Origin: Pirellulales bacterium
GTDB taxonomy: Bacteria; Planctomycetota; Planctomycetia; Pirellulales; JAEUIK01
NCBI GenBank assembly: GCA_019694435.1
Contig: JAIBBZ010000025.1
Span: forward strand, 1 to 64,000
Direction of reading: 5' to 3'
Length of the DNA: 64,000 bases
Shown: in pieces, positions 1 through 64,000 of the stretch
Numbering within the stretch: position 1 is the stretch's first letter
Layout of the letters: every line of letters begins with the position of its first letter
The notes under the pieces: generated by a model
The model's database searches: none
The model's input: only the letters and a program-made list of their open reading frames with translations
What the model was told of the DNA's origin: nothing
Translations under genes and position numbers: made by a program

Positions 1-1590
1 CCTGCGCGGCGCCTCGATGCGGTGCGCGTGATGCAGCGGGTGCTCGGAGACGTGTTTTTGACGTCGCAGCGCCGCGAGGTACTGCCCGGCTATACGGCGC
101 TTTTTCCTGGGCAAATCGAGTGGCATTTGCGCGAGCCTGTCGCCGACCGAATTGCCGGCGAGCTGGCGACCACCGAGCCCGAGCTACGGCGCGAGCTGGC
201 GCGGTTGCTGGCCATGCTGCCGGCAGCGAGTTCCTTGGCGCGGAAAAACGTGGCCGACCTGCTGACGCCGGACGGCGACCTGGTCGACGACGTCCATTTT
301 CTGACGGTGCTCGCGTGTATCACGGGCGCCGACAACGACACGACACGCTCCCAGATCGCCGCGGCGCTGGTGGGGCTGCACGCGAAGCTGGCCGCGGTGG
401 GCGGCGTGCCCAGTCGCGAATGGCCCGCCTGGGTCGGCGGGGTTTTTGCGCGACTCGTCGAACTCGACCCGGCGCTTGCGCCGACAGTGGTCGATCGCCC
501 GGAGTTTGGCGCCGCGGAGCATGCGCTGTATGCCGAGCCACTCGACGCAAAACTCCGTCGGGTCGCGGCGGATAAGATCGTTGCTCGGCTGATTCGGGAC
601 GATGCGGGCGAAACCCGGATTACGCCCGAGATCGTGCAGCTTGCCCGCAGCCTCGACGACGGCGCGGCGCTGCGCGCCTTGCGGATCTTCTGGGACCGCA
701 ACTCGGCCCGTGACGCCGTGGCGATCGCCCTGGCGGCGTATGTCCAGGGCGCCGATCGCCCGCGATTGCTCGAAGCGCTGTCGTCGACCGACGCCGGGGT
801 CGTGCGCCGCGTGGCCGAGGCCCTGGCGGCGATGCCGAATCAGCTGGACGACGCGCAGGCTGCGGCCGACGAAGCGACCGCGCTGGTCGGCGCGCTCGAC
901 CGTCGCGTGCGATCGTCCGGCGGAGCGGAGCAAGAGCGTGCCAAGGCCAGCGTCGAACGTGAGGCGTGCGCGGCGCTTGTCGTAGCGCTTGAACGGCTGG
1001 CTGGGCAGTCGTTCGGCATCGATGCCGCAGACCAGGATTTGCAGCGGGCCTATGCCCCCTGTTTCGCCTGGTACGAACAGGCCTATCCCGAGGATGCCCA
1101 GCGGCAGAAGCAACGCGGCGCCGGCGCCGATTGGGCGGTGCGCCTTGCCAGTGCGCCCTGGGAGACGGCAGACGTTGCTCGTGGGCGGGTCGCGTACGAG
1201 CGAAAATCGTGCGCCGGTTGTCACGCGGGCGCCGACCGGCTGGGCCCGGACCTGACCGGCGTGACCGCGCGTCTGACGCGCGAGGATCTGTTCCTGGCAA
1301 TCGTGGCTCCGAACCGCGCGTTTTCGCCGCAGTACGAGGCGACGCTCGCCGTCACGCGCTCCGGCCAGATTCATCAGGGAATGATCGTCTACGAGTCGCC
1401 CGAGGGGACGTTGCTGCGAACCGGGGCCGCCACGACCGTGCGCATCGACGGTAGCGATCTCGTACAACTCGAACCGTCGGGCCGGTCGTTCATGCCCGAG
1501 GGTCTGCTCGACCAGGCGAGCGACCAGGAGTTGGCTGATCTTTACGCCTACCTGCAAACTCTGCAGCCGCAGGGTGGCGGCAAGCCGTAA
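1..1590 (+). CDS. C-terminal part of HEAT-repeat / haem-binding (cytochrome c-like) protein, 5' truncated by window edge
   Basis: The frame is open from base 1, so the gene begins upstream; the first ATG at 22 is probably internal. The visible 529 residues consist of alpha-helical, HEAT-like segments followed by a C-terminal class I cytochrome c domain with one haem motif C-A-G-C-H (codons from 1210) and a candidate distal Met in 'SFMPEG' near 1490. This arrangement is the planctomycete putative haem-binding C-terminal domain (TIGR02603 type), usually found at the end of very large exported proteins that carry a sugar-dehydrogenase-like beta-propeller at the N-terminus; that N-terminal part is not visible here. 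A periplasmic electron-transfer or dehydrogenase role is inferred from the family. It ends convergent with the SRPBCC gene, 25 bp away. Confidence 0.85.
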   Translation, partial: PARRLDAVRVMQRVLGDVFLTSQRREVLPGYTALFPGQIEWHLREPVADRIAGELATTEPELRRELARLLAMLPAASSLARKNVADLLTPDGDLVDDVHFLTVLACITGADNDTTRSQIAAALVGLHAKLAAVGGVPSREWPAWVGGVFARLVELDPALAPTVVDRPEFGAAEHALYAEPLDAKLRRVAADKIVARLIRDDAGETRITPEIVQLARSLDDGAALRALRIFWDRNSARDAVAIALAAYVQGADRPRLLEALSSTDAGVVRRVAEALAAMPNQLDDAQAAADEATALVGALDRRVRSSGGAEQERAKASVEREACAALVVALERLAGQSFGIDAADQDLQRAYAPCFAWYEQAYPEDAQRQKQRGAGADWAVRLASAPWETADVARGRVAYERKSCAGCHAGADRLGPDLTGVTARLTREDLFLAIVAPNRAFSPQYEATLAVTRSGQIHQGMIVYESPEGTLLRTGAATTVRIDGSDLVQLEPSGRSFMPEGLLDQASDQELADLYAYLQTLQPQGGGKP

Positions 1591-1615
1591 TGCCCGGCCG
1601 CGCGCCGGTAGCGCC

Positions 1616-2077
1616 TTAGACGGCTGTCGCGGCAAGCCGGCGGGCGAGCCGGCGCCAGCGCCACTGCCGGTAGCGAAAGAAGACCGACGCTATCAGCCAG
1701 GCCAAAGGCGTCATCAGGCCCGCGTCGATCTCGACCTCGTCGGTATAGCGACAGCGCTGCTCGTCGATCGGCGCGAGGTGCAGGGTGTGGTTCCACACGC
1801 GCAGCGGGCCGCCGCGCTCGCGTGTTCGCATCGTCAGCGTGCCGGGATCGATCGCGATGATCGACAGCTCATGGCGCCACGCTGGTAGCAAGCCAGCGAG
1901 ATAAATTCGCAATTCCCAGCGTGCGCCGGGTTCCCAGTTTCCGGTGGGTGGCGGTCCCTCGAGCACGCGAAAGCCGAGCAATCCGCGCGTCACTTCGGTA
2001 AACGTTTCGATGCAAAGCAGCGCGTCCCATGCGCGCGGGGCCGACGTATCGAGCAGTGTGGTCAGCCGAAGATTCAT
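1616..2077 (-). CDS. SRPBCC-family (polyketide cyclase/START-like) protein
   Basis: A 153-residue protein beginning 'MNLRLTTLLDTSAPRAWDAL', the typical first strand and helix of the SRPBCC/START-like fold that binds hydrophobic ligands in a deep cavity. The alternating beta pattern continues through 'WELRIYLAGLLPAWRHELSI' and ends in a long helix near residues 120-150 rich in Arg and Trp. No catalytic residue can be assigned and no ligand is known. It lies 29 bp downstream of the AIM24-like gene on the same strand, so the two are probably cotranscribed. It could equally be called a conserved hypothetical; only the fold assignment is supported. Confidence 0.7.
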   Translation of the reverse strand: MNLRLTTLLDTSAPRAWDALLCIETFTEVTRGLLGFRVLEGPPPTGNWEPGARWELRIYLAGLLPAWRHELSIIAIDPGTLTMRTRERGGPLRVWNHTLHLAPIDEQRCRYTDEVEIDAGLMTPLAWLIASVFFRYRQWRWRRLARRLAATAV

Positions 2078-2106
2078 GCGGGTTCAGGCGAGGCCGTCGT
2101 CCGGCG

Positions 2107-3117
2107 TCATGAATTGTCGCCGTCGAGCAGCCGCCCGAATCCGCCGAGCACCGAGCCCTCTTCGCGTCCGGATCGGCCGGGCGCCGGGGCATTGGCCAGA
2201 ATGCGGCCAGCCAACCGGGCAAAGGGGAGCGATTGCAGCCAGATTTCGCCGGGACCGGTCAAGGTGGCCAGGAACAGGCCTTCGCCGCCGAACAAGGTGT
2301 TGCGCACGCCGCCGGTGAGCTGGATGTCGTAGGTCACGCTGGGTCGCAAGGCGACGATGCAACCGGTGTCGACGCGCATGGTCTCGCCGGGAGCCAGGGT
2401 CCGCCGCATCAACGCGCCGCCGGCATGGACCATGACCAGGCCGTCGCCGGTCAGGCGCTGCATGATGAACCCTTCACCGCCGAACAGGCCGGCGAGAATC
2501 TTCTTCTGGAAGGCGATGCCGATCTGCACGCCGCGCGCGGCGCACAAGAAAGAGTCTTTCTGGCAAATCAACTCGCCGCCCATCTGGCTCAGGTCGAGCG
2601 GTAGGATCGACCCGGGATAGGGCGCGGCGAATGCCACCTGCTCGCGGCGCGAGCCCTCGTTGTAAAACGTGGTCATGAACAGCGATTCGCCGGTCAGGAT
2701 GCGCTTGCCGGCCGACATCACTTTGCCCAAGAAGCCTGTCGCTTGCGCCGACGGATCGCCGAAGACCGTTTGCATCCTGATCCCCGGCGACATGTACATC
2801 ATGCCGCCCGACTCGGCCGTGACCATCTCGCCAGGGTCGAGCGTGATCTCGACGTATTGCATCTCCTGGCCGAACAGCTCGTAGTCGATCTCGTCGGCAC
2901 GGCGCCCCGAGGGAGGAGGCGGTGGCGCCGCGCCACCGCTCATTCGCTCGACGATGGCCTGCACGTGGCGGGCCTCGATCCAACTGTTCACGCCGGGGCC
3001 GTAGACCAGCGTTTGCGGCCCTTGCGCTTGGGGCAATCGCGCGACAAGCTCGTCGAGCGACATCGGGCCTACGGAATTGTTTCCCTGAGCGTAGTACCAG
3101 GCAGGATCGGCCGGCAT
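2107..3117 (-). CDS. GYF-like domain plus AIM24 (TIGR00266) family protein
   Basis: A 336-residue protein. Residues 1-50 form a GYF_2-like module ('WYYAQGNNSVGPMSLDELV'), which in bacteria often precedes membrane-associated or exported domains. From about residue 75 to 300 the protein matches the AIM24/TIGR00266 beta-helical fold: a Gly-rich repeat pattern with 'ESGGMMYMSPGI', 'GGEGFIMQRLTGDG' and 'GEGLFLATLTGPG'. The function of the family is unsettled (the mitochondrial homologue AIM24 affects inner-membrane organisation). I chose the ATG at 3117 over an upstream in-frame ATG at 3231 because the first recognisable domain starts here and a GAGGA Shine-Dalgarno lies about 6 nt upstream. The SRPBCC gene follows after 29 bp. 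Confidence 0.8.
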   Translation of the reverse strand: MPADPAWYYAQGNNSVGPMSLDELVARLPQAQGPQTLVYGPGVNSWIEARHVQAIVERMSGGAAPPPPPSGRRADEIDYELFGQEMQYVEITLDPGEMVTAESGGMMYMSPGIRMQTVFGDPSAQATGFLGKVMSAGKRILTGESLFMTTFYNEGSRREQVAFAAPYPGSILPLDLSQMGGELICQKDSFLCAARGVQIGIAFQKKILAGLFGGEGFIMQRLTGDGLVMVHAGGALMRRTLAPGETMRVDTGCIVALRPSVTYDIQLTGGVRNTLFGGEGLFLATLTGPGEIWLQSLPFARLAGRILANAPAPGRSGREEGSVLGGFGRLLDGDNS

Positions 3118-3332
3118 GGGGTTCCTCGGGCAGCTTGCGTGGGGCGACGGGCAGACGCCTGGGAATGCATTCGGCGGGCGCCTGCGAATCTTGCTGCCGC
3201 TATCTTGCCGGCCGACCAAACAGCGTGGCAAGCGGATCTGGCAACACGGATCGTCGCGGCCTAGGCAGCCGGCACCGCGCCTCTAGAATAGGGCGTTTTC
3301 GGCCCCTGTCATCCGGTCTTGCGAAAAACTCC

Positions 3333-3710
3333 ATGCCCGAACCTCTGGTGCATCCCTGTTCGTTCCAGCCCGAAGCGCGGGCCGAATTTCTCCCGGAAAA
3401 GATGGGCAAGGCAACGCTGTTCGAGTCGCCCCGGCTCTTGGTCGGGCTGAATTGCTTCGAGCCGGGCCAGGAACATGCCCTGCATGCCCATGCCGGACAG
3501 GACAAGGTGTATCACGTCTTGGCAGGCAACGGCCTGTTCCTGCTCGAGGACCGCGAACTGGATTTGCGGCCGGGGCTGATGCTTGTGGCGCCCGAGGGCG
3601 TACCGCACGGCATCCGAAACACGGGTCGTGATCGTCTCGTCGTGCTGGCCATCTTGGCGCCGGCGCCGCGGGCGGCCAACCCCGCGACGCGAGGGACTAC
3701 GCAGCCATGA
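3333..3710 (+). CDS. Small single-domain cupin protein
   Basis: A 125-residue protein consisting of one cupin barrel. Motif 1 is recognisable as 'HALHAHAGQDKVYHVLAG' with the H-x-H metal pair; the usual Glu that follows is not obvious (Asp or Lys occupies the position). Motif 2 is 'PEGVPHGIRN' with the third His. The substrate cannot be read from sequence; small cupins of this type serve as dioxygenases, isomerases or binding proteins. The ATG at 3333 is preferred because the much longer open frame upstream has no domain content. Its last codons overlap the next gene (ATG at 3707) by 4 bp, which indicates translational coupling. Confidence 0.75.
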   Translation: MPEPLVHPCSFQPEARAEFLPEKMGKATLFESPRLLVGLNCFEPGQEHALHAHAGQDKVYHVLAGNGLFLLEDRELDLRPGLMLVAPEGVPHGIRNTGRDRLVVLAILAPAPRAANPATRGTTQP

Positions 3711-4234
3711 TGCCCGGCGACTTCTTCATTGGTCCGATCGGTCCGATCGAAATCTTGACGATTCTCCTCACGATGATCGTGTGGATCCTTACCGCGCTGG
3801 GAATCGCGGTCCGGCGCCAGGTGGGCGACGTGATCGCCGAGACGCCGCAAACGCGGCTCGGCCAGGCGTTGCATTGGGGTCCACTCGTGCTGCTGGCGAT
3901 CAGCTTTGCGGTGCAGGCAGGCCAGAAGGATTTCGATCTGGTCGCGCTGTCGCGCGGTCCGCTGGCGTTGGTGTTGCTCGTCAGCCTGATCGTGGCCTAC
4001 CGGCTGGGCGTTCGATGGGGGCGCTGGACCATCGGCACCCAAGGCATCGCCCATCACAGTCTGCAATTCTGGCCCTGGGACGATCTTGCGGGCTACCGGT
4101 TCGAGGGTGCCGCCGGCGAAGCCTTGAAGCTGAGCTTTCCGGGCGGCAGCCTGAGCGTGCCCACACCATCGGCGCTCAGGGCCAACGTCGAAGCCGTGCT
4201 GCGTCGCCTCCACGCGCCAGCCCAGTCGCCCTGA
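3707..4234 (+). CDS. Predicted membrane protein with cytoplasmic PH-like tail
   Basis: 175 residues with three predicted membrane segments (about residues 12-35, 56-72 and 84-102) followed by a soluble C-terminal part, 'WGRWTIGTQGIAHHSLQFWP' and 'WDDLAGYRFEG'. That pattern resembles the small PH-like domain (DUF5673-type) that follows membrane helices in several uncharacterised bacterial proteins. No catalytic motif is seen. The start overlaps the cupin stop by 4 bp, so the two are almost certainly cotranscribed. The stop codon lies inside the first copy of a 22-bp direct repeat. Confidence 0.65.
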   Translation: MMPGDFFIGPIGPIEILTILLTMIVWILTALGIAVRRQVGDVIAETPQTRLGQALHWGPLVLLAISFAVQAGQKDFDLVALSRGPLALVLLVSLIVAYRLGVRWGRWTIGTQGIAHHSLQFWPWDDLAGYRFEGAAGEALKLSFPGGSLSVPTPSALRANVEAVLRRLHAPAQSP

Positions 4235-4266
4235 GCGGCGCCAACCCAGTCGCTCAGAGCGGCGCC
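4221..4266. repeat. 22-bp imperfect tandem direct repeat
   Basis: Two copies, 4221-4242 and 4245-4266, separated by 2 bp and differing at two positions; both begin CCCAGTCGC and end GAGCGGCGCC. The first copy covers the last codons and stop of the membrane-protein gene. It sits in the short gap between two convergent genes, so it may come from a local slippage duplication rather than be a regulatory element. Confidence 0.7.
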
Positions 4267-4280
4267 GGCCGGGCGACGCT

Positions 4281-5600
4281 TCATGTCCACGAATGCGGCT
4301 GGCCCGTCGATTCGAGCACGCTGAGCCAGAGATCGCCTTCTGGTTCGACGCGCCTGCGTGCGGCAATCACGGCCTGCATGGGCAGGTGTACGTAGCGCTC
4401 GTGCCATTGCCCGACGACCATGGCCGTCTTCCCGGCCATCGCCGCATGGACGGCGTTTTGGGCCAGCCGCCAGCAGTAGACGCCGTCGGTGGCGTTGGCC
4501 GGCTGGCTACGGATCATGTAGCTCGGGTCGAGATACTTGAGGTTGACCTCCCGGCCGAGTTGCTTGAAGTGATCGCGAATGGCGTCGGCCAGAAAGGGGC
4601 CGACGTCGTGCAGCTTGACGTTGCCCGAAGCGTCATGGCGTGCCGGGCTGTCGCTCCAGATGTTTTGTCCTGCGCCTTCGGCCACGACCACCACGGCATG
4701 TCCTCGCCGTTCGAGACGCGTTCCGAGAGAGTGCAGGAATCCGCGCGGACCATCGAGCTGTAGCGGTACCTCGGGGATCAGCGTGAAATTCACATGGCTC
4801 GTGGCCAGGGTCGCCAGGCAGGCGATGAATCCTGAGTGCCGTCCCATCAACTTGACCAGGCCGACGCCGTTGGGGGCGCCCGTGGCCTCGTTGTGTGCCC
4901 CGACGATCACGTCGACGGCCTGTTCATAAGCGGTGCCAAAGCCAAAGCTCTGGTCGAGGTACATGATGTCGTTGTCGATCGTCTTGGGGACGCCGACCAC
5001 CGCAATCGGCAGCCCGCGCCGGGCGACTTCAGCGGCGATCGCCAGCGCGCCGCGCAGGGTGCCGTCGCCGCCGATGGTGAACAGGACGTTGACCCCCAGG
5101 TCGACGAGGCAGTCGACCATCTCGGCAGGCTCCTGGGGCCCGCGCGACGACGACAACAGCGTTCCGCCGCGAAGATGAATCTCGCTGACGTCGTGTACCG
5201 TCAGCCGCAGGGCTTCGCCGCGATGGGCGCGCGTCAGCCCCTGGTAGCCGTAACGAAAACCGAGGCACTCGCGGACGCCGTAGCGATAGTGGGCCACCGT
5301 CACCAGCCCCCGGACGACGTTATTCAGACCCGGACACAGGCCACCGCAGGTGACGATGCCGATCCGGGTATGCGCTGGATCGAAATAGATCGCTTCGCGT
5401 GGGCCCGCTAGTTCGATGGTCGGGCGTTCGGCGATCGCCTCGGGCGTCGTAGCCGCGGTGACATGATCGTCGAACAAGATCCGCTCGTCGTCGCCGACGA
5501 AATAGCAGGCGCGCGCCGTGTCGGTGCCGCCGGCCACGATCGGCGATGGATGCTTGCATCGGCCCAGCGAGGCGATTGAAAAATCAGGCACATGGTTCAC
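4281..5600 (-). CDS. pfkA: ATP-dependent 6-phosphofructokinase (group with PPi-PFK-like motif)
   Basis: A 439-residue PfkA-superfamily enzyme that phosphorylates fructose 6-phosphate in glycolysis. Visible motifs: 'GGLCPGLNN' (about residues 86-94), 'GGDGT' (177-181), 'PKTIDND' (205-211) and 'MGRHSG' (252-257). Gly in GGDGT is the mark of ATP use, because PPi enzymes have Asp there. The Lys of PKTIDND is otherwise seen in PPi-dependent enzymes and in the 'group X' ATP enzymes such as the trypanosomal PFK, so this belongs to that mixed class. The N-terminal extension of about 75 residues before the Rossmann part also fits that class. It lies 39 bp behind the amidohydrolase gene and could be the last gene of a three-gene transcript, with a GAGAGGGGG Shine-Dalgarno of its own. 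Confidence 0.9.
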   Translation of the reverse strand: MNHVPDFSIASLGRCKHPSPIVAGGTDTARACYFVGDDERILFDDHVTAATTPEAIAERPTIELAGPREAIYFDPAHTRIGIVTCGGLCPGLNNVVRGLVTVAHYRYGVRECLGFRYGYQGLTRAHRGEALRLTVHDVSEIHLRGGTLLSSSRGPQEPAEMVDCLVDLGVNVLFTIGGDGTLRGALAIAAEVARRGLPIAVVGVPKTIDNDIMYLDQSFGFGTAYEQAVDVIVGAHNEATGAPNGVGLVKLMGRHSGFIACLATLATSHVNFTLIPEVPLQLDGPRGFLHSLGTRLERRGHAVVVVAEGAGQNIWSDSPARHDASGNVKLHDVGPFLADAIRDHFKQLGREVNLKYLDPSYMIRSQPANATDGVYCWRLAQNAVHAAMAGKTAMVVGQWHERYVHLPMQAVIAARRRVEPEGDLWLSVLESTGQPHSWT

Positions 5601-5639
5601 GTACGGCCCCCTCTCGGTTGCGGACAGTAGGCGCGCACG

Positions 5640-6908
5640 CTAGCGGTGGGCAAGCTGGCCTGCCTTGACGATGCCGCCCTGGAGCACGGCCACGAATCGC
5701 GTGCGATCTTCGAGCAAGCGGATATCGGCCAGGACGTCGCCATCGACGACGAGGCAGTCACCCAGCTTACCCGATTCGAGCGTACCGAATTCGTCCAGCC
5801 GGCCCATGATCGCGGCGCCATTACGCGTCGCGCAGGTAATCACTTCGAGCGGTGAAAAGCCGACCCGCTCGACGAAGAAGGTCAGCTCCTTGGCATACGT
5901 CCCGTGCGGGTTCCAGGCAAAGCCATAATCGCCGCCCATGCCCAGGCAGCCGCCGGCACGCAGGATGAGCTGTGCGCTGGCGATGCCTCCTTCAAGTGTT
6001 TCCCGGTGGCCGTCGACAACGCGCTGCGACATGCCGAAGTCGGGACCTCGGTCGATGCTGGCCTGTTCGAATTGCAATGCAGGCACGACAGGCGTCTGCC
6101 GCGCGAGCAGCATGTCGAGTGCTTCTTGGTCCATGAACGTGCCGTGTTCGAGCGTGTCGAAGCCGGCACGCAGGGCGTTCTTGATGCCCTCCGTGGCACG
6201 GCAATGTCCGGTGACCTTGCGGTGGTAATTGTGCGCCTCGCTGACCACGGCAGTCATCTCTTCGAGCGTCATGCACAGCGTATGGTGATCGGCCGAATCG
6301 GGCGCCGCCGCGTCGCCAGTCGGATAGGTCTTGATCCATTCGACACCATCCTTGACCAGCTTACGCACGGCCTTGCGGCCCTCGTTCGGACCATTGATCA
6401 GGATCACCAGCCCTTCCATGCCCAGCTGCAGATGGTCCGGGTTCCAATCCATCAACCCGCCGGCGCCGCAAATCTCTCGACCGCTGGCGGCCAAACGGGG
6501 CCCCGGGCAAAGGTCCTCCTCGATCGCCCTCTTCAACCAGACGTCGATATTGTGCAGGCTGCCGCCGCTGCGCGCGGCCGTGTATCCGCATTCCAGCACC
6601 AGGCGTGCGTTGGCCGCGGCCAACAAGGTGACGTATTCGACGGGGTACTTGATATCCAAGTCGGCCAGCTCGGCCACGTTGAAATATGTCGGATGAAAGT
6701 GTGCCTCGACCAGCCCGGGGAGCACGGTCCCCTCGGGGGCTTCGATCGTCGCGGCCTCAGGCGGCGTGGGCGGGGCCGCCGCGCGCGGACCGGCATAGAC
6801 GATTCGCCCGTCGCGAATCACCAGTGCCGCATCGCGAACGGGAGCATTGCCCGTTCCGTCGACCAACTGGAGGGCTCGAACGACGGTTGTTCCCTTGGCG
6901 GTTCGCAT
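5640..6908 (-). CDS. Metal-dependent amidohydrolase (imidazolonepropionase/prolidase-like)
   Basis: 422 residues with the amidohydrolase-superfamily pattern: an N-terminal beta-sandwich part, H70-x-H72 in 'VEAHFHPTYF', a candidate bridging Lys173 ('WIKTYPTG'), H215 ('TGHCRAT'), H235 ('LEHGTF') and Asp307 ('MGGDYGF'), and a C-terminal return to the beta-sandwich ('GKLGDCLVVDGD'). The overall sequence resembles the COG1228 family, whose members hydrolyse imidazolonepropionate or Xaa-Pro and related cyclic amide substrates. The substrate here cannot be decided. No signal peptide is visible, so it is probably cytoplasmic. It begins 23 bp after the alpha/beta-hydrolase stop, which indicates an operon. 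The ATG at 6908 was chosen because translation upstream of it is out-of-frame noise from the hydrolase gene. Confidence 0.85.
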   Translation of the reverse strand: MRTAKGTTVVRALQLVDGTGNAPVRDAALVIRDGRIVYAGPRAAAPPTPPEAATIEAPEGTVLPGLVEAHFHPTYFNVAELADLDIKYPVEYVTLLAAANARLVLECGYTAARSGGSLHNIDVWLKRAIEEDLCPGPRLAASGREICGAGGLMDWNPDHLQLGMEGLVILINGPNEGRKAVRKLVKDGVEWIKTYPTGDAAAPDSADHHTLCMTLEEMTAVVSEAHNYHRKVTGHCRATEGIKNALRAGFDTLEHGTFMDQEALDMLLARQTPVVPALQFEQASIDRGPDFGMSQRVVDGHRETLEGGIASAQLILRAGGCLGMGGDYGFAWNPHGTYAKELTFFVERVGFSPLEVITCATRNGAAIMGRLDEFGTLESGKLGDCLVVDGDVLADIRLLEDRTRFVAVLQGGIVKAGQLAHR

Positions 6909-6931
6909 GGCGTGGCCCGTTGCTCCAGAAC

Positions 6932-7789
6932 CTAGGCTCGGACGGCTTCGATCAAGGCGTGCACGGTGCGCTGGACCGACTCGGTCTCGGTCCAGTGAAT
7001 CAAATGCCCCGAGCCGGGAAAATCGACGACCGTGCAATCGTGCAAGGAGGTTGCCAATTCGTCCGCCTCGGCGTGCGACAGCATGCCGCCTAGCTCGGGT
7101 TTGCCGCGCAAGAGCAGCACGGGGCATTTGACCGCCGCGATGACGGCCGAGCGATCGTAGCCGCGCTGCCAGGTCGCTTCGACGAGCGGCGTGTAAACGG
7201 CCGGATCGACCTGGGCCAGGCACCGCGCCATGAAGCGCAACGTCAGCGCGTCGCGCACATCGCCGAGCCGGATCTCGCCTTGTCCATTGGGCGCGGCAAA
7301 GCGCAAATCCGCCAGCCGCTGAGCGAGCTGCTGCGCCGGTGGCCGCTTGAGTAGCAGCCGCTGGATCGCGGCGAATTGGGGCACGAAAGGCCAGTTCGCC
7401 AGATCGTCTCCCAGGGCCGCCAGTGGTGGGTCTTCGAGCACGAGGGCCGCGACCTGCTCGGGGCGCCTTGCCGCGACCGCCATGGCGACCAGCGCGCCGA
7501 GCGAATGACCGTAGACGACCGCCGGGTAGCCGCCCTGGCGGAGCGCGGCCAGCGCATCGTCGACGTAATCGACGACCAGGTACGAAGTGGCCCGCGTCGA
7601 ATGGCCGTGGCCGCGAAAATCGAGAGCGTGGATCTGCCAACGCGGCAACAGGCCGGCCAGCAGCGGCACAAAGTCCTGCCAACGCCGGCCGATTCCGTGC
7701 AATAAGAGCAGCGGCGGTCCGTGCTTCGGTCCGCTGGCCAGATTCAACCGGTCGTGGTGGCCGTCGAAGGCCTGTTCTTGAATGAGCAT
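6932..7789 (-). CDS. Alpha/beta-hydrolase fold protein
   Basis: 285 residues. The oxyanion-hole segment 'LLLHGIGRRWQDF' lies near residue 30, the nucleophile elbow 'GHSLG' places Ser96 as the nucleophile, and the catalytic His is H262 in 'GSGHLIHW'. The acid residue is less clear because the usual 'G-x-x-D' loop reads 'RGKPELGG'. The family hydrolyses esters, C-C bonds or lactones, and nothing here fixes the substrate. It is the first gene of a likely operon with the amidohydrolase and perhaps pfkA. The 234 bp upstream (7790-8023) contain no supported gene. Confidence 0.85.
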   Translation of the reverse strand: MLIQEQAFDGHHDRLNLASGPKHGPPLLLLHGIGRRWQDFVPLLAGLLPRWQIHALDFRGHGHSTRATSYLVVDYVDDALAALRQGGYPAVVYGHSLGALVAMAVAARRPEQVAALVLEDPPLAALGDDLANWPFVPQFAAIQRLLLKRPPAQQLAQRLADLRFAAPNGQGEIRLGDVRDALTLRFMARCLAQVDPAVYTPLVEATWQRGYDRSAVIAAVKCPVLLLRGKPELGGMLSHAEADELATSLHDCTVVDFPGSGHLIHWTETESVQRTVHALIEAVRA

Positions 7790-8023
7790 GGGGTAGCGTG
7801 GAGCGTAAAGCAGCGTCGGTTGAGGAGGCCATCGACCGCACGCACCGTATGCAGCGAGCGTGTCAAGGGTAACCCGCGCGGCAGCCTAAGAGCAGCGGCC
7901 CGCGCGTGTCAAGCAGCGGCGCGATGATGTTGCGTGTTTTCCTGCCGGCCGCGGGGCAAGGCATCGCGAAGATGACCTGCCGCTGCACGCCGAATTGCAT
8001 GTACCGGCGGCTTGCCGGGCGCA

Positions 8024-9508
8024 TTACTGGCGGACGTCCAGCAGTTCGATAAGTCGGGCGACCCAAGGCTCGACGCGCGGTGCATCGACCAACGCCAAGG
8101 CGTGTTGCCACAGCGCCTCGCGCGCCGCGGCCGAGTAACCGGACGTCAGTCGATCGAACTTCCGGCGATACGCGCCCGCATCGGGTGCATAGGGGGCCAG
8201 TAGGATCGCCGGGTCGTAGCGGCCGGCGAGCGTTCGCCCGTCCCTTAGTTCGACCTCGAGCAATCCGTTGTGTTGGGGATCGGTCGTTGCGCGCACGAGT
8301 CGGGCCAATTGCTGCACGGCATCGGCGTTCCAATGCTCCGGATGGTAATCGTCGAGATAGGCATCGCCGCGCACCAGGAACAAGGCGACGCCGAGATTCA
8401 CATTGAGCTGCGCCTCGACGGTGCTGGCCGGCGCGCGGTATGCGTTGATCTTCTTGATGTACAGGCTACTGGCCGGCTGGGTCGTGTGAATCGTGATGGT
8501 GCGCACCTGTTCGGCCCCGAACGGCGTGGCGCGTTGGAGCGTTTGCAAGATCTCCAGCCAGGGGATCACGCCCTGTGAGCAGGCGAAGAACTTTGGCTTG
8601 ACGTGCAGCACGCCTTCCCAGGCCATCAGCGGCGCTCGCAGCTCGTCCGCTCGATCGGTAAAGCCCAGCACCGCCAACAGGCCCGCTTCGCCCTCGAGGG
8701 CGTGGTGCGCCCCTTGAAAACCGGCCCGCGCCAACGCGGCGCTTTCGACGGCCAGCCACTGCGACCGGGCAACGTGAATCCGCTTTTCGTCGCTACCATC
8801 GCGGTAGTATTGAAACGTGCCGTTGGCACCGCTGGCGGCCAGACCCAGGGCCGAGGCGATTTGTGCGGTCGATTGTCCTTCGAGTCGAGCCACGGCCGCC
8901 GCCGCGCCGACGCCGCCGCAGACGCTCGAAGGCATCCACCCCTTGGCATGCAACTCGCCCTCGGGTTGATGATTCAACACAAAGCCCAAGCGATCGCTCA
9001 CGCCAAACGAGATGGCCAGCGCGGTGAACAACTCGCGCCCGGTCGTCTGAGCCCGTTCGGCCGCGGCCAAGGCGCCAGGCACGGCGATGCAAGAGGCCCG
9101 TAGCGAGCTGCGCAGGTTGCTGTCGTCGATCTCGTGGCCGTGGATTGCAAACGCATTGATGGCGGCGGCCTGCCCCGTGGGCACCCGGGTGCCGCCGACG
9201 AGCTCTGTGGCTTCAGCCCGGCCCCCGGCAAGAATTGCCCCGGCGTAGCGCTGCACTTCGTCTAATTGTCTGGTGTGCGCCAGCACGCCGACACAATCGG
9301 CCACGGTCAGCTTGAGCTTTTCAACCACCGCCGGCGAAAGCTGTTCGAAGCTGGCGCCGTGAATCTCCGCGGCCCAGGCCTCGCAGACGCTGGGTTCGCT
9401 GGTGGCGGGATCGGCGGCGCGCAGCGCGGCGCACCAGCACCCGGCGAGGACCAGCCAGGCGAGGAAACCACGGACCGTTCGGCGCGGAAACTCGGTACGG
9501 TAAGGCAT
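8024..9508 (-). CDS. MmgE/PrpD-family protein with signal peptide
   Basis: 494 residues. Residues about 1-32 look like a Sec signal ('FLAWLVLAGCWCAALRAADP'), followed by a full-length MmgE/PrpD fold: 'ADCVGVLAHTR', 'AINAFAIHGHEIDDSN', 'GASGANG'-like and 'SSVCGGVGAAAAVARL' segments in the all-helical domain, then the C-terminal lid domain. Characterised relatives are cytoplasmic 2-methylcitrate or cis-aconitate-related enzymes, so an exported member is unusual and its reaction cannot be named. The start is supported by a GGAGGAG Shine-Dalgarno 6 nt before the ATG. It is transcribed divergently from liuC. Confidence 0.85.
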   Translation of the reverse strand: MPYRTEFPRRTVRGFLAWLVLAGCWCAALRAADPATSEPSVCEAWAAEIHGASFEQLSPAVVEKLKLTVADCVGVLAHTRQLDEVQRYAGAILAGGRAEATELVGGTRVPTGQAAAINAFAIHGHEIDDSNLRSSLRASCIAVPGALAAAERAQTTGRELFTALAISFGVSDRLGFVLNHQPEGELHAKGWMPSSVCGGVGAAAAVARLEGQSTAQIASALGLAASGANGTFQYYRDGSDEKRIHVARSQWLAVESAALARAGFQGAHHALEGEAGLLAVLGFTDRADELRAPLMAWEGVLHVKPKFFACSQGVIPWLEILQTLQRATPFGAEQVRTITIHTTQPASSLYIKKINAYRAPASTVEAQLNVNLGVALFLVRGDAYLDDYHPEHWNADAVQQLARLVRATTDPQHNGLLEVELRDGRTLAGRYDPAILLAPYAPDAGAYRRKFDRLTSGYSAAAREALWQHALALVDAPRVEPWVARLIELLDVRQ

Positions 9509-9674
9509 AACGTGCTCCTCCAGGAGACTCCCGGTCGGTGCTTCGCTCGAACTTGTCGGGCAGCACCGCGAGAGACATTATCCTAACCTCGGCGCGGCCT
9601 CGCGCAGCGCGGCGGCCGACGGTATGATGGGTGCCGGAGTTGCCGGGAAATCATTTGTTGGGAGGGTTGCCGTC

Positions 9675-10466
9675 GTGAGTCGCTTTGAAACGATTGCCGT
9701 AGACATCGATCCCCGGGGCGTGGCCCGATTGGCCCTCAACCGGCCCGACGCCCGCAACGCCATGTCGCAGGCGATGATCGGCGAGCTGCGCACGGCGGCG
9801 CGCGAGCTGGCGGCCGATTCCCAGGTGCGAGCCATCGTGCTGACGGCCACGGGCGAGGTGTTCTGCGCGGGCGGCGATCTGAAGGGCATGGCCACGCAGG
9901 TGCAGCGGACGCGCGACGAGCGGATGGCTGACGCCACCGAGTTGGCCGAGATGCTGGCCGAGATCAACAGCCTGCCGAAGCCGATCATCGGGCGGATCAA
10001 TGGCTCGGCATTTGGCGGCGGCGTCGGGCTGATTTCGGTGTGCGACCTGGCGATCGGCGTCACGACCGCCAAATTCTGCCTGACCGAAGTCCGGCTCGGA
10101 CTCATCCCGGCGACGATCTCGCCCTATGTCGTTGCGCGGCTGGGCGTGCCCAATGCTCGGCGCGTGATGCTCAATGCCACGGAGATGGACGGGGCGATGG
10201 CCGCGCGGCTGGGCCTGCTGGCCGCGGCGGTCGAGCCGGAGCAGCTCGACGCGGCGGTCGAAGCCGAACTGGCGGCACTGCTGCGTTGCGCGCCCGGCGC
10301 CGTGGCCGCTGCCAAGCGGCTGATCGAATTCGTCAGCACGCACGGCACGTCCGAGAACATTCCCTACACGGCCGCGCGCCTGGCCGACTGCTGGGAAAGC
10401 GAAGAGCTGGCCGAAGGCATCATGGCCTTCATGGAGAAACGCAAGCCGAAGTGGATCGTGAGTTAG
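9675..10466 (+). CDS. liuC: LiuC-like methylglutaconyl-CoA hydratase (enoyl-CoA hydratase family)
   Basis: 263 residues of the crotonase fold. 'FCAGGDLKGM' (about 63-72) and 'SAFGGGVGL' (111-119) form the oxyanion hole, and E138 in 'CLTEVRLGLIPATISPYV' is the expected catalytic Glu. The first catalytic Glu of ordinary enoyl-CoA hydratase is replaced by Gly in the GGGVGL stretch. Both features, as well as the TEVRLGLIPATISPYV stretch, are typical of LiuC/GnyH, which hydrates 3-methylglutaconyl-CoA in leucine and isovalerate breakdown. The carboxylase that makes this substrate lies 3 kb away. The GTG at 9675 is preferred over an ATG at 9624 because GGAGGG sits 8 nt upstream and the protein then has the normal family length. 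A TATGAT hexamer at 9623-9628 might be a -10 element. Confidence 0.85.
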   Translation: MSRFETIAVDIDPRGVARLALNRPDARNAMSQAMIGELRTAARELAADSQVRAIVLTATGEVFCAGGDLKGMATQVQRTRDERMADATELAEMLAEINSLPKPIIGRINGSAFGGGVGLISVCDLAIGVTTAKFCLTEVRLGLIPATISPYVVARLGVPNARRVMLNATEMDGAMAARLGLLAAAVEPEQLDAAVEAELAALLRCAPGAVAAAKRLIEFVSTHGTSENIPYTAARLADCWESEELAEGIMAFMEKRKPKWIVS

Positions 10467-10509
10467 ATTATTCACGCAGCAGTTGCGGCCGTGTTCGAGG
10501 GCAACGGTC

Positions 10510-11814
10510 ATGGGGCGAATCTGGCAGAGCTGGCGCGCGTGGCTGCGCTTCAGCTTGCGCTCGGTGCTCATTCTGACGACGGTCGTGGCGTTGTCGCTGG
10601 CGCATGAACTCAGGGGGCTGCGCAGGCGGCAGGCCGCATACGAAACGCTCTCAGGCTGGGCCAGCGTTTCGAGGACTCCACCGCCGGGCCTTGCGGCGAA
10701 GCATGGTGGCCCGCTAGGGACGCGCTCTACCTGGGCAGTACAGCAGGGCGGCACTGTGGGCAAGGTGGGCGGCGCGAACATCGCCGTCCAAACGGAGCGA
10801 CCGCTCGACTTTTTGCGTTTGCTCCCGCTACGCTTGCGAGTCCGGTTCGCCGCTGCTGCCGCCCCGGGGGCCTTGGATTCTTGCGGCAGGGTGATCTTTC
10901 ACGTCGGCGCGCCGCAGGATGTGTTGGTGGCCGTTGGCGCCCTGCCCGAGACGCAGTCGATCGAAGCCACGGGCAAAATGGTCGACGACGCGGTCGTTAA
11001 ACGCTGGTCGCGCTGCCGGATGCTCAAGGTATTGCGCCTGCACGATGTCGGCGTCAGCGATCAAGGGTTACAGGCGGTGGCGAAACTTCCGGAATTGCAG
11101 GAATTGTTCATCGAGTCTGCGGCGATCAAGGGCCCCGGTTTGGAGTTCTTGCGCGACCTATCCCGGCTGCGCAAGCTGACCTTGGCAGACGCCGATCTCT
11201 CGACATGGCAGCCGACGACGCGTCAATCGTTTCCTGCGATTCACGAGTTGGCCTTGGCCGCATGCCGCGTCGATCGCGCGGCCATCGACAGTTTGACCCG
11301 TGGTTACCCGGCCTGCGCCTTGGCGCTACGCGATTGTGATTTGAAGGACGATGCACTGGCGGGCCTGGTCGATTTCCGGGGATCCCTGACGCTGGAGGCA
11401 TGCAGGTTTTCCGAGAGCGATTGGAAGCTGCCGCCTGCACTGCGGGACTTGAGAATGATCCGCATGGAACTCGCGGATGACACGATGCGCAGGCTGTTCG
11501 AGTCCCATGGACTCGTGGGTCTCAGCATATTTCGAGCGAACCTCCCGTTGACGGAGATTCGCCGCCTCAAAGGCTTGCGATCGCTCGAGATTGGCAACCG
11601 CGAGCTCGATCAGTCGGACGTGACGGCCCTGGCAGCGCTGGAGACCTTGCAGGAGCTTTCGATCACAGCCTGCCCGCTCGCGCACCTCGAACTCGATGCG
11701 TTCAGCCGGATGCCGTCGCTGAAGAAGTTGGTCCTGCGGGGCACGGGGACATCGAAGACGACCGTTGCGCGGATCCAAACCACGCGGCCGGAATTAACCA
11801 TCGAGGCTCAATAA
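10510..11814 (+). CDS. Membrane-anchored leucine-rich-repeat protein
   Basis: 434 residues. The N-terminus has an Arg/Trp-rich cytoplasmic start, 'WLRFSLRSVLILTTVVALSL', which is one membrane helix (about 14-32). A low-complexity linker and then degenerate LRR units follow ('LKVLRLHDVGVSDQGLQAV', 'LRKLTLADADLS', 'LRSLEIGNRELDQSDVTAL'), giving an externally exposed horseshoe. No enzyme domain is present. This 'FSLRSVL' start is common to many planctomycete LRR proteins. A second protein of the same design is encoded at 19598. GAGGG lies 8 nt before the ATG at 10510. It separates liuC from the convergently ending atuA gene, so it interrupts the catabolic module without an obvious link to it. 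Confidence 0.8.
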   Translation: MGRIWQSWRAWLRFSLRSVLILTTVVALSLAHELRGLRRRQAAYETLSGWASVSRTPPPGLAAKHGGPLGTRSTWAVQQGGTVGKVGGANIAVQTERPLDFLRLLPLRLRVRFAAAAAPGALDSCGRVIFHVGAPQDVLVAVGALPETQSIEATGKMVDDAVVKRWSRCRMLKVLRLHDVGVSDQGLQAVAKLPELQELFIESAAIKGPGLEFLRDLSRLRKLTLADADLSTWQPTTRQSFPAIHELALAACRVDRAAIDSLTRGYPACALALRDCDLKDDALAGLVDFRGSLTLEACRFSESDWKLPPALRDLRMIRMELADDTMRRLFESHGLVGLSIFRANLPLTEIRRLKGLRSLEIGNRELDQSDVTALAALETLQELSITACPLAHLELDAFSRMPSLKKLVLRGTGTSKTTVARIQTTRPELTIEAQ

Positions 11815-11846
11815 GCCGGCGACGATGCTTGCCAGCCCGGTGGCGA

Positions 11847-13625
11847 TCACCCTACGGCGTCGCTCAGCAGCGCCTCGGGCAGGTCGACGATTCGCGAGCG
11901 GAGGTATTCGCCCAGGCTCTTGGCCTGTGGATCGAAGCGGGTGCTCGACGAGACGCCCTCGCCCAGCAGGCCGACGACGACAAAATTGACGGCCCGCAAG
12001 TGGGGGAACTCGTAGCGGTCAACGCGCAGCGGTGCTGCCTCGGGCAGGAGCTGCCGAAAGCGCTCGATCGTCAGGTAGCTGGACAGCCAGCGATAGCCGG
12101 CATCGCTGCGAGCCCAGAGGCCGACGTTCGCGTTGCCCCCTTTGTCGCCCGAGCGAGCGCCGATCGCGGTTCCCAGCGGCAGCCGTTGCGTCGGCCCCAA
12201 TTCGGCTCCGGTCGATTCGTCTTGGGGTGCGGGGCCAGGGCTGTTGGGCGACGTGGCGACGCCAGGCGTCGGGGCGATAGGCACACGCTTGCCGTCGGCC
12301 AGCACGACTTCCTGCTTCGGCACGTCGGCCGGCACGAGCGTCGGCCAGTAGACGCCGTAGGGAGTCGCGTCGGTCGGCGGCGTGGTGCAATAGAAACCCG
12401 GGTAGCTCGCCAGGGCCATCTCGATGATCGGGCCCGAGAACGCGCGGCCGATCAATCGCTCGTCCATGCCCTTGGCCGAGACGCGCAGCAAGGCGCTGGC
12501 CTCGGCGTTGGTGTTGGCGTCGGGCGCATCGAAGCGGATCAGGTCGAAATCGAGCGCGGCGAACCGTTCGCGGCCGCCGAGGGCCGCGGTCAGCGTGCGC
12601 TCGACCAGGCGGGCCTTTTCTTCGATGTCGAGGCCCGTCAGCACGAAGGTCATCGTGTTGCGGTAGCCGCCCAAGTAGTTGATGCAGACTTTGACCTGGT
12701 TCGTGGCCGGTTCGCCTCGCACGCCCGAGAGCAGCACGCGGTCGGGCCCTTGCTGCTCGAGCTGGATCGTGTCGAAGCGCGCGACGACGTCGGGATTGAA
12801 ATAGCGCGGGCCGTCGATTTCGTACAGCAGCTGTGCCGTGACCGTGCCCACCGAGACCAAGCCGCCGGTGCCCGGGTGCTTGGTGATCACGCCGCTGCCG
12901 TCCGCGTGCATTTCGACCAGCGGGAAGCCAGGATGTTCGAGGCCGGGCACTTCCTGGAAAAAGGCGTAATTGCCGCCGGTGCACTGGGCGCCGCATTCAA
13001 TCACGTGCCCCACAGCGACGGCGCCGGCCAGGCGGTCCCAGTCGTCGCGTTTCCAGCCGAATCGCCAGGCCGCCGGACCGACGACCAGCGAGGCATCGGT
13101 CACGCGCGGGCAAACCACGATCTGTGCGCCGCGGTCGAGCGCGTCGACGATGCCCCAGGCGCCGAGATAGGCGTTGGCCGACAGCGGCGCGGCCTGCAAC
13201 TGCGCGAGTGGCTGTCCGGTGTCGAGATGTCGCAAGGGGAGCCCGGTCTTTTGCAGCTCGTCGAGCCGGGGCAGCAGATCGTCGCCTTCGATGTGAGCGA
13301 TGTTGACCTTGATGCCGAGCTTATCGGCCAGCTTGCGCAGCTCGGCGGCCAGCCCCGCGGGATTCAAGCCACCGGCGTCGGTGACGACCTTAACGCCGCG
13401 TTCGACGGCCAGGCCGAGGCACTCTTCCATCTGCTTGAGAAACGTCGTGGCGTAGCCGCGCGAGGAATCCTTGAGCCGCGACTTCCAGAGGATGAGCATC
13501 GTCAGCTCGGCCAGATAGTCGCCGGTCAAGAAATCGATTGGACCGCCGGTGAGCATTTCCTTGGCCGCGGCCAGGCGGTCGCCGTAGAACCCGGAACAAT
13601 TGGCAATGCGACAAACGTCGGCCAT
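11847..13625 (-). CDS. atuA: AtuA-family protein (DUF1446 plus C-terminal AtuA-like domain)
   Basis: 592 residues. Residues 1 to about 455 are the DUF1446 part ('RIANCSGFYGDRLAAAKEML', 'TDAGGLNPAGLA'). After a Pro-rich linker, residues about 480-590 form the small C-terminal domain ('AIGARSGDKGGNANVGLWA', 'FPHLRAVNFVVVGLLGEG'). Pseudomonas AtuA is required for growth on citronellol and geraniol, but its reaction is unknown; many bacteria carry atuA beside acyl-CoA carboxylase genes. Here it is the third gene of a minus-strand operon, 68 bp behind the biotin carboxylase. The start is backed by TGAGGTGA 7 nt before the ATG. A role in branched-chain acyl-CoA or terpenoid-acid breakdown is inferred from context only. 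Confidence 0.85.
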   Translation of the reverse strand: MADVCRIANCSGFYGDRLAAAKEMLTGGPIDFLTGDYLAELTMLILWKSRLKDSSRGYATTFLKQMEECLGLAVERGVKVVTDAGGLNPAGLAAELRKLADKLGIKVNIAHIEGDDLLPRLDELQKTGLPLRHLDTGQPLAQLQAAPLSANAYLGAWGIVDALDRGAQIVVCPRVTDASLVVGPAAWRFGWKRDDWDRLAGAVAVGHVIECGAQCTGGNYAFFQEVPGLEHPGFPLVEMHADGSGVITKHPGTGGLVSVGTVTAQLLYEIDGPRYFNPDVVARFDTIQLEQQGPDRVLLSGVRGEPATNQVKVCINYLGGYRNTMTFVLTGLDIEEKARLVERTLTAALGGRERFAALDFDLIRFDAPDANTNAEASALLRVSAKGMDERLIGRAFSGPIIEMALASYPGFYCTTPPTDATPYGVYWPTLVPADVPKQEVVLADGKRVPIAPTPGVATSPNSPGPAPQDESTGAELGPTQRLPLGTAIGARSGDKGGNANVGLWARSDAGYRWLSSYLTIERFRQLLPEAAPLRVDRYEFPHLRAVNFVVVGLLGEGVSSSTRFDPQAKSLGEYLRSRIVDLPEALLSDAVG

Positions 13626-13693
13626 GGCAAAATCACCTCAGACAAAATTCGCCCTGTGAACGAATCGGCGCTCCCCGGCGGCAGGGGCGACGC

Positions 13694-15688
13694 TCAGGTT
13701 TCGGCCTGTTCGTCGATCACCACGAGCACGGCGCCGGCGTCGACCTGCGCCTTGGCGGTAACGCGGACCTCGACCACCCGGCCGGCGGCGGGCGCCGTGA
13801 TGGGGTGGAGCATTTTCATCGACTCGATCACCAGCAATGTTTCACCACTGGCGACGAGCTGGTCCACGGCCACTTTCACCTCGGCCACCAGTCCCGGCAG
13901 GGGCGCCACGAGCGACCCGGCGATGACCTCTTCGCCCGGCTCGGGGTAGCGCGGCAGCTCGACCAGCTCGGTCGCGCCCAGCGGGCTATCGACGTACGAT
14001 ACCATGCCGACGCGGTGGACGGCGTAGGTGCGCTGGATGCCGTCGATTTCGAGGGTGACCTGCGTGGCCGTGCAGTGGCCCAGCCGAGGCGCCGGTAGCT
14101 CTTCGCCCGCGACCATCAGGCGCAACCGCCCGCGCCGGAACTCGTAGCCCACGACAATTTCGCCGGACTCGCCGCGATAGCGAGTTTCTTGCAGTTGCGA
14201 GGGGTTGTTGCGCCAGCCCGAGGGGATGCTGCCGAGGGTCGGCGCTGCGGCTCGGCGCTCGGCTTGTGCGGCCAGCGCGGCGGCCGCGGCGTGCAGGTGT
14301 TCGGTCCGGGCATCGGACAACGGGCGGCCCAATTCGGCCGGCGGATGACGCAGCAGGAAGTGGGTGTCGGTCTGCCCGGCGAGGAACTCGTTGTGCTGCA
14401 GCGTGCGCACGAGCAATTCGCGGTTGGTGCGCAGGCCGTGGAGTTGCGCGCGGGCTAGCACCGACGCGAGGCGGCGGGCGGCATCGGCGCGCGTGGGCGC
14501 GTGGACGATCACCTTGGCCAGCATCGAATCGTAAAACGGGCTGACCTCGGCACCGTCGGCCACGCCGGTTTCGACCCGCACGTCGGCAGCCGGCTCGATC
14601 TGGAATCGCTGCAGCCGTCCGGTGACCGGAAGGAAGATATTGCGCGGATCTTCGGCACAGAGCCGCACCTCGATCGCGTGGCCCTGGATCTGGGCGCCGG
14701 TGGCCTCGGGTGGGAGCGGTTCGCCGCGGGCGGCAAGAATCTGCAACCGCACCAGATCGAGCCCCGTGATCATTTCCGTCACGGGATGCTCGACCTGCAG
14801 CCGGGTGTTGACTTCGAGGAAGTAGAACTTGCCCTGGGGGGTGAGCAGGAACTCGACAGTGCCGGCGCCGACGTACTTGATTGCCCGGCCGGCCTGCACG
14901 GCGGCTTCGCCCATCGTGCGGCGCAGCGCCTCGTCGACCGCTGGCGAAGGCGATTCTTCGATGATCTTTTGATGGCGCCGCTGAATCGAGCACTCGCGTT
15001 CGAACAGCGAGATCACGTTGCCGTGCTGATCGCCGAAAATTTGAATTTCGACGTGACGCGACGATTCGACGTAGGGCTCGAGAAACACCGCGTCGTCGCC
15101 AAAGGCGTTCTTGGCCTCGAGCCGGGCGGCCTCGAGCGCCGCGGGGAAGTCTTCGGCGCGCGAGACGATCCGCATGCCGCGCCCACCGCCGCCGGCCGAG
15201 GCCTTGACGAGCAGGGGATAGCCGAGCTTTTCCGCCTCGGCGAGCAATTGCTGCGCCGAGCGCGCCCCGGCGTCGACGCTCCCCAGAATCGGTACGCCGG
15301 CGGCCTGCATCCGCCGCTTGGCCTCGATCTTCGAACCCATCGCCGCGATAGCCTCGGGCGAGGGACCGATGAAGATCAACCCCGCTTCGATCACGGCCCG
15401 GGCGAACTCGGCATTTTCGGCCAGGAAGCCGTAGCCGGGATGAATGGCGTCGGCCTCGCTCCGGCGAGCGGCATCAATCAGGGCGTCGACCCGCAGGTAC
15501 GATTCGGCCGGCGTCGAACCGCCCAGCGCGACGGCCTCGTCGGCCTCGGCCACGAACAGCGATCGGCGGTCGGGTTCGGAGAATACGGCCACGGTCGAGA
15601 TGCCCATCGCGCGGCACGTGCGCTGAATCCGGCGGGCAATCTCGCCGCGGTTTGCGATCAGCACTTTGTCGATGTGGGCACGGCTCAT
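13694..15688 (-). CDS. liuD: Acyl-CoA carboxylase alpha subunit (biotin carboxylase + BCCP; methylcrotonyl-/geranyl-CoA type)
   Basis: 664 residues. Order: biotin carboxylase N-domain ('VLIANRGEIARRI', residues 9-21), ATP-grasp core with the glycine loop 'KASAGGGGRGMRIV', and 'FLEVNTRLQVEHPVTE' containing the catalytic Glu, Asn and Arg residues. The biotin carboxylase C-domain follows, then a linker (BT) domain, then the biotinyl domain. The biotin attachment site is 'ESMKM' with Lys625, where most carboxylases have Ala before Met-Lys-Met. Size and domain order fit the alpha subunit of 3-methylcrotonyl-CoA or geranyl-CoA carboxylase. It starts 2 bp after the beta-subunit stop, so translation is coupled. 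The LiuC-like hydratase nearby argues for methylcrotonyl-CoA; AtuA leaves geranyl-CoA open. Confidence 0.9.
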   Translation of the reverse strand: MSRAHIDKVLIANRGEIARRIQRTCRAMGISTVAVFSEPDRRSLFVAEADEAVALGGSTPAESYLRVDALIDAARRSEADAIHPGYGFLAENAEFARAVIEAGLIFIGPSPEAIAAMGSKIEAKRRMQAAGVPILGSVDAGARSAQQLLAEAEKLGYPLLVKASAGGGGRGMRIVSRAEDFPAALEAARLEAKNAFGDDAVFLEPYVESSRHVEIQIFGDQHGNVISLFERECSIQRRHQKIIEESPSPAVDEALRRTMGEAAVQAGRAIKYVGAGTVEFLLTPQGKFYFLEVNTRLQVEHPVTEMITGLDLVRLQILAARGEPLPPEATGAQIQGHAIEVRLCAEDPRNIFLPVTGRLQRFQIEPAADVRVETGVADGAEVSPFYDSMLAKVIVHAPTRADAARRLASVLARAQLHGLRTNRELLVRTLQHNEFLAGQTDTHFLLRHPPAELGRPLSDARTEHLHAAAAALAAQAERRAAAPTLGSIPSGWRNNPSQLQETRYRGESGEIVVGYEFRRGRLRLMVAGEELPAPRLGHCTATQVTLEIDGIQRTYAVHRVGMVSYVDSPLGATELVELPRYPEPGEEVIAGSLVAPLPGLVAEVKVAVDQLVASGETLLVIESMKMLHPITAPAAGRVVEVRVTAKAQVDAGAVLVVIDEQAET

Positions 15689-15690
15689 GG

Positions 15691-17322
15691 CTACAGGCGA
15701 AAGACCCCGAAATTGCGCGTGCCCCGGACTTCGGCCGAATGGCAAGCCGACAAGGCCATGCCGAGCACCGTGCGGCTGTCGCGGGGATCGATGATGCCGT
15801 CGTCGTACAGCTTGGCGCTGTTGAACAAGGCCAGCGATTCGCTTTCGATCATCGCTTCGACAAAGGCCCGCTGCTGGGCGTCGGCCTCTTCGTCGAAGGG
15901 CTTGTTGGACGCCGCGGCGGCTGCCCGCGATACAAGCGACATGACGCCGGCCAACTGTTGGGGTCCCATCACGGCCGTCTTGCTGTTCGGCCAGACGAAC
16001 AGGAACCGCGGATTGTACGCCCGGCCGCACATGCCATAGTTTCCGGCGCCGTACGAAGCGCCGATCTGGAGCGTGATGTGCGGAACTTCGCTGTTCGAAA
16101 CAGCGTTGATCATCATGGCCCCGTGCTTGATGATCCCGCCTTGCTCGTAGCGCTTGCCGACCATGAAGCCAGTGACGTTCTGGATAAAGATCAGCGGCGT
16201 GTCATAACGGTTGGCCAATTGAATGAACTGCGCCGCCTTCTGCGACTCCTCGGAAAACAGAATGCCTTGCTGATTGGCGAGAATTCCGATCGGGAAACCG
16301 TGCAGCCGGGCCCAGCCGGTCAGCAGGCTCGTGCCGTACAGCGGCTTGAACTCGTCGAACTTCGAGCCATCGACGATGCGGGCGATGATTTCCCGCATGT
16401 CGACCGGTTGTTTCAGATCGGCCGGTGCCAGCCCGAGCAATTCTTCGGGGTCGTAAAGCGGTTCTTCAACGGGCGACTGGGGCGCGGCGCCCAATTTGCG
16501 CCAATTGAGATTGGCGACCGCCTTACGTCCTAATCGCAGACAGTCGAGCTCATCTTGCGCAAGGTCCTCGGCCAGGCCCGAGATGCGGGCATGTAGATCT
16601 GCGCCCCCAAGCTCCTCGTCGTCCGACTCTTCGCCCGTGGCCATCTTGACCAGCGGCGGGCCGCCGAGAAACACCTTGGCCTGACCTTTGACGAAGATGC
16701 CGTGATCGCACATCGCCGGGTTATACGCACCGCCGGCCGTCGAGTTGCCGAAGACCATCGCGATGGTCGGCACGCCCGAGGCGGAAAGCTGGGTGAGCGC
16801 GCGAAAGACGGCGCCCCCGGGTACAAAAATCTCCGACTGCGTCGGCAGATCGGCGCCGCCCGACTCGACCATGAAAATCAGCGGCAGCCGGTTGCGCTGG
16901 CAGATCTCCAGGCCGCGGAGCGATTTCTTGAGCGTGTAGGGATTGACCGAGCCGCCTTTGACCGTGGGATCGTTGGCCGAAAGCATGCACTCGACGCCGC
17001 AGACGGTGCCGATGCCGCCGACGCCCGAGGCGCCGACATGAAAGTTCGATCCGGCCGCCGCAAACGGCGACAGCTCGAGAAACGGCGAATCGCGGTCGAG
17101 CATCAGCTCGATCCGCTCGCGGGCCAGAAGCTTGCCACGGGCCTTGTGACGCGAAGAGTATTTCTCGCCGCCCCCGGCGCGGCCCATCGCGAGCAGCTTT
17201 TCCAGTTCGGCCAATTTGGCCTGCAGGCCGTCGCAGTTGGCCTGGTAGGGGGCCGAACCGGTGTCGAGCTTCGACTTGAGAACCTGCAAGGCCAACGCCG
17301 CAACCCTCGACGCAGCAGACAA
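15691..17322 (-). CDS. liuB: Acyl-CoA carboxylase beta subunit (carboxyltransferase; methylcrotonyl-/geranyl-CoA type)
   Basis: 543 residues containing the two crotonase-like halves of the carboxyltransferase. The first half carries 'GKLLARERIELMLDRDSPFL' and 'FGNSTAGGAYNPAMCD'; the second carries 'IGILANQQGILFSEESQKAA', 'QNVTGFMVGKRYEQGGIIKH' and 'GASYGAGNYGMCGRAYNPRF'. These segments are diagnostic for the MCCB/GCCB group rather than propionyl-CoA carboxylase. It transfers CO2 from biotin to the gamma carbon of the acyl-CoA. The best start is a TTG at 17322, with a GGGGGA about 12 nt upstream; this gives the short N-terminal lead normal for the family. First gene of the operon liuB-liuD-atuA, preceded by a promoter-like element. 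Confidence 0.9.
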   Translation of the reverse strand: MSAASRVAALALQVLKSKLDTGSAPYQANCDGLQAKLAELEKLLAMGRAGGGEKYSSRHKARGKLLARERIELMLDRDSPFLELSPFAAAGSNFHVGASGVGGIGTVCGVECMLSANDPTVKGGSVNPYTLKKSLRGLEICQRNRLPLIFMVESGGADLPTQSEIFVPGGAVFRALTQLSASGVPTIAMVFGNSTAGGAYNPAMCDHGIFVKGQAKVFLGGPPLVKMATGEESDDEELGGADLHARISGLAEDLAQDELDCLRLGRKAVANLNWRKLGAAPQSPVEEPLYDPEELLGLAPADLKQPVDMREIIARIVDGSKFDEFKPLYGTSLLTGWARLHGFPIGILANQQGILFSEESQKAAQFIQLANRYDTPLIFIQNVTGFMVGKRYEQGGIIKHGAMMINAVSNSEVPHITLQIGASYGAGNYGMCGRAYNPRFLFVWPNSKTAVMGPQQLAGVMSLVSRAAAAASNKPFDEEADAQQRAFVEAMIESESLALFNSAKLYDDGIIDPRDSRTVLGMALSACHSAEVRGTRNFGVFRL

Positions 17323-17384
17323 CGAGACGCCACTTCCCCCGGACGGCTCCGAACGGCTCCAGCCCGCGCCGTCGGAAGCCTCAG

Positions 17385-17413
17385 AAACTAGCCGGCGCCC
17401 GCCGGGCCGTCAA
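17385..17413 (-). promoter_or_regulatory. Candidate sigma70-type promoter of the carboxylase-atuA operon
   Basis: Read on the minus strand: TTGACG (17413-17408), a 17-bp GC-rich spacer, then TAGTTT (17390-17385). The -35 matches five of six consensus bases, and the -10 keeps the critical TA at its start and T at its end. Transcription would start near 17378 and leave a leader of about 55 nt before the TTG start codon. The rest of the 276-bp gap to the divergent TIGR01777 gene shows nothing else clear. Confidence 0.45.
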
Positions 17414-17598
17414 CAATGGGTCGTGGGATTCGGCAAATCCACAGGAATGCTCATGCGGGTACACGTCGTCCTAGCCGTAGCGACCGCCGCCCACACAGGG
17501 TGTGAAAACCTGACCTGGCTCGACCGGGTAACGACGGGTTGAATTGACCACTACAGTACAGCGGTACATCCGGGCGACTTGGCCTGTCAGGGCACAGC

Positions 17599-18555
17599 AT
17601 GTCGATTTCAGCGGAGAGGCAACGCGTTGTCATCGCCGGGGGAAGCGGGTTTCTCGGATTGTCGCTGGCGGCATATCTCGCGAGTCGGGATTGGCACGTT
17701 GTCATACTCTCTCGCCATGCGCCCCGGGGCGACGGGCCGTGGACGCACGTGGCCTGGGATGCACGGCAGCCAGGGGATTGGCAACGCACGCTGGACGGTG
17801 CCAGCGCCTTAGTCAATCTGGTAGGTCGGAGCGTTGACTGTATCAAGACGCCCGATCACCAAGACGAAATCCTTCGTTCTCGTACAGAATCCACGCGCGC
17901 GTTAGGGCTCGCGATGCGGTCGCTGGCTGTGCCACCCGCGGTGTGGGTTCAAATGAGCACCGCGCATATCTACGGCGACCCACCTTTGGTCCATTGCACA
18001 GAAGATTCACCGTTCGGCTATGGCTTCGCCCCGATCATCGGGCGCGCCTGGGAAGACGAGTTCGAGCGCAGCGTGTTGCCCGCGCAGCGCAAAGTAATTC
18101 TGCGCCCGAGCTTTGTGATTGGCAGAAACCGGGGCGCAGGAGGTGGAGCGCTGGCTCGTCTGCTGATGCTCGTCAGATTCGGCCTTGGGGGAACGGTCGG
18201 TCAGGGAACGCAAGGCATGAGCTGGATTCATGAAACCGATCTGAATCGGCTGTTTGAGCGCGCCCTGACCGATGCGAACATGGGTGGTGCGTACATCGCA
18301 ACCGCGCCACATCCTGTCTCGCAGCGCGAATTCATGCGGACTTTGCGGCGTGTTGTCGGCATGCCGATCGGTCTGCCCGCGCCCGCTTGGCTGGTCCGCT
18401 TGGGGGCCACCTACGTGTTGCGCACCGATCCAGAATTGGCCCTGTACGGGCGCTACCTCATCTCCAAACGCCTGCAAGACGAAGGCTTCCGGTTTCAATT
18501 CAGCCGCTTGGAGGATGCTTTGCGAGATTTGTTACCGGGGAAGAGCGGGCGTTAG
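17599..18555 (+). CDS. TIGR01777-family NAD-dependent epimerase-like protein (SDR39U1 group)
   Basis: 318 residues. The Rossmann dinucleotide motif 'GGSGFLG' is at the N-terminus. The middle has '[11 protein letters not shown]', 'GRAWEDEF' (this family has a Trp-Glu signature instead of the usual Tyr-x-x-x-Lys pair) and 'RPSFVIGRN'. The C-terminal DUF1731-like segment is '[20 protein letters not shown]'. The family belongs to the extended SDR group and its members lack a known substrate, so no function is claimed. AGGG lies 8 nt before the ATG. Codon use appears slightly less GC-rich than in neighbouring operons. It is convergent with the SMP-30 gene 29 bp downstream. Confidence 0.85.
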
Positions 18556-18583
18556 ACGTCGCGGGAAGTGCACCCTTGCGATC

Positions 18584-19519
18584 CTATTTGCCCGTGCCGC
18601 AGCGGTGACCTTGGATCTGCATCGGGTAGGCCAGCAGGGCCGTCGTCGTGGTGATGTACAGCATCTTCAGGTCGGCGCCGGCGAACGTGCAGTTGGTGGG
18701 TACTTTGCCATCAACCGGAAGTTGACCCAGGAACTTGCCGTCGGACCCGAACACCTGGATCGATCTGGTCCCTGGTGCGGCAACGTACAGATTGCCAGCC
18801 GAATCAATCGTTACGCCATCGCCGCCGGCTCGTTTCTTGGTCTCGGCGTTGGGCTCAATCTGGCAATGCACGCGCGATTCGCCCAGCTTGCCGGGCGCCG
18901 CCACGGCGAATGCGAGCACCTCGGGCGACGAGTATTGGGCCACGAGCAGCGTCTGTTCGTCGGGCGTGAGGATCAGGCCGTTGGGAAACAGCAGGTTTTT
19001 CGCCACGCGAATCGCCTCGGTGGCGCCGGCCGGCAGGTAATACACGGCCGATGCGTCTTGCGAGCCGCTGAGCACCTTGGGGTCGGTGAAATAGATGCCG
19101 CCCGCGCGGTCGACCACCAGGTCGTTGGGACCGTTGAAAGGCTTCCCGTTGTAGGTGTTCACCAACGGGGTGACTTCCTTGGTGTTCAGGTCCAGTGCCG
19201 AGATCCCGCCCGCCGTCATGTAGACCCTGCCATCGGGCCCAAACATCAAGCCGGCGACGCGCGCGGCCAGAACCGACTCGGCCTGGCCGCCTGGGTTCGC
19301 CTTGTAGACTTGCCGGTTGAAGACGTCGGTGAAGTACAATGCGCCCGTGGCGTCGGCGGCGGGCCCTTCGAGAAATTTGAATCCCTCGTGAACGACGGAC
19401 ATCGGGCCAACGGGTCCGACGCCGGGAATGGCTTTCACATCCTCGGCGCCCGGCGCGGGCGCCAGCGGCGCGACGATCAGGACCAAGGACAGGCTGATGA
19501 GGATGCGAATGCGGCGCAT
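18584..19519 (-). CDS. Exported SMP-30/gluconolactonase-like beta-propeller protein
   Basis: 311 residues with an N-terminal signal peptide (about 1-25, 'ILISLSLVLIVAPLAPAPGA'). The six-bladed SMP-30 propeller has the four metal-site residues in the expected contexts: E51 in 'LEGPA', N132 in 'NGPNDLVVD', N180 in 'LLFPNGLILTPD' and D234 in 'AGGDGVTID'. Members hydrolyse sugar lactones such as gluconolactone, and all key residues are kept, so lactonase activity in the periplasm is plausible although the substrate is unknown. The ATG at 19519 directly precedes the signal peptide. It is divergent from the second LRR gene with 78 bp between them. Confidence 0.85.
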   Translation of the reverse strand: MRRIRILISLSLVLIVAPLAPAPGAEDVKAIPGVGPVGPMSVVHEGFKFLEGPAADATGALYFTDVFNRQVYKANPGGQAESVLAARVAGLMFGPDGRVYMTAGGISALDLNTKEVTPLVNTYNGKPFNGPNDLVVDRAGGIYFTDPKVLSGSQDASAVYYLPAGATEAIRVAKNLLFPNGLILTPDEQTLLVAQYSSPEVLAFAVAAPGKLGESRVHCQIEPNAETKKRAGGDGVTIDSAGNLYVAAPGTRSIQVFGSDGKFLGQLPVDGKVPTNCTFAGADLKMLYITTTTALLAYPMQIQGHRCGTGK

Positions 19520-19597
19520 GGCGGCTCTCGAATGCTGTTGGGTGGTCGATGGTGGCCCCAAGGTTAACGCGGTCTTTGCCGAACTGCCAGTTGGCCG

Positions 19598-20818
19598 ATG
19601 AACACTCCGGCAAACTCCCCGGCACCGGATCTGCCACCCGGGCGAAAACGTTGGCGACAGTTCAGCCTGCGAACGCTCTTGGGCGTCACGACGTTGGTGG
19701 CCGTCGTATTGGGTCGTGAGCTCAATTTGCTGCGGCAGCGCGACCAGGCGCTGCGTGCACTCGACGCGGCCGGCATTCACCTGAAGTTGAGCGGCCCTGT
19801 GACTGGTCTTCGGGCCAGGCTTGGGCGGATCGCAGGGCTCTATGGAGGACCCATCTCGCCCCAGTTGATGGCTTTCGGGCAGCTTTCTGACGAGACGTGT
19901 CGCAGCCTGGGCCGCATCGACCAGGGCCATTTCAAGATCGTCATGGTCACAGATTCGGAGTTGACCGACGCGCAATTGACCATGATCGCTCCGGCATGCG
20001 CGCCACAAACGGCCTGGCTGAACCAATGCCGGTTGACCGATCGGTCGGCCGACGTGCTCGCCAGTTGGAAATTGCTTGCCGATCTGCGTCTCGACAGATC
20101 GCACGATGTCAGCGATGCGACGGTCGCCCGGCTCGAGTCGCTCCGCGAGCTGGCCTACCTTAGTCTCGTGGGGACTAAGGTGAACGGCCGGGGCTTCAGG
20201 TTCTGGCCCGTCGATCGCAAGCTGAGCCATCTGGTGCTCGATGATTCGCCCGTCGATGACGGCGGCGCGGCTGCAATCACCCAACTGCAAACCGTGCGGA
20301 CCTTGTGGCTGGCACGCACCCAGATGACGGACCAGGGGGTCAACGCCTTGAGTCGCCTGCGCGTGCTCGAATCGCTCACGCTCGACGGCGACAAGATCAC
20401 CGGGGCAGGGTTCGCTGGGTTTGCCGCCAACGCTCCCTTGAACGAACTATCGTTGAATCGCACGCAGGTTGACGACGAGGGCCTGGCCGCCATCGCGCGG
20501 CTGCGCAATCTGAAACATCTGCGTTTGGACCAGACGAAGATTACCGATGCAGGCCTCGCGCAGCTTCGCGCGCTGGACCAACTGACGGTGCTTTCGCTGG
20601 CCGGCTGCCGATTGACGGACGACGCGCTCTCGGCGCTCGCCGAGTTTCCAAACCTGCACTACCTCGACCTGAGCGGGACGAAGATCACCGACGCCGGGAT
20701 CGAGCGGCTGGCAGCCATCGCCACGCTCGAGCGCCTGATCGTCAAACGCACCGGCGTGACGCAGGCGGGTCTCGACCGGCTCAAGCAGCGACTGCCGATG
20801 ATGGAAGTCGACGATTAG
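19598..20818 (+). CDS. Membrane-anchored leucine-rich-repeat protein (second copy of this design)
   Basis: 406 residues. It has a short cytoplasmic Pro/Arg-rich start, a membrane helix beginning 'RQFSLRTLLGVTTLVAVVLG' (about 20-40), and from about residue 130 regular LRR units of 24 residues ('LRHLRLDQTKITDAGLAQL'-like, e.g. 'NLHYLDLSGTKITDAGIERL'). The repeats are far more regular than those in the LRR protein at 10510, although the N-terminal anchor is the same type. It is probably an externally displayed binding protein; no ligand can be named. It converges on the ceramide-synthase-like gene, with 45 bp between the stops. Confidence 0.85.
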   Translation: MNTPANSPAPDLPPGRKRWRQFSLRTLLGVTTLVAVVLGRELNLLRQRDQALRALDAAGIHLKLSGPVTGLRARLGRIAGLYGGPISPQLMAFGQLSDETCRSLGRIDQGHFKIVMVTDSELTDAQLTMIAPACAPQTAWLNQCRLTDRSADVLASWKLLADLRLDRSHDVSDATVARLESLRELAYLSLVGTKVNGRGFRFWPVDRKLSHLVLDDSPVDDGGAAAITQLQTVRTLWLARTQMTDQGVNALSRLRVLESLTLDGDKITGAGFAGFAANAPLNELSLNRTQVDDEGLAAIARLRNLKHLRLDQTKITDAGLAQLRALDQLTVLSLAGCRLTDDALSALAEFPNLHYLDLSGTKITDAGIERLAAIATLERLIVKRTGVTQAGLDRLKQRLPMMEVDD

Positions 20819-20863
20819 CGCATCGCGTCTGCGCCGGCAGGCGCGGGCGAGTGCCGCCGGAAG

Positions 20864-22039
20864 CTACGCCCAGGACGCCTCAAAGATGCGGTAGCGCTTG
20901 TATTTCTGCGCGCCGGTGCGCTCGATCAGCCGGTTGATCAGGTCGTTGTCCTCGAGCGTCCAGCCTAGCTCCGCGCCGGTGTACTTGAGTTGGTTCTTGC
21001 CGTAGTCGAGCGTGTCGAGAATCATCATCTCGGGCACGCCGCGGCGGCGAAAACCCTCGAGCACGCCCAGCACGCAGAGGCGGCCGGCCTTGATCTTCCG
21101 TTGATTCCACAGGAACCGCACGAGGTTGATCGGCAGTCCCCAATTGGTCAGCCGGCCGTTGAGCGGGCGGATCGCCTCGTTGATGTCGGGCAACGTGATC
21201 GTAATACCGACCGGTCGGCCTTCGACTTCGGCGATCTTGACCATCTCGGGCACGGCGATGAGCTTGAGCGATTTGCCGAGATGCTCGAATTCCACGTCGG
21301 TCATCTTCACGAAGCCCCAGGCGGTCGACCAGGCCTCGTTATAAAGCTGCTTGCAGCGGGCCATCTCGTTGTCGAAATCATTCATCCGAATGTTGCGTAC
21401 GGTCACGCCAAAGCGGGCAGTGATCTTCTGCGCCTTTTCACGCCAGGCCGCAACCATGTCGTGCGGATCTTCGAACCACCAGGCGAACGTGTCCTTGGCC
21501 TTCGACAATCCACACGCCTCGAGCAACGCTGCATAGTACGGACGATGGTGGTTCATCATTACCCGGGGCGGCGTCGAGAAGCCTTCGATGAGCAAGCCAC
21601 ACGGATAGTTGGTCGAGTAGTCGATGGGCCCCATGACTGCAGTGCGGCCGCGCGCTCGGAGCCAGTTGGTCGCCTGCTCGATGAGCGCACGCGCGACGTG
21701 CACGTCGTCGATGCACTCGAACATCCCAAAGCACCCCAAATTGGTGCCGTGCTGTTCGTTGTAGCGCGGGTCATCGCTCACCAGGATCCGGCCGACGGGC
21801 ACGCCCGCACGGCGGGCGAGAAAGATCTCGGCTTCGCCGTGCGCGTAAAACGGATGGTGTTTGCGCGAGATGAATTGAGAGACTTCGTATTTGAGCGGGG
21901 GTACCCATTGCGGGTCGTCGCGGTAGATCGCCCAAGGCAAATCGATGAAGGCGGCCCGATCGCGCCGCGTGCGGACCGGGAAGAGCTCGACCGGTGGCAT
22001 CCCGCCGCCGTTCGACCGTGGGTCCCTTGCAGAACTCAT
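20864..22039 (-). CDS. GNAT-fold N-acyltransferase resembling the bacterial ceramide synthase (bCerS) family
   Basis: 391 residues. The N-terminal half opens with 'ELFPVRTRRDRAAFIDLPWA' and 'YRDDPQWVPPL', a signature I know from the large GNAT-like family often misnamed dATP pyrophosphohydrolase. To my knowledge that family includes the Caulobacter ceramide synthase. The C-terminal third has the acyl-CoA-binding turn 'GFRRRGV' (about 310-316) and a mixed alpha/beta GNAT core. bCerS N-acylates the 3-ketosphinganine made by serine palmitoyltransferase, and an SPT-like gene is divergently encoded 503 bp away, which supports the idea. The ATG at 22039 has GGAG 8 nt upstream; the frame stays open further upstream, but codon use there is unlike the gene. 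A generic N-acetyltransferase remains possible. Confidence 0.65.
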   Translation of the reverse strand: MSSARDPRSNGGGMPPVELFPVRTRRDRAAFIDLPWAIYRDDPQWVPPLKYEVSQFISRKHHPFYAHGEAEIFLARRAGVPVGRILVSDDPRYNEQHGTNLGCFGMFECIDDVHVARALIEQATNWLRARGRTAVMGPIDYSTNYPCGLLIEGFSTPPRVMMNHHRPYYAALLEACGLSKAKDTFAWWFEDPHDMVAAWREKAQKITARFGVTVRNIRMNDFDNEMARCKQLYNEAWSTAWGFVKMTDVEFEHLGKSLKLIAVPEMVKIAEVEGRPVGITITLPDINEAIRPLNGRLTNWGLPINLVRFLWNQRKIKAGRLCVLGVLEGFRRRGVPEMMILDTLDYGKNQLKYTGAELGWTLEDNDLINRLIERTGAQKYKRYRIFEASWA

Positions 22040-22542
22040 GCTTGCCGCTCCGCCTGGGGTTGTTGACGGACCACCCGAGAGCGGGTCGAAGACGCGGATG
22101 GTCTCACGAGCGTCTTCGCACGGAATGGTCTGCAGCATCGGCATTCTATCCTTGAACTCGATTTGGAGTTGGGTGCAATTCCAACCGATGCGGTTTTCAG
22201 TAACGTCTTTTCTGTAGAGACCTTCGGTCATTGTTCTGGGGCGAATCATGGCGGGGCCCTGGGGGTCTGGTGGGGCAAATTTGCAATCCGCGCAAGCGGA
22301 AACGCGGAATTGCTCTCCACCACCTAGCGCCCATCGCCGTGCAGTCGTTACATCGACATTCATTGTGGCGCTTGCTTGCACTCGATCGACCGATTGCTGG
22401 CTGCGGCAAACGAAAAGACCGGTTCTGGCCCGGCTTGTAACAAACGGATCGGCCTTACGCCCTGCTGTCAGAGGCGAAACGAATCCCACCCGCCTCGCAT
22501 CCCAAAAAACGACGCAAATCTCTGACTGGAAGGCACTTGACC
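22040..22542. other. Divergent intergenic region between the bCerS-like and SPT-like genes
   Basis: 503 bp without a supported gene. The minus-strand frame of the GNAT-like gene stays open through most of it, but its codons are AT-richer and its translation carries no family similarity, so I read it as leader and promoter DNA. The half nearest the SPT-like gene has AT-rich patches. No hexamer pair is good enough to call a promoter. The region must hold the start signals of both divergent genes, which would allow joint regulation. Confidence 0.5.
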
Positions 22543-23844
22543 ATGATTACGATGAACCGCGAACTGACCGCGACTCCGGGCCTGGAGCTGAACGACGAGA
22601 CTTCGCTGGTCGACATCCTCCGCGCTCGCGACAGCGGCATGGACGTTCGGACCGCCGCGGCGTTCTTCAGTGCCGCTTTGGAAGAATATGAGTCTCGTGG
22701 CCATAACCTCTATCGCCGCATGCTGTTAGAGCCTTCGGACGCAGAAGCCCAGGTGCATTATCCGCGAGAGGAAGGCACTCGGCAGATGATCGTCCTGGCC
22801 TCGAACAACTACCTGGGCCTGGCCACGCATCCAAAGGTGATCGCTGCGGCACAGGCCGCCGCGGCCCAGTACGGTGTCGGCGCGGGCAGCTCGCCGCTCT
22901 TGGTCGGAACCTTCCCCGTGACCCGCGAGCTGGAGCGCAAGTTGGCCGAGTTCAAGGGCACCGAGGACGCCTGTGTCTTCTCGAGCGGCTTTGGCGCGAA
23001 CGTGGGCGTGATCTCGGCCTGCGTCGGCAAGAACGACGTCGTGATCCTCGATCGCCTGGCCCATGCGAGCATGGTGGACGGTGCCAAGCTGTCCGGGGCG
23101 CAGATCAAGGTCTTCAAGCACAACGATGCCGAGCACCTCGACCGGGTGTTGTCGCGCTGCCCGGGCACCGGGACCAAGCTGGTCGCGGTCGAAGGCATCT
23201 ACAGCATGGACGGCGACATTGCCCCGCTCGACAAGCTCGTGGCGGTTTGCCGCCGGCATGGCGCGATGCTGCTGGTCGATGAGGCCCACTCGACGGGTGT
23301 GCTCGGCCCCGACGGTCGCGGCGCGGCGGCCCACTTCGGGCTGGAAGGCCAAATCGATCTGCACATCGGCACGCTCAGCAAGGCGATTGGCGCCTGTGGC
23401 GGCTTCGTGGCCGGCCGGGCCGATCTGATTGCTTACCTCCGCTACTTCGCCCGCTCGGCGATGTTCTCGACGGCCCCCAGCCCCATGGTGTTGGCCGCAG
23501 CGAGTGCCGCGCTCGACGTGATCCGCGAGGAGCCGGAACGCTGCGAAAAACTGTGGGACAACTGCACCTTCATGTGGAACGAACTGAAGCGGATGGGTTT
23601 CAAGCTCAACGACGCACCCAGCCCGATCATTCCGGTGATCGTGGGGACCATGCATGGGCTGCGGCAAATGACCTTGGAACTACATCGCAACAATATCTGC
23701 GTCAACTCGGTACCGTTTCCCGCGGTACCGCACGGCAGCGAGCGGCTGCGAATCAGCCTCACGGCGAACCATACCCGTGAGCAACTGGTCGAGGCGCTGC
23801 GATGCATCGAACAAGCCGGCCGCAACGCGGGCGTGATTGCCTGA
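22543..23844 (+). CDS. Alpha-oxoamine synthase, serine palmitoyltransferase-like
   Basis: 433 residues of the PLP fold type I alpha-oxoamine synthase family. Substrate-loop segment 'ASNNYLGLATHPKV', then 'EGIYSMDGDIAPL', the PLP-binding 'DEAHSTGVLG' (D246, H249), and the Schiff-base Lys280 in 'GTLSKAIGACGG'. These enzymes condense an amino acid with an acyl-CoA and release CO2. The wording of the 'SMDGDIAPL' and 'FGLEGQID' segments is closer to serine palmitoyltransferase than to BioF as I recall those families, but BioF or Kbl activity cannot be excluded by eye. A 45-residue N-terminal lead is longer than in BioF. The ATG at 22543 has GGAAGG 9 nt upstream. Neighbours are a bCerS-like and a ceramidase-like gene. 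Confidence 0.75.
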   Translation: MITMNRELTATPGLELNDETSLVDILRARDSGMDVRTAAAFFSAALEEYESRGHNLYRRMLLEPSDAEAQVHYPREEGTRQMIVLASNNYLGLATHPKVIAAAQAAAAQYGVGAGSSPLLVGTFPVTRELERKLAEFKGTEDACVFSSGFGANVGVISACVGKNDVVILDRLAHASMVDGAKLSGAQIKVFKHNDAEHLDRVLSRCPGTGTKLVAVEGIYSMDGDIAPLDKLVAVCRRHGAMLLVDEAHSTGVLGPDGRGAAAHFGLEGQIDLHIGTLSKAIGACGGFVAGRADLIAYLRYFARSAMFSTAPSPMVLAAASAALDVIREEPERCEKLWDNCTFMWNELKRMGFKLNDAPSPIIPVIVGTMHGLRQMTLELHRNNICVNSVPFPAVPHGSERLRISLTANHTREQLVEALRCIEQAGRNAGVIA

Positions 23845-23895
23845 GTGGGCCGAGCATGTGGGATTGAGTGCGTACCTTCATGGGAGGGTGGGATG

Positions 23896-23956
23896 AGTCA
23901 GCGAGCCTCATCGGCTCCGGGACGACGGTTCCGGATGCCGATGGGGCTCAATGACT
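23896..23956 (+). terminator. Long hairpin between the SPT-like and ceramidase-like genes
   Basis: A nearly perfect inverted repeat: AGTCA (23896-23900), a 13-base arm GAGCCTCATCGGC (23903-23915), TCCGG (23916-23920), a 10-base loop, CCGGA (23931-23935), a one-base bulge, GCCGATGGGGCTC (23937-23949) and TGACT (23952-23956). Only one wobble pair occurs in the main arm. No T-tract follows, so a classical intrinsic terminator is not certain. It could also be an mRNA stabiliser or attenuator that sets different levels for the two genes. Confidence 0.6.
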
Positions 23957-24023
23957 GCGCCTGGCGCAGATTTCGTGTCCGCCGGTTTCACCTGCGGCCG
24001 GCGCCCGCCTAGACTGGGCGGTC

Positions 24024-25415
24024 ATGCGAGTTGCACTCTGGCTCTGTGTGCCGTTCCTGTTGCTGGTCGAGACCTCGCGCGCCGCGGAGACGCCGCCCGA
24101 CTTTTGGCTGGCGACCTTTTCCGTCGACGTGACGATTCCTCTGGGCCATCCGTGCATGGGTGGCGGGATTTCGCCAGCGGTCCGCATTGACGATCCGTTG
24201 CTGGCCCGGGGTGTGGTGCTCGGCGGGCGCGGTCTCGAGCCGCTGGTGATCTGCGGAGTCGATTGGTGCGAGATACGCAACGAGGCGTACGAACATTGGC
24301 GCGCGGCGCTCGCTGATGCCGCAGGCACGACCCCCCTGCGCGTCCTGGTGTCATGCCTGCACCAGCACGATGCCCCGGTCGTCGATCTCGTGGCGGAGCA
24401 ATTGCTCAAGGAACACGGATTGCAAGGGAGCGTTTGCGATATCGAGTTTCACGAACAGACGGTCAAGCGGGTGGCAACGGAACTCAAGGTCGCGCTCGAG
24501 CGTCGGCGCCGAGTGACCCATTACGGCACCGGGCAGGCGGAAGTCAGCGAGGTCGCGTCGAACCGGCGCTACCACGACTCGCAAGGCAACCTGCGGTTCG
24601 ATCGGACCAGCGCCTCGCGCGATCCCGAGGCGCATGCGGGCGAGCCGGGCACCGTCGATCCCTGGCTCAAGACGGTTTCGTTCTGGGATGGTGACTTGTG
24701 TCTCGCCGCGATCAGTCATTTTGCCACGCACCCGATGAGCTATTACGGCAAAGGCGGCGTGTCGAGCGACTTTGTCGGCCTTGCCCGCCGGCGGCGCCAG
24801 GAGGACATCCCCGAGACGTTTCGCATCTATCTCAGCGGATGCAGCGGCAACGTAACGGCCGGCAAATACAACGACGGATCGCCTGAGAATCGCCCGCGGC
24901 TCGCCGAGCGAATCTACCGGGCCATGGTTGCGGCAGATGAAGCCACGCGCCGGCAGCCGCTTGAGCGCATCGCGTTCCGCGCGGCAAAGTTGCGGCTGGC
25001 GCCGCGCGCATCGGCGGGCTTCAGCCCAGCCGAGCTCGAAGCGCGCCTGCGACCGGAAGCGCGGTCCTTCGATCAATGCCTGGCGGCCATGGGGCTCAGT
25101 TGGCGCCGCCGCTGCGAGGCCGGCTTGAACATCGATGTCCCTGTTATCGATCTGGGCCAGGCGGCGCTGCTGCTATTGCCGGGCGAGTCGTATGTCGAAT
25201 ATCAGCTGTACGCGCAGCAGGCTTGCCCCGATAAGTTTGTGGTCGCCATCGGGTACGGCGAATCGGCAACGGGCTATATCCCGACCGAGCGTGCCTGGGA
25301 GGAGCACGATACGAACTTGCACGATTGGTGCTGGGTGGCTCCGGGGGCCGAATCCCTCATGCGCCGCGCGATCGACGAGGCGTTGCAATCGCCCGCGGGA
25401 CCGCCGGGCCGTTAG
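24024..25415 (+). CDS. Exported neutral/alkaline ceramidase-like protein
   Basis: 463 residues with a signal peptide (about 1-21, 'WLCVPFLLLVETSRAAE'). The N-terminal domain of the neutral/alkaline non-lysosomal ceramidase family is indicated by 'SVDVTIPLGHPCMGGGIS', 'LVSCLHQHDAP' (the metal-binding H-x-H), 'ISHFATHPMSYYG' followed by 'VSSDFVG', and 'YLSGCSGNVTAGKYND' at the place of the catalytic Ser loop. The usual C-terminal beta-sandwich is short or missing, as in other bacterial one-domain members. Ceramidases split ceramide into sphingoid base and fatty acid, but planctomycetes carry many divergent relatives with unknown substrates. It follows the SPT-like gene after 179 bp that contain a strong hairpin. 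Its end overlaps the next, convergent gene by 4 bp. Confidence 0.75.
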   Translation: MRVALWLCVPFLLLVETSRAAETPPDFWLATFSVDVTIPLGHPCMGGGISPAVRIDDPLLARGVVLGGRGLEPLVICGVDWCEIRNEAYEHWRAALADAAGTTPLRVLVSCLHQHDAPVVDLVAEQLLKEHGLQGSVCDIEFHEQTVKRVATELKVALERRRRVTHYGTGQAEVSEVASNRRYHDSQGNLRFDRTSASRDPEAHAGEPGTVDPWLKTVSFWDGDLCLAAISHFATHPMSYYGKGGVSSDFVGLARRRRQEDIPETFRIYLSGCSGNVTAGKYNDGSPENRPRLAERIYRAMVAADEATRRQPLERIAFRAAKLRLAPRASAGFSPAELEARLRPEARSFDQCLAAMGLSWRRRCEAGLNIDVPVIDLGQAALLLLPGESYVEYQLYAQQACPDKFVVAIGYGESATGYIPTERAWEEHDTNLHDWCWVAPGAESLMRRAIDEALQSPAGPPGR

Positions 25416-27847
25416 CCGCGCCGGCGGGCCTGCTTCCGCCGTACGAACAAGCCCGCGCCGGCGACACCGATCGCGGCCAGGACACACGAGCTCGGTTCGG
25501 GCACCACGCCAAACTGAATGACCAGTTCTCCGCCGTGGGGCAGAAACACGCCGCCGAAATCGAGGCCGTTGTGCACCGGCAGAAAGACGCCGTCGAGCGT
25601 GGCCCAGGCAATCGTACCGCGATCGAAGATGCGCAGCTCGGTGCCCGGCACGAGGCCATCGTCCGAAACGGTCCCGAGGATCTGGTCGATCAGCATGCGC
25701 AGCGAAAGCGTGGCCGGGTTCGATAACTCGAGCACCGTATCGCCCAGATAGCCGAGTTGCGTGCCTTCGGCCATCATCAGCCCGGTCAGCTCCAGGCCCT
25801 GTTGGCGGATGTAGGCGTAACGGGCATCGCTCGAGAGGGCACCGGCCGTGCGGCTTTGCAGGCTGTGCTGCGAGAGGATGTAGTCGGTCCAGCCGGCGGT
25901 GTCATGCGCCACGCGCATCGCCAGCCATTGCGAATCATTCGACAACTTGGTGATGTACAGATGTGCCGGGCCGATCGGTCCCGTCTCGATTACGCTCAGA
26001 AACAGCCCGTCGGTAGCGCCGGTCATGGTGCCGCGCATGCGATAGGTCTGCTGGAAATTGTCGAACGTGTCGTGCATCCAGAGGTTGCCGGCCGAAAACG
26101 TCATCGACTGCGAGGCGATCAGGTTCTCAATGACCTGGGCCCCCTGATACTCCCAGCGCACCTGCTTGTAGTCGGGCGTGTTGGTAAGGACCGTGCGAAC
26201 TCCGCGGCCAACCAGGTTGAAGGCATAGGTGTGTGCCGCGTTGCCGTCCATACGGTCGGCCACGACGTAATAGTCTTCGTGAGGCGCCGCGACGCTGCGC
26301 GTCACCGCGACTCCGCCATAGTTCATTTGCAGCGTGGAGAAATCGCTGACGCCGTGGAACGTGCCAAACTCGGTGCTGTCGAGCCGGTTGGTGCGCACGA
26401 AGTCCTCCGGACGCATTCTCCGCCCGAAGTCGGTGCCGCCCAGCGTTCCGTCGACCAGCACGACGTTGTGCCAGGTCGGGTCGCGAGGACCAAAATTCGG
26501 CGGCGAATTGGTCAGGTCGTCGCGGTCGTAGCCGGGCGCCACGAGAATGTACTTACCCTGCGAGGCGACGAGAATCTCGCCCGTATCGTTGTGGCTGTGG
26601 AACGCGGGCACGTAGGCGTCGATGGGTGGATCGTCGCTGTAAAGATGAAACGCGGGGCTATCGACGCCGGGCGACAGCAGCAAATAGTCGCTCGTGGCGC
26701 CCCAGTCCTCGCGAAACACCGAAACCGCACTTTGCCCTGGTGCGAAATAGGTCGGCGAACGCGTCGGCGCTTGCGGAGCAACGGCGCTGAAATCGGTCAA
26801 GGCAAAGTCGGTCGTGTTCGTCCAGTCGTTGTTCTCGATCGCCGTCTGGTCGAACGAATAGGGGCTGGGGCCGACCTCGGACGTGTTCCAGAGAATATTG
26901 GCCGCGGTCGTCGGATCGCTGTCCTGCGAAAAAAAGTGCAACGCGATCGGCTCGTTCAAACCGTTCGACACGTTCGGCACCGTGCCATCGGGCAGCCGCA
27001 GCCCCAGCGACATGTCGACGTACGGGCGCAGGTTCTCGTATAGATCGACGCCTGAGCCCTGCTCGTAGGCCCGCAGAAAGTAACCCCAGTGCCGGAGCGT
27101 GTAGTTGAGGTAGTGTCCCTGGCTGTCGGTGAACCAGCCGTCATCCGTGGTGCTGTAGTCGAAGTGGCCCTGCAAGTCGGCCAGGCCCGTGTCGAGTTGG
27201 TCCTGGTCGCGCAGTAGCACCCCGGCCAGGGCGCGAGTCGCCCCGATCTTGGCGCGGGCGTTGCTATAGGTCTGATTGCCATAGTCGAGGCTTTGCGAGA
27301 GCGACAGGAGCCGGGCCTCGATCGTGTCCCGCGTGGCTTGCGGTAACTGGACGTTCGACGCGCCGCGGATGAAGTCGTAGGCGGCCAGGTAGCTGGTGAG
27401 AACCTCGGGGCGGGTGATGAACGTGCCACCGGGAACGTCGGCCAGCGACAAGGCACCGACGGCCTTGTTCAAGTCGGCCACATTGCCGGTCATGGCAAAG
27501 CGCAAGCCTGCGGCCTGCGCGATACTGGCGTCGTTCGTGGCGACGCCGAAATCGACCGGCACGGCGCCGCTGGTGTTCTGGCTGGCGCGGCTGTTGGCGC
27601 TGTTACGCCAACTGAGCTGTTGCGAGTTGACCGGCGTAACCCACTGCGCCTGAAGATTGGCCAGGTCGTCGCCTAGGATCAGCGAAGTGGTGGGCATGTT
27701 CGGCGGCAACACGCCGGTCGTCGAGCCGATCGACATTTGCGCCGCCGCGGGAGCAGGATCGATCAGCAGTGCGAGGCCGGCGCACGCCACAAACCATGCG
27801 AACCGCTTTCCTACAGCGCGCGCGGCGGACCTTCGATTGCCCAACAT
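25412..27847 (-). CDS. Heparinase II/III-like exported protein with PEP-CTERM sorting signal
   Basis: 811 residues. There is an N-terminal signal ('FAWFVACAGLALLIDPAPAA'), an alpha/alpha-toroid-like part to about residue 330, and a beta-sandwich part with 'FREDWGATSDYLLLSPG', 'HSHNDTGEILVASQGKYIL' and 'WHNVVLVDGT', the pattern of the heparinase II/III domain of polysaccharide lyases. The C-terminus ends 'VPEPSSCVLAAIGVAGAGLF' plus an Arg/Lys cluster, a PEP-CTERM signal that directs exosortase processing and surface attachment. It probably cleaves an acidic or sulfated exopolysaccharide; the substrate is unknown. Weak Shine-Dalgarno. The 3' end overlaps the ceramidase-like gene by 4 bp (convergent). 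Confidence 0.8.
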   Translation of the reverse strand: MLGNRRSAARAVGKRFAWFVACAGLALLIDPAPAAAQMSIGSTTGVLPPNMPTTSLILGDDLANLQAQWVTPVNSQQLSWRNSANSRASQNTSGAVPVDFGVATNDASIAQAAGLRFAMTGNVADLNKAVGALSLADVPGGTFITRPEVLTSYLAAYDFIRGASNVQLPQATRDTIEARLLSLSQSLDYGNQTYSNARAKIGATRALAGVLLRDQDQLDTGLADLQGHFDYSTTDDGWFTDSQGHYLNYTLRHWGYFLRAYEQGSGVDLYENLRPYVDMSLGLRLPDGTVPNVSNGLNEPIALHFFSQDSDPTTAANILWNTSEVGPSPYSFDQTAIENNDWTNTTDFALTDFSAVAPQAPTRSPTYFAPGQSAVSVFREDWGATSDYLLLSPGVDSPAFHLYSDDPPIDAYVPAFHSHNDTGEILVASQGKYILVAPGYDRDDLTNSPPNFGPRDPTWHNVVLVDGTLGGTDFGRRMRPEDFVRTNRLDSTEFGTFHGVSDFSTLQMNYGGVAVTRSVAAPHEDYYVVADRMDGNAAHTYAFNLVGRGVRTVLTNTPDYKQVRWEYQGAQVIENLIASQSMTFSAGNLWMHDTFDNFQQTYRMRGTMTGATDGLFLSVIETGPIGPAHLYITKLSNDSQWLAMRVAHDTAGWTDYILSQHSLQSRTAGALSSDARYAYIRQQGLELTGLMMAEGTQLGYLGDTVLELSNPATLSLRMLIDQILGTVSDDGLVPGTELRIFDRGTIAWATLDGVFLPVHNGLDFGGVFLPHGGELVIQFGVVPEPSSCVLAAIGVAGAGLFVRRKQARRRG

Positions 27848-27889
27848 AAGCAGCCCGATGCGACCCCGAGATACCCAACTCCCAGGCTC

Positions 27890-29761
27890 TTAGTTAGCCC
27901 GGCTCGGCGGCAATTGCAAGGAAACGGCTGCGGTAGGTTCGGAGGGCGAGGCTGACAGGTCCGATCCTGACAGATTGCGCACGAAAAACAGCCACGCGAC
28001 GAACATTTCGTCGGTCGATTGCGGTCCCCAGCGGACGGTGGTGTTGGGGTCAGGGTTGTTGGCCAGCGATGAGGAGTTGTCCCAGTGAGCGGTGCATCGG
28101 ATCGCCGCCCGTTGCGGAATGAACGGCGGGTCCTTGAACCAATAGATGGTTTGCCAGAAGTAGTCGATCCGCGGAACGTTGAGCAGGATCTCGCGATGCG
28201 GCAAGACTTCGCCGTCCCGGGGCGGATATTCGAGCTCGAACTTGAACGACTTGCCGCGCATGTGCAGGTGCGGCATCAGGGCCAACATGCGACTGTCGTA
28301 GGGTGCCGCGGCCGCGAGGTGCATTTCGTAATGCTCGGCCTGGGCCGGTACGGCGATCTGCCTTGTGTGTAGCACGGCGATCTGCAGTTCGTGTTCCGGC
28401 GGCGTGTCGCGAAACTTGAGCGCGACCTTCGGTTGATCGTAGGCCGGCTTGCCGTAGGGCGTGTAGTGCATCTCGAAGCAGATGCGCGAACCGCGGTTGA
28501 CGCGCATCGCGGTCTCGGGCGGCAGCACCAGAGCGCTGGTCCCCGGCACGTAAGAACCGATCGATCGGCAGCCGTCGTAGGTTTCTTGTGGTCCCGGCGC
28601 TCCCGGATCGACCGCATAGACCATCAGATGATGGACCACTTGCGGGACGCCCGGCTTGACGTCGCCCGCCACGAGCCAGCGCTGGCGGGTGAAGATCGCG
28701 TCGGACACTTCCTGGGGAGCCCAGATGTATTGATAGGGGACGACCCCGTCCGCGGGCACGTCGAAGCCTTTTTCGGCTTCGACGACGAAGTCCGGATCTT
28801 CGAAGGCCCATTCCGACGACCAGTGCTTCGGCTGGAATTGGCTCAGGTCGCCCGAAGGCATGCCTGCGTCGAACCAGGCCGCCAACAGCGTGATCTGTTC
28901 CTCGGTCAACCGCCGATCGTTTTGCCAGACGCCGTAGCGGGCATCGGCGTGCCAAGGCGGCATCCGGCGCTGAACGGCCACCTCCTTGATCATGGCGCCC
29001 ACGTCGCGCGCGTCGTCATAGTTCGACAAGCTGAAAGGGCCCATGCTCCCTGCGCGGTGGCATACCTCGCAATGCTCCTGGAGGATGGGCGCCACGTGGT
29101 CGGCGAAGGTCACGGGGAAATCGATTGCGCGCGGTTCATCGCGGTCGATCAGGCAGCCGTCGGCCTCGGTCTTCGGCACGGTGACCTTTTTGCCGTGAAG
29201 TACTTCGCCGATGGCTTCGGCCAGGTCGTTGCGATCGGCCTTGATCTTGAGGCCGTTGACCCGCACCCGGTCGCTGAGCCAGCCGCGGTAGACCAGGACT
29301 CCTTTGGCGTCGAGGACGCAGAACTCGGGCGTGCGTTTGGCCCCGAGCGCGTCGGCGAGCCCCTGACCGTAGTCCTTGAGCACGGCGAACGGAACGTCGT
29401 AATCCGCAGCGTGGGCGGCGATGTCGTTGATCGTCTCGCCCTGGTTCGGATAGACGGCCAGAAACTGGGCTCCCTGCGGTCTTGTCGCGGCTTCGAGCTG
29501 CTTGAGTTCCGGCATCAGCTTCTTGACCAGCGGGCAGCCGGTGCTGAGAAAACACACGACCACCGCCTTGTTGCCGGCAAAATCGCCGATCGTCCGCTCG
29601 TTGCCGTAGATGTCGCGCAGGTTGGTATCGGCCGTAACCGGCTGGCCCAGGGGCGCGACCAGGCCCTCGTAAGGATCGGACGTGCGCGAAAACCACCACG
29701 TGGCGGCTCCGACGGCGAGGAGGCCCAATAAGCCAGCGGCCAGCGATAGTTTGCGCACCAT
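27890..29761 (-). CDS. Redoxin + cytochrome c + PHM-like copper monooxygenase-like fusion protein
   Basis: 623 residues. A membrane anchor or signal (about 4-24) is followed by a thioredoxin-fold AhpC/TSA-like domain (about 45-195) with only one Cys at the active site (C76 in 'STGCPLVK'). A single haem-c motif C-E-V-C-H lies at 231-235 with downstream 'RRMPPWHAD'. The last 300 residues resemble the copper type II ascorbate-dependent monooxygenase fold: 'VVHHLMVYAVDPG' and 'LMPHLHMRGKSFKF' supply the paired His of two copper sites. Planctomycetes have several such fusions of unknown role; a periplasmic redox function is all that can be inferred. The ATG at 29761 is placed just before the hydrophobic segment, although longer frames exist upstream. 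Confidence 0.8.
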   Translation of the reverse strand: MVRKLSLAAGLLGLLAVGAATWWFSRTSDPYEGLVAPLGQPVTADTNLRDIYGNERTIGDFAGNKAVVVCFLSTGCPLVKKLMPELKQLEAATRPQGAQFLAVYPNQGETINDIAAHAADYDVPFAVLKDYGQGLADALGAKRTPEFCVLDAKGVLVYRGWLSDRVRVNGLKIKADRNDLAEAIGEVLHGKKVTVPKTEADGCLIDRDEPRAIDFPVTFADHVAPILQEHCEVCHRAGSMGPFSLSNYDDARDVGAMIKEVAVQRRMPPWHADARYGVWQNDRRLTEEQITLLAAWFDAGMPSGDLSQFQPKHWSSEWAFEDPDFVVEAEKGFDVPADGVVPYQYIWAPQEVSDAIFTRQRWLVAGDVKPGVPQVVHHLMVYAVDPGAPGPQETYDGCRSIGSYVPGTSALVLPPETAMRVNRGSRICFEMHYTPYGKPAYDQPKVALKFRDTPPEHELQIAVLHTRQIAVPAQAEHYEMHLAAAAPYDSRMLALMPHLHMRGKSFKFELEYPPRDGEVLPHREILLNVPRIDYFWQTIYWFKDPPFIPQRAAIRCTAHWDNSSSLANNPDPNTTVRWGPQSTDEMFVAWLFFVRNLSGSDLSASPSEPTAAVSLQLPPSRAN

Positions 29762-30038
29762 GTGTCGACTCGCGACCAGGGGCCCAGATGCGGTGACACC
29801 CCCAGTATATGCCATCCACCCACCGGTCCAACGAAAGGCGAGCGGCGTGGCAACTTGACGCGGGCCGAGCGGCAGGCCTGGTCCCCGCGGTAGCCGTCTG
29901 GGAGGGGTGCGCCCGATAGTACGAACCGCACCAATTGCACGACATTGTCGACGTGCAACTTGGCCATCCATCTGCCGCGATAACTCATTGAAGAGTCAAG
30001 GCGACGCGCGGCATTCCTCTGCAAATCGCCACAGGCCG

Positions 30039-31655
30039 CTAGTGGGCCGTCACGGTCATCCAGCCTGCCATGCCGTACGCACGGTCCTCGTAACGGAATT
30101 GCGGCAGGTAGTTCTGCCAGTCTTGAGCACCCGGCGAATCCTGCGCTCGCTGGGGAACGATCGCGATGGCCTTGAATCGCCGCGGGCAGTAGCGATCGAA
30201 GTGCTCTTGCGTAATCGGATGCCCCGAGATGCGACGGTCCATCAGCCCGTAGGAGAAGTGATAAAGCTTGCCCTCGGCCAAGAGCGCCGCGAGCGGGTGC
30301 CAGGGAAAGTAATAGGTTTGGGGGCGAGCCAGCAAGGTGCGATAGGCGTTTTCTTGCGGATTGTCGAAGACCGACGGGGCCTGCCACACGCCACGCGCCG
30401 CGTAAACGGCATTCCATGCCCCGAGCACGAGGCAGAGCCCCGTGGCAAACCTGAGCAAGCGCTTTTCTAGGTCGGGCTCCAAGGCGCGATGGCCGGCGTC
30501 GCCAGCGATCGTGCTCACCAAGGCGAAATAGGCGAAGAACACGAGCGTCGGGGCGTAATGGTGATCGTCGCCGCCGATCTTCAGCCGACCCAACAGGCAC
30601 ATTGGCACCAGGATCAGGCCCAACAACAAGAACAAGGCTGCAGGATCGTCGAGCCACCAGGTGGCGACCCGCGCCCCAAGCTTGCGCGGCGAAGAGGGGC
30701 TGGCCGTTGAGGATCGGGTCACGAATCGTTGGACGACGATCCCCGCGATCAAGGGTAACGACATCCACCAAAAGAACCGCCACGGGTACCAATAGTCGCG
30801 ATACAGCGCGTGGACGTCGATCCACTGACTCTCGCGCATGATCGTGATGACGTTGAAGAACATCCGATCGAAACCGAAGGCGAGCGAAAACACGGCCAGC
30901 AGTACGCAGCAAAAACCGCAGGTCAAAGCGGCCAGCAGCCAGGCTTCGCGCCGCGGCAACACGGCGAATCCCCACAGCGGCAGGACCGCTGGCACAACCA
31001 CCAGCGTCTGCTTGGTCCAGACGGCCATGGCCGCCAGCAGTGCCGTGGCCACTAGCCATCTCCGCCGGCCGGTCTGCCGTGCGATGGTGAAAGCCACGGT
31101 CGCGGCAACGCCAAACCCGATGGCGGCCCCGTCGGGGGCAATGTTGAAGGACACGCTGCGCAGCGCAACTTGCCAGATCGTGTAGTACGCCAGGCACAAG
31201 CACGCGACGGCAAACAGCAATCGTCGCTCGGGCGTCCACGGGGCGGGCACCAGCCGGGCCAGCAATACGAGCGGCGCAAAGAAGACCAGGCCGCTGCAGA
31301 CCGAGGCAATCAGTATCTCTACGGTTGGATTTCCGCTGAGCGCCGCCGGCAGGAAAACCAGGATGGCAAGCGGCGGATAGTGGGGGCAGAGCACCGGCCC
31401 GTCGTCGGGCAGATTGTACGGCTGGTAGCCGTAAAACATGCTGATCGTCGGGGCCAGCCGCGCGCCGTTGAAATCCCACCAGGGCGTCGAATGGACGAAC
31501 ACACCCATCGATGCCAGGGCAATAACGGCGAGCAGCGGCACGCCGGCCCAGGCCGCGCGGTCGAGCGTGGCAAGGCGCTGGCCACGGCTCCAGAGGCGTT
31601 CGCCTGCGATCAACGCGACAATCACGAGCAGCAAGACGACAAACAGCGCGAGCAT
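30039..31655 (-). CDS. Multi-pass membrane protein, GT-C glycosyltransferase-like
   Basis: 538 residues with about 11-12 hydrophobic helices. The loop after the first two helices contains 'HSTPWWDFNGARLAPTISMF' and 'YNLPDDGPVLCPHYPPLA', where acidic residues and the 'HYPP' stretch resemble the catalytic loop of polyprenyl-phosphate-sugar-dependent GT-C enzymes (GT87/ArnT-like). No family can be assigned firmly. The protein ends in a soluble Tyr/Trp-rich tail of about 110 residues. A TAGGAG Shine-Dalgarno stands 4 nt before the ATG. The start lies 7 bp behind the carotenoid-oxygenase stop, so the two are cotranscribed. The 277 bp downstream of 29761 to 30038 carry no gene that I can support. 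Confidence 0.65.
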   Translation of the reverse strand: MLALFVVLLLVIVALIAGERLWSRGQRLATLDRAAWAGVPLLAVIALASMGVFVHSTPWWDFNGARLAPTISMFYGYQPYNLPDDGPVLCPHYPPLAILVFLPAALSGNPTVEILIASVCSGLVFFAPLVLLARLVPAPWTPERRLLFAVACLCLAYYTIWQVALRSVSFNIAPDGAAIGFGVAATVAFTIARQTGRRRWLVATALLAAMAVWTKQTLVVVPAVLPLWGFAVLPRREAWLLAALTCGFCCVLLAVFSLAFGFDRMFFNVITIMRESQWIDVHALYRDYWYPWRFFWWMSLPLIAGIVVQRFVTRSSTASPSSPRKLGARVATWWLDDPAALFLLLGLILVPMCLLGRLKIGGDDHHYAPTLVFFAYFALVSTIAGDAGHRALEPDLEKRLLRFATGLCLVLGAWNAVYAARGVWQAPSVFDNPQENAYRTLLARPQTYYFPWHPLAALLAEGKLYHFSYGLMDRRISGHPITQEHFDRYCPRRFKAIAIVPQRAQDSPGAQDWQNYLPQFRYEDRAYGMAGWMTVTAH

Positions 31656-31662
31656 GGGGCTC

Positions 31663-33111
31663 CTACGCGGGTAACCGCTGCCCGCGGATTTCGGCCTCGC
31701 TCACCCAGCAAGCGTGGTAGCCGATCGGAACCCGCTGAGGAATCGCAACTCGGGCGACCGGTTCGCCCTCGAATCGCGCGGCATCGATGATCCAAAGTTC
31801 CGCCTGATCGTTCTGCTCGTCGTAGACGAAGGTAAACAAGTAGCCGTCGTCCTCCGCCTGGCCGCTCGCGCGCGGGGCAAACACCGCTTCGCCGCCAAAG
31901 CGGCCGGGACCATAGCTCAAGGTCTGGCTGGTGCCAGTGGCCAGGTCGTACTTGATCAGGCCGTCGAACTGGAGCGTATCGGCCCGGGCGATGCGCGGGT
32001 TGTAGCTGTATCGCGCCGGGCGGCCGAGTTGTTGGTTGTTCATCCGCGGGAATTCCGTCGGCACGTCGTCGAGTCGTTCGACGTGTGAGGTCCCCGTCGC
32101 CAGATTGAATCGCCAACGCGTCAGGTAAGGTGCGAGCTCGATGACATCCAGCCGCGGGGTGGCGCCCGCACTACGCTTGGGAGGCAGCGGATTGTCGATG
32201 GCACAGCCGATCAACACGATTTCGTCGCCTTCCTCGAACGCGTTGATCGTGTGGTACATGTAGCAGGCCGGGGCTTCGAACCAGCGCAGGCTCGTCTCGT
32301 CGCCAAGCCGCGGCAGAATGCCAAAGCGGCTGGGCATGTGCGGATCGAACACGACCCGTGCCTTGCCTTGGGCAAGCAACCGCGGGTCCCAGAACATGGG
32401 GAAATCGAACAGGATCGAGTAATGCTCGGTGATCGCCATGTCGTGCTGCAAGCGGGCGCCCGGCAGGCTGATCGGCACCTGATGGACGATCTGGCCCGTG
32501 GCGGCGACGACGCCGTAATACATGAACGGCGGCCGCGGCGAGTAGTCGAAGAACATCATTTCGCCGGTGCGCGGATCGACCTTGGGATGGGCCGTGATTC
32601 CGCGGCGAAGCTGGCCGTCGAAATTGTAGCGGGCGACGGTTTCCAGGTCGGGCAGGCGCGCCTGGTGTGCATCGCCGCCGAGCCACCACAGGGCCAGTAG
32701 CCGCCCGGCATGGAACACGACGTCCGTATTGGCCGTGTTTTTGAACGGCCCGTCAGGCGTACGGCCGGTGGGCGGTTCCATAATGCCGGTGTAGAGCGAC
32801 TGGCCCGCCTCGGACTCGGCGACCCAGCCGCGCGTCCGCACATAGCGGTTACGATAGGTGGCCCGGCCGTCGACCAGGTGGACGCCGTGCAGCATGCCGT
32901 CGCCGTCGAACCAGTGATAACGCCCAGGGGGGGCAAACTGTGGATTGCTGCCGTTGCGGACGAACATCCCCGAGACGTCGCGCGGAATCTCCCCCACGAC
33001 CGTCAGCTCGGTCGCGGTGATCTCTCGGCGGACGGGCGCGAACATGCCGGAGAGATAAGGGTGCGACTCGCCAAACGTTGCGAGCACCGTCGACTTGGAC
33101 AGTTCTTCCAT
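31663..33111 (-). CDS. Carotenoid cleavage dioxygenase-family protein
   Basis: 482 residues of the seven-bladed carotenoid oxygenase fold. All four iron-binding histidines are visible in their normal contexts: H175 ('ITAHPKVDPRTGEMMFF'), H223 ('LQHDMAITEHY'), H287 ('YMYHTINAFEEGD') and H466 ('IGYHACWVS'). The N-terminal 'VSGMFVRNGSNPQFAP' and 'HWFDGDGMLHGV' are also diagnostic. These Fe(II) enzymes cleave a conjugated double bond of carotenoids, apocarotenoids, stilbenes or lignostilbenes; the substrate is open. An ATG at 33111 is chosen over an upstream GTG at 33180 because homology begins here, though its Shine-Dalgarno is poor. First gene of a pair with the membrane protein. Confidence 0.9.
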   Translation of the reverse strand: MEELSKSTVLATFGESHPYLSGMFAPVRREITATELTVVGEIPRDVSGMFVRNGSNPQFAPPGRYHWFDGDGMLHGVHLVDGRATYRNRYVRTRGWVAESEAGQSLYTGIMEPPTGRTPDGPFKNTANTDVVFHAGRLLALWWLGGDAHQARLPDLETVARYNFDGQLRRGITAHPKVDPRTGEMMFFDYSPRPPFMYYGVVAATGQIVHQVPISLPGARLQHDMAITEHYSILFDFPMFWDPRLLAQGKARVVFDPHMPSRFGILPRLGDETSLRWFEAPACYMYHTINAFEEGDEIVLIGCAIDNPLPPKRSAGATPRLDVIELAPYLTRWRFNLATGTSHVERLDDVPTEFPRMNNQQLGRPARYSYNPRIARADTLQFDGLIKYDLATGTSQTLSYGPGRFGGEAVFAPRASGQAEDDGYLFTFVYDEQNDQAELWIIDAARFEGEPVARVAIPQRVPIGYHACWVSEAEIRGQRLPA

Positions 33112-33356
33112 GGCCGGATTTCGAGAGACGGTTGGATGCCAGACGAGATTCGAGCAATAAATCTCCGGCGAACTGGGCACAGTTTAGCATCGCGCGGGCC
33201 TCGAGTCGCCGTGCAGGGCAGGGCGCCCGTGCAACCTTGCGGAAGGGCACTGATATCCCCGGCGATTCCGTGGATCGGGCAGGAGCATCGCCCGCTCGAT
33301 GCCCGCTGCCTACCCTGGCGCTGCGATCCCTGTGCCAGCCGATGGCTCGGCACACG

Positions 33357-35228
33357 TCACCGGACTTCGACCCATTTCAGGATCTGCAAGCCTGGCAGCG
33401 ATCCGTGTCCCATGAGCTGGTTGATTTCCAGCTGGCTCAAGGCGTGATTGTAGAACCGCACGTCGTCGAACAGGCCTTCCGACAGGTCGCCACTCGAGTG
33501 GCCACCGAGGTACACCTCGCGCGTATCGGTCGAAATCGGCGCGGCGCGGGCGACGGGTGTATTGTCGAGCACGGCGTCGACATAGAGCCGGACATAGGAC
33601 CCGTCCCAGGTGCCAACAACAAACGTCCACCGGCCGGCGGTCAGCGAGGTATTGCCGGCCGTGTTCGAACCGTCTTTGCCGTCCAAGGCCAGCGCAAGGT
33701 GGCCGTCTTCGACAGCGAGTTGCCAATTGTTGGGGCCATCATCGCCCTTGCGAAGGATGGTGTCGACGTCGTCGCCCGTGCCCCAGGTACTGACCTTGAT
33801 CCAGGCCGAGATGGAGAACGCCTGAGTGACCTGGAAGCAGGCCTGGCTGGAAATGCTGACGTAGTTCGACTTGCCGTTGAAGGCTAGGGCCCTGTCGATG
33901 CGTCCGGTGGTCCCATTGGCGCCGAAATCGAAATCGAAGAGCGTGCCGTGGGCAAGATTCACGGTCGAGTCGGTGGCCGTGGTTCCCGAGGCATCGTCGA
34001 GTTTCCACCAGCCTACCAGCCCACCTGCCCAGGCCATGGCGCGGCTGACCATCACGAGGCCGTCGGCGTTGAGCTGCGCGAAGTCGAAGGTGCCGCCGCC
34101 AAACGGCAACAAGATGCGCCGTCCGGCGGCTCGGGTGTCGTCGTTCAATTTGCCGCCGGCCTCGACGGCGATGATCGAGCTCTGCCCAGCGACCGTCGCC
34201 AAGACGATCGCATCGGGGGCCAGCGTGCCGGAAAACCAGCTCAAATCCTGCGATGCGGACAAGATCGTCAGACCGCCGACCGCGAACGGCGCAACCACGT
34301 AATGCTCATTGGTCGTCACCGTGACCGCGGTGTTGCCGCTGCTGACGGAACTCGTCGACGCGATGCCAAAATCGTCGGCCAGCGCCGGAATCTCGTTGAT
34401 GATGCCCAGGGGCTTCTGTATGAGCTTGGTGCGGATCTGCGAGGCCTTTACCTCTTCCGAGATGTAGGCCACGTCATTGGCAGCCGCGTAGGTATCGTAG
34501 GACGATTGGTTCGCACTCGCCTTGAGGAGCGTGACCGTATAGCCGATGTCGGTAAAAAAGGCTTGCCGCAGATCTTCCTGCTTCGACGGGTTGGAGCTGT
34601 TGGTGACCACGAACAGCAGGCGATTTGCCACCGGCCTCGTGACCACCACGTAGGTGACGCTCAACAGCGCCGCTTGCGAGCTCGAGCCGTCGTAGGCCAC
34701 GGCCGGCCGAGACGCCCCCGATGTGGCATTCAGCAGAATCGCCAGGCTATTGCCGCTCGCCCAGCCCGGGCGGTTGACGATTTCTTGCACGAGCGCCCGC
34801 ACGTCGGGCGCCTGATAACTTGTGCCGGCGGTCCAGTTGGTGATTTTCCAGCTCGCTGTCGCGCTGGTCTTCGTGCGCCCGCTGATGTTGTTGGCCGTGG
34901 CGGCGAAGGCCGTGGCATTGTCCTCGTCCTCGCCATAGATGACGGTCGCGGGGTTGGCGCCGCTCGTCGAGTTGGCAGCGACGACGGTGAGCGTCGCCGA
35001 AATGATGTATGCCCCCTGCGGGATCGCGAGATTCTGGAATCGCACGCCGCACCAGGTGCCCGAGCTGAGGCTGATCGAGCCATTGGTCAACACGACGTTG
35101 CCCGAGCCGTCCTGGCCCGCGTCGTCGGCCGAGGCCTTGACGCGCGTGCTGACGGTGGTCGAATCGGCCTGCGCGGCGCAGGCCACGGCGAGCATCGCCA
35201 ACGTGAGTAACAGCACTCGAGCGTACAT
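33357..35228 (-). CDS. Secreted LamG-domain protein
   Basis: 623 residues with a signal peptide (1-21). Residues about 25-195 form a beta-sandwich of the DNRLRE/CBM-like kind ('RFQNLAIPQGAYIISATLTV', 'WKITNWTAGTSYQAPDVRAL') common in planctomycete surface proteins. The middle (200-400) has a flavodoxin-like or von Willebrand-like alternating pattern without a clear motif. Residues about 405-610 are a LamG/concanavalin-A-like lectin domain ('LVGWWKLDDASGTTATDST', 'FSISAWIKVSTWG', 'WTFVVGTWDGSYVRLYVDAV'). It probably binds glycans outside the cell. It ends without a PEP-CTERM signal. GGAG is 8 nt before the ATG. It is divergent from the response-regulator gene across 249 bp. Confidence 0.8.
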   Translation of the reverse strand: MYARVLLLTLAMLAVACAAQADSTTVSTRVKASADDAGQDGSGNVVLTNGSISLSSGTWCGVRFQNLAIPQGAYIISATLTVVAANSTSGANPATVIYGEDEDNATAFAATANNISGRTKTSATASWKITNWTAGTSYQAPDVRALVQEIVNRPGWASGNSLAILLNATSGASRPAVAYDGSSSQAALLSVTYVVVTRPVANRLLFVVTNSSNPSKQEDLRQAFFTDIGYTVTLLKASANQSSYDTYAAANDVAYISEEVKASQIRTKLIQKPLGIINEIPALADDFGIASTSSVSSGNTAVTVTTNEHYVVAPFAVGGLTILSASQDLSWFSGTLAPDAIVLATVAGQSSIIAVEAGGKLNDDTRAAGRRILLPFGGGTFDFAQLNADGLVMVSRAMAWAGGLVGWWKLDDASGTTATDSTVNLAHGTLFDFDFGANGTTGRIDRALAFNGKSNYVSISSQACFQVTQAFSISAWIKVSTWGTGDDVDTILRKGDDGPNNWQLAVEDGHLALALDGKDGSNTAGNTSLTAGRWTFVVGTWDGSYVRLYVDAVLDNTPVARAAPISTDTREVYLGGHSSGDLSEGLFDDVRFYNHALSQLEINQLMGHGSLPGLQILKWVEVR

Positions 35229-35413
35229 GTTCGAAGCTCCGGGATCGGCCGCCTTGCAGGCTCGAAAAACTCTATCTCAAAGCGGGTTGGCCGCGCCGCG
35301 AGGCGCGCGAATGCGGGGGCCACACAATCGCTGCCACCTGCGCAGGCGGCTCGATCCTGGCAACCGCGCCGCGTGGCGTGGGCCTTCCTCCACGAACGGC
35401 CGGGGCGCAGACG

Positions 35414-35427
35414 GCAAGCTAGGTTTG
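35414..35427 (+). repeat. 14-bp motif, copy 1 (GCAAGCTAGGTTTG)
   Basis: The sequence GCAAGCTAGGTTTG occurs here, 50 bp before the response-regulator ATG, and again unchanged at 40438-40451 before the GspI-like gene. Both copies are in non-coding gaps on the same strand and contain CTAG. It may be a shared operator or promoter element; a chance match of this length in 64 kb cannot be excluded. Confidence 0.4.
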
Positions 35428-35477
35428 GTCTGACACATGCTGCCCGCTTTGCCCGCCCCGCTTGCCCTCGCCCCGCC

Positions 35478-35879
35478 ATGCGTAGCCATGCGCCTCACAT
35501 CCTGTTGGCCGAAGAAGACGGCTTCCTGGCCGAGTTGATGGCGTTTCGCCTCGAACTGCTCGGCTACCAGGTGCAGAGCGTCGCCTCGGGCAGCGAGCTG
35601 TTGGTCCAAGCACGCGAGCAGCTGCCGCGGGGCATCCTGATGGACAGCCATCAGCCCGACGCCGATGGGCTCGACCTGGTCAACCGCCTGACGAGCGATC
35701 CGCAGACGAAGGACATCCCGATCCTGGTGTTCTCGATCGACTGCGATCTGGAACTGGTGCAAAAGGCGCATGCCGCGGGCGCCCGCGATTTTCTCGTGGT
35801 GCCCTTCGACCCGACGACACTCGAACGCAAGGTCGAGCGTCTGCTGAGCCTGCAGCCCTTGAGCGCGACGAGCAGATAG
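35478..35879 (+). CDS. Stand-alone response-regulator receiver domain
   Basis: 133 residues, only a receiver domain. Acidic pocket 'EED' (E12, E13, D14), phospho-acceptor D56 in 'GILMDSHQPDADG', Ser86 ('VFSID') in the Thr/Ser switch position. The conserved Lys of the usual 'K-P' turn is replaced by Val108 ('FLVVPF'), so phosphoryl signalling may be altered. No output domain is attached. The ATG at 35478 is chosen by homology; the open frame upstream is non-coding. It stands 51 bp before the GspE/PilB-like gene on the same strand, so it may control assembly or activity of the secretion machine. Confidence 0.85.
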   Translation: MRSHAPHILLAEEDGFLAELMAFRLELLGYQVQSVASGSELLVQAREQLPRGILMDSHQPDADGLDLVNRLTSDPQTKDIPILVFSIDCDLELVQKAHAAGARDFLVVPFDPTTLERKVERLLSLQPLSATSR

Positions 35880-35930
35880 CTGCACCGCTACTTAGCCCCT
35901 CCCCCAGTACGACAAGACCGAAAACCACTC

Positions 35931-37619
35931 ATGGCCGGACGGCTCGGCGACATCCTGGTAGATCGTGGCCAGATCACGCAGGAGCAACTGGAAAGCGCGT
36001 TGCGCAGCCAGGGCTCCGAACGCGGGATGCTGGGCACGATCTTGCTGCGCCGCGGCTTGATCACGATCCCGCAGCTGGGCTCGGCCTTGGCCGAGCAGTT
36101 CGAGGTGCCGTTCCAGGAAATCGTGCCGCAAGCGGTCAACCCGCAGGTCGTGAGGCTGCTGCCTGAGGACTTTGCCCGGCAGCACCATGTGGCGCCGATC
36201 GACATTCAACACGGCTGCCTGGCGCTGGCGATGACGGCGCCGGACGACATTGCCGCGATTTCAGAAGCGGAGCTGATCACCGGCTACCAGGTGCATCCGC
36301 TCGTGGCGCTCGACGCCGACGTGCAGGCGGTGCTCGACCGGGGGTTCGACGATCGCGTCACGGCCCGACAAACGATCATCGACATGAAAATCCACGAGCT
36401 CGACGAGCGGCAGGCCGACCTGACCGCCGAAGTCGAGGTCGCGGTCGTCGAAGACAACGATGCCCCGGTGATCCGGCTCGTCAAGGCGATCCTGATGGGG
36501 GCCATCAATGCCGGGGCCAGCGACATTCACCTCGAGCCGCACCGTCCGGAAATGCGGATTCGCTACCGCGTCGACGGCGAACTGCAGCAGGTGATGACGA
36601 TTCCGAACCATATCGAGGAGGCCGTCGTCGCGCGCATCAAGGTCATGTCCGACATGGACACGACCGAAAATCGCCGCCCTCAAGACGGTCGCCTGAGCGT
36701 CGAGGAAGCCGGCACGAAGGTCAACTTTCGGGTGAGCACCATCCCGACGGTCGGCGGCGAAAAAGTCGTGCTGCGCTTGCTCGACGAAGGCAGCAAGGTC
36801 TTCGATCTCGACAAGATGGGCTTTTCGCCCGCCGATCGCGCCCGGCTGCAAAAACTGATCGACAAGCCGCACGGCATGATCGTCGTCACGGGCCCCACGG
36901 GCTCGGGCAAGAGTACGACGATGTATGCCGTGCTGACGCACCTGAACCAGGTGCGCCGGAATATCGTCACCGTCGAAGACCCCGTCGAATATCGGCTACC
37001 GGGGGTGAACCAGATTCAGGCCGACAACGAATTCGGCCTGGGGTTCGCCAACGCCCTGAAATACATCATGCGCCAGGACCCAGACGTGATCCTGGTCGGC
37101 GAAATTCGCGATCACGACACGGCGCAGACCTCGGTGCAGGCGGCGCTAACGGGCCACTTGCTGATCAGCACGCTGCACACCAACGATGCCGTCGGCGCCG
37201 TAGCGCGGCTCAACGACTTGGGGATCGACTCGTTCAAGATCGGCGGCGCGCTGCTGGGGTCGCTCGCGCAGCGGCTGCTGCGACGGATCTGCCCAGAGTG
37301 CAAAGAGCCCGCCGCGCCGAACGAAGCGCTGTTGCGCGTCCTGAGCAAAGGACGGGCCGTCTCGCCCGACGCGGTGTTCTATCACGGTCGCGGCTGCAAG
37401 AAATGCCTGAATACCGGCTACATGGGCCGGTTGCCGATCTTCGAGATCATGGAAGTCACGCCGGTCCTGGCCGACGCCATCGAGCGTGGATTGCCGGTGA
37501 CCAAGCTCCGCGAACTGGCTGTCGAAGGAGGCATGGTCGAACTGGCCGCGGCCGGACTGGAGCAGGCCCTCGCCGGCCGGACGACGCTCGAAGAAGTCTA
37601 TTACAAGACGTCGGGGTGA
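35931..37619 (+). CDS. gspE: Type II secretion / type IV pilus assembly ATPase (GspE/PilB family)
   Basis: 562 residues. N-terminal MshEN domain (about 1-150, 'LGDILVDRGQITQEQLESAL'), then the N2 and ATPase domains. Walker A 'GPTGSGKST' with K327, an Asp box 'VEDPVEYRLPGVNQ', Walker B 'VILVGEIRD', the His box 'LLISTLHTNDAVGAVARL', and the zinc-binding module with C454, C457, C489 and C492. It hydrolyses ATP in the cytoplasm to drive pseudopilus or pilus extension. It is followed after 3 bp by the platform protein gene. PilB and GspE cannot be told apart by sequence alone; lack of a PilT neighbour favours secretion. Confidence 0.95.
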   Translation: MAGRLGDILVDRGQITQEQLESALRSQGSERGMLGTILLRRGLITIPQLGSALAEQFEVPFQEIVPQAVNPQVVRLLPEDFARQHHVAPIDIQHGCLALAMTAPDDIAAISEAELITGYQVHPLVALDADVQAVLDRGFDDRVTARQTIIDMKIHELDERQADLTAEVEVAVVEDNDAPVIRLVKAILMGAINAGASDIHLEPHRPEMRIRYRVDGELQQVMTIPNHIEEAVVARIKVMSDMDTTENRRPQDGRLSVEEAGTKVNFRVSTIPTVGGEKVVLRLLDEGSKVFDLDKMGFSPADRARLQKLIDKPHGMIVVTGPTGSGKSTTMYAVLTHLNQVRRNIVTVEDPVEYRLPGVNQIQADNEFGLGFANALKYIMRQDPDVILVGEIRDHDTAQTSVQAALTGHLLISTLHTNDAVGAVARLNDLGIDSFKIGGALLGSLAQRLLRRICPECKEPAAPNEALLRVLSKGRAVSPDAVFYHGRGCKKCLNTGYMGRLPIFEIMEVTPVLADAIERGLPVTKLRELAVEGGMVELAAAGLEQALAGRTTLEEVYYKTSG

Positions 37620-37622
37620 CAC

Positions 37623-38771
37623 ATGGGCACGTTGGAACTCTCACCCCGGCGCAGCGGCCCTTTGGAGTTCTTCCGCCGGCTGCACCAGATCAAGATCGGC
37701 GGTTCGCATCGCGATCCGGCGACGCGGAAGACGCCGCAAAAAGACTTGATCCGCATCGTCAGCAACCTGGCGACGCTGGTGACCAATGGCCTGTCGTTGC
37801 CCAAGGCCTTGGCGACGATCGCCGCCGAGCCGTCGTTGGAGGCCTATGCCGACCTGCTCGACGACATTCGCCGCAAGATCGAGGCCGGCCAGGCGTTCAG
37901 CTCGGCGCTGGCCACGTATCGCAACACATTCTCCGACCTGATGGTCTATCAGATTCGCGTCGCCGAGCGGTCCGGGACGGTGGGCGAGACGCTGACCCGG
38001 ATCACCGAGCAGCTCGAGAACCATAGCCGCATTCGCAGCCTGGTCATCAAGCGGCTCAGCTATCCGGCGGTGGTCGTCATCGCCGGCGCGCTGGTGGTGT
38101 TCTTCATGATCTCGTTCATCGTGCCGGTGTTTCAGGACACGTACGCCAAGGCCGGCGTGCCGCTCCCTTGGGTCACACGCGCGCTGATGGCGATCGCCGA
38201 CGCGATTTGGGGCTATGGCTGGATCGCGCCGCTAGCCTTGGGTCTGTTCTGGCTGGGCTGGAAACGGATGCGGCGCAGCCGCGTCATGGCCGCGCGATTC
38301 GATCGCCTCGTGCTGCAGCTGCCGGTGTTGGGCAACTGGTTTCGCGATCTGGCCGTACTGCAGTTTGTACAGGTGCTGGGCACGATGCTCGAATCGGGGT
38401 TCAAGGTCGTCGACGCGCTGGCTGCCTCGAGCGGCAGCGTGAGCAATGCGGCGGTCCGCGCGGCCGTCGAGCAATTGCACGCCGCCGTGGTCCGCGGAGA
38501 GCGTTTGAGCCGTGAGCTGGAACGTCACGGCAAGCTGTTTCCGCCGGTCATCAGCCAGTTGGTGATCGTCGGCGAGCAGACCGGCAAGCTCTCGACCACG
38601 GCCCGGCACGTGGTCGATCACCTGCGGCGACAGATCGAGCGTAATACAGACGTCATGGTCGGCGCGATCGAACCGGTGCTGACCGTGGGCCTGGCGTTCG
38701 CCATCGGCTTCGTGCTGATGGCGATCTACCTGCCCATGTTCGACATGATCAGCGTGATCGAAACCAAGTAA
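37623..38771 (+). CDS. gspF: Type II secretion / pilus inner-membrane platform protein (GspF/PilC family)
   Basis: 382 residues with two T2SSF domains: 'RIVSNLATLVTNGLSLPKAL' starts the first, 'DLAVLQFVQVLGTMLESGFK' the second. Three membrane helices (about 145-170, 195-215 and 345-375), the last followed by 'LPMFDMISVIE' typical of the C-terminus. It anchors the ATPase and moves pilins out of the membrane. An N-terminal piece of about 40 residues rich in Arg and Lys precedes the first domain. It starts 3 bp after gspE and is followed after 18 bp by the first pseudopilin. Confidence 0.95.
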   Translation: MGTLELSPRRSGPLEFFRRLHQIKIGGSHRDPATRKTPQKDLIRIVSNLATLVTNGLSLPKALATIAAEPSLEAYADLLDDIRRKIEAGQAFSSALATYRNTFSDLMVYQIRVAERSGTVGETLTRITEQLENHSRIRSLVIKRLSYPAVVVIAGALVVFFMISFIVPVFQDTYAKAGVPLPWVTRALMAIADAIWGYGWIAPLALGLFWLGWKRMRRSRVMAARFDRLVLQLPVLGNWFRDLAVLQFVQVLGTMLESGFKVVDALAASSGSVSNAAVRAAVEQLHAAVVRGERLSRELERHGKLFPPVISQLVIVGEQTGKLSTTARHVVDHLRRQIERNTDVMVGAIEPVLTVGLAFAIGFVLMAIYLPMFDMISVIETK

Positions 38772-38789
38772 TCGACGACGAGCGGCGCC

Positions 38790-39140
38790 ATGATGCATCG
38801 CAGGTCAACCAACGTCGGCCGCCTGAAATCGGCGGGATTTTCGCTGCTCGAACTGCTGGCGGTTGTAGCGATTCTCGGGGCACTATCGGCAATCGCCGTC
38901 GTACGTTTTTCTTCGGCTGACGCAACCGGCAAGAAGAACGCATGCTACGTAAACAGTAGGGATGTCGAAGCCCAGGTGCAGTTGTGGTATCGCAACCACC
39001 TCGCCTGGCCGGCGACGAACCTGAAGGACATTGGCGACGACACGGCATACTTTCCCAAGGGCTTGCCACGATGTCCGGTCGACGGGTCGAGGTACACGAT
39101 TGATGCAACGACACATCGTGTCGTGGGGCATACGCATTAA
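38790..39140 (+). CDS. Short GspG-like (pseudo)pilin, tandem copy 1
   Basis: 116 residues. The class III prepilin signal is 'LKSAG|FSLLELLAVVAIL' with Glu at +5, followed by a membrane helix and a compact globular domain. The ending 'CPVDGSRYTIDATTHRV' is nearly the same as in the next gene, so this is a diverged duplicate. It is shorter than classical GspG (about 140 residues) and lacks the calcium-binding C-terminal loop. Base use is less GC-rich than the neighbours. The second ATG (38793) could be the true start. Residues after the helix ('KKNACYVNSRDVEAQVQLWY') diverge strongly from copies 2 and 3, suggesting a separate role or relaxed constraint. Confidence 0.8.
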   Translation: MMHRRSTNVGRLKSAGFSLLELLAVVAILGALSAIAVVRFSSADATGKKNACYVNSRDVEAQVQLWYRNHLAWPATNLKDIGDDTAYFPKGLPRCPVDGSRYTIDATTHRVVGHTH

Positions 39141-39170
39141 GTTCCCTGGAATCCCATGTGAGTGTTTGTC

Positions 39171-39491
39171 ATGAAAGCCCAGCCTAAGCGTTCCGGTTTT
39201 TCGCTCTTAGAGTTGTTGGCCGTGGTCGTGATCCTGGGGATCATCGCCGCGGTGGTCGTGCCGCGCGTGACCGTGTCGAGCAGCACCGCGAAGTCCAAGG
39301 TCAACGTGCACACGGCCGCCACGCTCAATTCGGCGATTGAGCGCTACTACATCGACAATGGCTCGTGGCCGGCGAACCTGGCGGCGCTGGTGCCGACCTA
39401 CTTGCCCGGCGGCGTGCCGACCAACCCGGTCGATGGCTCTGCCTACGGGATCGATGCCACGTCGCACCGCGTGACGGGCACCGGTCTGTAA
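39171..39491 (+). CDS. Short GspG-like (pseudo)pilin, tandem copy 2
   Basis: 106 residues from the ATG at 39171 (a GTG at 39162 is possible). Prepilin cleavage site 'PKRSG|FSLLELLAVVVIL', Glu at +5. The globular part contains 'LNSAIERYYIDNGSWPANLA' and 'YLPGGVPTNPVDGSAYGID', which is the GspG-like order of helix, loop and two short strands. It is a clear paralogue of the genes on either side. As a likely major pseudopilin, it would be matured by a prepilin peptidase that is not encoded in this window. Confidence 0.85.
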   Translation: MKAQPKRSGFSLLELLAVVVILGIIAAVVVPRVTVSSSTAKSKVNVHTAATLNSAIERYYIDNGSWPANLAALVPTYLPGGVPTNPVDGSAYGIDATSHRVTGTGL

Positions 39492-39545
39492 GCGAGGGCT
39501 TCGGGGCGCACAATGTCCGGCGGACAAATCGTCCGCTGAAGGGGC

Positions 39546-39863
39546 ATGAAGATGCGCAAAGAACGAAGCGGGTTCTCGCTGCTCGAAATGCTGGCCGTCG
39601 TCGTGCTGCTGGGCATCATCGCTACGCTGGTCGTGCCCCGGGTCGCCAATTCGAGTTTGACGGCGCGGTCCAACACGACGCAACACATACTCTCCAGCTT
39701 GAACTCGGCGATCGAGCAATACCAACTGGATCACGGGTCGTATCCCAGCAGTCTGAAAGAGCTGGTTCCCGATTACTTGCCCGACGGCGTGCCGGCTTGC
39801 CCGGAGGTGGGGGGCCAGTTCACGATCAACGAAAAAACGAATCGGGCCGAAGTCATCCACTAA
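39546..39863 (+). CDS. Short GspG-like (pseudo)pilin, tandem copy 3
   Basis: 105 residues. Prepilin site 'KERSG|FSLLEMLAVVVLL' with Glu at +5; globular part 'LNSAIEQYQLDHGSYPSSLK' and 'YLPDGVPACPEVGGQFTIN'. It is closest to copy 2, sharing the spacing of the Tyr/Pro residues. The tandem set of three may let the machine build mixed fibres or respond to different cargo. Copies are spaced by 30 and 54 bp without promoter-like sequences, so they are expected to be on the gspE transcript. The GspH-like gene follows after 3 bp. Confidence 0.85.
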   Translation: MKMRKERSGFSLLEMLAVVVLLGIIATLVVPRVANSSLTARSNTTQHILSSLNSAIEQYQLDHGSYPSSLKELVPDYLPDGVPACPEVGGQFTINEKTNRAEVIH

Positions 39864-39866
39864 GTC

Positions 39867-40385
39867 ATGGCCAGGGGGAGGCCCGCCGTGGTTGCTCAAC
39901 AGCGGAAAACGCTCGGGGGCGACCGGCGGGCCTTTGGCTGCGCCCCCGCGGGGTTCAGCCTGCTCGAATTGATGGCGGTCCTGACACTGATCGGCTTGCT
40001 GGCCACGGTCTCGCTCTCGACTTTGCCCCAGCGGATGGGCAATCTCTCGACCAAGGTCGATGCCCGTCGCATCGTGCTCGACCTGGTGCACTGTCGCCGG
40101 GCGGCGATCGCCACGGGCGACAATCATGTGTTGGTCCTCAACTACTCGGGGAAGGCCGTCAACGGCTACACCCCTTCGCGGCGCACGGCCAAGGGGCTGG
40201 TGCCGGTCGAACAGCCGCGCACGTTTCCCGGCGACGTGAAGGCCGAATTTTCCGGCGGCGAGCCCGAATTCACCTTCGAGGGCAGCGCGTTGGCCAGCTA
40301 CGAGATCGTGCTTACGGCCACCAGCCGGGTAACCGTCGTCACGGTGGTGCAGGCCACGGGCAGCGCCCAGGTTTCCGAGAAGTAG
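39867..40385 (+). CDS. GspH-like minor pseudopilin
   Basis: 172 residues. The prepilin site lies unusually far from the start: a leader of about 29 residues precedes 'APAG|FSLLELMAVLTLIGLLA', with Glu at +5. The body has 'ARRIVLDLVHCRRAAIATGD' and 'VLVLNYSGKAVNGY', the helix plus beta layout of GspH/FimT minor pseudopilins. A shorter leader is not offered by any in-frame ATG. It starts 3 bp after copy 3 of the small pseudopilins. A 154-bp gap with the second 14-bp motif follows. Confidence 0.8.
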   Translation: MARGRPAVVAQQRKTLGGDRRAFGCAPAGFSLLELMAVLTLIGLLATVSLSTLPQRMGNLSTKVDARRIVLDLVHCRRAAIATGDNHVLVLNYSGKAVNGYTPSRRTAKGLVPVEQPRTFPGDVKAEFSGGEPEFTFEGSALASYEIVLTATSRVTVVTVVQATGSAQVSEK

Positions 40386-40437
40386 CGTGGCTGACGATTG
40401 CCCGGCTTGTGCGGGGAATGCTCCCGTTCTGCCGGCC

Positions 40438-40451
40438 GCAAGCTAGGTTTG
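40438..40451 (+). repeat. 14-bp motif, copy 2 (GCAAGCTAGGTTTG)
   Basis: Identical to the copy at 35414-35427. It lies 89 bp before the GspI-like ATG, in the only sizeable gap (154 bp) within the secretion operon. If it is a control element, it might mark an internal promoter for the minor pseudopilin, PilM/O and secretin genes. Confidence 0.4.
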
Positions 40452-40539
40452 CTGGAGACATCGGCACGGTCCGTGCTGCGCGCATCTGCGTCGTCAGCGT
40501 GGCTGTTGTCGCGTCGCCCACCCCGCAGAGCCCTCCGTC

Positions 40540-40989
40540 ATGTTCCCCGCCCGGCCGCCGCGTTCGCGCGGTTACACGCTGATCGAAACGGTCATGGCCG
40601 CCGGCTTGATCGCCCTGGCGATCGTGCCGGCGATGCGCATGATGAGCGATGGCATTGAGGCGGGCTGGCGGCTCGACAATTCGAACTTGTGCGCCACCTA
40701 CTGCGTCAGCAAGCTCGAAGAGCACCTGGCGCTGGGGGCCGCCTACTTCACCGAAGACAAAGCGTCGGGCAGCTTTGCCGCTGACGGATATTCCACGCTG
40801 CGATTTGCCGTGACGCGATCGCAGCAGCCAGCCGACGGCGGCATTGCCGACCGGCTGATGACGGTGACCGCGACCGTGTGGGCCGACACCGACGGCGACG
40901 GTGTTAAGGATGCCGACGAGACGGGCGTTACCATGGCCTCGAAGATTGCCAAGATGGCGGTGTATCAAAGTGTGGCAGGCACGAACTAA
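40540..40989 (+). CDS. GspI/PilV-like minor pseudopilin
   Basis: 149 residues. The prepilin motif is 'RSRG|YTLIETVMAAGLIAL' (Tyr at +1, Glu at +5), then 'AIVPAMRMMSDGIEAGWRLD' and 'CVSKLEEHLALG', matching the GspI/PilV pattern in which a second short helix follows the membrane helix. The later part contains 'DTDGDGVKDADETG', a calcium-binding-like Asp-rich loop, which is unusual for a minor pseudopilin. Its end overlaps the next gene by 20 bp if the GTG start of that gene is correct. Confidence 0.8.
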   Translation: MFPARPPRSRGYTLIETVMAAGLIALAIVPAMRMMSDGIEAGWRLDNSNLCATYCVSKLEEHLALGAAYFTEDKASGSFAADGYSTLRFAVTRSQQPADGGIADRLMTVTATVWADTDGDGVKDADETGVTMASKIAKMAVYQSVAGTN

Positions 40990-41488
40990 ATCGCGACGCG
41001 GCGGGTTCACGCTGCTGGAACTTGTTGTCACGGCCGCACTCGCCGCGACGCTGGGCGCGAGCGTGTTTGTACTGTTGCGCACGAGCCAGTCGGCCTGGGA
41101 GGCTCATCATTCGGATCTCGAGCGCCTGGAGGGGGCCCATGCGGCGATTCGCCACCTCGTGCGCAACATCCGGCAGGCCACGGCGGTGAAGAACATCAGC
41201 AAGGCGGACGACGCCGACGGCTCTCTGTCGCTGTTGATGCCGTCGGGCGAGATCTATGTCTGGCAGCACACCGGCACCCAGATTCTCTTCGGCTTGAACG
41301 ATGCATCGTCGCTGCTGGCCGAGAACATCCAGGCCTTGTATTTCACCTGCTATACGGCCGATGGAGTGACCCTAACCACGGACGTCGGCGCCGTGCAGTG
41401 CGTCGACTGCGTGGCCACGGTGCAACTGGCCAACACGGCGGGCACGCTGCGGACCGTGCGTTGCCGGGCCTGGAGGCGCTCATGGTGA
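40970..41488 (+). CDS. GspJ/PilW-like minor pseudopilin
   Basis: 172 residues from a GTG at 40970, inside the end of the GspI-like gene. The prepilin site is 'RRGG|FTLLELVVTAALAATLG', Glu at +5, then 'LLRTSQSAWEAHHSDLERLE' and 'AAIRHLVRNIRQATAV', typical for GspJ/PilW where a long helix precedes a beta-rich body. No ATG is available at a sensible distance from the cleavage site, so the GTG with GGCGG upstream is the best choice. The C-terminus overlaps the next gene by 7 bp, so translation of the three genes is coupled. Confidence 0.75.
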   Translation: MWQARTKSRRGGFTLLELVVTAALAATLGASVFVLLRTSQSAWEAHHSDLERLEGAHAAIRHLVRNIRQATAVKNISKADDADGSLSLLMPSGEIYVWQHTGTQILFGLNDASSLLAENIQALYFTCYTADGVTLTTDVGAVQCVDCVATVQLANTAGTLRTVRCRAWRRSW

Positions 41489-41862
41489 CGTTTCGCCATC
41501 GAGACGGCGCAGGTCGGCGCGGCGCGGCGCTGCTGCTTAGCCTGTTCGTCATCGCGGTCACCAGCGTGATGGTGCTCGGCATGCTCGACACCCAGACTTC
41601 CGAGGCCGCGGCGGTGCGCAACGCGATCGATTACGACCGGGCCTTGTACCTGGCGGGGGCGGCGGTGCACTCGGCCTTGGCCGAGTTGGAGATCGACCCG
41701 AGTTGGAGCAAGGGCATTTCGTCGACAGAGTTTCCTGCCGGCTCGGGCAACCACTATTCCGCGACGGTCGACCAGGTCGACGGGCTCATCGTTGTGACCG
41801 GCAGCGGCTCGTCCGGTGCCGTGACGCGGAATTTGCAAGTGACTATTCAGACAGGTAGCTGA
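41482..41862 (+). CDS. GspK/PilX-like minor pseudopilin, short
   Basis: 126 residues. The start 'MVTFRHRDGAGRRGAALLLS' followed by 'LFVIAVTSVMVLGMLDTQTS' is the PilX/GspK kind of N-terminus, with Gly before a hydrophobic helix but without Glu at +5, as in GspK. It is much shorter than GspK (about 300 residues) because the large saposin-like insert is missing, which makes it closer to PilX. TGGAGG lies 5 nt upstream of the ATG. Residues 'YDRALYLAGAAVHSALAELE' are the usual second helix. The PilM/PilN-like gene follows after 3 bp. Confidence 0.75.
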   Translation: MVTFRHRDGAGRRGAALLLSLFVIAVTSVMVLGMLDTQTSEAAAVRNAIDYDRALYLAGAAVHSALAELEIDPSWSKGISSTEFPAGSGNHYSATVDQVDGLIVVTGSGSSGAVTRNLQVTIQTGS

Positions 41863-41865
41863 GCC

Positions 41866-43377
41866 GTGAAACGCAAATCGAACAAGAGTCTGGCGCGCTC
41901 GGTCGCCATCGAGGTGTGCCACTCGACGCTGCACGCGGTCGTCTGCGACCAACGCGACGATCAGCGCCGCGAGGCCCGCACGCATGCGGTCAATTGGCGA
42001 CAAGCAGCGCGAAACCTGCACGACCCGGCCGCGGCCGGCGAGCTGGCCGCCGCGCTCAAACGGCTGGCCGCCGAATGGAAACTCGGACATGCCGCGTTAC
42101 AGATCGTGCTCAGCCCGGACCATTGTGTAACGCGGGTATCGATTGGCAAGGCCGAGGAAGTGCGGCAAGAACTGCGCGAGCTGGAGGAACGTTGCCACTC
42201 TTACCTACTGTTGGGCGGCGGTCCCAAGAGCCTGGGCGGCTGTGTGCGCCAAGTCGATGCCAAGGTCCAGCACGCCTTGCTCGCCGTCGCCAATCAACGG
42301 GCACTCAGCAACTTGGTCGACGCGGCAGCCGAAGCGGGCTTGAAAATCGATATTGTCGAGCCGGGGCTCGTGGCCGTGTGCCGGTTGATCGGCAAGCTCG
42401 GTTTGGACGCTACCGGACCGGGCCTGGTCGTGCAGCTTTCAGAGCGCGGTGCCGAGGTCGGCTTGTCCTATCAAGGACAATTGCTGATCGAATACCGGCC
42501 CGTCGCCCGGACTTCGCATGAACAACTGCCGGACATCGTCGCCGGGCACTTGGGGCGGTTGCAAAGATACTGCGATCGCTACGTGCGGTTTGCCGCGGGC
42601 CCCATCGGCCGGATCATCCTCTGCGGCAATCGCCAAGCCATTGAAGCGGTGCGGGCAGGGTTCGCCGACCGGATGAAGTTGCCCGTCGACGTGCTCGATG
42701 CGCCGCAAGGCAACACCACCTGGGAGTTCACTGGCCCGCGGCCGGGGCCGGAGTTCTGTGCGGCGCTCGGTGCGTGTTTGCGCGTGGTCGAACCGGACCA
42801 GACGGCCGAGGCGCCGAATCTGCTGGCACGGCTGCGAGCGCAGACGCGCGAACCGATCATGCCGCTGGTGACCAAGACCTTTTGGCCGGTAGCCGCGGCT
42901 CTGGTCATCGGAGCGGCCAGCTGGGGCGGGACCTGGTGGCAGCAGCACGAATGCTCGCTGCTGGAAGCTGCCGTCGAGAAATTCGAGCCACAGCGCCGGC
43001 AAGCCAGCCTGCTCCGCCGCAAGAGCGTGTGCGACCTGGAGAAGACCGAACTACTGGCCGCCCTGTCCAAAGCCATCCAGCGCCCCGCCTGGGACCAGAT
43101 TTCGGCGACGATCGCTCGTTGCCTGCCGGAAGACGTGTGGCTCGACGCCGTGCTGGCCGACGGCGAGGGACACCTCCGCTTGCAAGGGGCCAGCCACACC
43201 AACGACGGTGTTTACGAGTTCGTCCGCTGGCTGCAGCAGTACCCGTCGCTGGCGCAGGTTGCTGTCAACGGTACGCGGACCATTCAAGAGACGCACGGTC
43301 CGGTCACACAGTTCGAGATCAGTTGCGACCTTGCCGGTTACGGCGGCGTTGCAGGAGACGGTCATGGAAAGCCTTGA
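41866..43377 (+). CDS. PilM-PilN fusion / GspL-like assembly protein
   Basis: 503 residues starting with GTG. Residues 1 to about 330 show the actin-like fold of PilM ('SVAIEVCHSTLHAVVCDQ', 'LLAVANQRALSNLVDAAAEA' and 'DIVEPGLVAVCRLIG'). One membrane helix follows at about 343-362 ('FWPVAAALVIGAASWGGTWW'), then a PilN-like periplasmic part (about 365-490) with coiled-coil start and a ferredoxin-like end ('VWLDAVLADGEGHLRLQG'). The order cytoplasmic actin-like domain, helix, periplasmic domain is that of GspL, which links the ATPase to the pseudopilus. Its end overlaps the next gene by 14 bp. Confidence 0.8.
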   Translation: MKRKSNKSLARSVAIEVCHSTLHAVVCDQRDDQRREARTHAVNWRQAARNLHDPAAAGELAAALKRLAAEWKLGHAALQIVLSPDHCVTRVSIGKAEEVRQELRELEERCHSYLLLGGGPKSLGGCVRQVDAKVQHALLAVANQRALSNLVDAAAEAGLKIDIVEPGLVAVCRLIGKLGLDATGPGLVVQLSERGAEVGLSYQGQLLIEYRPVARTSHEQLPDIVAGHLGRLQRYCDRYVRFAAGPIGRIILCGNRQAIEAVRAGFADRMKLPVDVLDAPQGNTTWEFTGPRPGPEFCAALGACLRVVEPDQTAEAPNLLARLRAQTREPIMPLVTKTFWPVAAALVIGAASWGGTWWQQHECSLLEAAVEKFEPQRRQASLLRRKSVCDLEKTELLAALSKAIQRPAWDQISATIARCLPEDVWLDAVLADGEGHLRLQGASHTNDGVYEFVRWLQQYPSLAQVAVNGTRTIQETHGPVTQFEISCDLAGYGGVAGDGHGKP

Positions 43378-44011
43378 AACGCTGGTGAAGACCATCGCCG
43401 AACACCCACGGCGCCGCACAATCGTCACATTACTCACCTTGGTTACCCTGGTCATGGTGATGTGGCCGGCCGCCGATGAGTATCTTGCCCTGTGCGATTT
43501 CCGCGCGCACTTGATGCAATCGTTGGACGAGGCACGAGCGGAAGCCGAAGCCTTGCCCCAACTCGAAAAACTGGCGCAGCAGCGGGCCACCGAACTGGCG
43601 GCCTTCGAACAGCGCACGGTGGACGAAGGGGAGACGTTTCGCTTTCGCGAGGAATTGGTCGAGCTGGTCAGGCAGTCGGGCTGCCAGATGCGGAGAATCG
43701 ACGTCGATCAGCCCCAGCGACGACGCTGGCAGAGCGGCGAAGATCCTCTGGCCGCCGCAGCCCCGGCGCCGAACAAGCAGGACCCCGGGCCCTCGCCCTA
43801 CGAGTTGTCGACGCGGCGTTTGACGCTGGCCGTGTCGGGGCCGTTGTCCAGCGTGCACGCGTTGTTCGACAACCTGCGGGCGCTCGACAAGGTGCTCTGC
43901 CTGGGCAACTTGCACGAGCAGCCCGAGGGGCCAGAGCGGAAAGAGATTGCTGTCGACATCGAGCTGATCGTGCTGAGCCTGGAAAAGCCGGCGGTCGCAG
44001 CCGGGGCGTAG
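43364..44011 (+). CDS. PilO/GspM-like assembly protein
   Basis: 215 residues. One membrane helix near residues 20-40 ('IVTLLTLVTLVMVMWPAADE'), a coiled-coil stretch (about 45-90, 'SLDEARAEAEALPQLEKLAQ'), then a small alpha/beta domain ('GQMRRID'-like region and 'LSTRRLTLAVSGPLSSVHAL'). This is the layout of PilO and GspM, the partner of PilN/GspL. The ATG at 43364 has AGGAG 7 nt upstream and lies inside the preceding gene's end, so the two proteins are made in step. The secretin gene follows after 86 bp with its own perfect AGGAGG site. Confidence 0.8.
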   Translation: MESLETLVKTIAEHPRRRTIVTLLTLVTLVMVMWPAADEYLALCDFRAHLMQSLDEARAEAEALPQLEKLAQQRATELAAFEQRTVDEGETFRFREELVELVRQSGCQMRRIDVDQPQRRRWQSGEDPLAAAAPAPNKQDPGPSPYELSTRRLTLAVSGPLSSVHALFDNLRALDKVLCLGNLHEQPEGPERKEIAVDIELIVLSLEKPAVAAGA

Positions 44012-44097
44012 CGGCCCGGACGCTTCGCAAAGCTGGAGCACGAGCTTCGCAGCCAACAGGAAGCTGGCTGGCGGTCGCACGGCGTCAAGGAGGATGA

Positions 44098-46206
44098 ATG
44101 ATCAAGGGGGCACGCCCCGCATCGACCGCCCGTCGGCCACGCGCGCGATTTCTCGCGCGGTTGGCGCTGTGGTCGCTTTGCGCGGTCGTGCTGGCAGATC
44201 CCCTGATGGCGCAATTACCCCCGCTGGCCGGCCCGAATTCGGGCGAAGAGCTGCGTGCCAAGCTGCTCAAACGCGGCGACTTGATGTTGAGCGACACGCC
44301 GTTCCGGCAAGCGCTGTTCAGCATCAGCGAGCAGTGGGGCGTGAACATCGTCGTCGCGGCCGACGTGGAAGGCACCGTGAGCGGCAGCTTCCGCCAGGCG
44401 CCGTTGCACGAGATCCTCGATTCGATCCTGCTGGCAAACGGTTACGGTTATCGACCCGTCGGTGCCAGCTTCGTGGTGATGAAGCTCGAGTCGTTGGGCG
44501 AATCGAATCCTCTGTTCGAGACGGCGACGATCCCGCTCAAGGTCGTCAAGCCCGAGGACATTCTCACCAGCGCGCAGGCGCTCGCCTCGCCGCAAGGCAA
44601 GGTGCAGGCCGTCGCGTCGGCCAAGTGCCTGATCGTGGTCGATTTTCCGGAGCAGGTGCGGCGGATCAGTGAGCTGGCCCAGAAGCTCGACGACGCGGCG
44701 GCACTGACCGAACTGGGCGGAGCCGATGGTCCGCTCGACGTGTTGCACTACACCCCGCAATACGTCAAGGCGCCGCCGCTGGAACCGTCGATCAAGTCGA
44801 TGCTCTCGGCCACGGGCAAAGTCGCGGTGATCGAGACCGAGAACCGGCTCGTGGTGATCGACACCCCGGCCAACCTGGTTCTGGTGCGTAAGGCGCTGGA
44901 GCAGCTCGATACCCCGCGCGCCCAGGTCCGGATTACGGCCTTGATCTACGACGTTGCGCTGGAAGATCTCGAGCGCTGCGGTATCAACTGGAACCATGCC
45001 TTCAAGGGACGCCACAACGCCGCCGGCGAGGCGCAACTGGCCTGGAGCATCGACTCGCTGACCCAAGTACCCGTCGCCTCGGGAAATCCGGCGGGTGCTA
45101 TGACGCTGATGAGCCTGAGTCGTGCCTTCGACATCACGGCCGCGGTCGATTTCCTGGCGACGTCGGCCAATTCGCAGTTGCTAGCCGATCCGATGATTTT
45201 CGTGTCCGACTACGAAGAAGCGCATATCGAGATCGTCACGGAAATCCCCTACCAGCAGCTCACTCAAACGCAGCAGGGCGGCAACATCGGTTCGACGGCC
45301 TTTCGCGAAGCCGGTGTGATGCTTGATGTCACTCCGCAGATCGCCGCCGACGGCACCGTGCTGCTCAAGGTCAAGCCCGAGTTTTCGCGGTTGACGGGCT
45401 TTACCGAAGGGCAGACGCCGCAGCCGATCATCGACCGCCGCACGGCCGAGACCGTGGTCCGCGTGCTCAACGGCCAAACCTTCGTCATTGGCGGGCTACG
45501 TCAGCGCTCCGACATCAACAAGTTCAGCGGACTGCCGTATTTGAAGGACATCAAGTTCCTGGGCATCGGCAAGCTGTTTCAATCGCGCAACATTTCGACA
45601 AAAGAGGGCGAGCTGATCGTCTTCTTGACGCCCGAAATCGTGGGACCGTGCCAGATGCCGCGGCAGCGCGAGATGGCCGCGGGACAGCATGGCCAGGCAG
45701 TGCTGGATATGAATCCGCCGGCCGGGCAGACGCCCTTCCCCAGTCCGCTGAACGATCCCAACTGTCCGCCGGTGGAGCGGTTCTACGAAGAAGTGCCGCC
45801 ACCGGAAGCAGTGCCCGCGGGGCCTGTCGGCGAGCCGACTCCGGCGTTCGGCCCGGAGACGCAGATTCGCCGCCAAGAGGGTGCCGCCGCCGTGGCTGCC
45901 AGCCGCCGTCCGCAGGCAACTCAACCCTTGGCGAATCCGCCGGGCGTGATCGATTTGCGCCCGCGGAGCGAGCGTCCCTCGGCGCGGCCCCAGCCGCCGC
46001 GGCCGAATTTGGAGTCGCCGCCGCCGGGCATGGCATCGCGGCAGTCTCCGCTCGCGGCAGGCAATGCGCCGGCAGTGCCAACCACTCCTGCCAGCCCGCC
46101 GCCGCCTGCTGCCGGTGGTCTGTTCGCGCCTCCGCGGGGCCAGCAGGGCACCGCTGCGCCTGGCGTGATGCAAGCACAACGGCCAAATGGCGTGCAACGC
46201 CGTTAG
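44098..46206 (+). CDS. gspD: Outer-membrane secretin (GspD/PilQ family) with Pro-rich tail
   Basis: 702 residues. There is a signal peptide (about 15-38), an N0/STN-like domain with 'ALFSISEQWGVNIVVAADVE', N1-like repeats ('LFETATIPLKVVKPEDILTS', 'LQVLHYTPQYVKAPPLEPS'-like), and the secretin core about 275-518 ('QVRITALIYDVALEDLERCG', 'SREAGVMLDVTPQIAADGTV'-like, 'TVVRVLNGQTFVIGGLRQRS' and 'EGELIVFLTPEIVGP'). The C-terminal 180 residues are Pro/Ala/Gln-rich and unlike any secretin S-domain I know. It forms the outer-membrane pore. AGGAGG is 4 nt before the ATG. No pilotin is evident nearby. It ends convergent with the PilP-like gene. Confidence 0.9.
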   Translation: MIKGARPASTARRPRARFLARLALWSLCAVVLADPLMAQLPPLAGPNSGEELRAKLLKRGDLMLSDTPFRQALFSISEQWGVNIVVAADVEGTVSGSFRQAPLHEILDSILLANGYGYRPVGASFVVMKLESLGESNPLFETATIPLKVVKPEDILTSAQALASPQGKVQAVASAKCLIVVDFPEQVRRISELAQKLDDAAALTELGGADGPLDVLHYTPQYVKAPPLEPSIKSMLSATGKVAVIETENRLVVIDTPANLVLVRKALEQLDTPRAQVRITALIYDVALEDLERCGINWNHAFKGRHNAAGEAQLAWSIDSLTQVPVASGNPAGAMTLMSLSRAFDITAAVDFLATSANSQLLADPMIFVSDYEEAHIEIVTEIPYQQLTQTQQGGNIGSTAFREAGVMLDVTPQIAADGTVLLKVKPEFSRLTGFTEGQTPQPIIDRRTAETVVRVLNGQTFVIGGLRQRSDINKFSGLPYLKDIKFLGIGKLFQSRNISTKEGELIVFLTPEIVGPCQMPRQREMAAGQHGQAVLDMNPPAGQTPFPSPLNDPNCPPVERFYEEVPPPEAVPAGPVGEPTPAFGPETQIRRQEGAAAVAASRRPQATQPLANPPGVIDLRPRSERPSARPQPPRPNLESPPPGMASRQSPLAAGNAPAVPTTPASPPPPAAGGLFAPPRGQQGTAAPGVMQAQRPNGVQRR

Positions 46207-46248
46207 CCGTGAGATGCCTCCTGACGGGATCACGTCGTTCGCAGGCGG

Positions 46249-46782
46249 CTATTGCACTTGCTGCTGGAACAATGCTTCGGTCCAGCGGACGCGGCCACGC
46301 TGAAAAATGACTTTCGGCGGGGCCACTTCGATGATCTCGATGCCGCTGTGCTGTTCGCCTTGGGCGACGGTCGTCAGCAGGCCATCGATCGTGACGAGCG
46401 CCTTGAGGCCTTCCACGTCGACAAATCCCTTGAGCTCGACCGCCGAGTCGCGCGCGGCGCTGTCGGTGCGGGCGACCTTCGCGATTTCCGGCCGCTTGAA
46501 GTAGTCGTCGCGCTCGGGGTAGGGCGGTTGAAACTCGGGTTCGCTGACCGGCGCCGCGGCCTCCGGGTCGGGCGTCGTTGGGCGTTCGGCTTCCGTCGCC
46601 AGCTCGGCGAGCTGGTCTTGAGCCGGCTCGCGGCGGGCTTCCGCCGCATCGGCCTTGGGAGGCTCGGGCGCAGGTGCAGACGCAGCCGGGGCGGCCGATT
46701 CTTGTGCCTGGGGCGCACAACCGCCGAGGATCGCAAGTAGCGCTGCGATCCAGGCCAGCCGTAAAGGGCGCGTGGTGTACAT
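46249..46782 (-). CDS. PilP/GspC-like lipoprotein
   Basis: 177 residues. Signal with lipobox 'LLAILGGC' (Cys near residue 22), a linker rich in Ala, Pro and Glu (about 23-95), and a small C-terminal beta domain 'LKALVTIDGLLTTVAQGEQ' followed by 'GIEIIEVAPPKVIFQRG', the HR/PilP-domain pattern that contacts the secretin N0 domain. It is therefore likely to bridge the inner-membrane PilN/O-like proteins to the secretin, although it is transcribed from the opposite strand. The ATG at 46782 is chosen because the lipoprotein signal begins there; the Shine-Dalgarno is weak. Confidence 0.75.
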   Translation of the reverse strand: MYTTRPLRLAWIAALLAILGGCAPQAQESAAPAASAPAPEPPKADAAEARREPAQDQLAELATEAERPTTPDPEAAAPVSEPEFQPPYPERDDYFKRPEIAKVARTDSAARDSAVELKGFVDVEGLKALVTIDGLLTTVAQGEQHSGIEIIEVAPPKVIFQRGRVRWTEALFQQQVQ

Positions 46783-46902
46783 GGCAAAACTCGATCCCTG
46801 GCCGGCGGAAAGCCGCCAATTCGTCTGCACAAACGTAGCTCACCCTGGCACAACCGCCCGGGGCCGGAGCTGCCGATTGTGCGGCGCGTAACGGCGAAAG
46901 GC

Positions 46903-47832
46903 CTACGCCCCCGAACCGACCAATTCGCCATCAACCGCCTGTGTTGTGGGCGGCGGATCGGATTCGTCCAACGACGGTTGGTCCGTCAGCTGGCGCGCAA
47001 TACGGCTCAAGGTCTGCAGCGTGCATTGCAGGGCCATGATCAGGTCGGTGGTCGTCAACACGCCGACGAGCATGCCGCCTTCGATGACAGGCAGGCTGGA
47101 GATGTGCTTGTTCAGCAGCAGCGTGATGGCCGGCGCGATGGGGGTATCGGGGGTGACGTGTATGGGGTTAGGCGTCATCAACTGTTCGGCATCCTTCGCC
47201 TTGGGACGGGCGAGATCGCGATCGCTGATCACTCCCAACAGCCGCCCGTCGCGATCGCGGACCATCAGGTGCCGCAGGCGATTCTGCTGCATGGTTCGGC
47301 GGACCTCTTCGGCCGGCGTGACGGGCGGGACCGTCATCACGCGGCGCGACATCAGATGACCGACGAGCAGCCGGCCGTCCATCAACACCTGCCAATCGCC
47401 GGCCAGGATGCGCAGCACCTCTTGCCGCTTGTCGAACAGCAAGGATTGCTTTTCGTCGACAAACGGGTGCTCGGCGCCATCGGCGGTCTTGGCCGCCGGA
47501 CGGCGGCGGCAATAGAGCCGGTACCAGATCAGCCCACCCAGGAACAGGCCGCAGGCCATCACGCCCAATTGCCCCTGGGCGATGCGGCGCTCGGCTTGTT
47601 CAAGCGAGGCCAAGGCAGGGACCGTCGCATCAAGCGTTGGCGCCGCGGCCTTGGCCGACGATGCGGTCGCGGATCCCGAGGCCGATGCGACCTGCCGCAT
47701 GGTCCGATGGACCGAAAGATTCACACACTGGCCGGCAGCAAACACGCTAGCGGCGATCAGGGTCAAGAACAGCGCATATTCGACCGTCGCGCCGCCGCGA
47801 CGCGAGCAATACCGAGAATGCGAGCGATGCAT
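46903..47832 (-). CDS. Flp/TadE-like pilin N-terminus fused to tandem CBS domains
   Basis: 309 residues. The N-terminus 'RRGGATVEYALFLTLIAASV' is the Flp/Tad pilin signature (Gly, then a helix with Glu-Tyr near its start). A second membrane helix lies at about 88-105 ('LGVMACGLFLGGLIWYRLYC'). Residues about 155-285 are two CBS motifs ('HLMSRRVMTVPPVTPAEEVR', 'LLGVISDRDLARPKAKD', 'PVIEGGMLVGVLTTTDLIMA'). CBS pairs bind adenylates. The fusion is odd: a pilin-like anchor joined to a cytoplasmic nucleotide sensor. The ATG at 47832 has GGAGA 9 nt upstream. Flanked by the PilP-like gene. Confidence 0.75.
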   Translation of the reverse strand: MHRSHSRYCSRRGGATVEYALFLTLIAASVFAAGQCVNLSVHRTMRQVASASGSATASSAKAAAPTLDATVPALASLEQAERRIAQGQLGVMACGLFLGGLIWYRLYCRRRPAAKTADGAEHPFVDEKQSLLFDKRQEVLRILAGDWQVLMDGRLLVGHLMSRRVMTVPPVTPAEEVRRTMQQNRLRHLMVRDRDGRLLGVISDRDLARPKAKDAEQLMTPNPIHVTPDTPIAPAITLLLNKHISSLPVIEGGMLVGVLTTTDLIMALQCTLQTLSRIARQLTDQPSLDESDPPPTTQAVDGELVGSGA

Positions 47833-48000
47833 GAAATGCTTCTCCCACGCGAAGGCGGTCGGGGTCACGCTGCCCGAAATGCCGCGAATCAAACGTAGTT
47901 CGCGGAACGGCGGCGCGGCGGTCCGGACTGCCTGGCGGCCGCGCGCCGCCGGCGCAATCCGACCAAACGCACCAGAGCGAAAGGACGGCCGCCGCGACGA

Positions 48001-49551
48001 TCACTCGACCTGGGGCGAGCGCTCGATGGCCCAGTACAGGGCGCGGCGCAGCAGGTCGCGAAAAGCTGGCAGTTGGAAGTCGTCGGGATTCCCCAACGAG
48101 GTGTAGAAGACGCGACCGCCGCGGTAGGTATTGGTCCAGGTCAACGGTTCGCGGACCTGCTGCGAATCGATCCTTCCCCACATCAGCAACCGTGTTCGCG
48201 GTCCCAGGTCGCGATTGCGGTACAAGTGCGACGTGACCGGGAATTCTTCCCGAGGCATTCCCGCCAGCAACTCGCTCTGGATGGCCTCGGGCACCAGTTG
48301 CACGATCGTCGGCGGACCGGCGGGCGGCTTGTTGCCATAATGTCGCTCGTAGTTGGCGCCCAAGACCTCGTCGTCGAACTGCGGCCATGCCGCGTGTCCT
48401 TCGGGCGCTTCGCGGTCAAAGGCATGGCTGGCCGTGCGAATCGCCACGAGCGGCTTGCCGGCCTCGAGATACGCGCGCACCGCCGCGAGTTGTTCGACCG
48501 TCGGCGTGCGCCGACGAACGCTGAGCACCAGCACGTCGGCCGCCGCGAGCCCCTCCAGCCCGGGAAAATTTTGCGGCGCTTCATCGACAGCCTGCACGAA
48601 CGTGCATCGCCAGCCCCGCGGGATCAATTCCTGGCGGGCATACTCGGGCAAGGTGTGCTTCGTGTCGTACTCGTCCTCGCCGATCATGAACAGCGCCGCG
48701 GGGGGCGTCGGTTCACCGACCAGGTCGTCGGCATCGATCGACGGGCAAACAAACTTTTCGATGTGCTCGATGACCAATTGCGTGCCGCGATGATGCGCCA
48801 CGTGGGGCGCCTTACGCGGGTTGTACATCGTGTCGGTCAGGTCGCGCGCGAGCACGACATTCAGGCCCGCCCGGGCCATCTGTCGCAAGCCGAACGACCG
48901 TCCCAGCACGCACATGTTCGTGTGTACGCCCATCACCACGACGTTCTTGATCCCCTGCTGCTGGAACAGATTGAGGATCTCGGGCCCTGAATCGCTGATC
49001 GCGTCCGGTTCGCCGATCTCGAGCGCGGCGATCTCGCTGCGCCAGGGCGAACCTTGTTTGCACTGTGGTTGGCAGTCGCAGCCGCCATCCGAATCGTCGA
49101 TGGGCAGCCGCGGTTCAGCGTCGAGGTCGGTTCCCCAGACGCTGATCGACCGGCGGGGGAATTGCACCACGGGAGCAGCTTGTGCCCGCTTGCGCTGCGG
49201 AGTGCCGGCGTAGGCCTCGAGACAGTCGCTGGGCGCATGCACGATCAAGACGCCGGCCTCGCGGCAGGCGGCCAGCACTTCGTTCATGACCGGGGCCATC
49301 TCGGCGACGCGGCGGGTGGCGCTTGCGCACCAGTGCTGATTCCACATGTCGCAAATGACGATCGCCGTTTCGCGCGGCTGCCACGCGACGTCTCGTTCGC
49401 GAATCCGGTACTCGGTCGATCCGGCCGTCTCGGGCACGCGATCGCGGATCGCGAATTGCAGTTCAGCGCCGTTCGCCAACGGTCGGTGGCCAATGGCCGC
49501 GAGGCAAATCAAGGTAACGATCCAAGAACAGCGAATCGCGACGACGGCCAT
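48001..49551 (-). CDS. Isochorismatase-like + ThuA-like fusion, exported
   Basis: 516 residues. A signal peptide (about 8-28) is followed by a cysteine-hydrolase (isochorismatase) domain (about 45-265) with the catalytic Asp68 in 'IVICDMWNQHW' and the nucleophile Cys214 in 'MGVHTNMCVLGR'. A ThuA-like glutamine-amidotransferase fold lies in the second half (about 290-516): 'ALFMIGEDEYDTKHTLPEYA', 'VLVLSVRRRTPTVEQLAAVR', 'YTSLGNPDDFQLPAFRDLLR'. ThuA proteins are linked to disaccharide use. The fusion is recurrent in planctomycetes but its reaction is unknown. The ATG at 49551 has GGGAG about 8 nt upstream. It is divergent from the GH32 gene across 94 bp. Confidence 0.85.
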   Translation of the reverse strand: MAVVAIRCSWIVTLICLAAIGHRPLANGAELQFAIRDRVPETAGSTEYRIRERDVAWQPRETAIVICDMWNQHWCASATRRVAEMAPVMNEVLAACREAGVLIVHAPSDCLEAYAGTPQRKRAQAAPVVQFPRRSISVWGTDLDAEPRLPIDDSDGGCDCQPQCKQGSPWRSEIAALEIGEPDAISDSGPEILNLFQQQGIKNVVVMGVHTNMCVLGRSFGLRQMARAGLNVVLARDLTDTMYNPRKAPHVAHHRGTQLVIEHIEKFVCPSIDADDLVGEPTPPAALFMIGEDEYDTKHTLPEYARQELIPRGWRCTFVQAVDEAPQNFPGLEGLAAADVLVLSVRRRTPTVEQLAAVRAYLEAGKPLVAIRTASHAFDREAPEGHAAWPQFDDEVLGANYERHYGNKPPAGPPTIVQLVPEAIQSELLAGMPREEFPVTSHLYRNRDLGPRTRLLMWGRIDSQQVREPLTWTNTYRGGRVFYTSLGNPDDFQLPAFRDLLRRALYWAIERSPQVE

Positions 49552-49645
49552 GGCTTCGCTCCCAGCTTGCGGGCACCTCGGAGTGGGGTCAGGATTATAG
49601 CCGCGTTCCTTGATCACCCGCACGTTTCTTCGGAACACGGCTGTC

Positions 49646-51598
49646 ATGCGGCAGAAGACTTGGCCCCTGTCGTGCTTGGCGATGCTGCTCGGTTGTTGGC
49701 TGTTGACCCGCGCGCACGGAGCGGACCGCCCGGACATCGTGATCGCCGATTTCGAGGGCCGCGATTACGGCGACTGGCAGGCCACCGGGGATGCCTTCGG
49801 CACGGGGCCCGCGCACGGCACGCTGCCCGGCCAGCAAACGGTGTCTGGCTACTTGGGCAATGGGTTAGTGAATACATTCCTGGGGGGTGACCCGGCTCAA
49901 GGGACGCTGCGTTCTCGACCGTTCGCGCTGGATCGCAAGTACTTGAACCTATTGATCGGCGGTGGCCGTCACCCCGACGAGACCTGCGTGAAACTGTTCG
50001 TCGACGATCAGGTCGTGCGCACCGCGACCGGCAATGCCACGACCGGCGCAGACGACGAGCATCTTTCCTGGCACACATGGGACGTGCAGCCCTGGATCGG
50101 CAAGCAAGCGCGGATCGAGATCGTCGATCGGCACAGCGGCGGTTGGGGCCACATCAACGTCGATCAGCTCGTGCAATCTGATCAGCCCGAGATCGATCCG
50201 CAGATCGAGCCCGGACTGGCTCAGGCCGACAGCAGCGTACGCGGCGCGGCAGCCCGGGCCGCGGCCGATCCGGCGCGCCCCGCCTATCACTTCTTGCCGC
50301 CGGCGCTATGGACGAACGATCCGAACGGACCCTTGTATCACGCGGGACAAGTGCACCTGTTCTACCAGCACAATCCCTACGGCGATCGCTGGGAGCACAT
50401 GCACTGGGGTCACGCGCGCAGTCGCGACCTGGTGCACTGGGAGCATCTGCCGATCGCCCTCGCCCCGTCGCAAGATCGCGGCGAAGAACATTGCTTTTCC
50501 GGCTGCGCAGCGCGCAATGCACAGGGCGAGCCGATGTTGTTCTATACCAGCATTGGCCGGCGCGATCCGGAGCAATGGGTGGCCTTGCCCGACGACGATC
50601 AATTGCTGCGCTGGCACAAAGCTCCTGGCAATCCGATCCTCTCGTTGCGGCTGCACGGTGACCAGCAGATCGACGATTGGCGCGATCCGTTCGTCTTCGC
50701 CTCCGCAGGGCGGACCTTCTTGGTCTGTGGTGGACATCCGCGCGGCGGTCGGGGATCGGTCATGCTCTACGAGGCGCTCGACGGCAGCCTGCTGCAATGG
50801 AAGTATCGCGGGGTGGCGTTTACGGGAGAGGAAGGCAACTGGGAATGCCCCAATCTCTTCCCTTTGGGCCAGCGCTACGTGCTGATCTATTCACCCCACG
50901 GACCGGTGCGCTACTACGTCGGCGATTTCGATCCGGATGCCGGACGCTTATCGCCCCAACAGCGGGGTGTGCTCGACGTGTCGGACGATTTCTATGCGCC
51001 CAACGGCCTGGCGCTGCCCGACGGTCGTTGGATCATGTGGGGCTGGGTGCGAAACTTTCCTGGCGGGCGCGGCTGGAACGGCTGCATGACGCTGCCGCGC
51101 GAGTTGCAGATCGGCACCGATGGCAATCTGCTGCAGCGTCCGGCGACAGAAGTTGCGAAGCTGCGCTCCGAACAGCGTGTCCAGCAGCGAGGCCTGGCGC
51201 TGCCGGCCGGGGCGACGCCGGTCGAAGGCCTGGCGGGCGAATGCCTGGAAATCGCCGCGACGCTTCGCCTGGGCAGCGCCAGACAGATGGCCCTCGAAGT
51301 GCACGCCGGCGACCAGCAGGGGGCCAGCGTGTCGATCGCCTGGAACGGCAAGCATCTATCGATCGGCGAGCGCTCGTGTGCTCTACAACTGGGTGCGAAC
51401 GAACCGCTGCGGTTGCGCGTGTTCGTCGATCGCAGCGTGGTCGAGGTTTATGCCAATGACCGCGTGGCCATGACCAAGGTGGTCGAGATCGGGCAGCAGC
51501 CTCGATACGTCTGGAATGTCGTCGGCCAGGGTGCACATCTCGACGCCTGCGACGCCTGGAGACTTGAGTCGGCTTGGACCGCGTCCGAGCTGCGTTAG
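49646..51598 (+). CDS. Secreted GH32 beta-fructosidase (levanase/inulinase-like)
   Basis: 650 residues with a signal peptide (about 1-26). An N-terminal beta-sandwich of about 170 residues (40-180) precedes the five-bladed GH32 propeller. The nucleophile is D225 in 'WTNDPNGP', the transition-state stabiliser is D347 in 'WRDPFVF', and the acid/base is E400 in 'NWECPNLF'. A C-terminal beta-sandwich domain follows ('LRLRVFVDRSVVEVYANDRV'). It cleaves beta-fructosides such as levan, inulin or sucrose outside the cytoplasm. The ATG at 49646 is placed before the signal peptide; the Shine-Dalgarno is weak. The preceding divergent gene also encodes an exported hydrolase. Confidence 0.9.
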   Translation: MRQKTWPLSCLAMLLGCWLLTRAHGADRPDIVIADFEGRDYGDWQATGDAFGTGPAHGTLPGQQTVSGYLGNGLVNTFLGGDPAQGTLRSRPFALDRKYLNLLIGGGRHPDETCVKLFVDDQVVRTATGNATTGADDEHLSWHTWDVQPWIGKQARIEIVDRHSGGWGHINVDQLVQSDQPEIDPQIEPGLAQADSSVRGAAARAAADPARPAYHFLPPALWTNDPNGPLYHAGQVHLFYQHNPYGDRWEHMHWGHARSRDLVHWEHLPIALAPSQDRGEEHCFSGCAARNAQGEPMLFYTSIGRRDPEQWVALPDDDQLLRWHKAPGNPILSLRLHGDQQIDDWRDPFVFASAGRTFLVCGGHPRGGRGSVMLYEALDGSLLQWKYRGVAFTGEEGNWECPNLFPLGQRYVLIYSPHGPVRYYVGDFDPDAGRLSPQQRGVLDVSDDFYAPNGLALPDGRWIMWGWVRNFPGGRGWNGCMTLPRELQIGTDGNLLQRPATEVAKLRSEQRVQQRGLALPAGATPVEGLAGECLEIAATLRLGSARQMALEVHAGDQQGASVSIAWNGKHLSIGERSCALQLGANEPLRLRVFVDRSVVEVYANDRVAMTKVVEIGQQPRYVWNVVGQGAHLDACDAWRLESAWTASELR

Positions 51599-52023
51599 GG
51601 CGTCACTGCCCGTTGACCGAGTTCAACCGCAAGGAAGCCGGGACCAAATCGCGCGGGGACCCGGGCCCGTGGCTGGTCGAGACAATCGTGCGGTCGTGCA
51701 AGGTCTCGACGCCATGGCTGCGAGGCGGCGGACGAAAGACGCTTTTCTTCGAAAAAATCGGCCAGAACACGCATGGAATTGCGTCCAAGGAGGGAGAGAG
51801 GCTTGCGAGCCGAGTTTTGCACGCCGGAAGGCAATTGGTAATTGTGTGTTACCTTATTGTTGGGTGGTGCCTTCGGTAAATATCGCAAATACCACCTTTT
51901 TTATTTTGACAGCCTTACGACTATTTGCGTATGCTCATCCCTAACTTGGGTGCTTGGGGTGGCCGCGCCTTCTCGGGCAGGTCAGCTAGGAAGTTCACTT
52001 CATCTGGTTTGGGAGGGACGCTA
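51599..52023. other. Intergenic region upstream of the PEP-CTERM gene, with an AT-rich segment
   Basis: 425 bp with no supported gene. The part from about 51840 to 51935 is strikingly AT-rich for this GC-rich window and contains a near-consensus promoter (51906-51935). It leaves a leader of about 80 nt before the next start codon. The first 240 bp show nothing that I can assign. Confidence 0.6.
51906..51935 (+). promoter_or_regulatory. Near-consensus sigma70-type promoter of the PEP-CTERM gene
   Basis: TTGACA (51906-51911, perfect -35), an 18-bp spacer, then TATGCT (51930-51935). It is the best promoter match I found in the window. The AT-rich DNA directly upstream (a TTTTTTATTTT run at about 51897-51907) could act as an UP element. 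Transcription would start near 51942. Confidence 0.65.
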
Positions 52024-52824
52024 ATGAAGCTAACGAAGATCGTTTCTACCTTTGCGCTTACGGCGCTGCTGGCGCTGTGCGCTCAGCCCGCATTAGCGAC
52101 GCCGACTCCGGTGACGCTAACGCTGACACCGGCGTCAGTCCTCACCTTGACTGTAGCTGCTCTCGGCTCGGTCACTGGTACGACGACGACGACGCTTACT
52201 GGCACGCAAGGCATCACGCTTGATGATGGCGTGCCCACGGCCACCTCCATGACGCTCGATGGTGGCAACATTAATCTTTCCGATGCCAGCTTGTTTCTGA
52301 ACCTTGGTTTCCTCCTCGGTGGTGTGAACGCCGGCATCAAGAACGGCCATCTCACCGGACTGGTCAGCACCGGCTCGGTGCCGCTCAACTACACCGCTGG
52401 CACCTGGAACTACACGTTCGATCCAGGCGATCCGTCGGGGGGCAACCTGACGTCGGCCGGGATTGATAACGGCATCCTGACCTACAACGGCACCGGCATC
52501 ATCGGCAGCCTGTTGGGTTCGGGGACGCTCGATTTTTCGACCAGCCCGGCAAACTTCGATCTGCCGCCGCTGGGACAAGTCGCCACGCTGACCCAGACCC
52601 TGCTGGGGAGCAGCGGCGTATCGACGACCTACAAGATCACCATGTCGGCACCGATTAATGTTGCCCAATCGGTGTTGACTGCCCCGGTACAGGTCGACGC
52701 GACGCTGGTTGGCGGGATCGTCGCCACGGGCACGTATGTCGTGGCGCCGGAACCTTCGACGATCGTGTTGTTGGGAATCGCATTGGCAGGTCTCGTGGCC
52801 ATGCGCCGCAAGATTCGCCGGTAA
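52024..52824 (+). CDS. Exported PEP-CTERM protein of unknown function
   Basis: 266 residues. Signal peptide 'IVSTFALTALLALCAQPALA', a Thr/Gly/Leu-rich beta body with repeats of 'TLT' and 'GTGTLDFSTSP'-like segments, and a C-terminal PEP-CTERM signal: 'VAPEPSTIVLLGIALAGLVA' plus basic tail. The body resembles the small secreted planctomycete proteins that are anchored at the surface after exosortase processing. GGGAGGGA lies 6 nt before the ATG at 52024. Codon use is AT-richer than the neighbours in the N-terminal half. It is a free-standing gene with a strong promoter and terminator, so it is likely to be highly expressed. Confidence 0.8.
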   Translation: MKLTKIVSTFALTALLALCAQPALATPTPVTLTLTPASVLTLTVAALGSVTGTTTTTLTGTQGITLDDGVPTATSMTLDGGNINLSDASLFLNLGFLLGGVNAGIKNGHLTGLVSTGSVPLNYTAGTWNYTFDPGDPSGGNLTSAGIDNGILTYNGTGIIGSLLGSGTLDFSTSPANFDLPPLGQVATLTQTLLGSSGVSTTYKITMSAPINVAQSVLTAPVQVDATLVGGIVATGTYVVAPEPSTIVLLGIALAGLVAMRRKIRR

Positions 52825-52884
52825 CTCAAACTCCCAGGCAGGGTGATATTGACCCGCCAGGCAGCTTGAGACAGTCTGCTGTGT

Positions 52885-52934
52885 AAAGAAACCTGGGTCG
52901 GCACTCTTCGAAGGGTGTCCGGCCCAGTTTCTTT
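52885..52934 (+). terminator. Intrinsic terminator of the PEP-CTERM gene
   Basis: A hairpin with arms AAAGAAACCTGGGTCGGCA (from 52885) and a partner ending in CCCAGTTTCTTT (to 52934), loop around TTCG (52907-52910). The stem is about 20 bp with one bulge and GU pairs, followed by TTGGTTT. Because an A-rich tract precedes the left arm, it could stop transcription from both sides. Confidence 0.8.
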
Positions 52935-52954
52935 TGGTTTGGCAGCAACCCCAG

Positions 52955-53356
52955 ATGAGATCCCGCGCCGTGGCCTACGATGCACAACTTGCAGCGCGCG
53001 TCGACCGAGTCTTGACCGCGGACGACGGTTTCGAGTCGCGTCGCATGTTCGGCGGGATCGGCTATTTGCTCCGCGGCAATATGTGCGTGGGCGTTTATCA
53101 AGACACATTGATCGTGCGCGTGGGGCCCGACGCATACGAGGCCGCGCTGGCCGAGCCCGAAGTCCGCAAGTTCGACATCACCGGGAAGCCGCTCCGAGGC
53201 TGGGTGATGTTGACTCGCCGTGGCGTCGCGTCCGAGGCCGCCTTGCGCCGTTGGATTGGCAGGGCCCTGAGCTTCGTCGAGCATTTGCCCCCCAAGGGTT
53301 TGGCGCAGAAAAGCCCGCGCCCGCAAGTGCGCCGCGGGCGCAAGAAGAAAAATTGA
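52955..53356 (+). CDS. TfoX N-terminal-domain protein
   Basis: 133 residues. 'ESRRMFGGIGYLLRGNMCVG' is the central strand and loop of the TfoX_N fold, followed by 'VRVGPDAYEAALAEPEVRKF' and 'GWVMLTRRGV'. Family members are small alpha/beta proteins; the name comes from the competence regulator TfoX/Sxy, but stand-alone N-terminal domains have no defined job. A basic tail of about 20 residues rich in Arg and Lys ends the protein. The ATG at 52955 or a GTG at 52970 may be the start. It lies 21 bp behind the terminator hairpin. Confidence 0.75.
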   Translation: MRSRAVAYDAQLAARVDRVLTADDGFESRRMFGGIGYLLRGNMCVGVYQDTLIVRVGPDAYEAALAEPEVRKFDITGKPLRGWVMLTRRGVASEAALRRWIGRALSFVEHLPPKGLAQKSPRPQVRRGRKKKN

Positions 53357-53412
53357 TGGCGCGTGGACCGTGCGACGTTTGCACTCGCGCGGATGGCGCC
53401 AGCCTATGATGG

Positions 53413-54816
53413 ATGCCGATGACTGACGCATCCATCGAGCGTGATACCCCCGCAGTCCGCTCGCCGTCCGGCGGCGAAGTCACGGGGCCCTTGGCGCTCG
53501 CCGTGTTTGAGCGGTACTACCTGGCCGACGATCGCCCTGGCCACCCGACGGTGTTTCCGGTCGAGGCCCGATTTCGTGGGCCGCTCGATCGCGCGGCCCT
53601 GCAGGAGGCCCTGGCTGCGACCGTCGCGCGGCATCCGATGCTGCGTATGCGGCTGGCCGGCCCAGAGTCGCAACCGTATTGGATGCCCGGCGAAGCCCCG
53701 AAGATTCAGTGGGGCGACCTGGCATCCGCGGAGCCCGGGGCCATGCGGCCCTTCGAATTGCGTCTCGAGGCGCCTCTGCGCGTGATGGTCGATGTCGACG
53801 TCGCAGCCTGGCGACTGCGTCTGTTGTTGCATCATGCGGCCTGCGACGGCGTGGGGGCCGTCCAATTCCTCGCAGACCTGTTGATCGCTTACGACCATCG
53901 AGTTCGTGGCGCTGCCGGTGAACCTGCGTGGAACCCGCTCGACCCGCAACGGCTGCTCGTGCGCGATGAATTCGGTCTGCGCGATTACCGGACCACGCTC
54001 ACAGACGCGTATTACACGGCAGTGCTCTGGACGCGCCTGCTGTTCCGCCGCGCGGCGGTGATGCGATCGCCAGCACCGGCCGAAATCCGGGCCGGGGTGG
54101 GCCCATTCGATCCCTTCGCCTTTGGCACCTGCACGTTGAGCGCCGGCGAGACCGACCAACTCTCGCAGGTGGCGCGAAGTCTGGGCGTCACGGTGAATGA
54201 CTTGCTGCTGCGCGACTTGTTTCTCGAACTGGCCGCCTGGAATGCTGGAGGTACTCGGCGGCCGTTACGGATCACTGTGCCCACGAATCTCCGGCTCGAG
54301 GCGGATGCCATGATGCCTGCGGCCAACGTCCTGGCCTATGCCTTCCTCGAGCGGCGCGACCGCCAGTTGCACGATGCCAAGGCACTGCTGCGCTCGGTGC
54401 ACGACGAAATGGTCGCCATCAAGCAATGGCGGCTGGGATTGTTCTTCATCGGCGGGCTGCGCATCGCCTGTGCTCTGCCGGCGCTCATGCGCTGGGCGCT
54501 GCGTCGAAACCTGGCGTTTGCGACGGCCGTGTTCAGCAACCTGGGAACCGTGCTTGCTCTGGCCCCGCTCGAACGCCGTTCAGGGCACCTGGTGTGCGGC
54601 GATAGCCTGCTCGAATCGCTGGTTGGCGTGCCGCCCATCCGCCCGAATACGCGGCTGTCGCTGAGCGCCCTAAGCTATGCGGGCAGGCTGGCCGTAATGC
54701 TGCTGGCGGACCCGCAGTATTTTTCGCAGGCGGAGCGCGACGCCTTCTTGCAGGCGTACCTCGCGCGCGTGCGAGAGACGATTAGCTCGAGCGCGCCGGA
54801 ACCTGCGCGACGGTGA
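53413..54816 (+). CDS. Condensation/acyltransferase-superfamily protein (PapA/WS-DGAT-like)
   Basis: 467 residues of the chloramphenicol-acetyltransferase-like superfamily. The catalytic motif is H140-H141-x3-D145-G146 in 'LLLHHAACDGVGAVQFLADL', where the second His is the general base. Other landmarks are 'LDRAALQEALAATVARHPML' near the N-terminus and 'LGVTVNDLLLRDLFLELAAW' plus 'FSNLGTVLALAPLER' in the C-terminal half. Members acylate hydroxyl or amino groups using acyl-CoA or acyl-carrier-protein donors (PapA, wax-ester/DGAT, NRPS condensation). Its stop overlaps the convergent MMPL gene by 35 bp. With the exporter, the reductase and the PKS-like gene close by, an esterification step in lipid assembly is a fair inference. 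Confidence 0.75.
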   Translation: MPMTDASIERDTPAVRSPSGGEVTGPLALAVFERYYLADDRPGHPTVFPVEARFRGPLDRAALQEALAATVARHPMLRMRLAGPESQPYWMPGEAPKIQWGDLASAEPGAMRPFELRLEAPLRVMVDVDVAAWRLRLLLHHAACDGVGAVQFLADLLIAYDHRVRGAAGEPAWNPLDPQRLLVRDEFGLRDYRTTLTDAYYTAVLWTRLLFRRAAVMRSPAPAEIRAGVGPFDPFAFGTCTLSAGETDQLSQVARSLGVTVNDLLLRDLFLELAAWNAGGTRRPLRITVPTNLRLEADAMMPAANVLAYAFLERRDRQLHDAKALLRSVHDEMVAIKQWRLGLFFIGGLRIACALPALMRWALRRNLAFATAVFSNLGTVLALAPLERRSGHLVCGDSLLESLVGVPPIRPNTRLSLSALSYAGRLAVMLLADPQYFSQAERDAFLQAYLARVRETISSSAPEPARR

Positions 54817-57160
54817 CGACCGGCTGCACAAACATTTCGGGCTCGACTGGGGCCGGCTGCAGATCCTGCTGCCGGCGGCGCAGGCGGCGTTCCCAGTATG
54901 CCCCCAGCGGTCCACCTAGCAGCGCCGGCAGGAAAACCAGGTTGCCCGCTAGCCCAATGGTCAGCAAGGCCATCATCACCAGGCCGAAGCGGCACGTCGG
55001 GGCAAACGGACTGAACAGAAAAGCCAGGACCCCCAAACCCAGGACGGCCCAGCTTTGGTACATCGCGCGGCCGCAGTGCTGGTAGCCGCTGGCGATGGCC
55101 GCACGGCGCGAGCGGCCGCCTTGAATCTCGCGGCGGAAACACAACAGGAAATGCATCACGTCGTCGACCGTGACTCCGAGCGCGACGGCCGGCGGCATGA
55201 CGGTCCCCAAATCGACGACCGTGCCGGTCCAGCCAAAGACGCCGAACAGCACCACCGCCGGCAGCACGCTCGGCAACAACAAGAGCAGACCGGCCGCGCC
55301 GCTGCGCACGGCCAGGACCATCGCCACGACGATGAACAGCACGTCGGTGCCGTAGCCGAAGACCATGCCGCGCAGCAGCGAATTCTGTGCTTGATACACA
55401 ATCGGCAGCACGCCCGTGTAGCTCACTTGGATGCCGTGAATTCGCTGCTTGTCGAGGGCACGCTCAACCGGTGCAACCGCCCGATCGACCTGGGCCTTGA
55501 AAGCCTGGTAGTCGACGTCGGCCAGGGCCGCCACGCGCGCCGTGATTCTCCACAGCTCTTGCGGCCCATCGTCGCGAAAGAAACCTGTCTGGCGAAATTC
55601 GGGGCGATGGCGCTCAAGGCGCACCTTTTCGAGCGTGGCCCGGGCTCGGCTGCCGCCGAAGATATTGCGCGACATCGTGCCCAGCGCATGGGCCGAGCCG
55701 GGACGCTGCGGCTCGATCAAGCTGGGCGCAAAAGTCACCGCCGACAGCGCCGTGCCGACATTAGGTACGGCCTCGATATCGCGTTGCAGACGTTCGACCA
55801 CGTAGAAACGCTGCCGGAAATCGAGGGGGCAATCGGCATCGAACCGCACCAGCACCTCGATCGGCGAGAGCGGACCCAAATGTTTTTCGAGCCAGCCGTA
55901 ATCGCGGAGGATGCGGGCATCGGACGAAAACAGCCGCATGATTTGTACTGAGGTTTCCACGCGTGGCAGTCCCCAGGCGGCCAGCACCACGACCAGCAAG
56001 GTTGCCAGCGTGCACAGCCCGGGGCGGTCGAGGACCAGCGTCATCGCGCGCTGCCAGATCCCTCCGCGAGCGCGCACTTCGAACACGGCAAGCTCCGCAG
56101 GAGTCGGCAGCACCGGCCAGAGCCGCAGCGCCGCTGGAAGCAAGAGCAGCAAACAGACCAGGCCGAAGCACACCCCCAGCGCCGAGTAAATGCCAAAGGC
56201 CTGGATCGGCGCCAGCTCGCTGACCGCCAACGACAAGAGGCCCACGGCCGTCGTGAAGGTTGCCAGTCCGAGGGGCAATGCCGCCAGGCGCACGGCTTCG
56301 GCCGGCGCACGCTCGGGTCCGACTTCAACCACGAGTTCGCGATAGTAATTTGCCAGGTGGATCGCGCCGGATGCGGCCGCCACATAGACCAGCGGCGGCA
56401 TCGTCAGGACGATGGCGTTCATGACGCCGCCCGTGAAATAGAAGGCACTCAGGCTCAGGGCCACGGTGTAGAGCGCGGTGGTGAGCACCAGCGCAATCAA
56501 CAGCGGACGCCGCAGACACCACCAACACACCAGCAGGCCAAACACGCTGGTGAGCCCCAACACCAGGAGCATGCTTTGCTCACCGGCCACGTCGAGGGCC
56601 ACGTTGTCGACCGGCGGGCCCCCGAGCTTGAGTTCCGTGGGAGCCAGTCCACACTCGCGCTGGGCGACTTGCTCGAGTTCGGTCAGCGCGGCTCGCATCT
56701 GGTGCACGCCGGCCTCGGTCATCGAAAAGACGACGCAGGTCGTGCGTCCGTCGGGGCCGATGAGCGAGCCGGTCAGGCGCCGTAGGGCTTCCTCGCGCTG
56801 GAGATTGATCGGCGGCTGACAAAGCTTCTCGAGCACGCTGGGGCCCGTGATGACTTTGCTGAAATACGGAGAGCGGCTGGGCCCGGGCTCGAGCCGTGGC
56901 GGACCCACGAGCTGTTCTGCCAGTCGCCCGACGCGAGGATCGTCGAGCGTGCACCCCTCCCAGCTCACCAGCACGAAGGCCTCGGGGTCGAAATGGGCCA
57001 GGAATCGTAGAAAGTCACGGGTCTCTTGATAGGCACCGGGGAGCCACTGCGTGACGTCGTTTTGCATCCGCGAAAGCGACAGCAGTGCTCCCGTGGCGGC
57101 CACCGGCGCGAAGAGCGCAAAGGCCACGACCGTCCACCAGGCTCGGCGTCGTTGGCTCAT
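54782..57160 (-). CDS. MMPL/RND-superfamily lipid exporter-like protein
   Basis: 792 residues with the internal duplication of RND proteins: a first helix near residue 12, a periplasmic loop (about 30-195), five or six helices, 'IQAFGIYSALGVCFGLVCLL', a seventh helix ('LCTLATLLVVVLAAWGLPRV'), a second large loop (about 415-600), and the final helix group with 'PPAVALGVTVDDVMHFLLCF'. The Asp-Asp pair in the fourth helix of the second half is the proton relay position in this superfamily. The loops are too small for a multidrug AcrB type, so it fits MMPL/HpnN-like lipid transporters. The ATG at 57160 starts the protein just before the first helix. Divergent from the reductase-SCP2 gene. Confidence 0.85.
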   Translation of the reverse strand: MSQRRRAWWTVVAFALFAPVAATGALLSLSRMQNDVTQWLPGAYQETRDFLRFLAHFDPEAFVLVSWEGCTLDDPRVGRLAEQLVGPPRLEPGPSRSPYFSKVITGPSVLEKLCQPPINLQREEALRRLTGSLIGPDGRTTCVVFSMTEAGVHQMRAALTELEQVAQRECGLAPTELKLGGPPVDNVALDVAGEQSMLLVLGLTSVFGLLVCWWCLRRPLLIALVLTTALYTVALSLSAFYFTGGVMNAIVLTMPPLVYVAAASGAIHLANYYRELVVEVGPERAPAEAVRLAALPLGLATFTTAVGLLSLAVSELAPIQAFGIYSALGVCFGLVCLLLLLPAALRLWPVLPTPAELAVFEVRARGGIWQRAMTLVLDRPGLCTLATLLVVVLAAWGLPRVETSVQIMRLFSSDARILRDYGWLEKHLGPLSPIEVLVRFDADCPLDFRQRFYVVERLQRDIEAVPNVGTALSAVTFAPSLIEPQRPGSAHALGTMSRNIFGGSRARATLEKVRLERHRPEFRQTGFFRDDGPQELWRITARVAALADVDYQAFKAQVDRAVAPVERALDKQRIHGIQVSYTGVLPIVYQAQNSLLRGMVFGYGTDVLFIVVAMVLAVRSGAAGLLLLLPSVLPAVVLFGVFGWTGTVVDLGTVMPPAVALGVTVDDVMHFLLCFRREIQGGRSRRAAIASGYQHCGRAMYQSWAVLGLGVLAFLFSPFAPTCRFGLVMMALLTIGLAGNLVFLPALLGGPLGAYWERRLRRRQQDLQPAPVEPEMFVQPVVTVAQVPARSS

Positions 57161-57655
57161 GATTGCTGCACTGCTGCCTCGAATCGCGTCACACGGCGAT
57201 TCCCTACCCGGCGGGGGGAAGTCTCGCTCCGGTCCCAACGGGCGGGTGCGGAATCTCGACAACTGACGCGCAAGTGCTTTGTCTTTCGAGGGTTATTGAG
57301 GCGTGCCTGCGTGCACGGCGATTGACGAGCGACCACGGCGGTTGCGACCGCGTGCGCCCTGTATACCGCTCTCCAGTATATACGCAACGCGGCACGCAGT
57401 TCGCTGCTTTATTCGTGTACCGTTCCTGTCCAGAATAGACCTCTACGCTTCCGCGCGCTTGAGGTTCCAGAAGTCCTCATGAATCGAGCCTGCCGCCGCG
57501 AGCCCTGGTACCGCGCCGGTGCCCCGGGGGCTTGGCCAGATCGACATGCAGCACGCGCTTGCGTGTGCCGAACGCATAGCGGAGTGAGGGACCGTCGGCC
57601 CGATGGGGGCGGTGGGCCGAATCGGCGTGATGCCATCGTAAGAGGATCGTTGTTG
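57161..57655. other. Divergent intergenic region between the MMPL-like and reductase-SCP2 genes
   Basis: 495 bp without a supported gene. Several short open frames exist on both strands but none has family content or a good ribosome site. At 57360-57382 two short TATAC-containing stretches lie close together, the only AT-rich patch; it may hold promoter elements for one or both divergent genes. I could not match a convincing -35/-10 pair. Confidence 0.5.
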
Positions 57656-59113
57656 ATGTCGTATTTGTTGCTTACCGGGTCCACGGGACTGCTCGGCCGG
57701 TATGTTCTGCGCCACTTGAGCGACGCCGACCGGCGCGTGGCGGTGGTGGTTCGGCCGGGCAAACTGGCCACGGCCCGGCAGCGCGTCGAGCTGCTCATGC
57801 AAGACTGGGAAGCGCGGCTGGGCCGCCCGCTGCCGCGGCCCGTCGTGCTGGCCGGCGACCTGCGACGGGCGGACCTGGGCCTGGCGCCCGCCGACGAGCG
57901 TTGGATTGCCGAGAACTGCGGCGCGCTGCTGCATAGCGCGGCCAGCATGGTGTTCAAAGAACAGGACGACGGCGAGCCGCGTCGAACGAACGTCGACGGT
58001 ACGCGGCACGTGCTCGAACTATGTCGCCGCACGGGTATCGGCGAGTTTCATCACGTCTCGACCGCCTATCTGTGCGGATTGCGCACCGGTCGCGTGCTGG
58101 AGACCGAGCTCGATTTGGGGCAAGACCTGGGCAACGTCTACGAGCAAAGCAAGCTGGACGGCGAGAAGCTGGTCCGCGGGGCGAAATGGCTGCGGCAAAC
58201 CACGTTCTACCGGCCGGCCAGCATTGTCGGCGATGCGCGCGACGGCTTCACAACGTCCTATCATGGCTTCTACCTGCCCTTGCAGTTGGCCTACACGATG
58301 GCGGGTCGCATCCCGCCGGAGGAAATGGGCGAGCGGTTCTTTGCTCAGCTCGGCTTGCGTGGCGACGAAGGCAAGAATTTTGTACCGGTCGATTGGGTCG
58401 CCGCGGGCCTGGTTTCGATCTATTTGCGGCCTGAATGTCACGGCCAGACGTATCACCTCGCCTCGCCGGCGCCGGTGACTGTGCGCGAGATGCAACGGGT
58501 GATTCAGGACTCGATTCGCAAGTATTCCAAACGCCGCACCGCCACCCGGGCCACGGAACAGGATCTGGCCACCTGCGAGCGGATGTTTCATCACCACATG
58601 CAGATCTATCGCTCGCATTGGCGCGACGATCCGGTGTTCGACTGTACGTTCGCCAACCAGGTGTTGCCGCACTTGCCGTGCCCCCGCATGGATTACGAGC
58701 GCATGCTGCGGATCGCGGGATATGCCATCGAACAGAACTTCGCCGCGCCGAAGCACCGGCAGCTTTCGCTGGCCTTCGACGCCGAGCAATGGCTTTCCCA
58801 GACCGCGCCATGCGGCGGCGCCGGCGAGATGCTGGTCAATCTGCGCGTCAGCGGTCCTGGCGGCGGCGAGTGGACGCTGGCACTGGCCGACGAAGGCGCC
58901 GTCGGCTGGACGGCCGGATTGTGCGAGGCGGCGCCAGCCACGGCGTATTGCCATGCTCAGACCTTGGCGCGGCTGGCCCGCGCCGAGACGAGTTGGTCCG
59001 CGGCGCTAGCCAGCGGCCAATTGCTGACTGAATGTGAGCGACCGGAGGGCGGTCAGGCCCTCGCGGCGCTCGAAAGTTGGTTCGACACGCAGGTCGGCGC
59101 CGAGGCCACGTGA
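57656..59113 (+). CDS. Thioester-reductase-like SDR fused to an SCP2-like domain
   Basis: 485 residues. Residues 1 to about 280 are an extended SDR domain: the NAD(P)-binding motif 'TGSTGLLG' (7-14), 'HHVSTAYLCG' and the catalytic Tyr152-x-x-x-Lys156 in 'VYEQSKLDGEKL'. The sequence is closest to thioester reductase/fatty acyl reductase types that release an acyl chain as aldehyde or alcohol. Residues about 395-480 resemble an SCP2 (sterol carrier protein) domain ('GEMLVNLRVSGPGGGEWTLA', 'SWSAALASGQLLTE'), which binds lipids. AGAGGA is 9 nt before the ATG. The PKS-like gene begins 73 bp downstream in the same direction, so the reductase may off-load or modify its product. Confidence 0.8.
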   Translation: MSYLLLTGSTGLLGRYVLRHLSDADRRVAVVVRPGKLATARQRVELLMQDWEARLGRPLPRPVVLAGDLRRADLGLAPADERWIAENCGALLHSAASMVFKEQDDGEPRRTNVDGTRHVLELCRRTGIGEFHHVSTAYLCGLRTGRVLETELDLGQDLGNVYEQSKLDGEKLVRGAKWLRQTTFYRPASIVGDARDGFTTSYHGFYLPLQLAYTMAGRIPPEEMGERFFAQLGLRGDEGKNFVPVDWVAAGLVSIYLRPECHGQTYHLASPAPVTVREMQRVIQDSIRKYSKRRTATRATEQDLATCERMFHHHMQIYRSHWRDDPVFDCTFANQVLPHLPCPRMDYERMLRIAGYAIEQNFAAPKHRQLSLAFDAEQWLSQTAPCGGAGEMLVNLRVSGPGGGEWTLALADEGAVGWTAGLCEAAPATAYCHAQTLARLARAETSWSAALASGQLLTECERPEGGQALAALESWFDTQVGAEAT

Positions 59114-59149
59114 TCTTCTTGCTTGGAAGGTCTGGCCTTGAGCACGACG

Positions 59150-59164
59150 TGGCATTGAGAGTGC
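59150..59164 (+). promoter_or_regulatory. Possible sigma54-type promoter before the PKS-like gene
   Basis: TGGCATTGAGAGTGC has the GG and GC dinucleotides at the -24/-12 distance and matches the consensus TGGCACG-N4-TTGC at all but three positions. The start of transcription would lie only about 11 nt before the ATG at 59187, which is tight. It may be chance. Confidence 0.25.
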
Positions 59165-59186
59165 GGTTTCATCGACTGAGAGCAAC

Positions 59187-62100
59187 ATGAAGAGTCCTGC
59201 AAGTATTCCGCTGGCCATCATCGGCATGGGCTGCCGATTGCCGGGCGCCGATAATCTCGACGAGTTTTGGAAATTGGTGGTCGAGGGACGATCGGCCATC
59301 GTCGAGCTGCCCCCGGATCGCTTGAACCAGGAGCTGTATTACGATCCGAAGGTCGGCACGCTCGGCAAAAGCTATTCCAAGCTGGGCGGGATCATCAATA
59401 ACCGCGATTTCGACCGCCGCCGGTGTCCGATTTCGCCGCAGCTCGAGGCCAGCGTTGACCAGGCCCATCTGCTGATGTGCGACGTCGCGGCGGCAGCGCT
59501 GCGCGACGCGGGCCTGGACCCGTTCAACGTGCCACAGCGGAACACGGGCGTCTATATCGGCCACGCCCAAGGCAGCACCTTAGGCGGCGATTACACCTAC
59601 GCGACGTATGCGCAAGAAGCGGCCGAGATGTTGCGCGAGGTGGCCGAGCTGGGCAATATGCCCCGCGCCGAACTCGACAAGCTCATCGCCGAGATGACCG
59701 CGAGGATTCGCGCGCCCCTGCCGGTCCGGGCGGCCGACTCGCCGGACGTCGCCTGTAGCCTGGTGGCGGGGACCATTTCCAAGGCCTTTGGCCTTACGGG
59801 GCCGTTCCTGGCGCTGAACTCGGCCTGCGCCTCGTCGTTGCAAGCGATGCTCGTCGGGGCACGCGCCTTGCAGTTCGGACACGTCGACATGGCGATGGTC
59901 GGCGGCGCCTCGGACTGCAAAGGCGATTCGCTCGTGTTGTTCGCCCATGCGCGCGCGATGAGCTCCAAGGGCTCGCGCCCCTTTGACGCTGATGCCGATG
60001 GCCTGATCGTGGGCGAAGGATACGTCGCCCTGGTCATGAAAACGCTCGAACGCGCGCTGGCCGATGGCGATCCGATTCGCGCAGTGGTCCGCGGGTTGGG
60101 AGTTTCCAGCGACGGCAAAGGCAAGAGCTTGTGGGCGCCGCGCAAGGAAGGGCAGGTTCTGGCCATGCAGCGGGCCTATCGCGAGGGCCTGGATCTTGGC
60201 GACCTGGACTACGTCGAAGCACATGCCACGGCGACGCAACTGGGCGATGCCACGGAGCTGAACACGCTCGCCGAAGTGCTCAACGACAAGCTTCCGCCCG
60301 GTAAGAAGGTGCCCATTACGAGCGTCAAGGCCAACGTCGGCCATACGCTCGAAACAGCGGGCATTGCTGGCGTCATCAAGACGGTGCTCGCGCTGACCAA
60401 GAACACGATTCCGCCGGCGGCCAACGTCGCCGCGCTCAATCCGAAGATTGACTGGGACCGGGTGCCCGTTTACGTGCCGCTCAAGCCCGAGGTCTGGCAG
60501 CCGCATGCCGACGGCCGTCCGCGCCGGGCAGGCGTCAATGCGTTCGGGATCGGCGGGCTGAACATGCACGTGGTGATCGAGGAGTTCAACGATGCCTCGC
60601 GGCGGCTCATCGCGCCGCAGCGTGCGGCCGCGAACGGCTCGACGCACGAAGCCGAAGCCAAGGCGGTCGCGGTGATCGGCATGGGCTGCGTGTTGCCGGG
60701 CGCGCAGGATGTACCGAATTTTTGGCAGCTCCTGGAAAGCGGCCGCGACCCAAAGTGCGACGTGCCGGCCGAGCGTTGGCGGGCCGATCTGGCGTATTCG
60801 CCCGGCGAGGCGCGAGCTTTCCACAGCCCGACCAAGCGCGGTGGCTTCGTTACCGACTTCGAATACGACTGGCAGACGCACAAGATTCCGCCGAAGCAGG
60901 TGGCGCAAGCGGATCCTTTGCAGTTCATGCTGCTCGAGGCCTCGGACCAGGCGCTCAAGCAGGCGGGCTACGACAAACGGCCCTTCGACCGAACTCGCGT
61001 GGGCGTGGTTGTGGGCACCGAATTCGGCGGCGATTTTGCCTTCCAGCTGCAGATGGGGCTGCGTCTGCCGGAAATGAAGGTGCTCCTCGAAGAGCTGCTT
61101 GCCCGGCGGCAATTCCCGGCCGCCGGCATCGCCCAGGTGCAGGAACAATTCGGCAAGGTGCTGCTCAAACATTGGCCGGCGCTGATTGACGAGACCGGCA
61201 GCTTCAGCACCAGCAGTCTCGCTTCGCGAACGGCGAAGACCTGGAATCTGATGGGCGGAGCCGTGGCCATCGACAGCGGTCACGGCTCGTCGCTCGCGGC
61301 GCTGTCGATCAGTGTCGACGCCTTGCTGGCGGGCGATGTCGACATGATGCTTTGCGCCGCCGGCCAGCGGCGTCTGGGGCTGCCCGAGTACGAGGCCCTG
61401 GCCATCAATGGCTTTTTGGCCGTCGACGGCGACCCGGCATGCCCCCTGGATGCCGGAGTGCGCGGCTATGTGCCCGGCGAAGGGGTTGGCGTGTTCCTGC
61501 TCAAACGTCTGTCGGAGGCGCGCCGCGATGGAGATCGCGTCTTGGCGATCGTGCGCGGTGTTGGCGGTGCTCACGATCCTCAGGCACATCAGGCGATGCT
61601 CGCCGCGGCCCAGCGAGCCGCACAGGCCGCATCGCTCGAACAGGCTCCGATCGATCTGGTCGAGATCGACGGGAGCATCGCCGCCGAAGATGCCCGGCGA
61701 CAATTGACGGAGCTGGCGAGTTGGAACGCGCCGCGCGGCGGCCAGCCGGCCATCCTGAGCACAGTCGTCGCCCAGATCGGACACACCGAAGCCGCGGCCG
61801 GGATGGCCTCGCTGATCAAGGCCAGTCTGGAAATGGAGCATGGCCGTGTGCCGGGCACGTTCGGCCTGCAACAGCCGCTGGCGATCGAAGGCGGATCGCG
61901 GCCGTTCGTCGTCGCCAGTGAGCCGACGCCGCTGCCGTCGATGGATGCGCCGTGCCTGGCTGCGGTCGCTTCGCGTTCGCGCGGGCTGACCTACGTCGCT
62001 CTGCTTGAGCACGGCTGCGAGCAGAACCCCGCGAACAACGCTTCACGAGCGGTGCGCCAGCCGCAGGCCGCCACGACACCCGTTACCCCCGTACCCCGCT

Positions 62101-64000
62101 TGAACGATCTTCCATCGATGACTGCAGCGACAGGCGACTCTTGGCAGGTTTTTAGATTAGGAGCATCCACCGAAGCCGATCTGCTCGCGCGCGTGCGCAC
62201 GCTTGCCGGCGGCGCTGACGATCCCTTCGGCAGCTCGTCCGCGGCTTTTGCGCCGCAGGATCGGTTCCGCGCCGCGATCGTGGCGCGCGACCGCGAAGCG
62301 TTGCGCGAACGGTTGCGCTCCGCTGCGCAACAAGGCGCGAACCCCGCGGCGCACGCCGTGTTGCGACAGCAGGGCATCTTTCTTGGACAGCGAGCCGAAC
62401 CACGCCCACGCGTGGTGTTTTGCTTTCCCGGTCAAGGATCGCAATACCCTGACATGGTGCGGGCCCTCGTTGAACAAAGCACGGCGGCCGCGCAAGCGCT
62501 GGCCGAGGCCGAGGCCGCGATCGCGCGCTATGGCTACCAACCGTTCGCACTGTTCGCTTGGGGCGAAGGTGCTGGTCTGGGAAGCAGCGCGTGGCTGACG
62601 CAGCTCTCGATGCTCGTGGCGAATCATGTGACCAGCGCCGGGCTGCGTGCTCTGGGGGTCGAACCGGATGCTGTGCTGGGACACAGTTTTGGCGTCTACT
62701 CGGCGCTGTGTGCTGCCGGCTCCATCGACTTCGAAACGGCCATGCAGCTTACCCGTGCGCGCTGCGATGGCATCGCGACCAGCCGAGTTGTTGGGGGGTT
62801 GTTGGCCGCCGGCGCGGCGAAGGAGCAGGTTCTCGAAATCGCAGCGGTCGAAAAGGTCACCGTCTACCTCGCCAATCACAACGCGCCGCAGCAGACGGTC
62901 GTCGGCGGCGCACCTGGTGAATTGGAGCGATTGCAAACGATTCTCAAGGCCCGCGGCATAGCCGCCAAAATCCTCGCGGTGCCCGCGCCCTTTCACACGC
63001 CGTTGATGAAGGCGACCACCGGTCCACTCGAGCGCGCGCTCGAGACGGCCGAGATTCGTCCGGCTCGCGCGGCCTTGTGGAGCATCCTAGATGGCCGGCC
63101 CGTGACCGAGGTGACCGACGTTCGCCGCAGCCTGGTCGAGCATCTCACGTCGCCGGTGTTGTACGTCGACCTGATTCGCAATGTGACGGCCGACAAGCCT
63201 TGCGTGTTGGTCGAGGTCGGGCCGCAGCAGGTGTTGACCAATCTGAATCGCCGGATTGTCGAGGACCCAGCGGTGACGACGATTGCGTCGGATCAGCCCA
63301 AACGCCCCGGCATGGAATCGTTGATCCAGGTGCAGGCGTGCCTGGAAGTGCTCGGCGTCTTCGACGCCGAGACTCGGGCGCCAGCGGCTACGGTCACCGC
63401 GCGCGGCACAGTGCGCCACGAGCTGCTGACGTTCGATGCGACTAAGCGCCGCCGCGATCGGATGCGCCAGGCCGCCCAGACCGGCAAGCGTCCAAGCGCT
63501 GTGGCCGCTCCACGAGATTCTGCACCGACAACTGTGGCCGCTCGGCCAGCGTCCGCTCAGCCCGAGCGGCCGCAGCCGGCCGCGCCACCGGTCGCTCAGG
63601 CACCGCGTGCCGTCGCCGCGCCCACAGAGTCGAAGCTCGCCGCGGTGAAACCGGTATCTGCCCCGGCACCAGCTCGCCCGGGCGTCGATCTGGAACGCTT
63701 CCTGATCAACTTTGTCGTGGATCAAACCGGCTATCCGCCGGAGGTGGTCGAGCTCGACGCCGACCTGGAGGCCGACCTGGGTATCGACAGCATCAAGAAG
63801 GCTCAGTTGTTCGGCGAGCTGCAGGAGTATTTCGACGTCGTTCCAACCGAAGAACTGACGCTTGACATGTTCCCGACGCTACGGCACGTGCTTGATTTCC
63901 TCAAGACCGTGCCCATCAAAGGCAACTTGCCTGCGACCGGTGACACCGCCGTTGCCTCGACGCCCGATCTTGCCGAGTTGCCGAATCCTGCGCCGGCGTC
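59187..64000 (+). CDS. Iterative PKS / PUFA-synthase-like multidomain protein (KS, degenerate KS, AT, ACP), 3' truncated by window edge
   Basis: The frame stays open to the window end (about 1,604 codons). KS1 (about 8-470): active-site C214 in 'LNSACASSLQA', H346 in 'VEAHATATQLGD' and H386 in 'KANVGHTLETAG'. A second KS-fold domain (about 492-930) has His699 in the Cys position ('IDSGHGSSLAAL') and lacks the first catalytic His ('VEIDGS'), so it cannot condense. An acyltransferase (about 1078-1390) follows with 'FPGQGSQYPD' and nucleophile S1167 in 'GHSFGVYSA'. After an Ala/Pro-rich linker comes one ACP (about 1500-1575) with phosphopantetheine S1535 in 'LGIDSIKKAQ'. The inactive KS followed by AT is like PfaB, and KS plus inactive KS is like PfaC, so it belongs to the secondary-lipid/PUFA-like synthases. 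Further ACP, KR or DH domains probably lie beyond the window. Confidence 0.9.
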   Translation, partial: MKSPASIPLAIIGMGCRLPGADNLDEFWKLVVEGRSAIVELPPDRLNQELYYDPKVGTLGKSYSKLGGIINNRDFDRRRCPISPQLEASVDQAHLLMCDVAAAALRDAGLDPFNVPQRNTGVYIGHAQGSTLGGDYTYATYAQEAAEMLREVAELGNMPRAELDKLIAEMTARIRAPLPVRAADSPDVACSLVAGTISKAFGLTGPFLALNSACASSLQAMLVGARALQFGHVDMAMVGGASDCKGDSLVLFAHARAMSSKGSRPFDADADGLIVGEGYVALVMKTLERALADGDPIRAVVRGLGVSSDGKGKSLWAPRKEGQVLAMQRAYREGLDLGDLDYVEAHATATQLGDATELNTLAEVLNDKLPPGKKVPITSVKANVGHTLETAGIAGVIKTVLALTKNTIPPAANVAALNPKIDWDRVPVYVPLKPEVWQPHADGRPRRAGVNAFGIGGLNMHVVIEEFNDASRRLIAPQRAAANGSTHEAEAKAVAVIGMGCVLPGAQDVPNFWQLLESGRDPKCDVPAERWRADLAYSPGEARAFHSPTKRGGFVTDFEYDWQTHKIPPKQVAQADPLQFMLLEASDQALKQAGYDKRPFDRTRVGVVVGTEFGGDFAFQLQMGLRLPEMKVLLEELLARRQFPAAGIAQVQEQFGKVLLKHWPALIDETGSFSTSSLASRTAKTWNLMGGAVAIDSGHGSSLAALSISVDALLAGDVDMMLCAAGQRRLGLPEYEALAINGFLAVDGDPACPLDAGVRGYVPGEGVGVFLLKRLSEARRDGDRVLAIVRGVGGAHDPQAHQAMLAAAQRAAQAASLEQAPIDLVEIDGSIAAEDARRQLTELASWNAPRGGQPAILSTVVAQIGHTEAAAGMASLIKASLEMEHGRVPGTFGLQQPLAIEGGSRPFVVASEPTPLPSMDAPCLAAVASRSRGLTYVALLEHGCEQNPANNASRAVRQPQAATTPVTPVPRLNDLPSMTAATGDSWQVFRLGASTEADLLARVRTLAGGADDPFGSSSAAFAPQDRFRAAIVARDREALRERLRSAAQQGANPAAHAVLRQQGIFLGQRAEPRPRVVFCFPGQGSQYPDMVRALVEQSTAAAQALAEAEAAIARYGYQPFALFAWGEGAGLGSSAWLTQLSMLVANHVTSAGLRALGVEPDAVLGHSFGVYSALCAAGSIDFETAMQLTRARCDGIATSRVVGGLLAAGAAKEQVLEIAAVEKVTVYLANHNAPQQTVVGGAPGELERLQTILKARGIAAKILAVPAPFHTPLMKATTGPLERALETAEIRPARAALWSILDGRPVTEVTDVRRSLVEHLTSPVLYVDLIRNVTADKPCVLVEVGPQQVLTNLNRRIVEDPAVTTIASDQPKRPGMESLIQVQACLEVLGVFDAETRAPAATVTARGTVRHELLTFDATKRRRDRMRQAAQTGKRPSAVAAPRDSAPTTVAARPASAQPERPQPAAPPVAQAPRAVAAPTESKLAAVKPVSAPAPARPGVDLERFLINFVVDQTGYPPEVVELDADLEADLGIDSIKKAQLFGELQEYFDVVPTEELTLDMFPTLRHVLDFLKTVPIKGNLPATGDTAVASTPDLAELPNPAPA

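Follow-up and report, generated by a model that had tools for sequence, protein, structure and literature searches.

Ceramide synthesis in bacteria is known in detail from few proteobacteria and Bacteroidota. Going by the enzyme families involved, an oxoamine synthase joins an amino acid to an acyl thioester, a GNAT protein of the bacterial ceramide synthase (bCerS) type adds a second acyl chain, and CerR reduces the ketone. In the 64,000-nucleotide stretch of a Pirellulales genome analysed here (the window), three adjacent genes had been proposed in a preliminary description to form a sphingolipid locus, made up of a serine palmitoyltransferase (SPT)-like oxoamine synthase, a divergent bCerS-like GNAT protein and an exported neutral-ceramidase-like protein. 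Do these three genes form one pathway, and if not, which of them belong together and what would they make?

Layout of the locus

All three ORFs were confirmed, at 20864-22489 on the minus strand and at 22537/22543-23844 and 24024-25415 on the plus strand (Table 1). The GNAT ORF (GNATw) stays open upstream to 22489, and as its homologues align from near the ATG at 22000 we place the start of its core there. The oxoamine synthase ORF (AOSw) has an alternative start, TTG at 22537.

Table 1. Features of the locus, in window coordinates
Feature	Position	Strand	Description
GNATw	20864..22000	-	bCerS-family (by sequence) tandem-GNAT acyltransferase, 378 aa from ATG at 22000
Divergent upstream region common to GNATw and AOSw	22001..22542	.	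head-to-head layout kept in 7/7 genomes
AOSw	22543..23844	+	alpha-oxoamine synthase, SPT-like, 433 aa
Ceramidase-like gene	24024..25415	+	remote neutral-ceramidase (PF04734)-type protein; judged a probable chance neighbour

GNATw and the bacterial ceramide synthase family

Neither Pfam nor NCBIfam yielded a profile match to GNATw. A tblastn search brought up 44 records of a plasmid collection, whose annotations vary between GNAT family N-acetyltransferase, dATP pyrophosphohydrolase, hypothetical protein and YghO. E. coli YghO itself is 36.2% identical to GNATw over 376 aa (E 4.9e-79), and the members found in Roseomonas, Diaphorobacter, Rubrobacter and Streptomyces loci are 36.6-41.3% identical over 373-396 aa. 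According to PMC9386255, the Caulobacter gene that corresponds to yghO (ECD_02850) is CC_1154, and the E. coli B SPT prefers acyl-AcpR; PMC11324152 names CC_1154 CerS. The AlphaFold2 model of GNATw (31 sequences; pLDDT 93.3, pTM 0.91) is a tandem GNAT, and tandem GNATs top both the Foldseek and the VIA-align PDB rankings obtained with it. The best VIA-align match is 7q3a (MAB_4324; Z 25.6, rmsd 3.2, 304 residues), mycothiol synthase 2c27 reaches Z 22.0 (rmsd 3.2, 281 residues), and the N-myristoyltransferases reach Z of about 16-17 with an rmsd of about 5 over near 290 residues. Together this ties the GNAT protein to the bCerS family, as had been suggested: judged by its sequence GNATw is a full-length member of the CC_1154/YghO family, with N-acyl transfer to a long-chain base as its predicted reaction.

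AOSw and the other oxoamine synthases

AOSw is an alpha-oxoamine synthase (PF00155 at 1.2e-60) that carries the PLP lysine as well as the catalytic His and Arg of these enzymes, and the lysine is indeed residue 280 when counted from the ATG at 22543. SPT 3a2b and Thermus 7poa are among the solved structures nearest to it, and the SPT, Thermus, Kbl and BioF references are all alike at 36-42% identity to AOSw. The string SMDGDIAPL, taken earlier for SPT wording, is present in AOSw but is no marker of SPTs, as it is identical in the Thermus oxoamine synthase 7poa, E. coli BioF reads SMDGDSAPL and Sphingomonas SPT reads SMLGDIAPL. A serine next to the PLP lysine was likewise rejected as an SPT marker, since it also occurs in BioFs of planctomycetes.

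The three NCBIfam SPT models all score AOSw under their cut-offs (370.8 against 640, 346.6 against 500 and 316.5 against 670 bits). In phylogenetic trees the AOSw clade is monophyletic (8 rows, support 100/100) and AOSw is placed outside the known SPT group in both trees, with support of 98/91 in the first and of 94/95 in the second, which omits 16 planctomycete BioF-type rows present in the first. Of five AU tests on this position only the one that unites SPT, FAAL and AOSw led to rejection (p 0.017); joining AOSw singly to SPT, BioF, Kbl or FAAL was not rejected at p between 0.105 and 0.192 (SPT 0.107, BioF 0.157, Kbl 0.105). The earlier assignment thus stands as far as an alpha-oxoamine synthase with its catalytic residues is concerned and leaves AOSw a candidate for an SPT in the phylogenetic sense, and the phylogeny does not group it firmly with BioF or Kbl either.

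Conservation of the head-to-head pair

At E of at most 1e-110, the AOSw clade has 8 copies in 7 of 256 genomes of the order, and in a sample of the phylum it occurs in 1 of 392 genomes, the window's own. AOSw and GNATw stand head-to-head in every one of the seven clade genomes (the window's own, L041, L042, L043, L045, L159 and L160), which links GNATw genomically to an SPT-like gene and confirms the proposed pairing of GNAT and oxoamine synthase as a conserved one. Seven of the eight AOSw-clade copies are arranged in this way, and the eighth lies on another contig of the window's genome (C5) beside a second GNAT gene (GNAT5) and a CerR-like gene. The search for a CerR-like gene near the AOSw/GNATw pair was negative in all seven genomes, two of whose pair loci lie on short contigs (L042 and L159).

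Several smaller features of these loci were also noted. The GNATw copy of genome G034 has an internal TGA. An ORF of ~100 aa adjoins GNATw; it was considered as an acyl carrier protein and rejected, as its length fits but its sequence, by eye, does not. A neighbour of ~500 aa in five loci looks by eye like an outer-membrane-type, BBP7-like protein and was not counted as functional in this context.

A second locus and fused GNAT modules

On C5 the window's genome carries a paralogous full trio, in which AOS5 is 69% identical to AOSw, GNAT5 is 38% identical to GNATw and the third gene is a CerR-like reductase of the epimerase family. GNAT5 and AOS5 run together and the CerR-like gene diverges from them. 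As the CerR-like reductase is encoded there, beside GNAT5 and AOS5, we regard the window pair as a second branch, duplicated in part, of one and the same pathway. Neither this locus nor the GNAT-GNAT fusions found in relatives figured in the preliminary description.

The GNATw clade (support 99-100%) and the GNAT5 clade are each well supported in trees, and the two may be sister groups, an arrangement that is not rejected (p 0.367). Full-length GNATw (51% or more identity) is present in 15 of 40 genomes, a count that leaves out a fragment in genome G015, and all 15 have a second, less similar member of the family. The sample of 256 genomes of the order has GNATw at 52 places in 51 of them, which together with a contig-cut copy of genome G482 gave 53 genes to be classed. 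Sixteen of these genes are fused to GNAT5 (one ORF, GNAT5 upstream) and 12 stand in tandem with it. A further 7 have AOSw as their neighbour, 1 is next to a FAAL-ACP-oxoamine-synthase fusion, and 17, some of them near contig ends, are beside none of these. The 28 fused or tandem cases without exception fall in one family of the order (f17), which is not the window's, and a CerR-like gene lies within 4.5 kb of 8 of these 28 units, many of whose contigs are short. The 60 GNATw genes in a set of 70 named loci, which overlaps the same genomes as the order sample, divide into 21 fused, 17 tandem, 2 beside AOSw and 20 other. A cultured relative, Bythopirellula polymerisocia Pla144, carries a GNATw gene (L213).

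An alignment of 20 fused proteins comprises two complete modules with a variable linker between them; the AlphaFold2 model of one such protein is only fair (pLDDT 74.1, pTM 0.49). Columns that are invariant across the bCerS family are kept in both subfamilies, so neither GNATw nor GNAT5 is obviously dead, and the fused or tandem arrangement of 28 of the 53 genes suggests a two-module ceramide synthase. We tentatively extend this to a model in which the ceramide-type lipids of Pirellulales might be made by GNAT5 and GNATw acting on the same product, as separate proteins in the window's genome and as one polypeptide in relatives, either as an obligate pair or with two different acyl chains (e.g. 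an N-linked and an O-linked one). Each of the two would have acquired an oxoamine synthase of its own in the genome of the window. In the open-licence PMC literature we found no report of a fused or doubled bCerS, or of this locus.

A probable ceramide-type biosynthesis unit and its alternatives

The explanation that we favour, at a probability of roughly two in three, is that the divergent GNATw/AOSw pair is a sphingolipid-type (ceramide-like) biosynthesis unit, that it forms a second branch of the pathway also encoded on C5, and that the ceramidase-like gene stands outside it. AOSw would form a 3-keto long-chain base by condensing a long-chain acyl thioester with an amino acid, which is most likely serine, GNATw would put a second acyl chain on the amino group of this base, and the CerR-like reductase encoded on C5 would reduce the ketone and finish the pathway. 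Homology, fold, the conserved head-to-head pairing, the C5 locus with its CerR-like gene and the fusion of the GNAT subfamilies in relatives are what was observed, and from them we infer the substrates, the order of the steps and the ceramide product. Several observations speak against this explanation: the SPT scores of AOSw under the cut-offs and its better score with bioF, its place outside the known SPTs in the trees, the lack of another oxoamine synthase in genome G005, the negative search for a CerR-like gene near the pair, the internal TGA in G034 and the restriction of the GNAT5-GNATw fusions and tandems to a family other than the window's. A lipid context for both AOSw and GNATw is supported by the gene content of a Verrucomicrobia locus (L253). 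Its GNAT shares 47% identity with GNATw and its oxoamine synthase is placed as sister to the AOSw clade (88/80), and the locus also encodes a fatty acid hydroxylase as well as two CDP-alcohol phosphotransferases. In Caulobacter, according to PMC11087976, Spt and bCerS are cytoplasmic and CerR is periplasmic.

If AOSw instead uses alanine, glycine, cysteate or some other amino acid and GNATw acylates the resulting base, the pair would yield a ceramide analogue, such as a 1-deoxyceramide or a sulfonolipid-like product. The placement of AOSw outside the known SPT group is consistent with this, a different product would explain the duplication by which the genome has AOS5 as a second oxoamine synthase with a GNAT and a CerR-like gene of its own, and PMC11334938 states that Spt is able to use alanine and proposes lysine. 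However, we see no positive sign of another amino acid, as the serine beside the PLP lysine is present in AOSw but does not discriminate, and we consider an analogue unlikely.

It is less probable still that AOSw works in biotin synthesis (as BioF) or in threonine breakdown (as Kbl) and has a GNAT gene next to it by chance. Its best NCBIfam model is bioF (TIGR00858), narrowly missed at 417.1-417.5 bits against a cut-off of 426.45, the AU tests keep both groupings, and genome G005 (99% complete) has no other oxoamine synthase that we could find despite the presence of BioA and BioB, so that AOSw might also serve biotin synthesis there. However, all eight AOSw-clade copies score under the bioF cut-off (387-417.5 bits), and six of the seven clade genomes have a separate gene over it, namely the window's own, with a gene on contig C6 at 453.6 bits, and five of the six others. 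In addition, the string [IV]RPP[ST]V is present in 27/27 BioF-group rows and in 0/25 other rows, AOSw among the latter (3 truncated rows left out), and genome G426 carries AOSw and no BioB over the cut-off. The constant presence of a bCerS-family gene head-to-head with AOSw in the clade genomes also argues against a chance neighbour.

The ceramidase-like protein has an N-terminus that by eye resembles a signal peptide. It matches no Pfam family even at E 10, but 4 of 16 members of its family match PF04734 (best E 9.6e-9) and the solved neutral ceramidase 2zws comes up at a profile E of 0.054, so its earlier label has remote support at most, through the family and not as a match of the window protein. 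The family is large, with up to 14 copies each in 28 of 40 related genomes; the best relatives (54-61% identity, in genomes G005, G006 and G034) lie on contigs other than the pair's, and none of the 6 other genomes has a ceramidase-like gene beside the AOSw/GNATw pair. On this synteny the place of the gene beside the pair is probably a coincidence, and it is highly improbable that all three genes serve a single pathway, with an exported ceramidase that breaks down or remodels the pair's product, even though adjacency in the window and the remote PF04734 relationship speak for it. From the locus as first proposed we therefore keep the three ORFs and the association of GNATw with AOSw, and give up the trio as one conserved unit.

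Comparison with known systems

The rhodobacterial ceramide genes (aasR, acpR, spt, cerR and cerS; Caulobacter, E. coli B) resemble the genes described here in that a bCerS-family GNAT lies beside an oxoamine synthase and, at the C5 locus, in the CerR-like epimerase. They differ in that here the trees place the oxoamine synthase outside the group of known SPTs, the window locus yielded no CerR-like gene, the pair is head-to-head and the genome has a second locus. In E. coli the oxoamine synthase, ACP, epimerase, FAAL and yghO genes lie together. The plasmid trios of Streptomyces sp. NBC_01001 and Rubrobacter radiotolerans, in the order oxoamine synthase, GNAT and epimerase-type gene, likewise have a GNAT (40-41% identical to GNATw) directly beside the oxoamine synthase; unlike at the AOSw locus, their oxoamine synthases group with known SPTs and the GNAT gene is followed by one for an epimerase. 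In L254, a MAG titled Deltaproteobacteria, the order is an SPT (50% identity to the Sphingobacterium SPT of known structure), a GNAT (40% identity to GNATw) and a CerR-like gene. The tandem-GNAT enzymes MshD (mycothiol synthase) and MAB_4324 share with GNATw the two GNAT halves per chain, but they are only 11% identical to it and have different substrates.

Planctomycetes themselves are represented by the Spt-like proteins of 138 Planctomycetota MAGs from the Black Sea, which the available part of PMC11334938 takes as Spt-like by tree position and which in many members of the clade have bCerS and CerR homologues nearby. A planctomycete sphingolipid locus as such is therefore not new; two loci per genome or fused bCerS modules were not found described in that part of the paper. 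If our reading is correct, planctomycetes rely on a lineage of oxoamine synthases that lies outside the known SPTs, together with a duplicated ceramide synthase, the two copies of which are physically fused in relatives.

Further members of the GNAT family

Among the genes of the bCerS (ceramide-synthase-type) GNAT family we find a third planctomycete clade (L021, L025, L052 and L054; 4 rows, support 100/100), which in this sample is confined to genomes from the window's own family. The triple array of family members at L208 has a CerR-like gene (resembling CerR, the epimerase-family reductase of the ceramide pathway) upstream. A conserved outer-membrane-type protein of ~500 aa is encoded near the window-type GNAT gene (GNATw) at L046, L047, L048, L050 and L051, and all five of these loci are without AOSw, the SPT-like alpha-oxoamine synthase of the window.

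Features at the window and related loci
Feature	Locus	Coordinates
Biotin-dependent carboxylase, alpha-type subunit	window	13694-16030
Heparinase II/III-like protein, PEP-CTERM tail	window	25412-27847
Three consecutive family members: GNAT5-type (second bCerS subfamily), GNATw-type, GNAT5-type	L208	3669-7188
Acyl-AMP ligase, acyl carrier protein (ACP) and oxoamine synthase in one chain, ~1,200 aa	L111 (own genome, contig C3)	8433-12062

Other oxoamine synthases

In G005, a 99% complete genome of the window's family, BioA and BioB are present, and no oxoamine synthase was found aside from AOSw. Large open frames bearing an oxoamine synthase also occur in many relatives, and in G033 (L047) the acyl-AMP ligase/ACP/oxoamine-synthase fusion adjoins GNATw. 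The fusion on C3 resembles the Rhodobacterial AasR-AcpR-Spt, here joined as a single polypeptide.

Follow-up and report, generated by a model that had tools for sequence, protein, structure and literature searches.

Mycobacterial pathways for PDIM and sulfolipids rely on PapA, MmpL, and Pks proteins. Pfa-like secondary lipid synthases have been divided into types A to T (Shulse and Allen 2011, PMC3098273). A PUFA-like synthase is also found in the zeamine cluster of Serratia plymuthica, together with a GSA/MycA-type aminotransferase, a thioester reductase, a free condensation domain, a PPTase, and transporters (PMC3547906), and in the heterocyst glycolipid pathway (hglEDCB, DevBCA; PMC8064123).

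The window, a stretch of 64,000 nucleotides from a Pirellulales bacterium, carries four genes at 53413-64000 that an earlier note had named as a condensation-superfamily acyltransferase, an MMPL exporter, a reductase, and a PKS. All four were located there, with matches to the corresponding families, and the exporter gene (54782-57262) was indeed found on the strand opposite to the other three, convergent with the acyltransferase gene. We propose, with a probability of about 0.72 for the explanation as a whole, that the window holds the left-hand portion of a gene cluster, conserved in the class Planctomycetia, whose product is a long-chain secondary lipid. The proposal is based on the observed gene content, domain order, catalytic motifs, synteny, and fusion of reductase and synthase. 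The features are as follows, those past the window end being given on contig C25.

53413-54816, + strand: free-standing condensation-superfamily acyltransferase (PapA5/wax-ester-synthase-like), HHAACDG
54782-57262, - strand: MMPL/RND-family transporter, 35 bp overlap with the convergent acyltransferase gene
57263-57655, no strand: intergenic region between the divergent transporter and reductase genes; judging by the layout, probably a promoter region
57656-59113, + strand: thioester reductase (SDR, T-Y-K motif); putative SCP2-like domain at the C terminus, beginning near residue 390
59187-64000, + strand: PUFA-type synthase, first 1604 codons of 3720 aa; the reading frame continues to C25:70349
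59208-60605, + strand: KS1, catalytically intact (NSACASS / EAHATAT / VGH)
60654-61976, + strand: second KS, CLF-like, active-site Cys replaced (DSGHGSS)
62415-63263, + strand: malonyl-type acyltransferase domain (MAT), GHSFG
63702-63902, + strand: ACP 1 of four in tandem (DSIKKAQ), the other three past the window end
C25:70410-71174, + strand, past the window end: FabL-type SDR, 3' of the synthase
C25:71236-72135, - strand, past the window end: metallo-hydrolase
C25:72171-73661, - strand, past the window end: AMP-ligase
C25:73637-75262, - strand, past the window end: class III aminotransferase

Beyond the synthase, the gene for the FabL-type enoyl reductase is thus followed by convergent genes for the hydrolase, the ligase, and the aminotransferase.

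The full synthase reading frame (contig C25:59187-70349) runs past the window end and encodes 3720 aa in the order KS, Cys-less KS (CLF), MAT, four ACPs, a C45-type (Ntn-fold) domain, KR, KR, and DH. With KS-CLF, MAT, tandem ACPs, KRs, and DH, the complete read bears out the PUFA-synthase-like character that had been suggested. The motifs of KS1 and MAT are intact, both KRs have S-Y motifs, and the DH has LIDH...P; the Cys of KS1 is kept in 57/57 homologues, and the second KS has one at that position in 0/57. The PfaA model TIGR02813 was not reached (702.7 bits versus a cut-off of 1010). KS, CLF, MAT, tandem ACPs, KR, DH, and an apparently iterative long-chain logic are shared with the PUFA-type synthases described in PMC3098273. 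Unlike those, the synthase is a single polypeptide (KS-CLF-MAT-ACP4-C45-KR-KR-DH), and the available sections of that paper mention no C45 domain. No PfaD-type (NMO) enoyl reductase is among the genes annotated at the locus, which encodes the FabL-type SDR instead. An NMO domain is present in a second locus of the genome, on contig C3. Past position 64,000, where further PKS domains, a PPTase, and more Pfa-like genes had been anticipated, the remaining PKS domains were found, but no PfaB or PfaD gene was seen at the locus, and no PPTase gene lies next to the window's PKS. Three PPTases are encoded elsewhere in the genome, and in 14 loci a PPTase gene adjoins the PKS.

The parallels to Pfa and PDIM systems drawn earlier were useful, but they are limited by the lack of a PfaD-type enzyme at the locus, by PapA5 and MmpL scores far below the cut-offs, and by the aminotransferase, which points to zeamine-like logic. 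A PapA5-like acyltransferase, an MMPL-family exporter, a PKS, and a reductase are common to the locus and the PDIM/sulfolipid set, whereas a PUFA-type synthase with CLF and tandem ACPs, next to those low scores, sets the locus apart. With the zeamine cluster (PMC3547906) it shares a CLF-bearing PUFA-like synthase, a GSA/MycA-type aminotransferase, a thioester reductase, a free condensation domain, a PPTase, and transporters; it differs in having no NRPS/PKS peptide part and no PfaD, a free-standing aminotransferase, and an MMPL instead of an ABC exporter. The combination of PUFA-like synthase, thioester reductase, and dedicated exporter is that of the heterocyst glycolipid pathway (PMC8064123). 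There, HglB has an N-terminal ACP, the exporter is of the ABC type, and the product is glycosylated, whereas the reductase of this locus has a putative C-terminal SCP2-like domain instead and the exporter is an MMPL transporter. The zeamine and heterocyst glycolipid pathways are closer in logic to this locus than PDIM.

The acyltransferase (53413-54816) matched Pfam Condensation (2e-7) and WS_DGAT_C above its cut-off, and the HHxxxDG motif reported earlier as intact is present as HHAACDG. The top relative of its family profile in the PDB was a PapA5-type transferase (4.5e-17); the NCBIfam PapA5 model was not reached (27.3 bits versus 396). For the reductase, Pfam NAD_binding_4/thioester reductase was matched at 3e-39, and the top PDB relative of the family was the MxaA reductase domain (4e-41). 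The family is closest to PKS/NRPS R domains in sequence and fold, with the T-Y-K residues present, and NCBIfam TIGR01746 (thioester reductase) was not reached (119.4 bits versus 213). The most likely start of the reductase is 57656 rather than 57479, because its homologues open with an M-x-Y-x-LLTG-like sequence. As to the SCP2-like part proposed earlier, the window protein alone gave no SCP2 match by single-sequence search, and a PDB search with the tail as a single sequence returned nothing useful. An SCP2-like tail is suggested by 10/27 family members that match Pfam SCP2 (best 6e-6), by a match of the family profile to the C terminus of 7tl5 (5e-4), and by a structure model with a separate alpha/beta C-terminal domain. 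The transporter matched Pfam MMPL (2e-21) and did not reach the MmpL model TIGR00833 (92.5 bits versus 874.7). The first codon of its frame is the TTG at 57262; as homology begins about 30 to 45 residues further in, the true start may lie near 57160.

Downstream of the synthase, a FabG identity for the SDR was ruled out by the YX6K motif of enoyl reductases, which 36/37 homologues contain in its strict pattern and the 37th with the same spacing. In whole genomes of 25 relatives, the best match to this SDR adjoined the PKS in every case (25/25). The AMP-ligase, where present, was on the PKS contig in 14/14 relatives, and the hydrolase is of the metallo-beta-lactamase fold. Identification of the aminotransferase as HemL was ruled out by its score (303 bits versus 527 needed) and by its linkage; its top PDB relative is another aminotransferase, and the MycA AMT domain also matches. 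Ten further class III aminotransferases in the genome exceed the Pfam cut-off.

Of the 397 genomes sampled from the order, 104, about a quarter, encode the synthase; cultured strains such as Blastopirellula marina DSM 3645 and Bythopirellula polymerisocia Pla144 are among them. In a scan of named genomes, the relatives found were planctomycetes. Relatives were recovered by scanning contigs with a KS alignment; a query with the CLF region gave no match. In the loci of 46 relatives, the synthase is repeatedly accompanied by genes for the enoyl reductase, the thioester reductase, the acyltransferase, the transporter, the ligase, the hydrolase, the aminotransferase, and, in many cases, a PPTase. 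These loci are not phylogenetically independent, a large share of them belonging to two genera within a single family. The synteny extends across families and to further members of the class. Eight loci have the reductase fused to the PKS N terminus. Together with the best matches at the locus, these observations support the joint function that had been proposed for the four genes. Related genomes with the PKS but without its neighbors, the case named as speaking against that proposal, were mostly not what we found: the acyltransferase was at the PKS locus in 23/25 relatives (the genome's best match in 19) and the MMPL gene in 18/25, and when the 29 best matches to the reductase across the order were examined, 27 had a PKS no more than about 16 kb away.

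In the proposed lipid assembly line, an acyl chain would be elongated with malonyl units on the four ACPs of the single-chain synthase. Its KS-CLF, MAT, two KRs, and DH would work in a presumably iterative mode that is predicted to give long chains. Enoyl reduction would be provided in trans by the FabL-type SDR, and the thioester reductase, with its putative SCP2-like lipid-binding domain, would release the chain as an aldehyde or alcohol. In the window's clade, the AMP-ligase, the hydrolase, and often the aminotransferase may tailor the product or supply parts. The condensation-fold acyltransferase would acylate the alcohol or amine that has been set free, and the MMPL transporter would probably carry the product across the inner membrane. 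The locus offers testable genes for an apparently undescribed class of long-chain lipid.

An accidental neighborhood, for which the genes' location on both strands could be cited, is contradicted by cross-family synteny, by genome-wide best matches at the locus, and by gene fusion; we consider chance ruled out by synteny and give it next to no weight. It is improbable, to a lesser degree, that the transporter stands outside the pathway, e.g., as a hopanoid/HpnN-like lipid carrier that is nearby by chance. HAE3 and HpnN models score alongside the MMPL models, and the genome's best match is at the locus in 13/25 relatives but not in the other 12, yet relatives with a copy at the locus belong to several families, and the orientation and position of the gene differ among them. 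Because it is absent from the locus in 7/25 relatives and not always the best match, its link is weaker than that of the other genes; from linkage, its predicted cargo would be the PKS lipid.

As for that lipid, an envelope component, either like a heterocyst glycolipid or an ester of the wax or PDIM type, comes somewhat short of even odds. The reductase would yield an alcohol, which the acyltransferase would esterify and the transporter would place in the outer envelope. Consistent with this, heterocyst glycolipids are made with the HglB thioester reductase and a dedicated exporter (PMC8064123), the acyltransferase resembles PapA5 and WS/DGAT enzymes, and the core of PKS, enoyl reductase, R domain, and AT is kept where aminotransferase, ligase, and hydrolase are absent. 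However, no glycosyltransferase was recognized in the locus, the aminotransferase and ligase are left unexplained, and the transporter is just distantly MmpL-like. A zeamine-like product is a more tentative proposal: a GSA-type aminotransferase would act on the PKS-bound chain or the reductase's aldehyde to give a long-chain (poly)amino alcohol, N-acylated by the condensation-fold enzyme and secreted as a bioactive compound. The non-HemL score of the aminotransferase, its MycA match, and the same combination of enzyme types in zeamine clusters (PMC3547906) argue for it. Against it stand the lack of an NRPS part and of PfaD, the unexplained AMP-ligase, and the distribution of the aminotransferase, a separate gene in only 12/47 loci, all in the window's clade and not in every member, so that it is not a core step.

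The C45-type domain sits between the ACPs and KR of the synthase, past the window end, a placement in a polyketide synthase for which no report was found in the literature searched. By profile and fold, it resembles the C45/isopenicillin N acyltransferase and acid ceramidase family (full-length profile match to 2x1d, 3.5e-14; fold match with a TM of about 0.6). Unlike that family, it is embedded in a PKS, and the window copy has neither the nucleophile Cys nor the Asn-x-Asp motif. NF040521 was matched by 27/27 PKS-embedded C45 domains at E<=0.01, with the window copy at 57.4 bits versus a cut-off of 85. We consider it less likely than not that this is a planctomycete-specific megasynthase family in which a catalytically intact C45 domain passes the ACP-bound chain on to an amine or water and might also cut the synthase autoproteolytically at Gly-Cys, between ACPs and KRs. 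On this reading, the window's clade would have lost that activity, a separate hydrolase, AMP-ligase, and aminotransferase would have taken over, and the result would be a new class of amino-lipid for export. The nucleophile's loss and the presence of hydrolase and ligase do go together, but they represent one independent pair in the tree and hence are not evidence of causation. The Gly-Cys nucleophile and His-x-x-Asn-x-Asp are intact in 10 of the 27 relatives that were aligned, and the window's clade has lost them; the motifs are also intact in the loci of genomes G675 and G683.

The assembly comprises 90 contigs (6.13 Mb), the window being C25:1-64000. The four genes described in the earlier note were borne out by an open reading frame listing at their positions, and Pfam and NCBIfam matched the classes proposed for them, i.e., a condensation/WS-DGAT-like acyltransferase, an MMPL transporter, an NAD_binding_4 thioester reductase, and a PKS. 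When reading was extended to the end of contig C25, the sequence past 64,000, in which remaining PKS domains were to be sought, was found to contain them and to complete the synthase. The features are as follows:

C25:59187-70349, PKS strand, synthase (PKS), 3,720 aa
C25:70410-71174, PKS strand, FabL-type SDR (enoyl reductase), 254 aa, starting 60 bp after the PKS
C25:71236-72135, opposite strand, YtnP-like metallo-hydrolase
C25:72171-73661, opposite strand, acyl-CoA-ligase-like AMP-binding enzyme
C25:73637-75262, opposite strand, GSA-type class III aminotransferase

The thioester reductase, PKS, and enoyl reductase genes are consecutive on one strand, with spacings of 60 to 75 bp, an arrangement resembling an operon. 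Just upstream of the cluster, a GH32-like glycosidase (window 49610-51598) and a small secreted protein with a PEP-CTERM-like tail (51925-52824) were noted by eye only.

In the synthase, KS1 and a second KS are followed by MAT, four ACPs, a C45-type domain spanning residues ~1985-2330, two consecutive KRs, and DH. Every homologue aligned carries the catalytic Cys of KS1. That of the second KS is never present, and this domain is therefore considered to be chain-length-factor (CLF)-like. The YX6K motif, which is the enoyl-reductase form (FabI/FabL versus FabG), was matched strictly by 36 of 37 homologues of the FabL-type SDR, with equal spacing in the 37th.

A profile of 27 thioester reductase homologues gave the myxalamid R domain as its top match (4e-41), and the structural model (mean pLDDT, 92) matched the same structures. 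The T-Y-K residues are conserved in nearly all homologues. Support for an SCP2-like C terminus comes from the family as a whole and not from the window protein by itself. In eight loci of one family (L093, L095, L097, L099, L101, L109, L111, and L118), the reductase domain, lacking most of the SCP2-like tail, is joined to the PKS N terminus, which argues that the reductase acts on the PKS product.

All 27 embedded C45 domains matched the NCBIfam C45 family at an E value of ≤0.01, and their profile matched isopenicillin N acyltransferase over its full length (3.5e-14). Modeling of the window domain gave a structure (mean pLDDT, 77) that matched isopenicillin N acyltransferase and acid ceramidase. 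Ten of the 27 retain an intact Gly-Cys nucleophile and His-x-x-Asn-x-Asp, as do two loci of the wider class (G675 and G683), but both are lost in the window's clade, a single branch of 17 loci (SH-aLRT, 99). Owing to loss of the nucleophile and Asn-x-Asp motif, the window domain probably persists either for docking or as a structural relic. This loss coincides with the presence of the hydrolase, ligase, and aminotransferase, as one event only on the tree. A free-standing protein of ~497 aa (L217:14327-15820) has a C45 domain much nearer to the PKS-embedded ones (about 303 bits) than are those of other free-standing C45 proteins (90 to 130 bits).

KS1-CLF matches at an E value of ≤1e-120 occurred in 104 of 397 genomes of the order. 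Across 46 relatives plus the window's own locus, the enoyl reductase was found in 37 loci, the thioester reductase in 30 (plus the eight fusions), the acyltransferase in 26 (plus six divergent), a Rieske oxygenase in 22, MMPL in 19, the hydrolase in 15, the ligase and a PPTase in 14 each, and the aminotransferase in 12. The Rieske oxygenase, absent from the window's locus, is glycine-betaine-monooxygenase-like and adjoins the PKS (e.g., L041:3102-4259).

Since common families could inflate such counts, the best-match location of each window protein was checked across 25 whole genomes, in which a 40- to 60-kb locus represents <1% of the genome. The best match lay at the PKS locus in 25/25 genomes for the enoyl reductase, 19/25 for the acyltransferase (present there in 23), 13/25 for MMPL (present in 18), and 14/14 genomes with a ligase (23 kb off in one); many of these genomes are related and the trials hence not independent, but the pattern covers several families. 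The co-occurrence that the earlier note proposed to check is mostly seen in these relatives. The pattern also appears beyond the order, in three more loci of the class: each has the FabL-type gene next to the PKS, and two of them have the reductase there as well.

The 80 loci retained from a contig scan of named genomes carried planctomycete names, except two labelled only "bacterium"; among the named carriers are Blastopirellula marina DSM 3645, Bythopirellula polymerisocia Pla144, Rhodopirellula, and Stieleria. Several records bearing the name Candidatus Kuenenia stuttgartiensis (L153, L170, L173, L177, L178, L184, and L191) have this Pirellulales-type KS, and their naming looks doubtful.

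In the best supported mechanism, to which we assign a probability of roughly 70%, the synthase would build a chain iteratively, and the chain would be released by reduction, acylated, and exported. The released end may be an alcohol, aldehyde, or amine. Zeamine is brought to mind by the GSA-type aminotransferase together with the free condensation-fold enzyme, heterocyst glycolipids by the reductase and exporter, and PapA5 by the acyltransferase. The available text of Shulse and Allen (PMC3098273) lists twenty Pfa-like types, two with planctomycetes (Gemmata and Planctomyces limnophilus), and describes for them neither a single-chain order like that of this synthase nor a C45 domain; a 2026 survey of hybrid PUFA-synthase lipids leaves planctomycetes unmentioned. 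The cluster is here kept apart from the Pfa, PDIM, and zeamine systems, as one or more of the features that define each were either not found on testing or matched by family resemblance only; it is treated as a variant beside known ones.

The same genome carries a second PUFA-like locus on another contig (C3:151064-about 168000; L011 and L012), encoding a 3,164-aa protein with NMO (PfaD-like), KS, AT, ACPs, KR, and DH. Next comes a gene for a KS-AT-DH protein; within this gene or immediately after it, a long open frame contains a PPTase domain (C3:165553).
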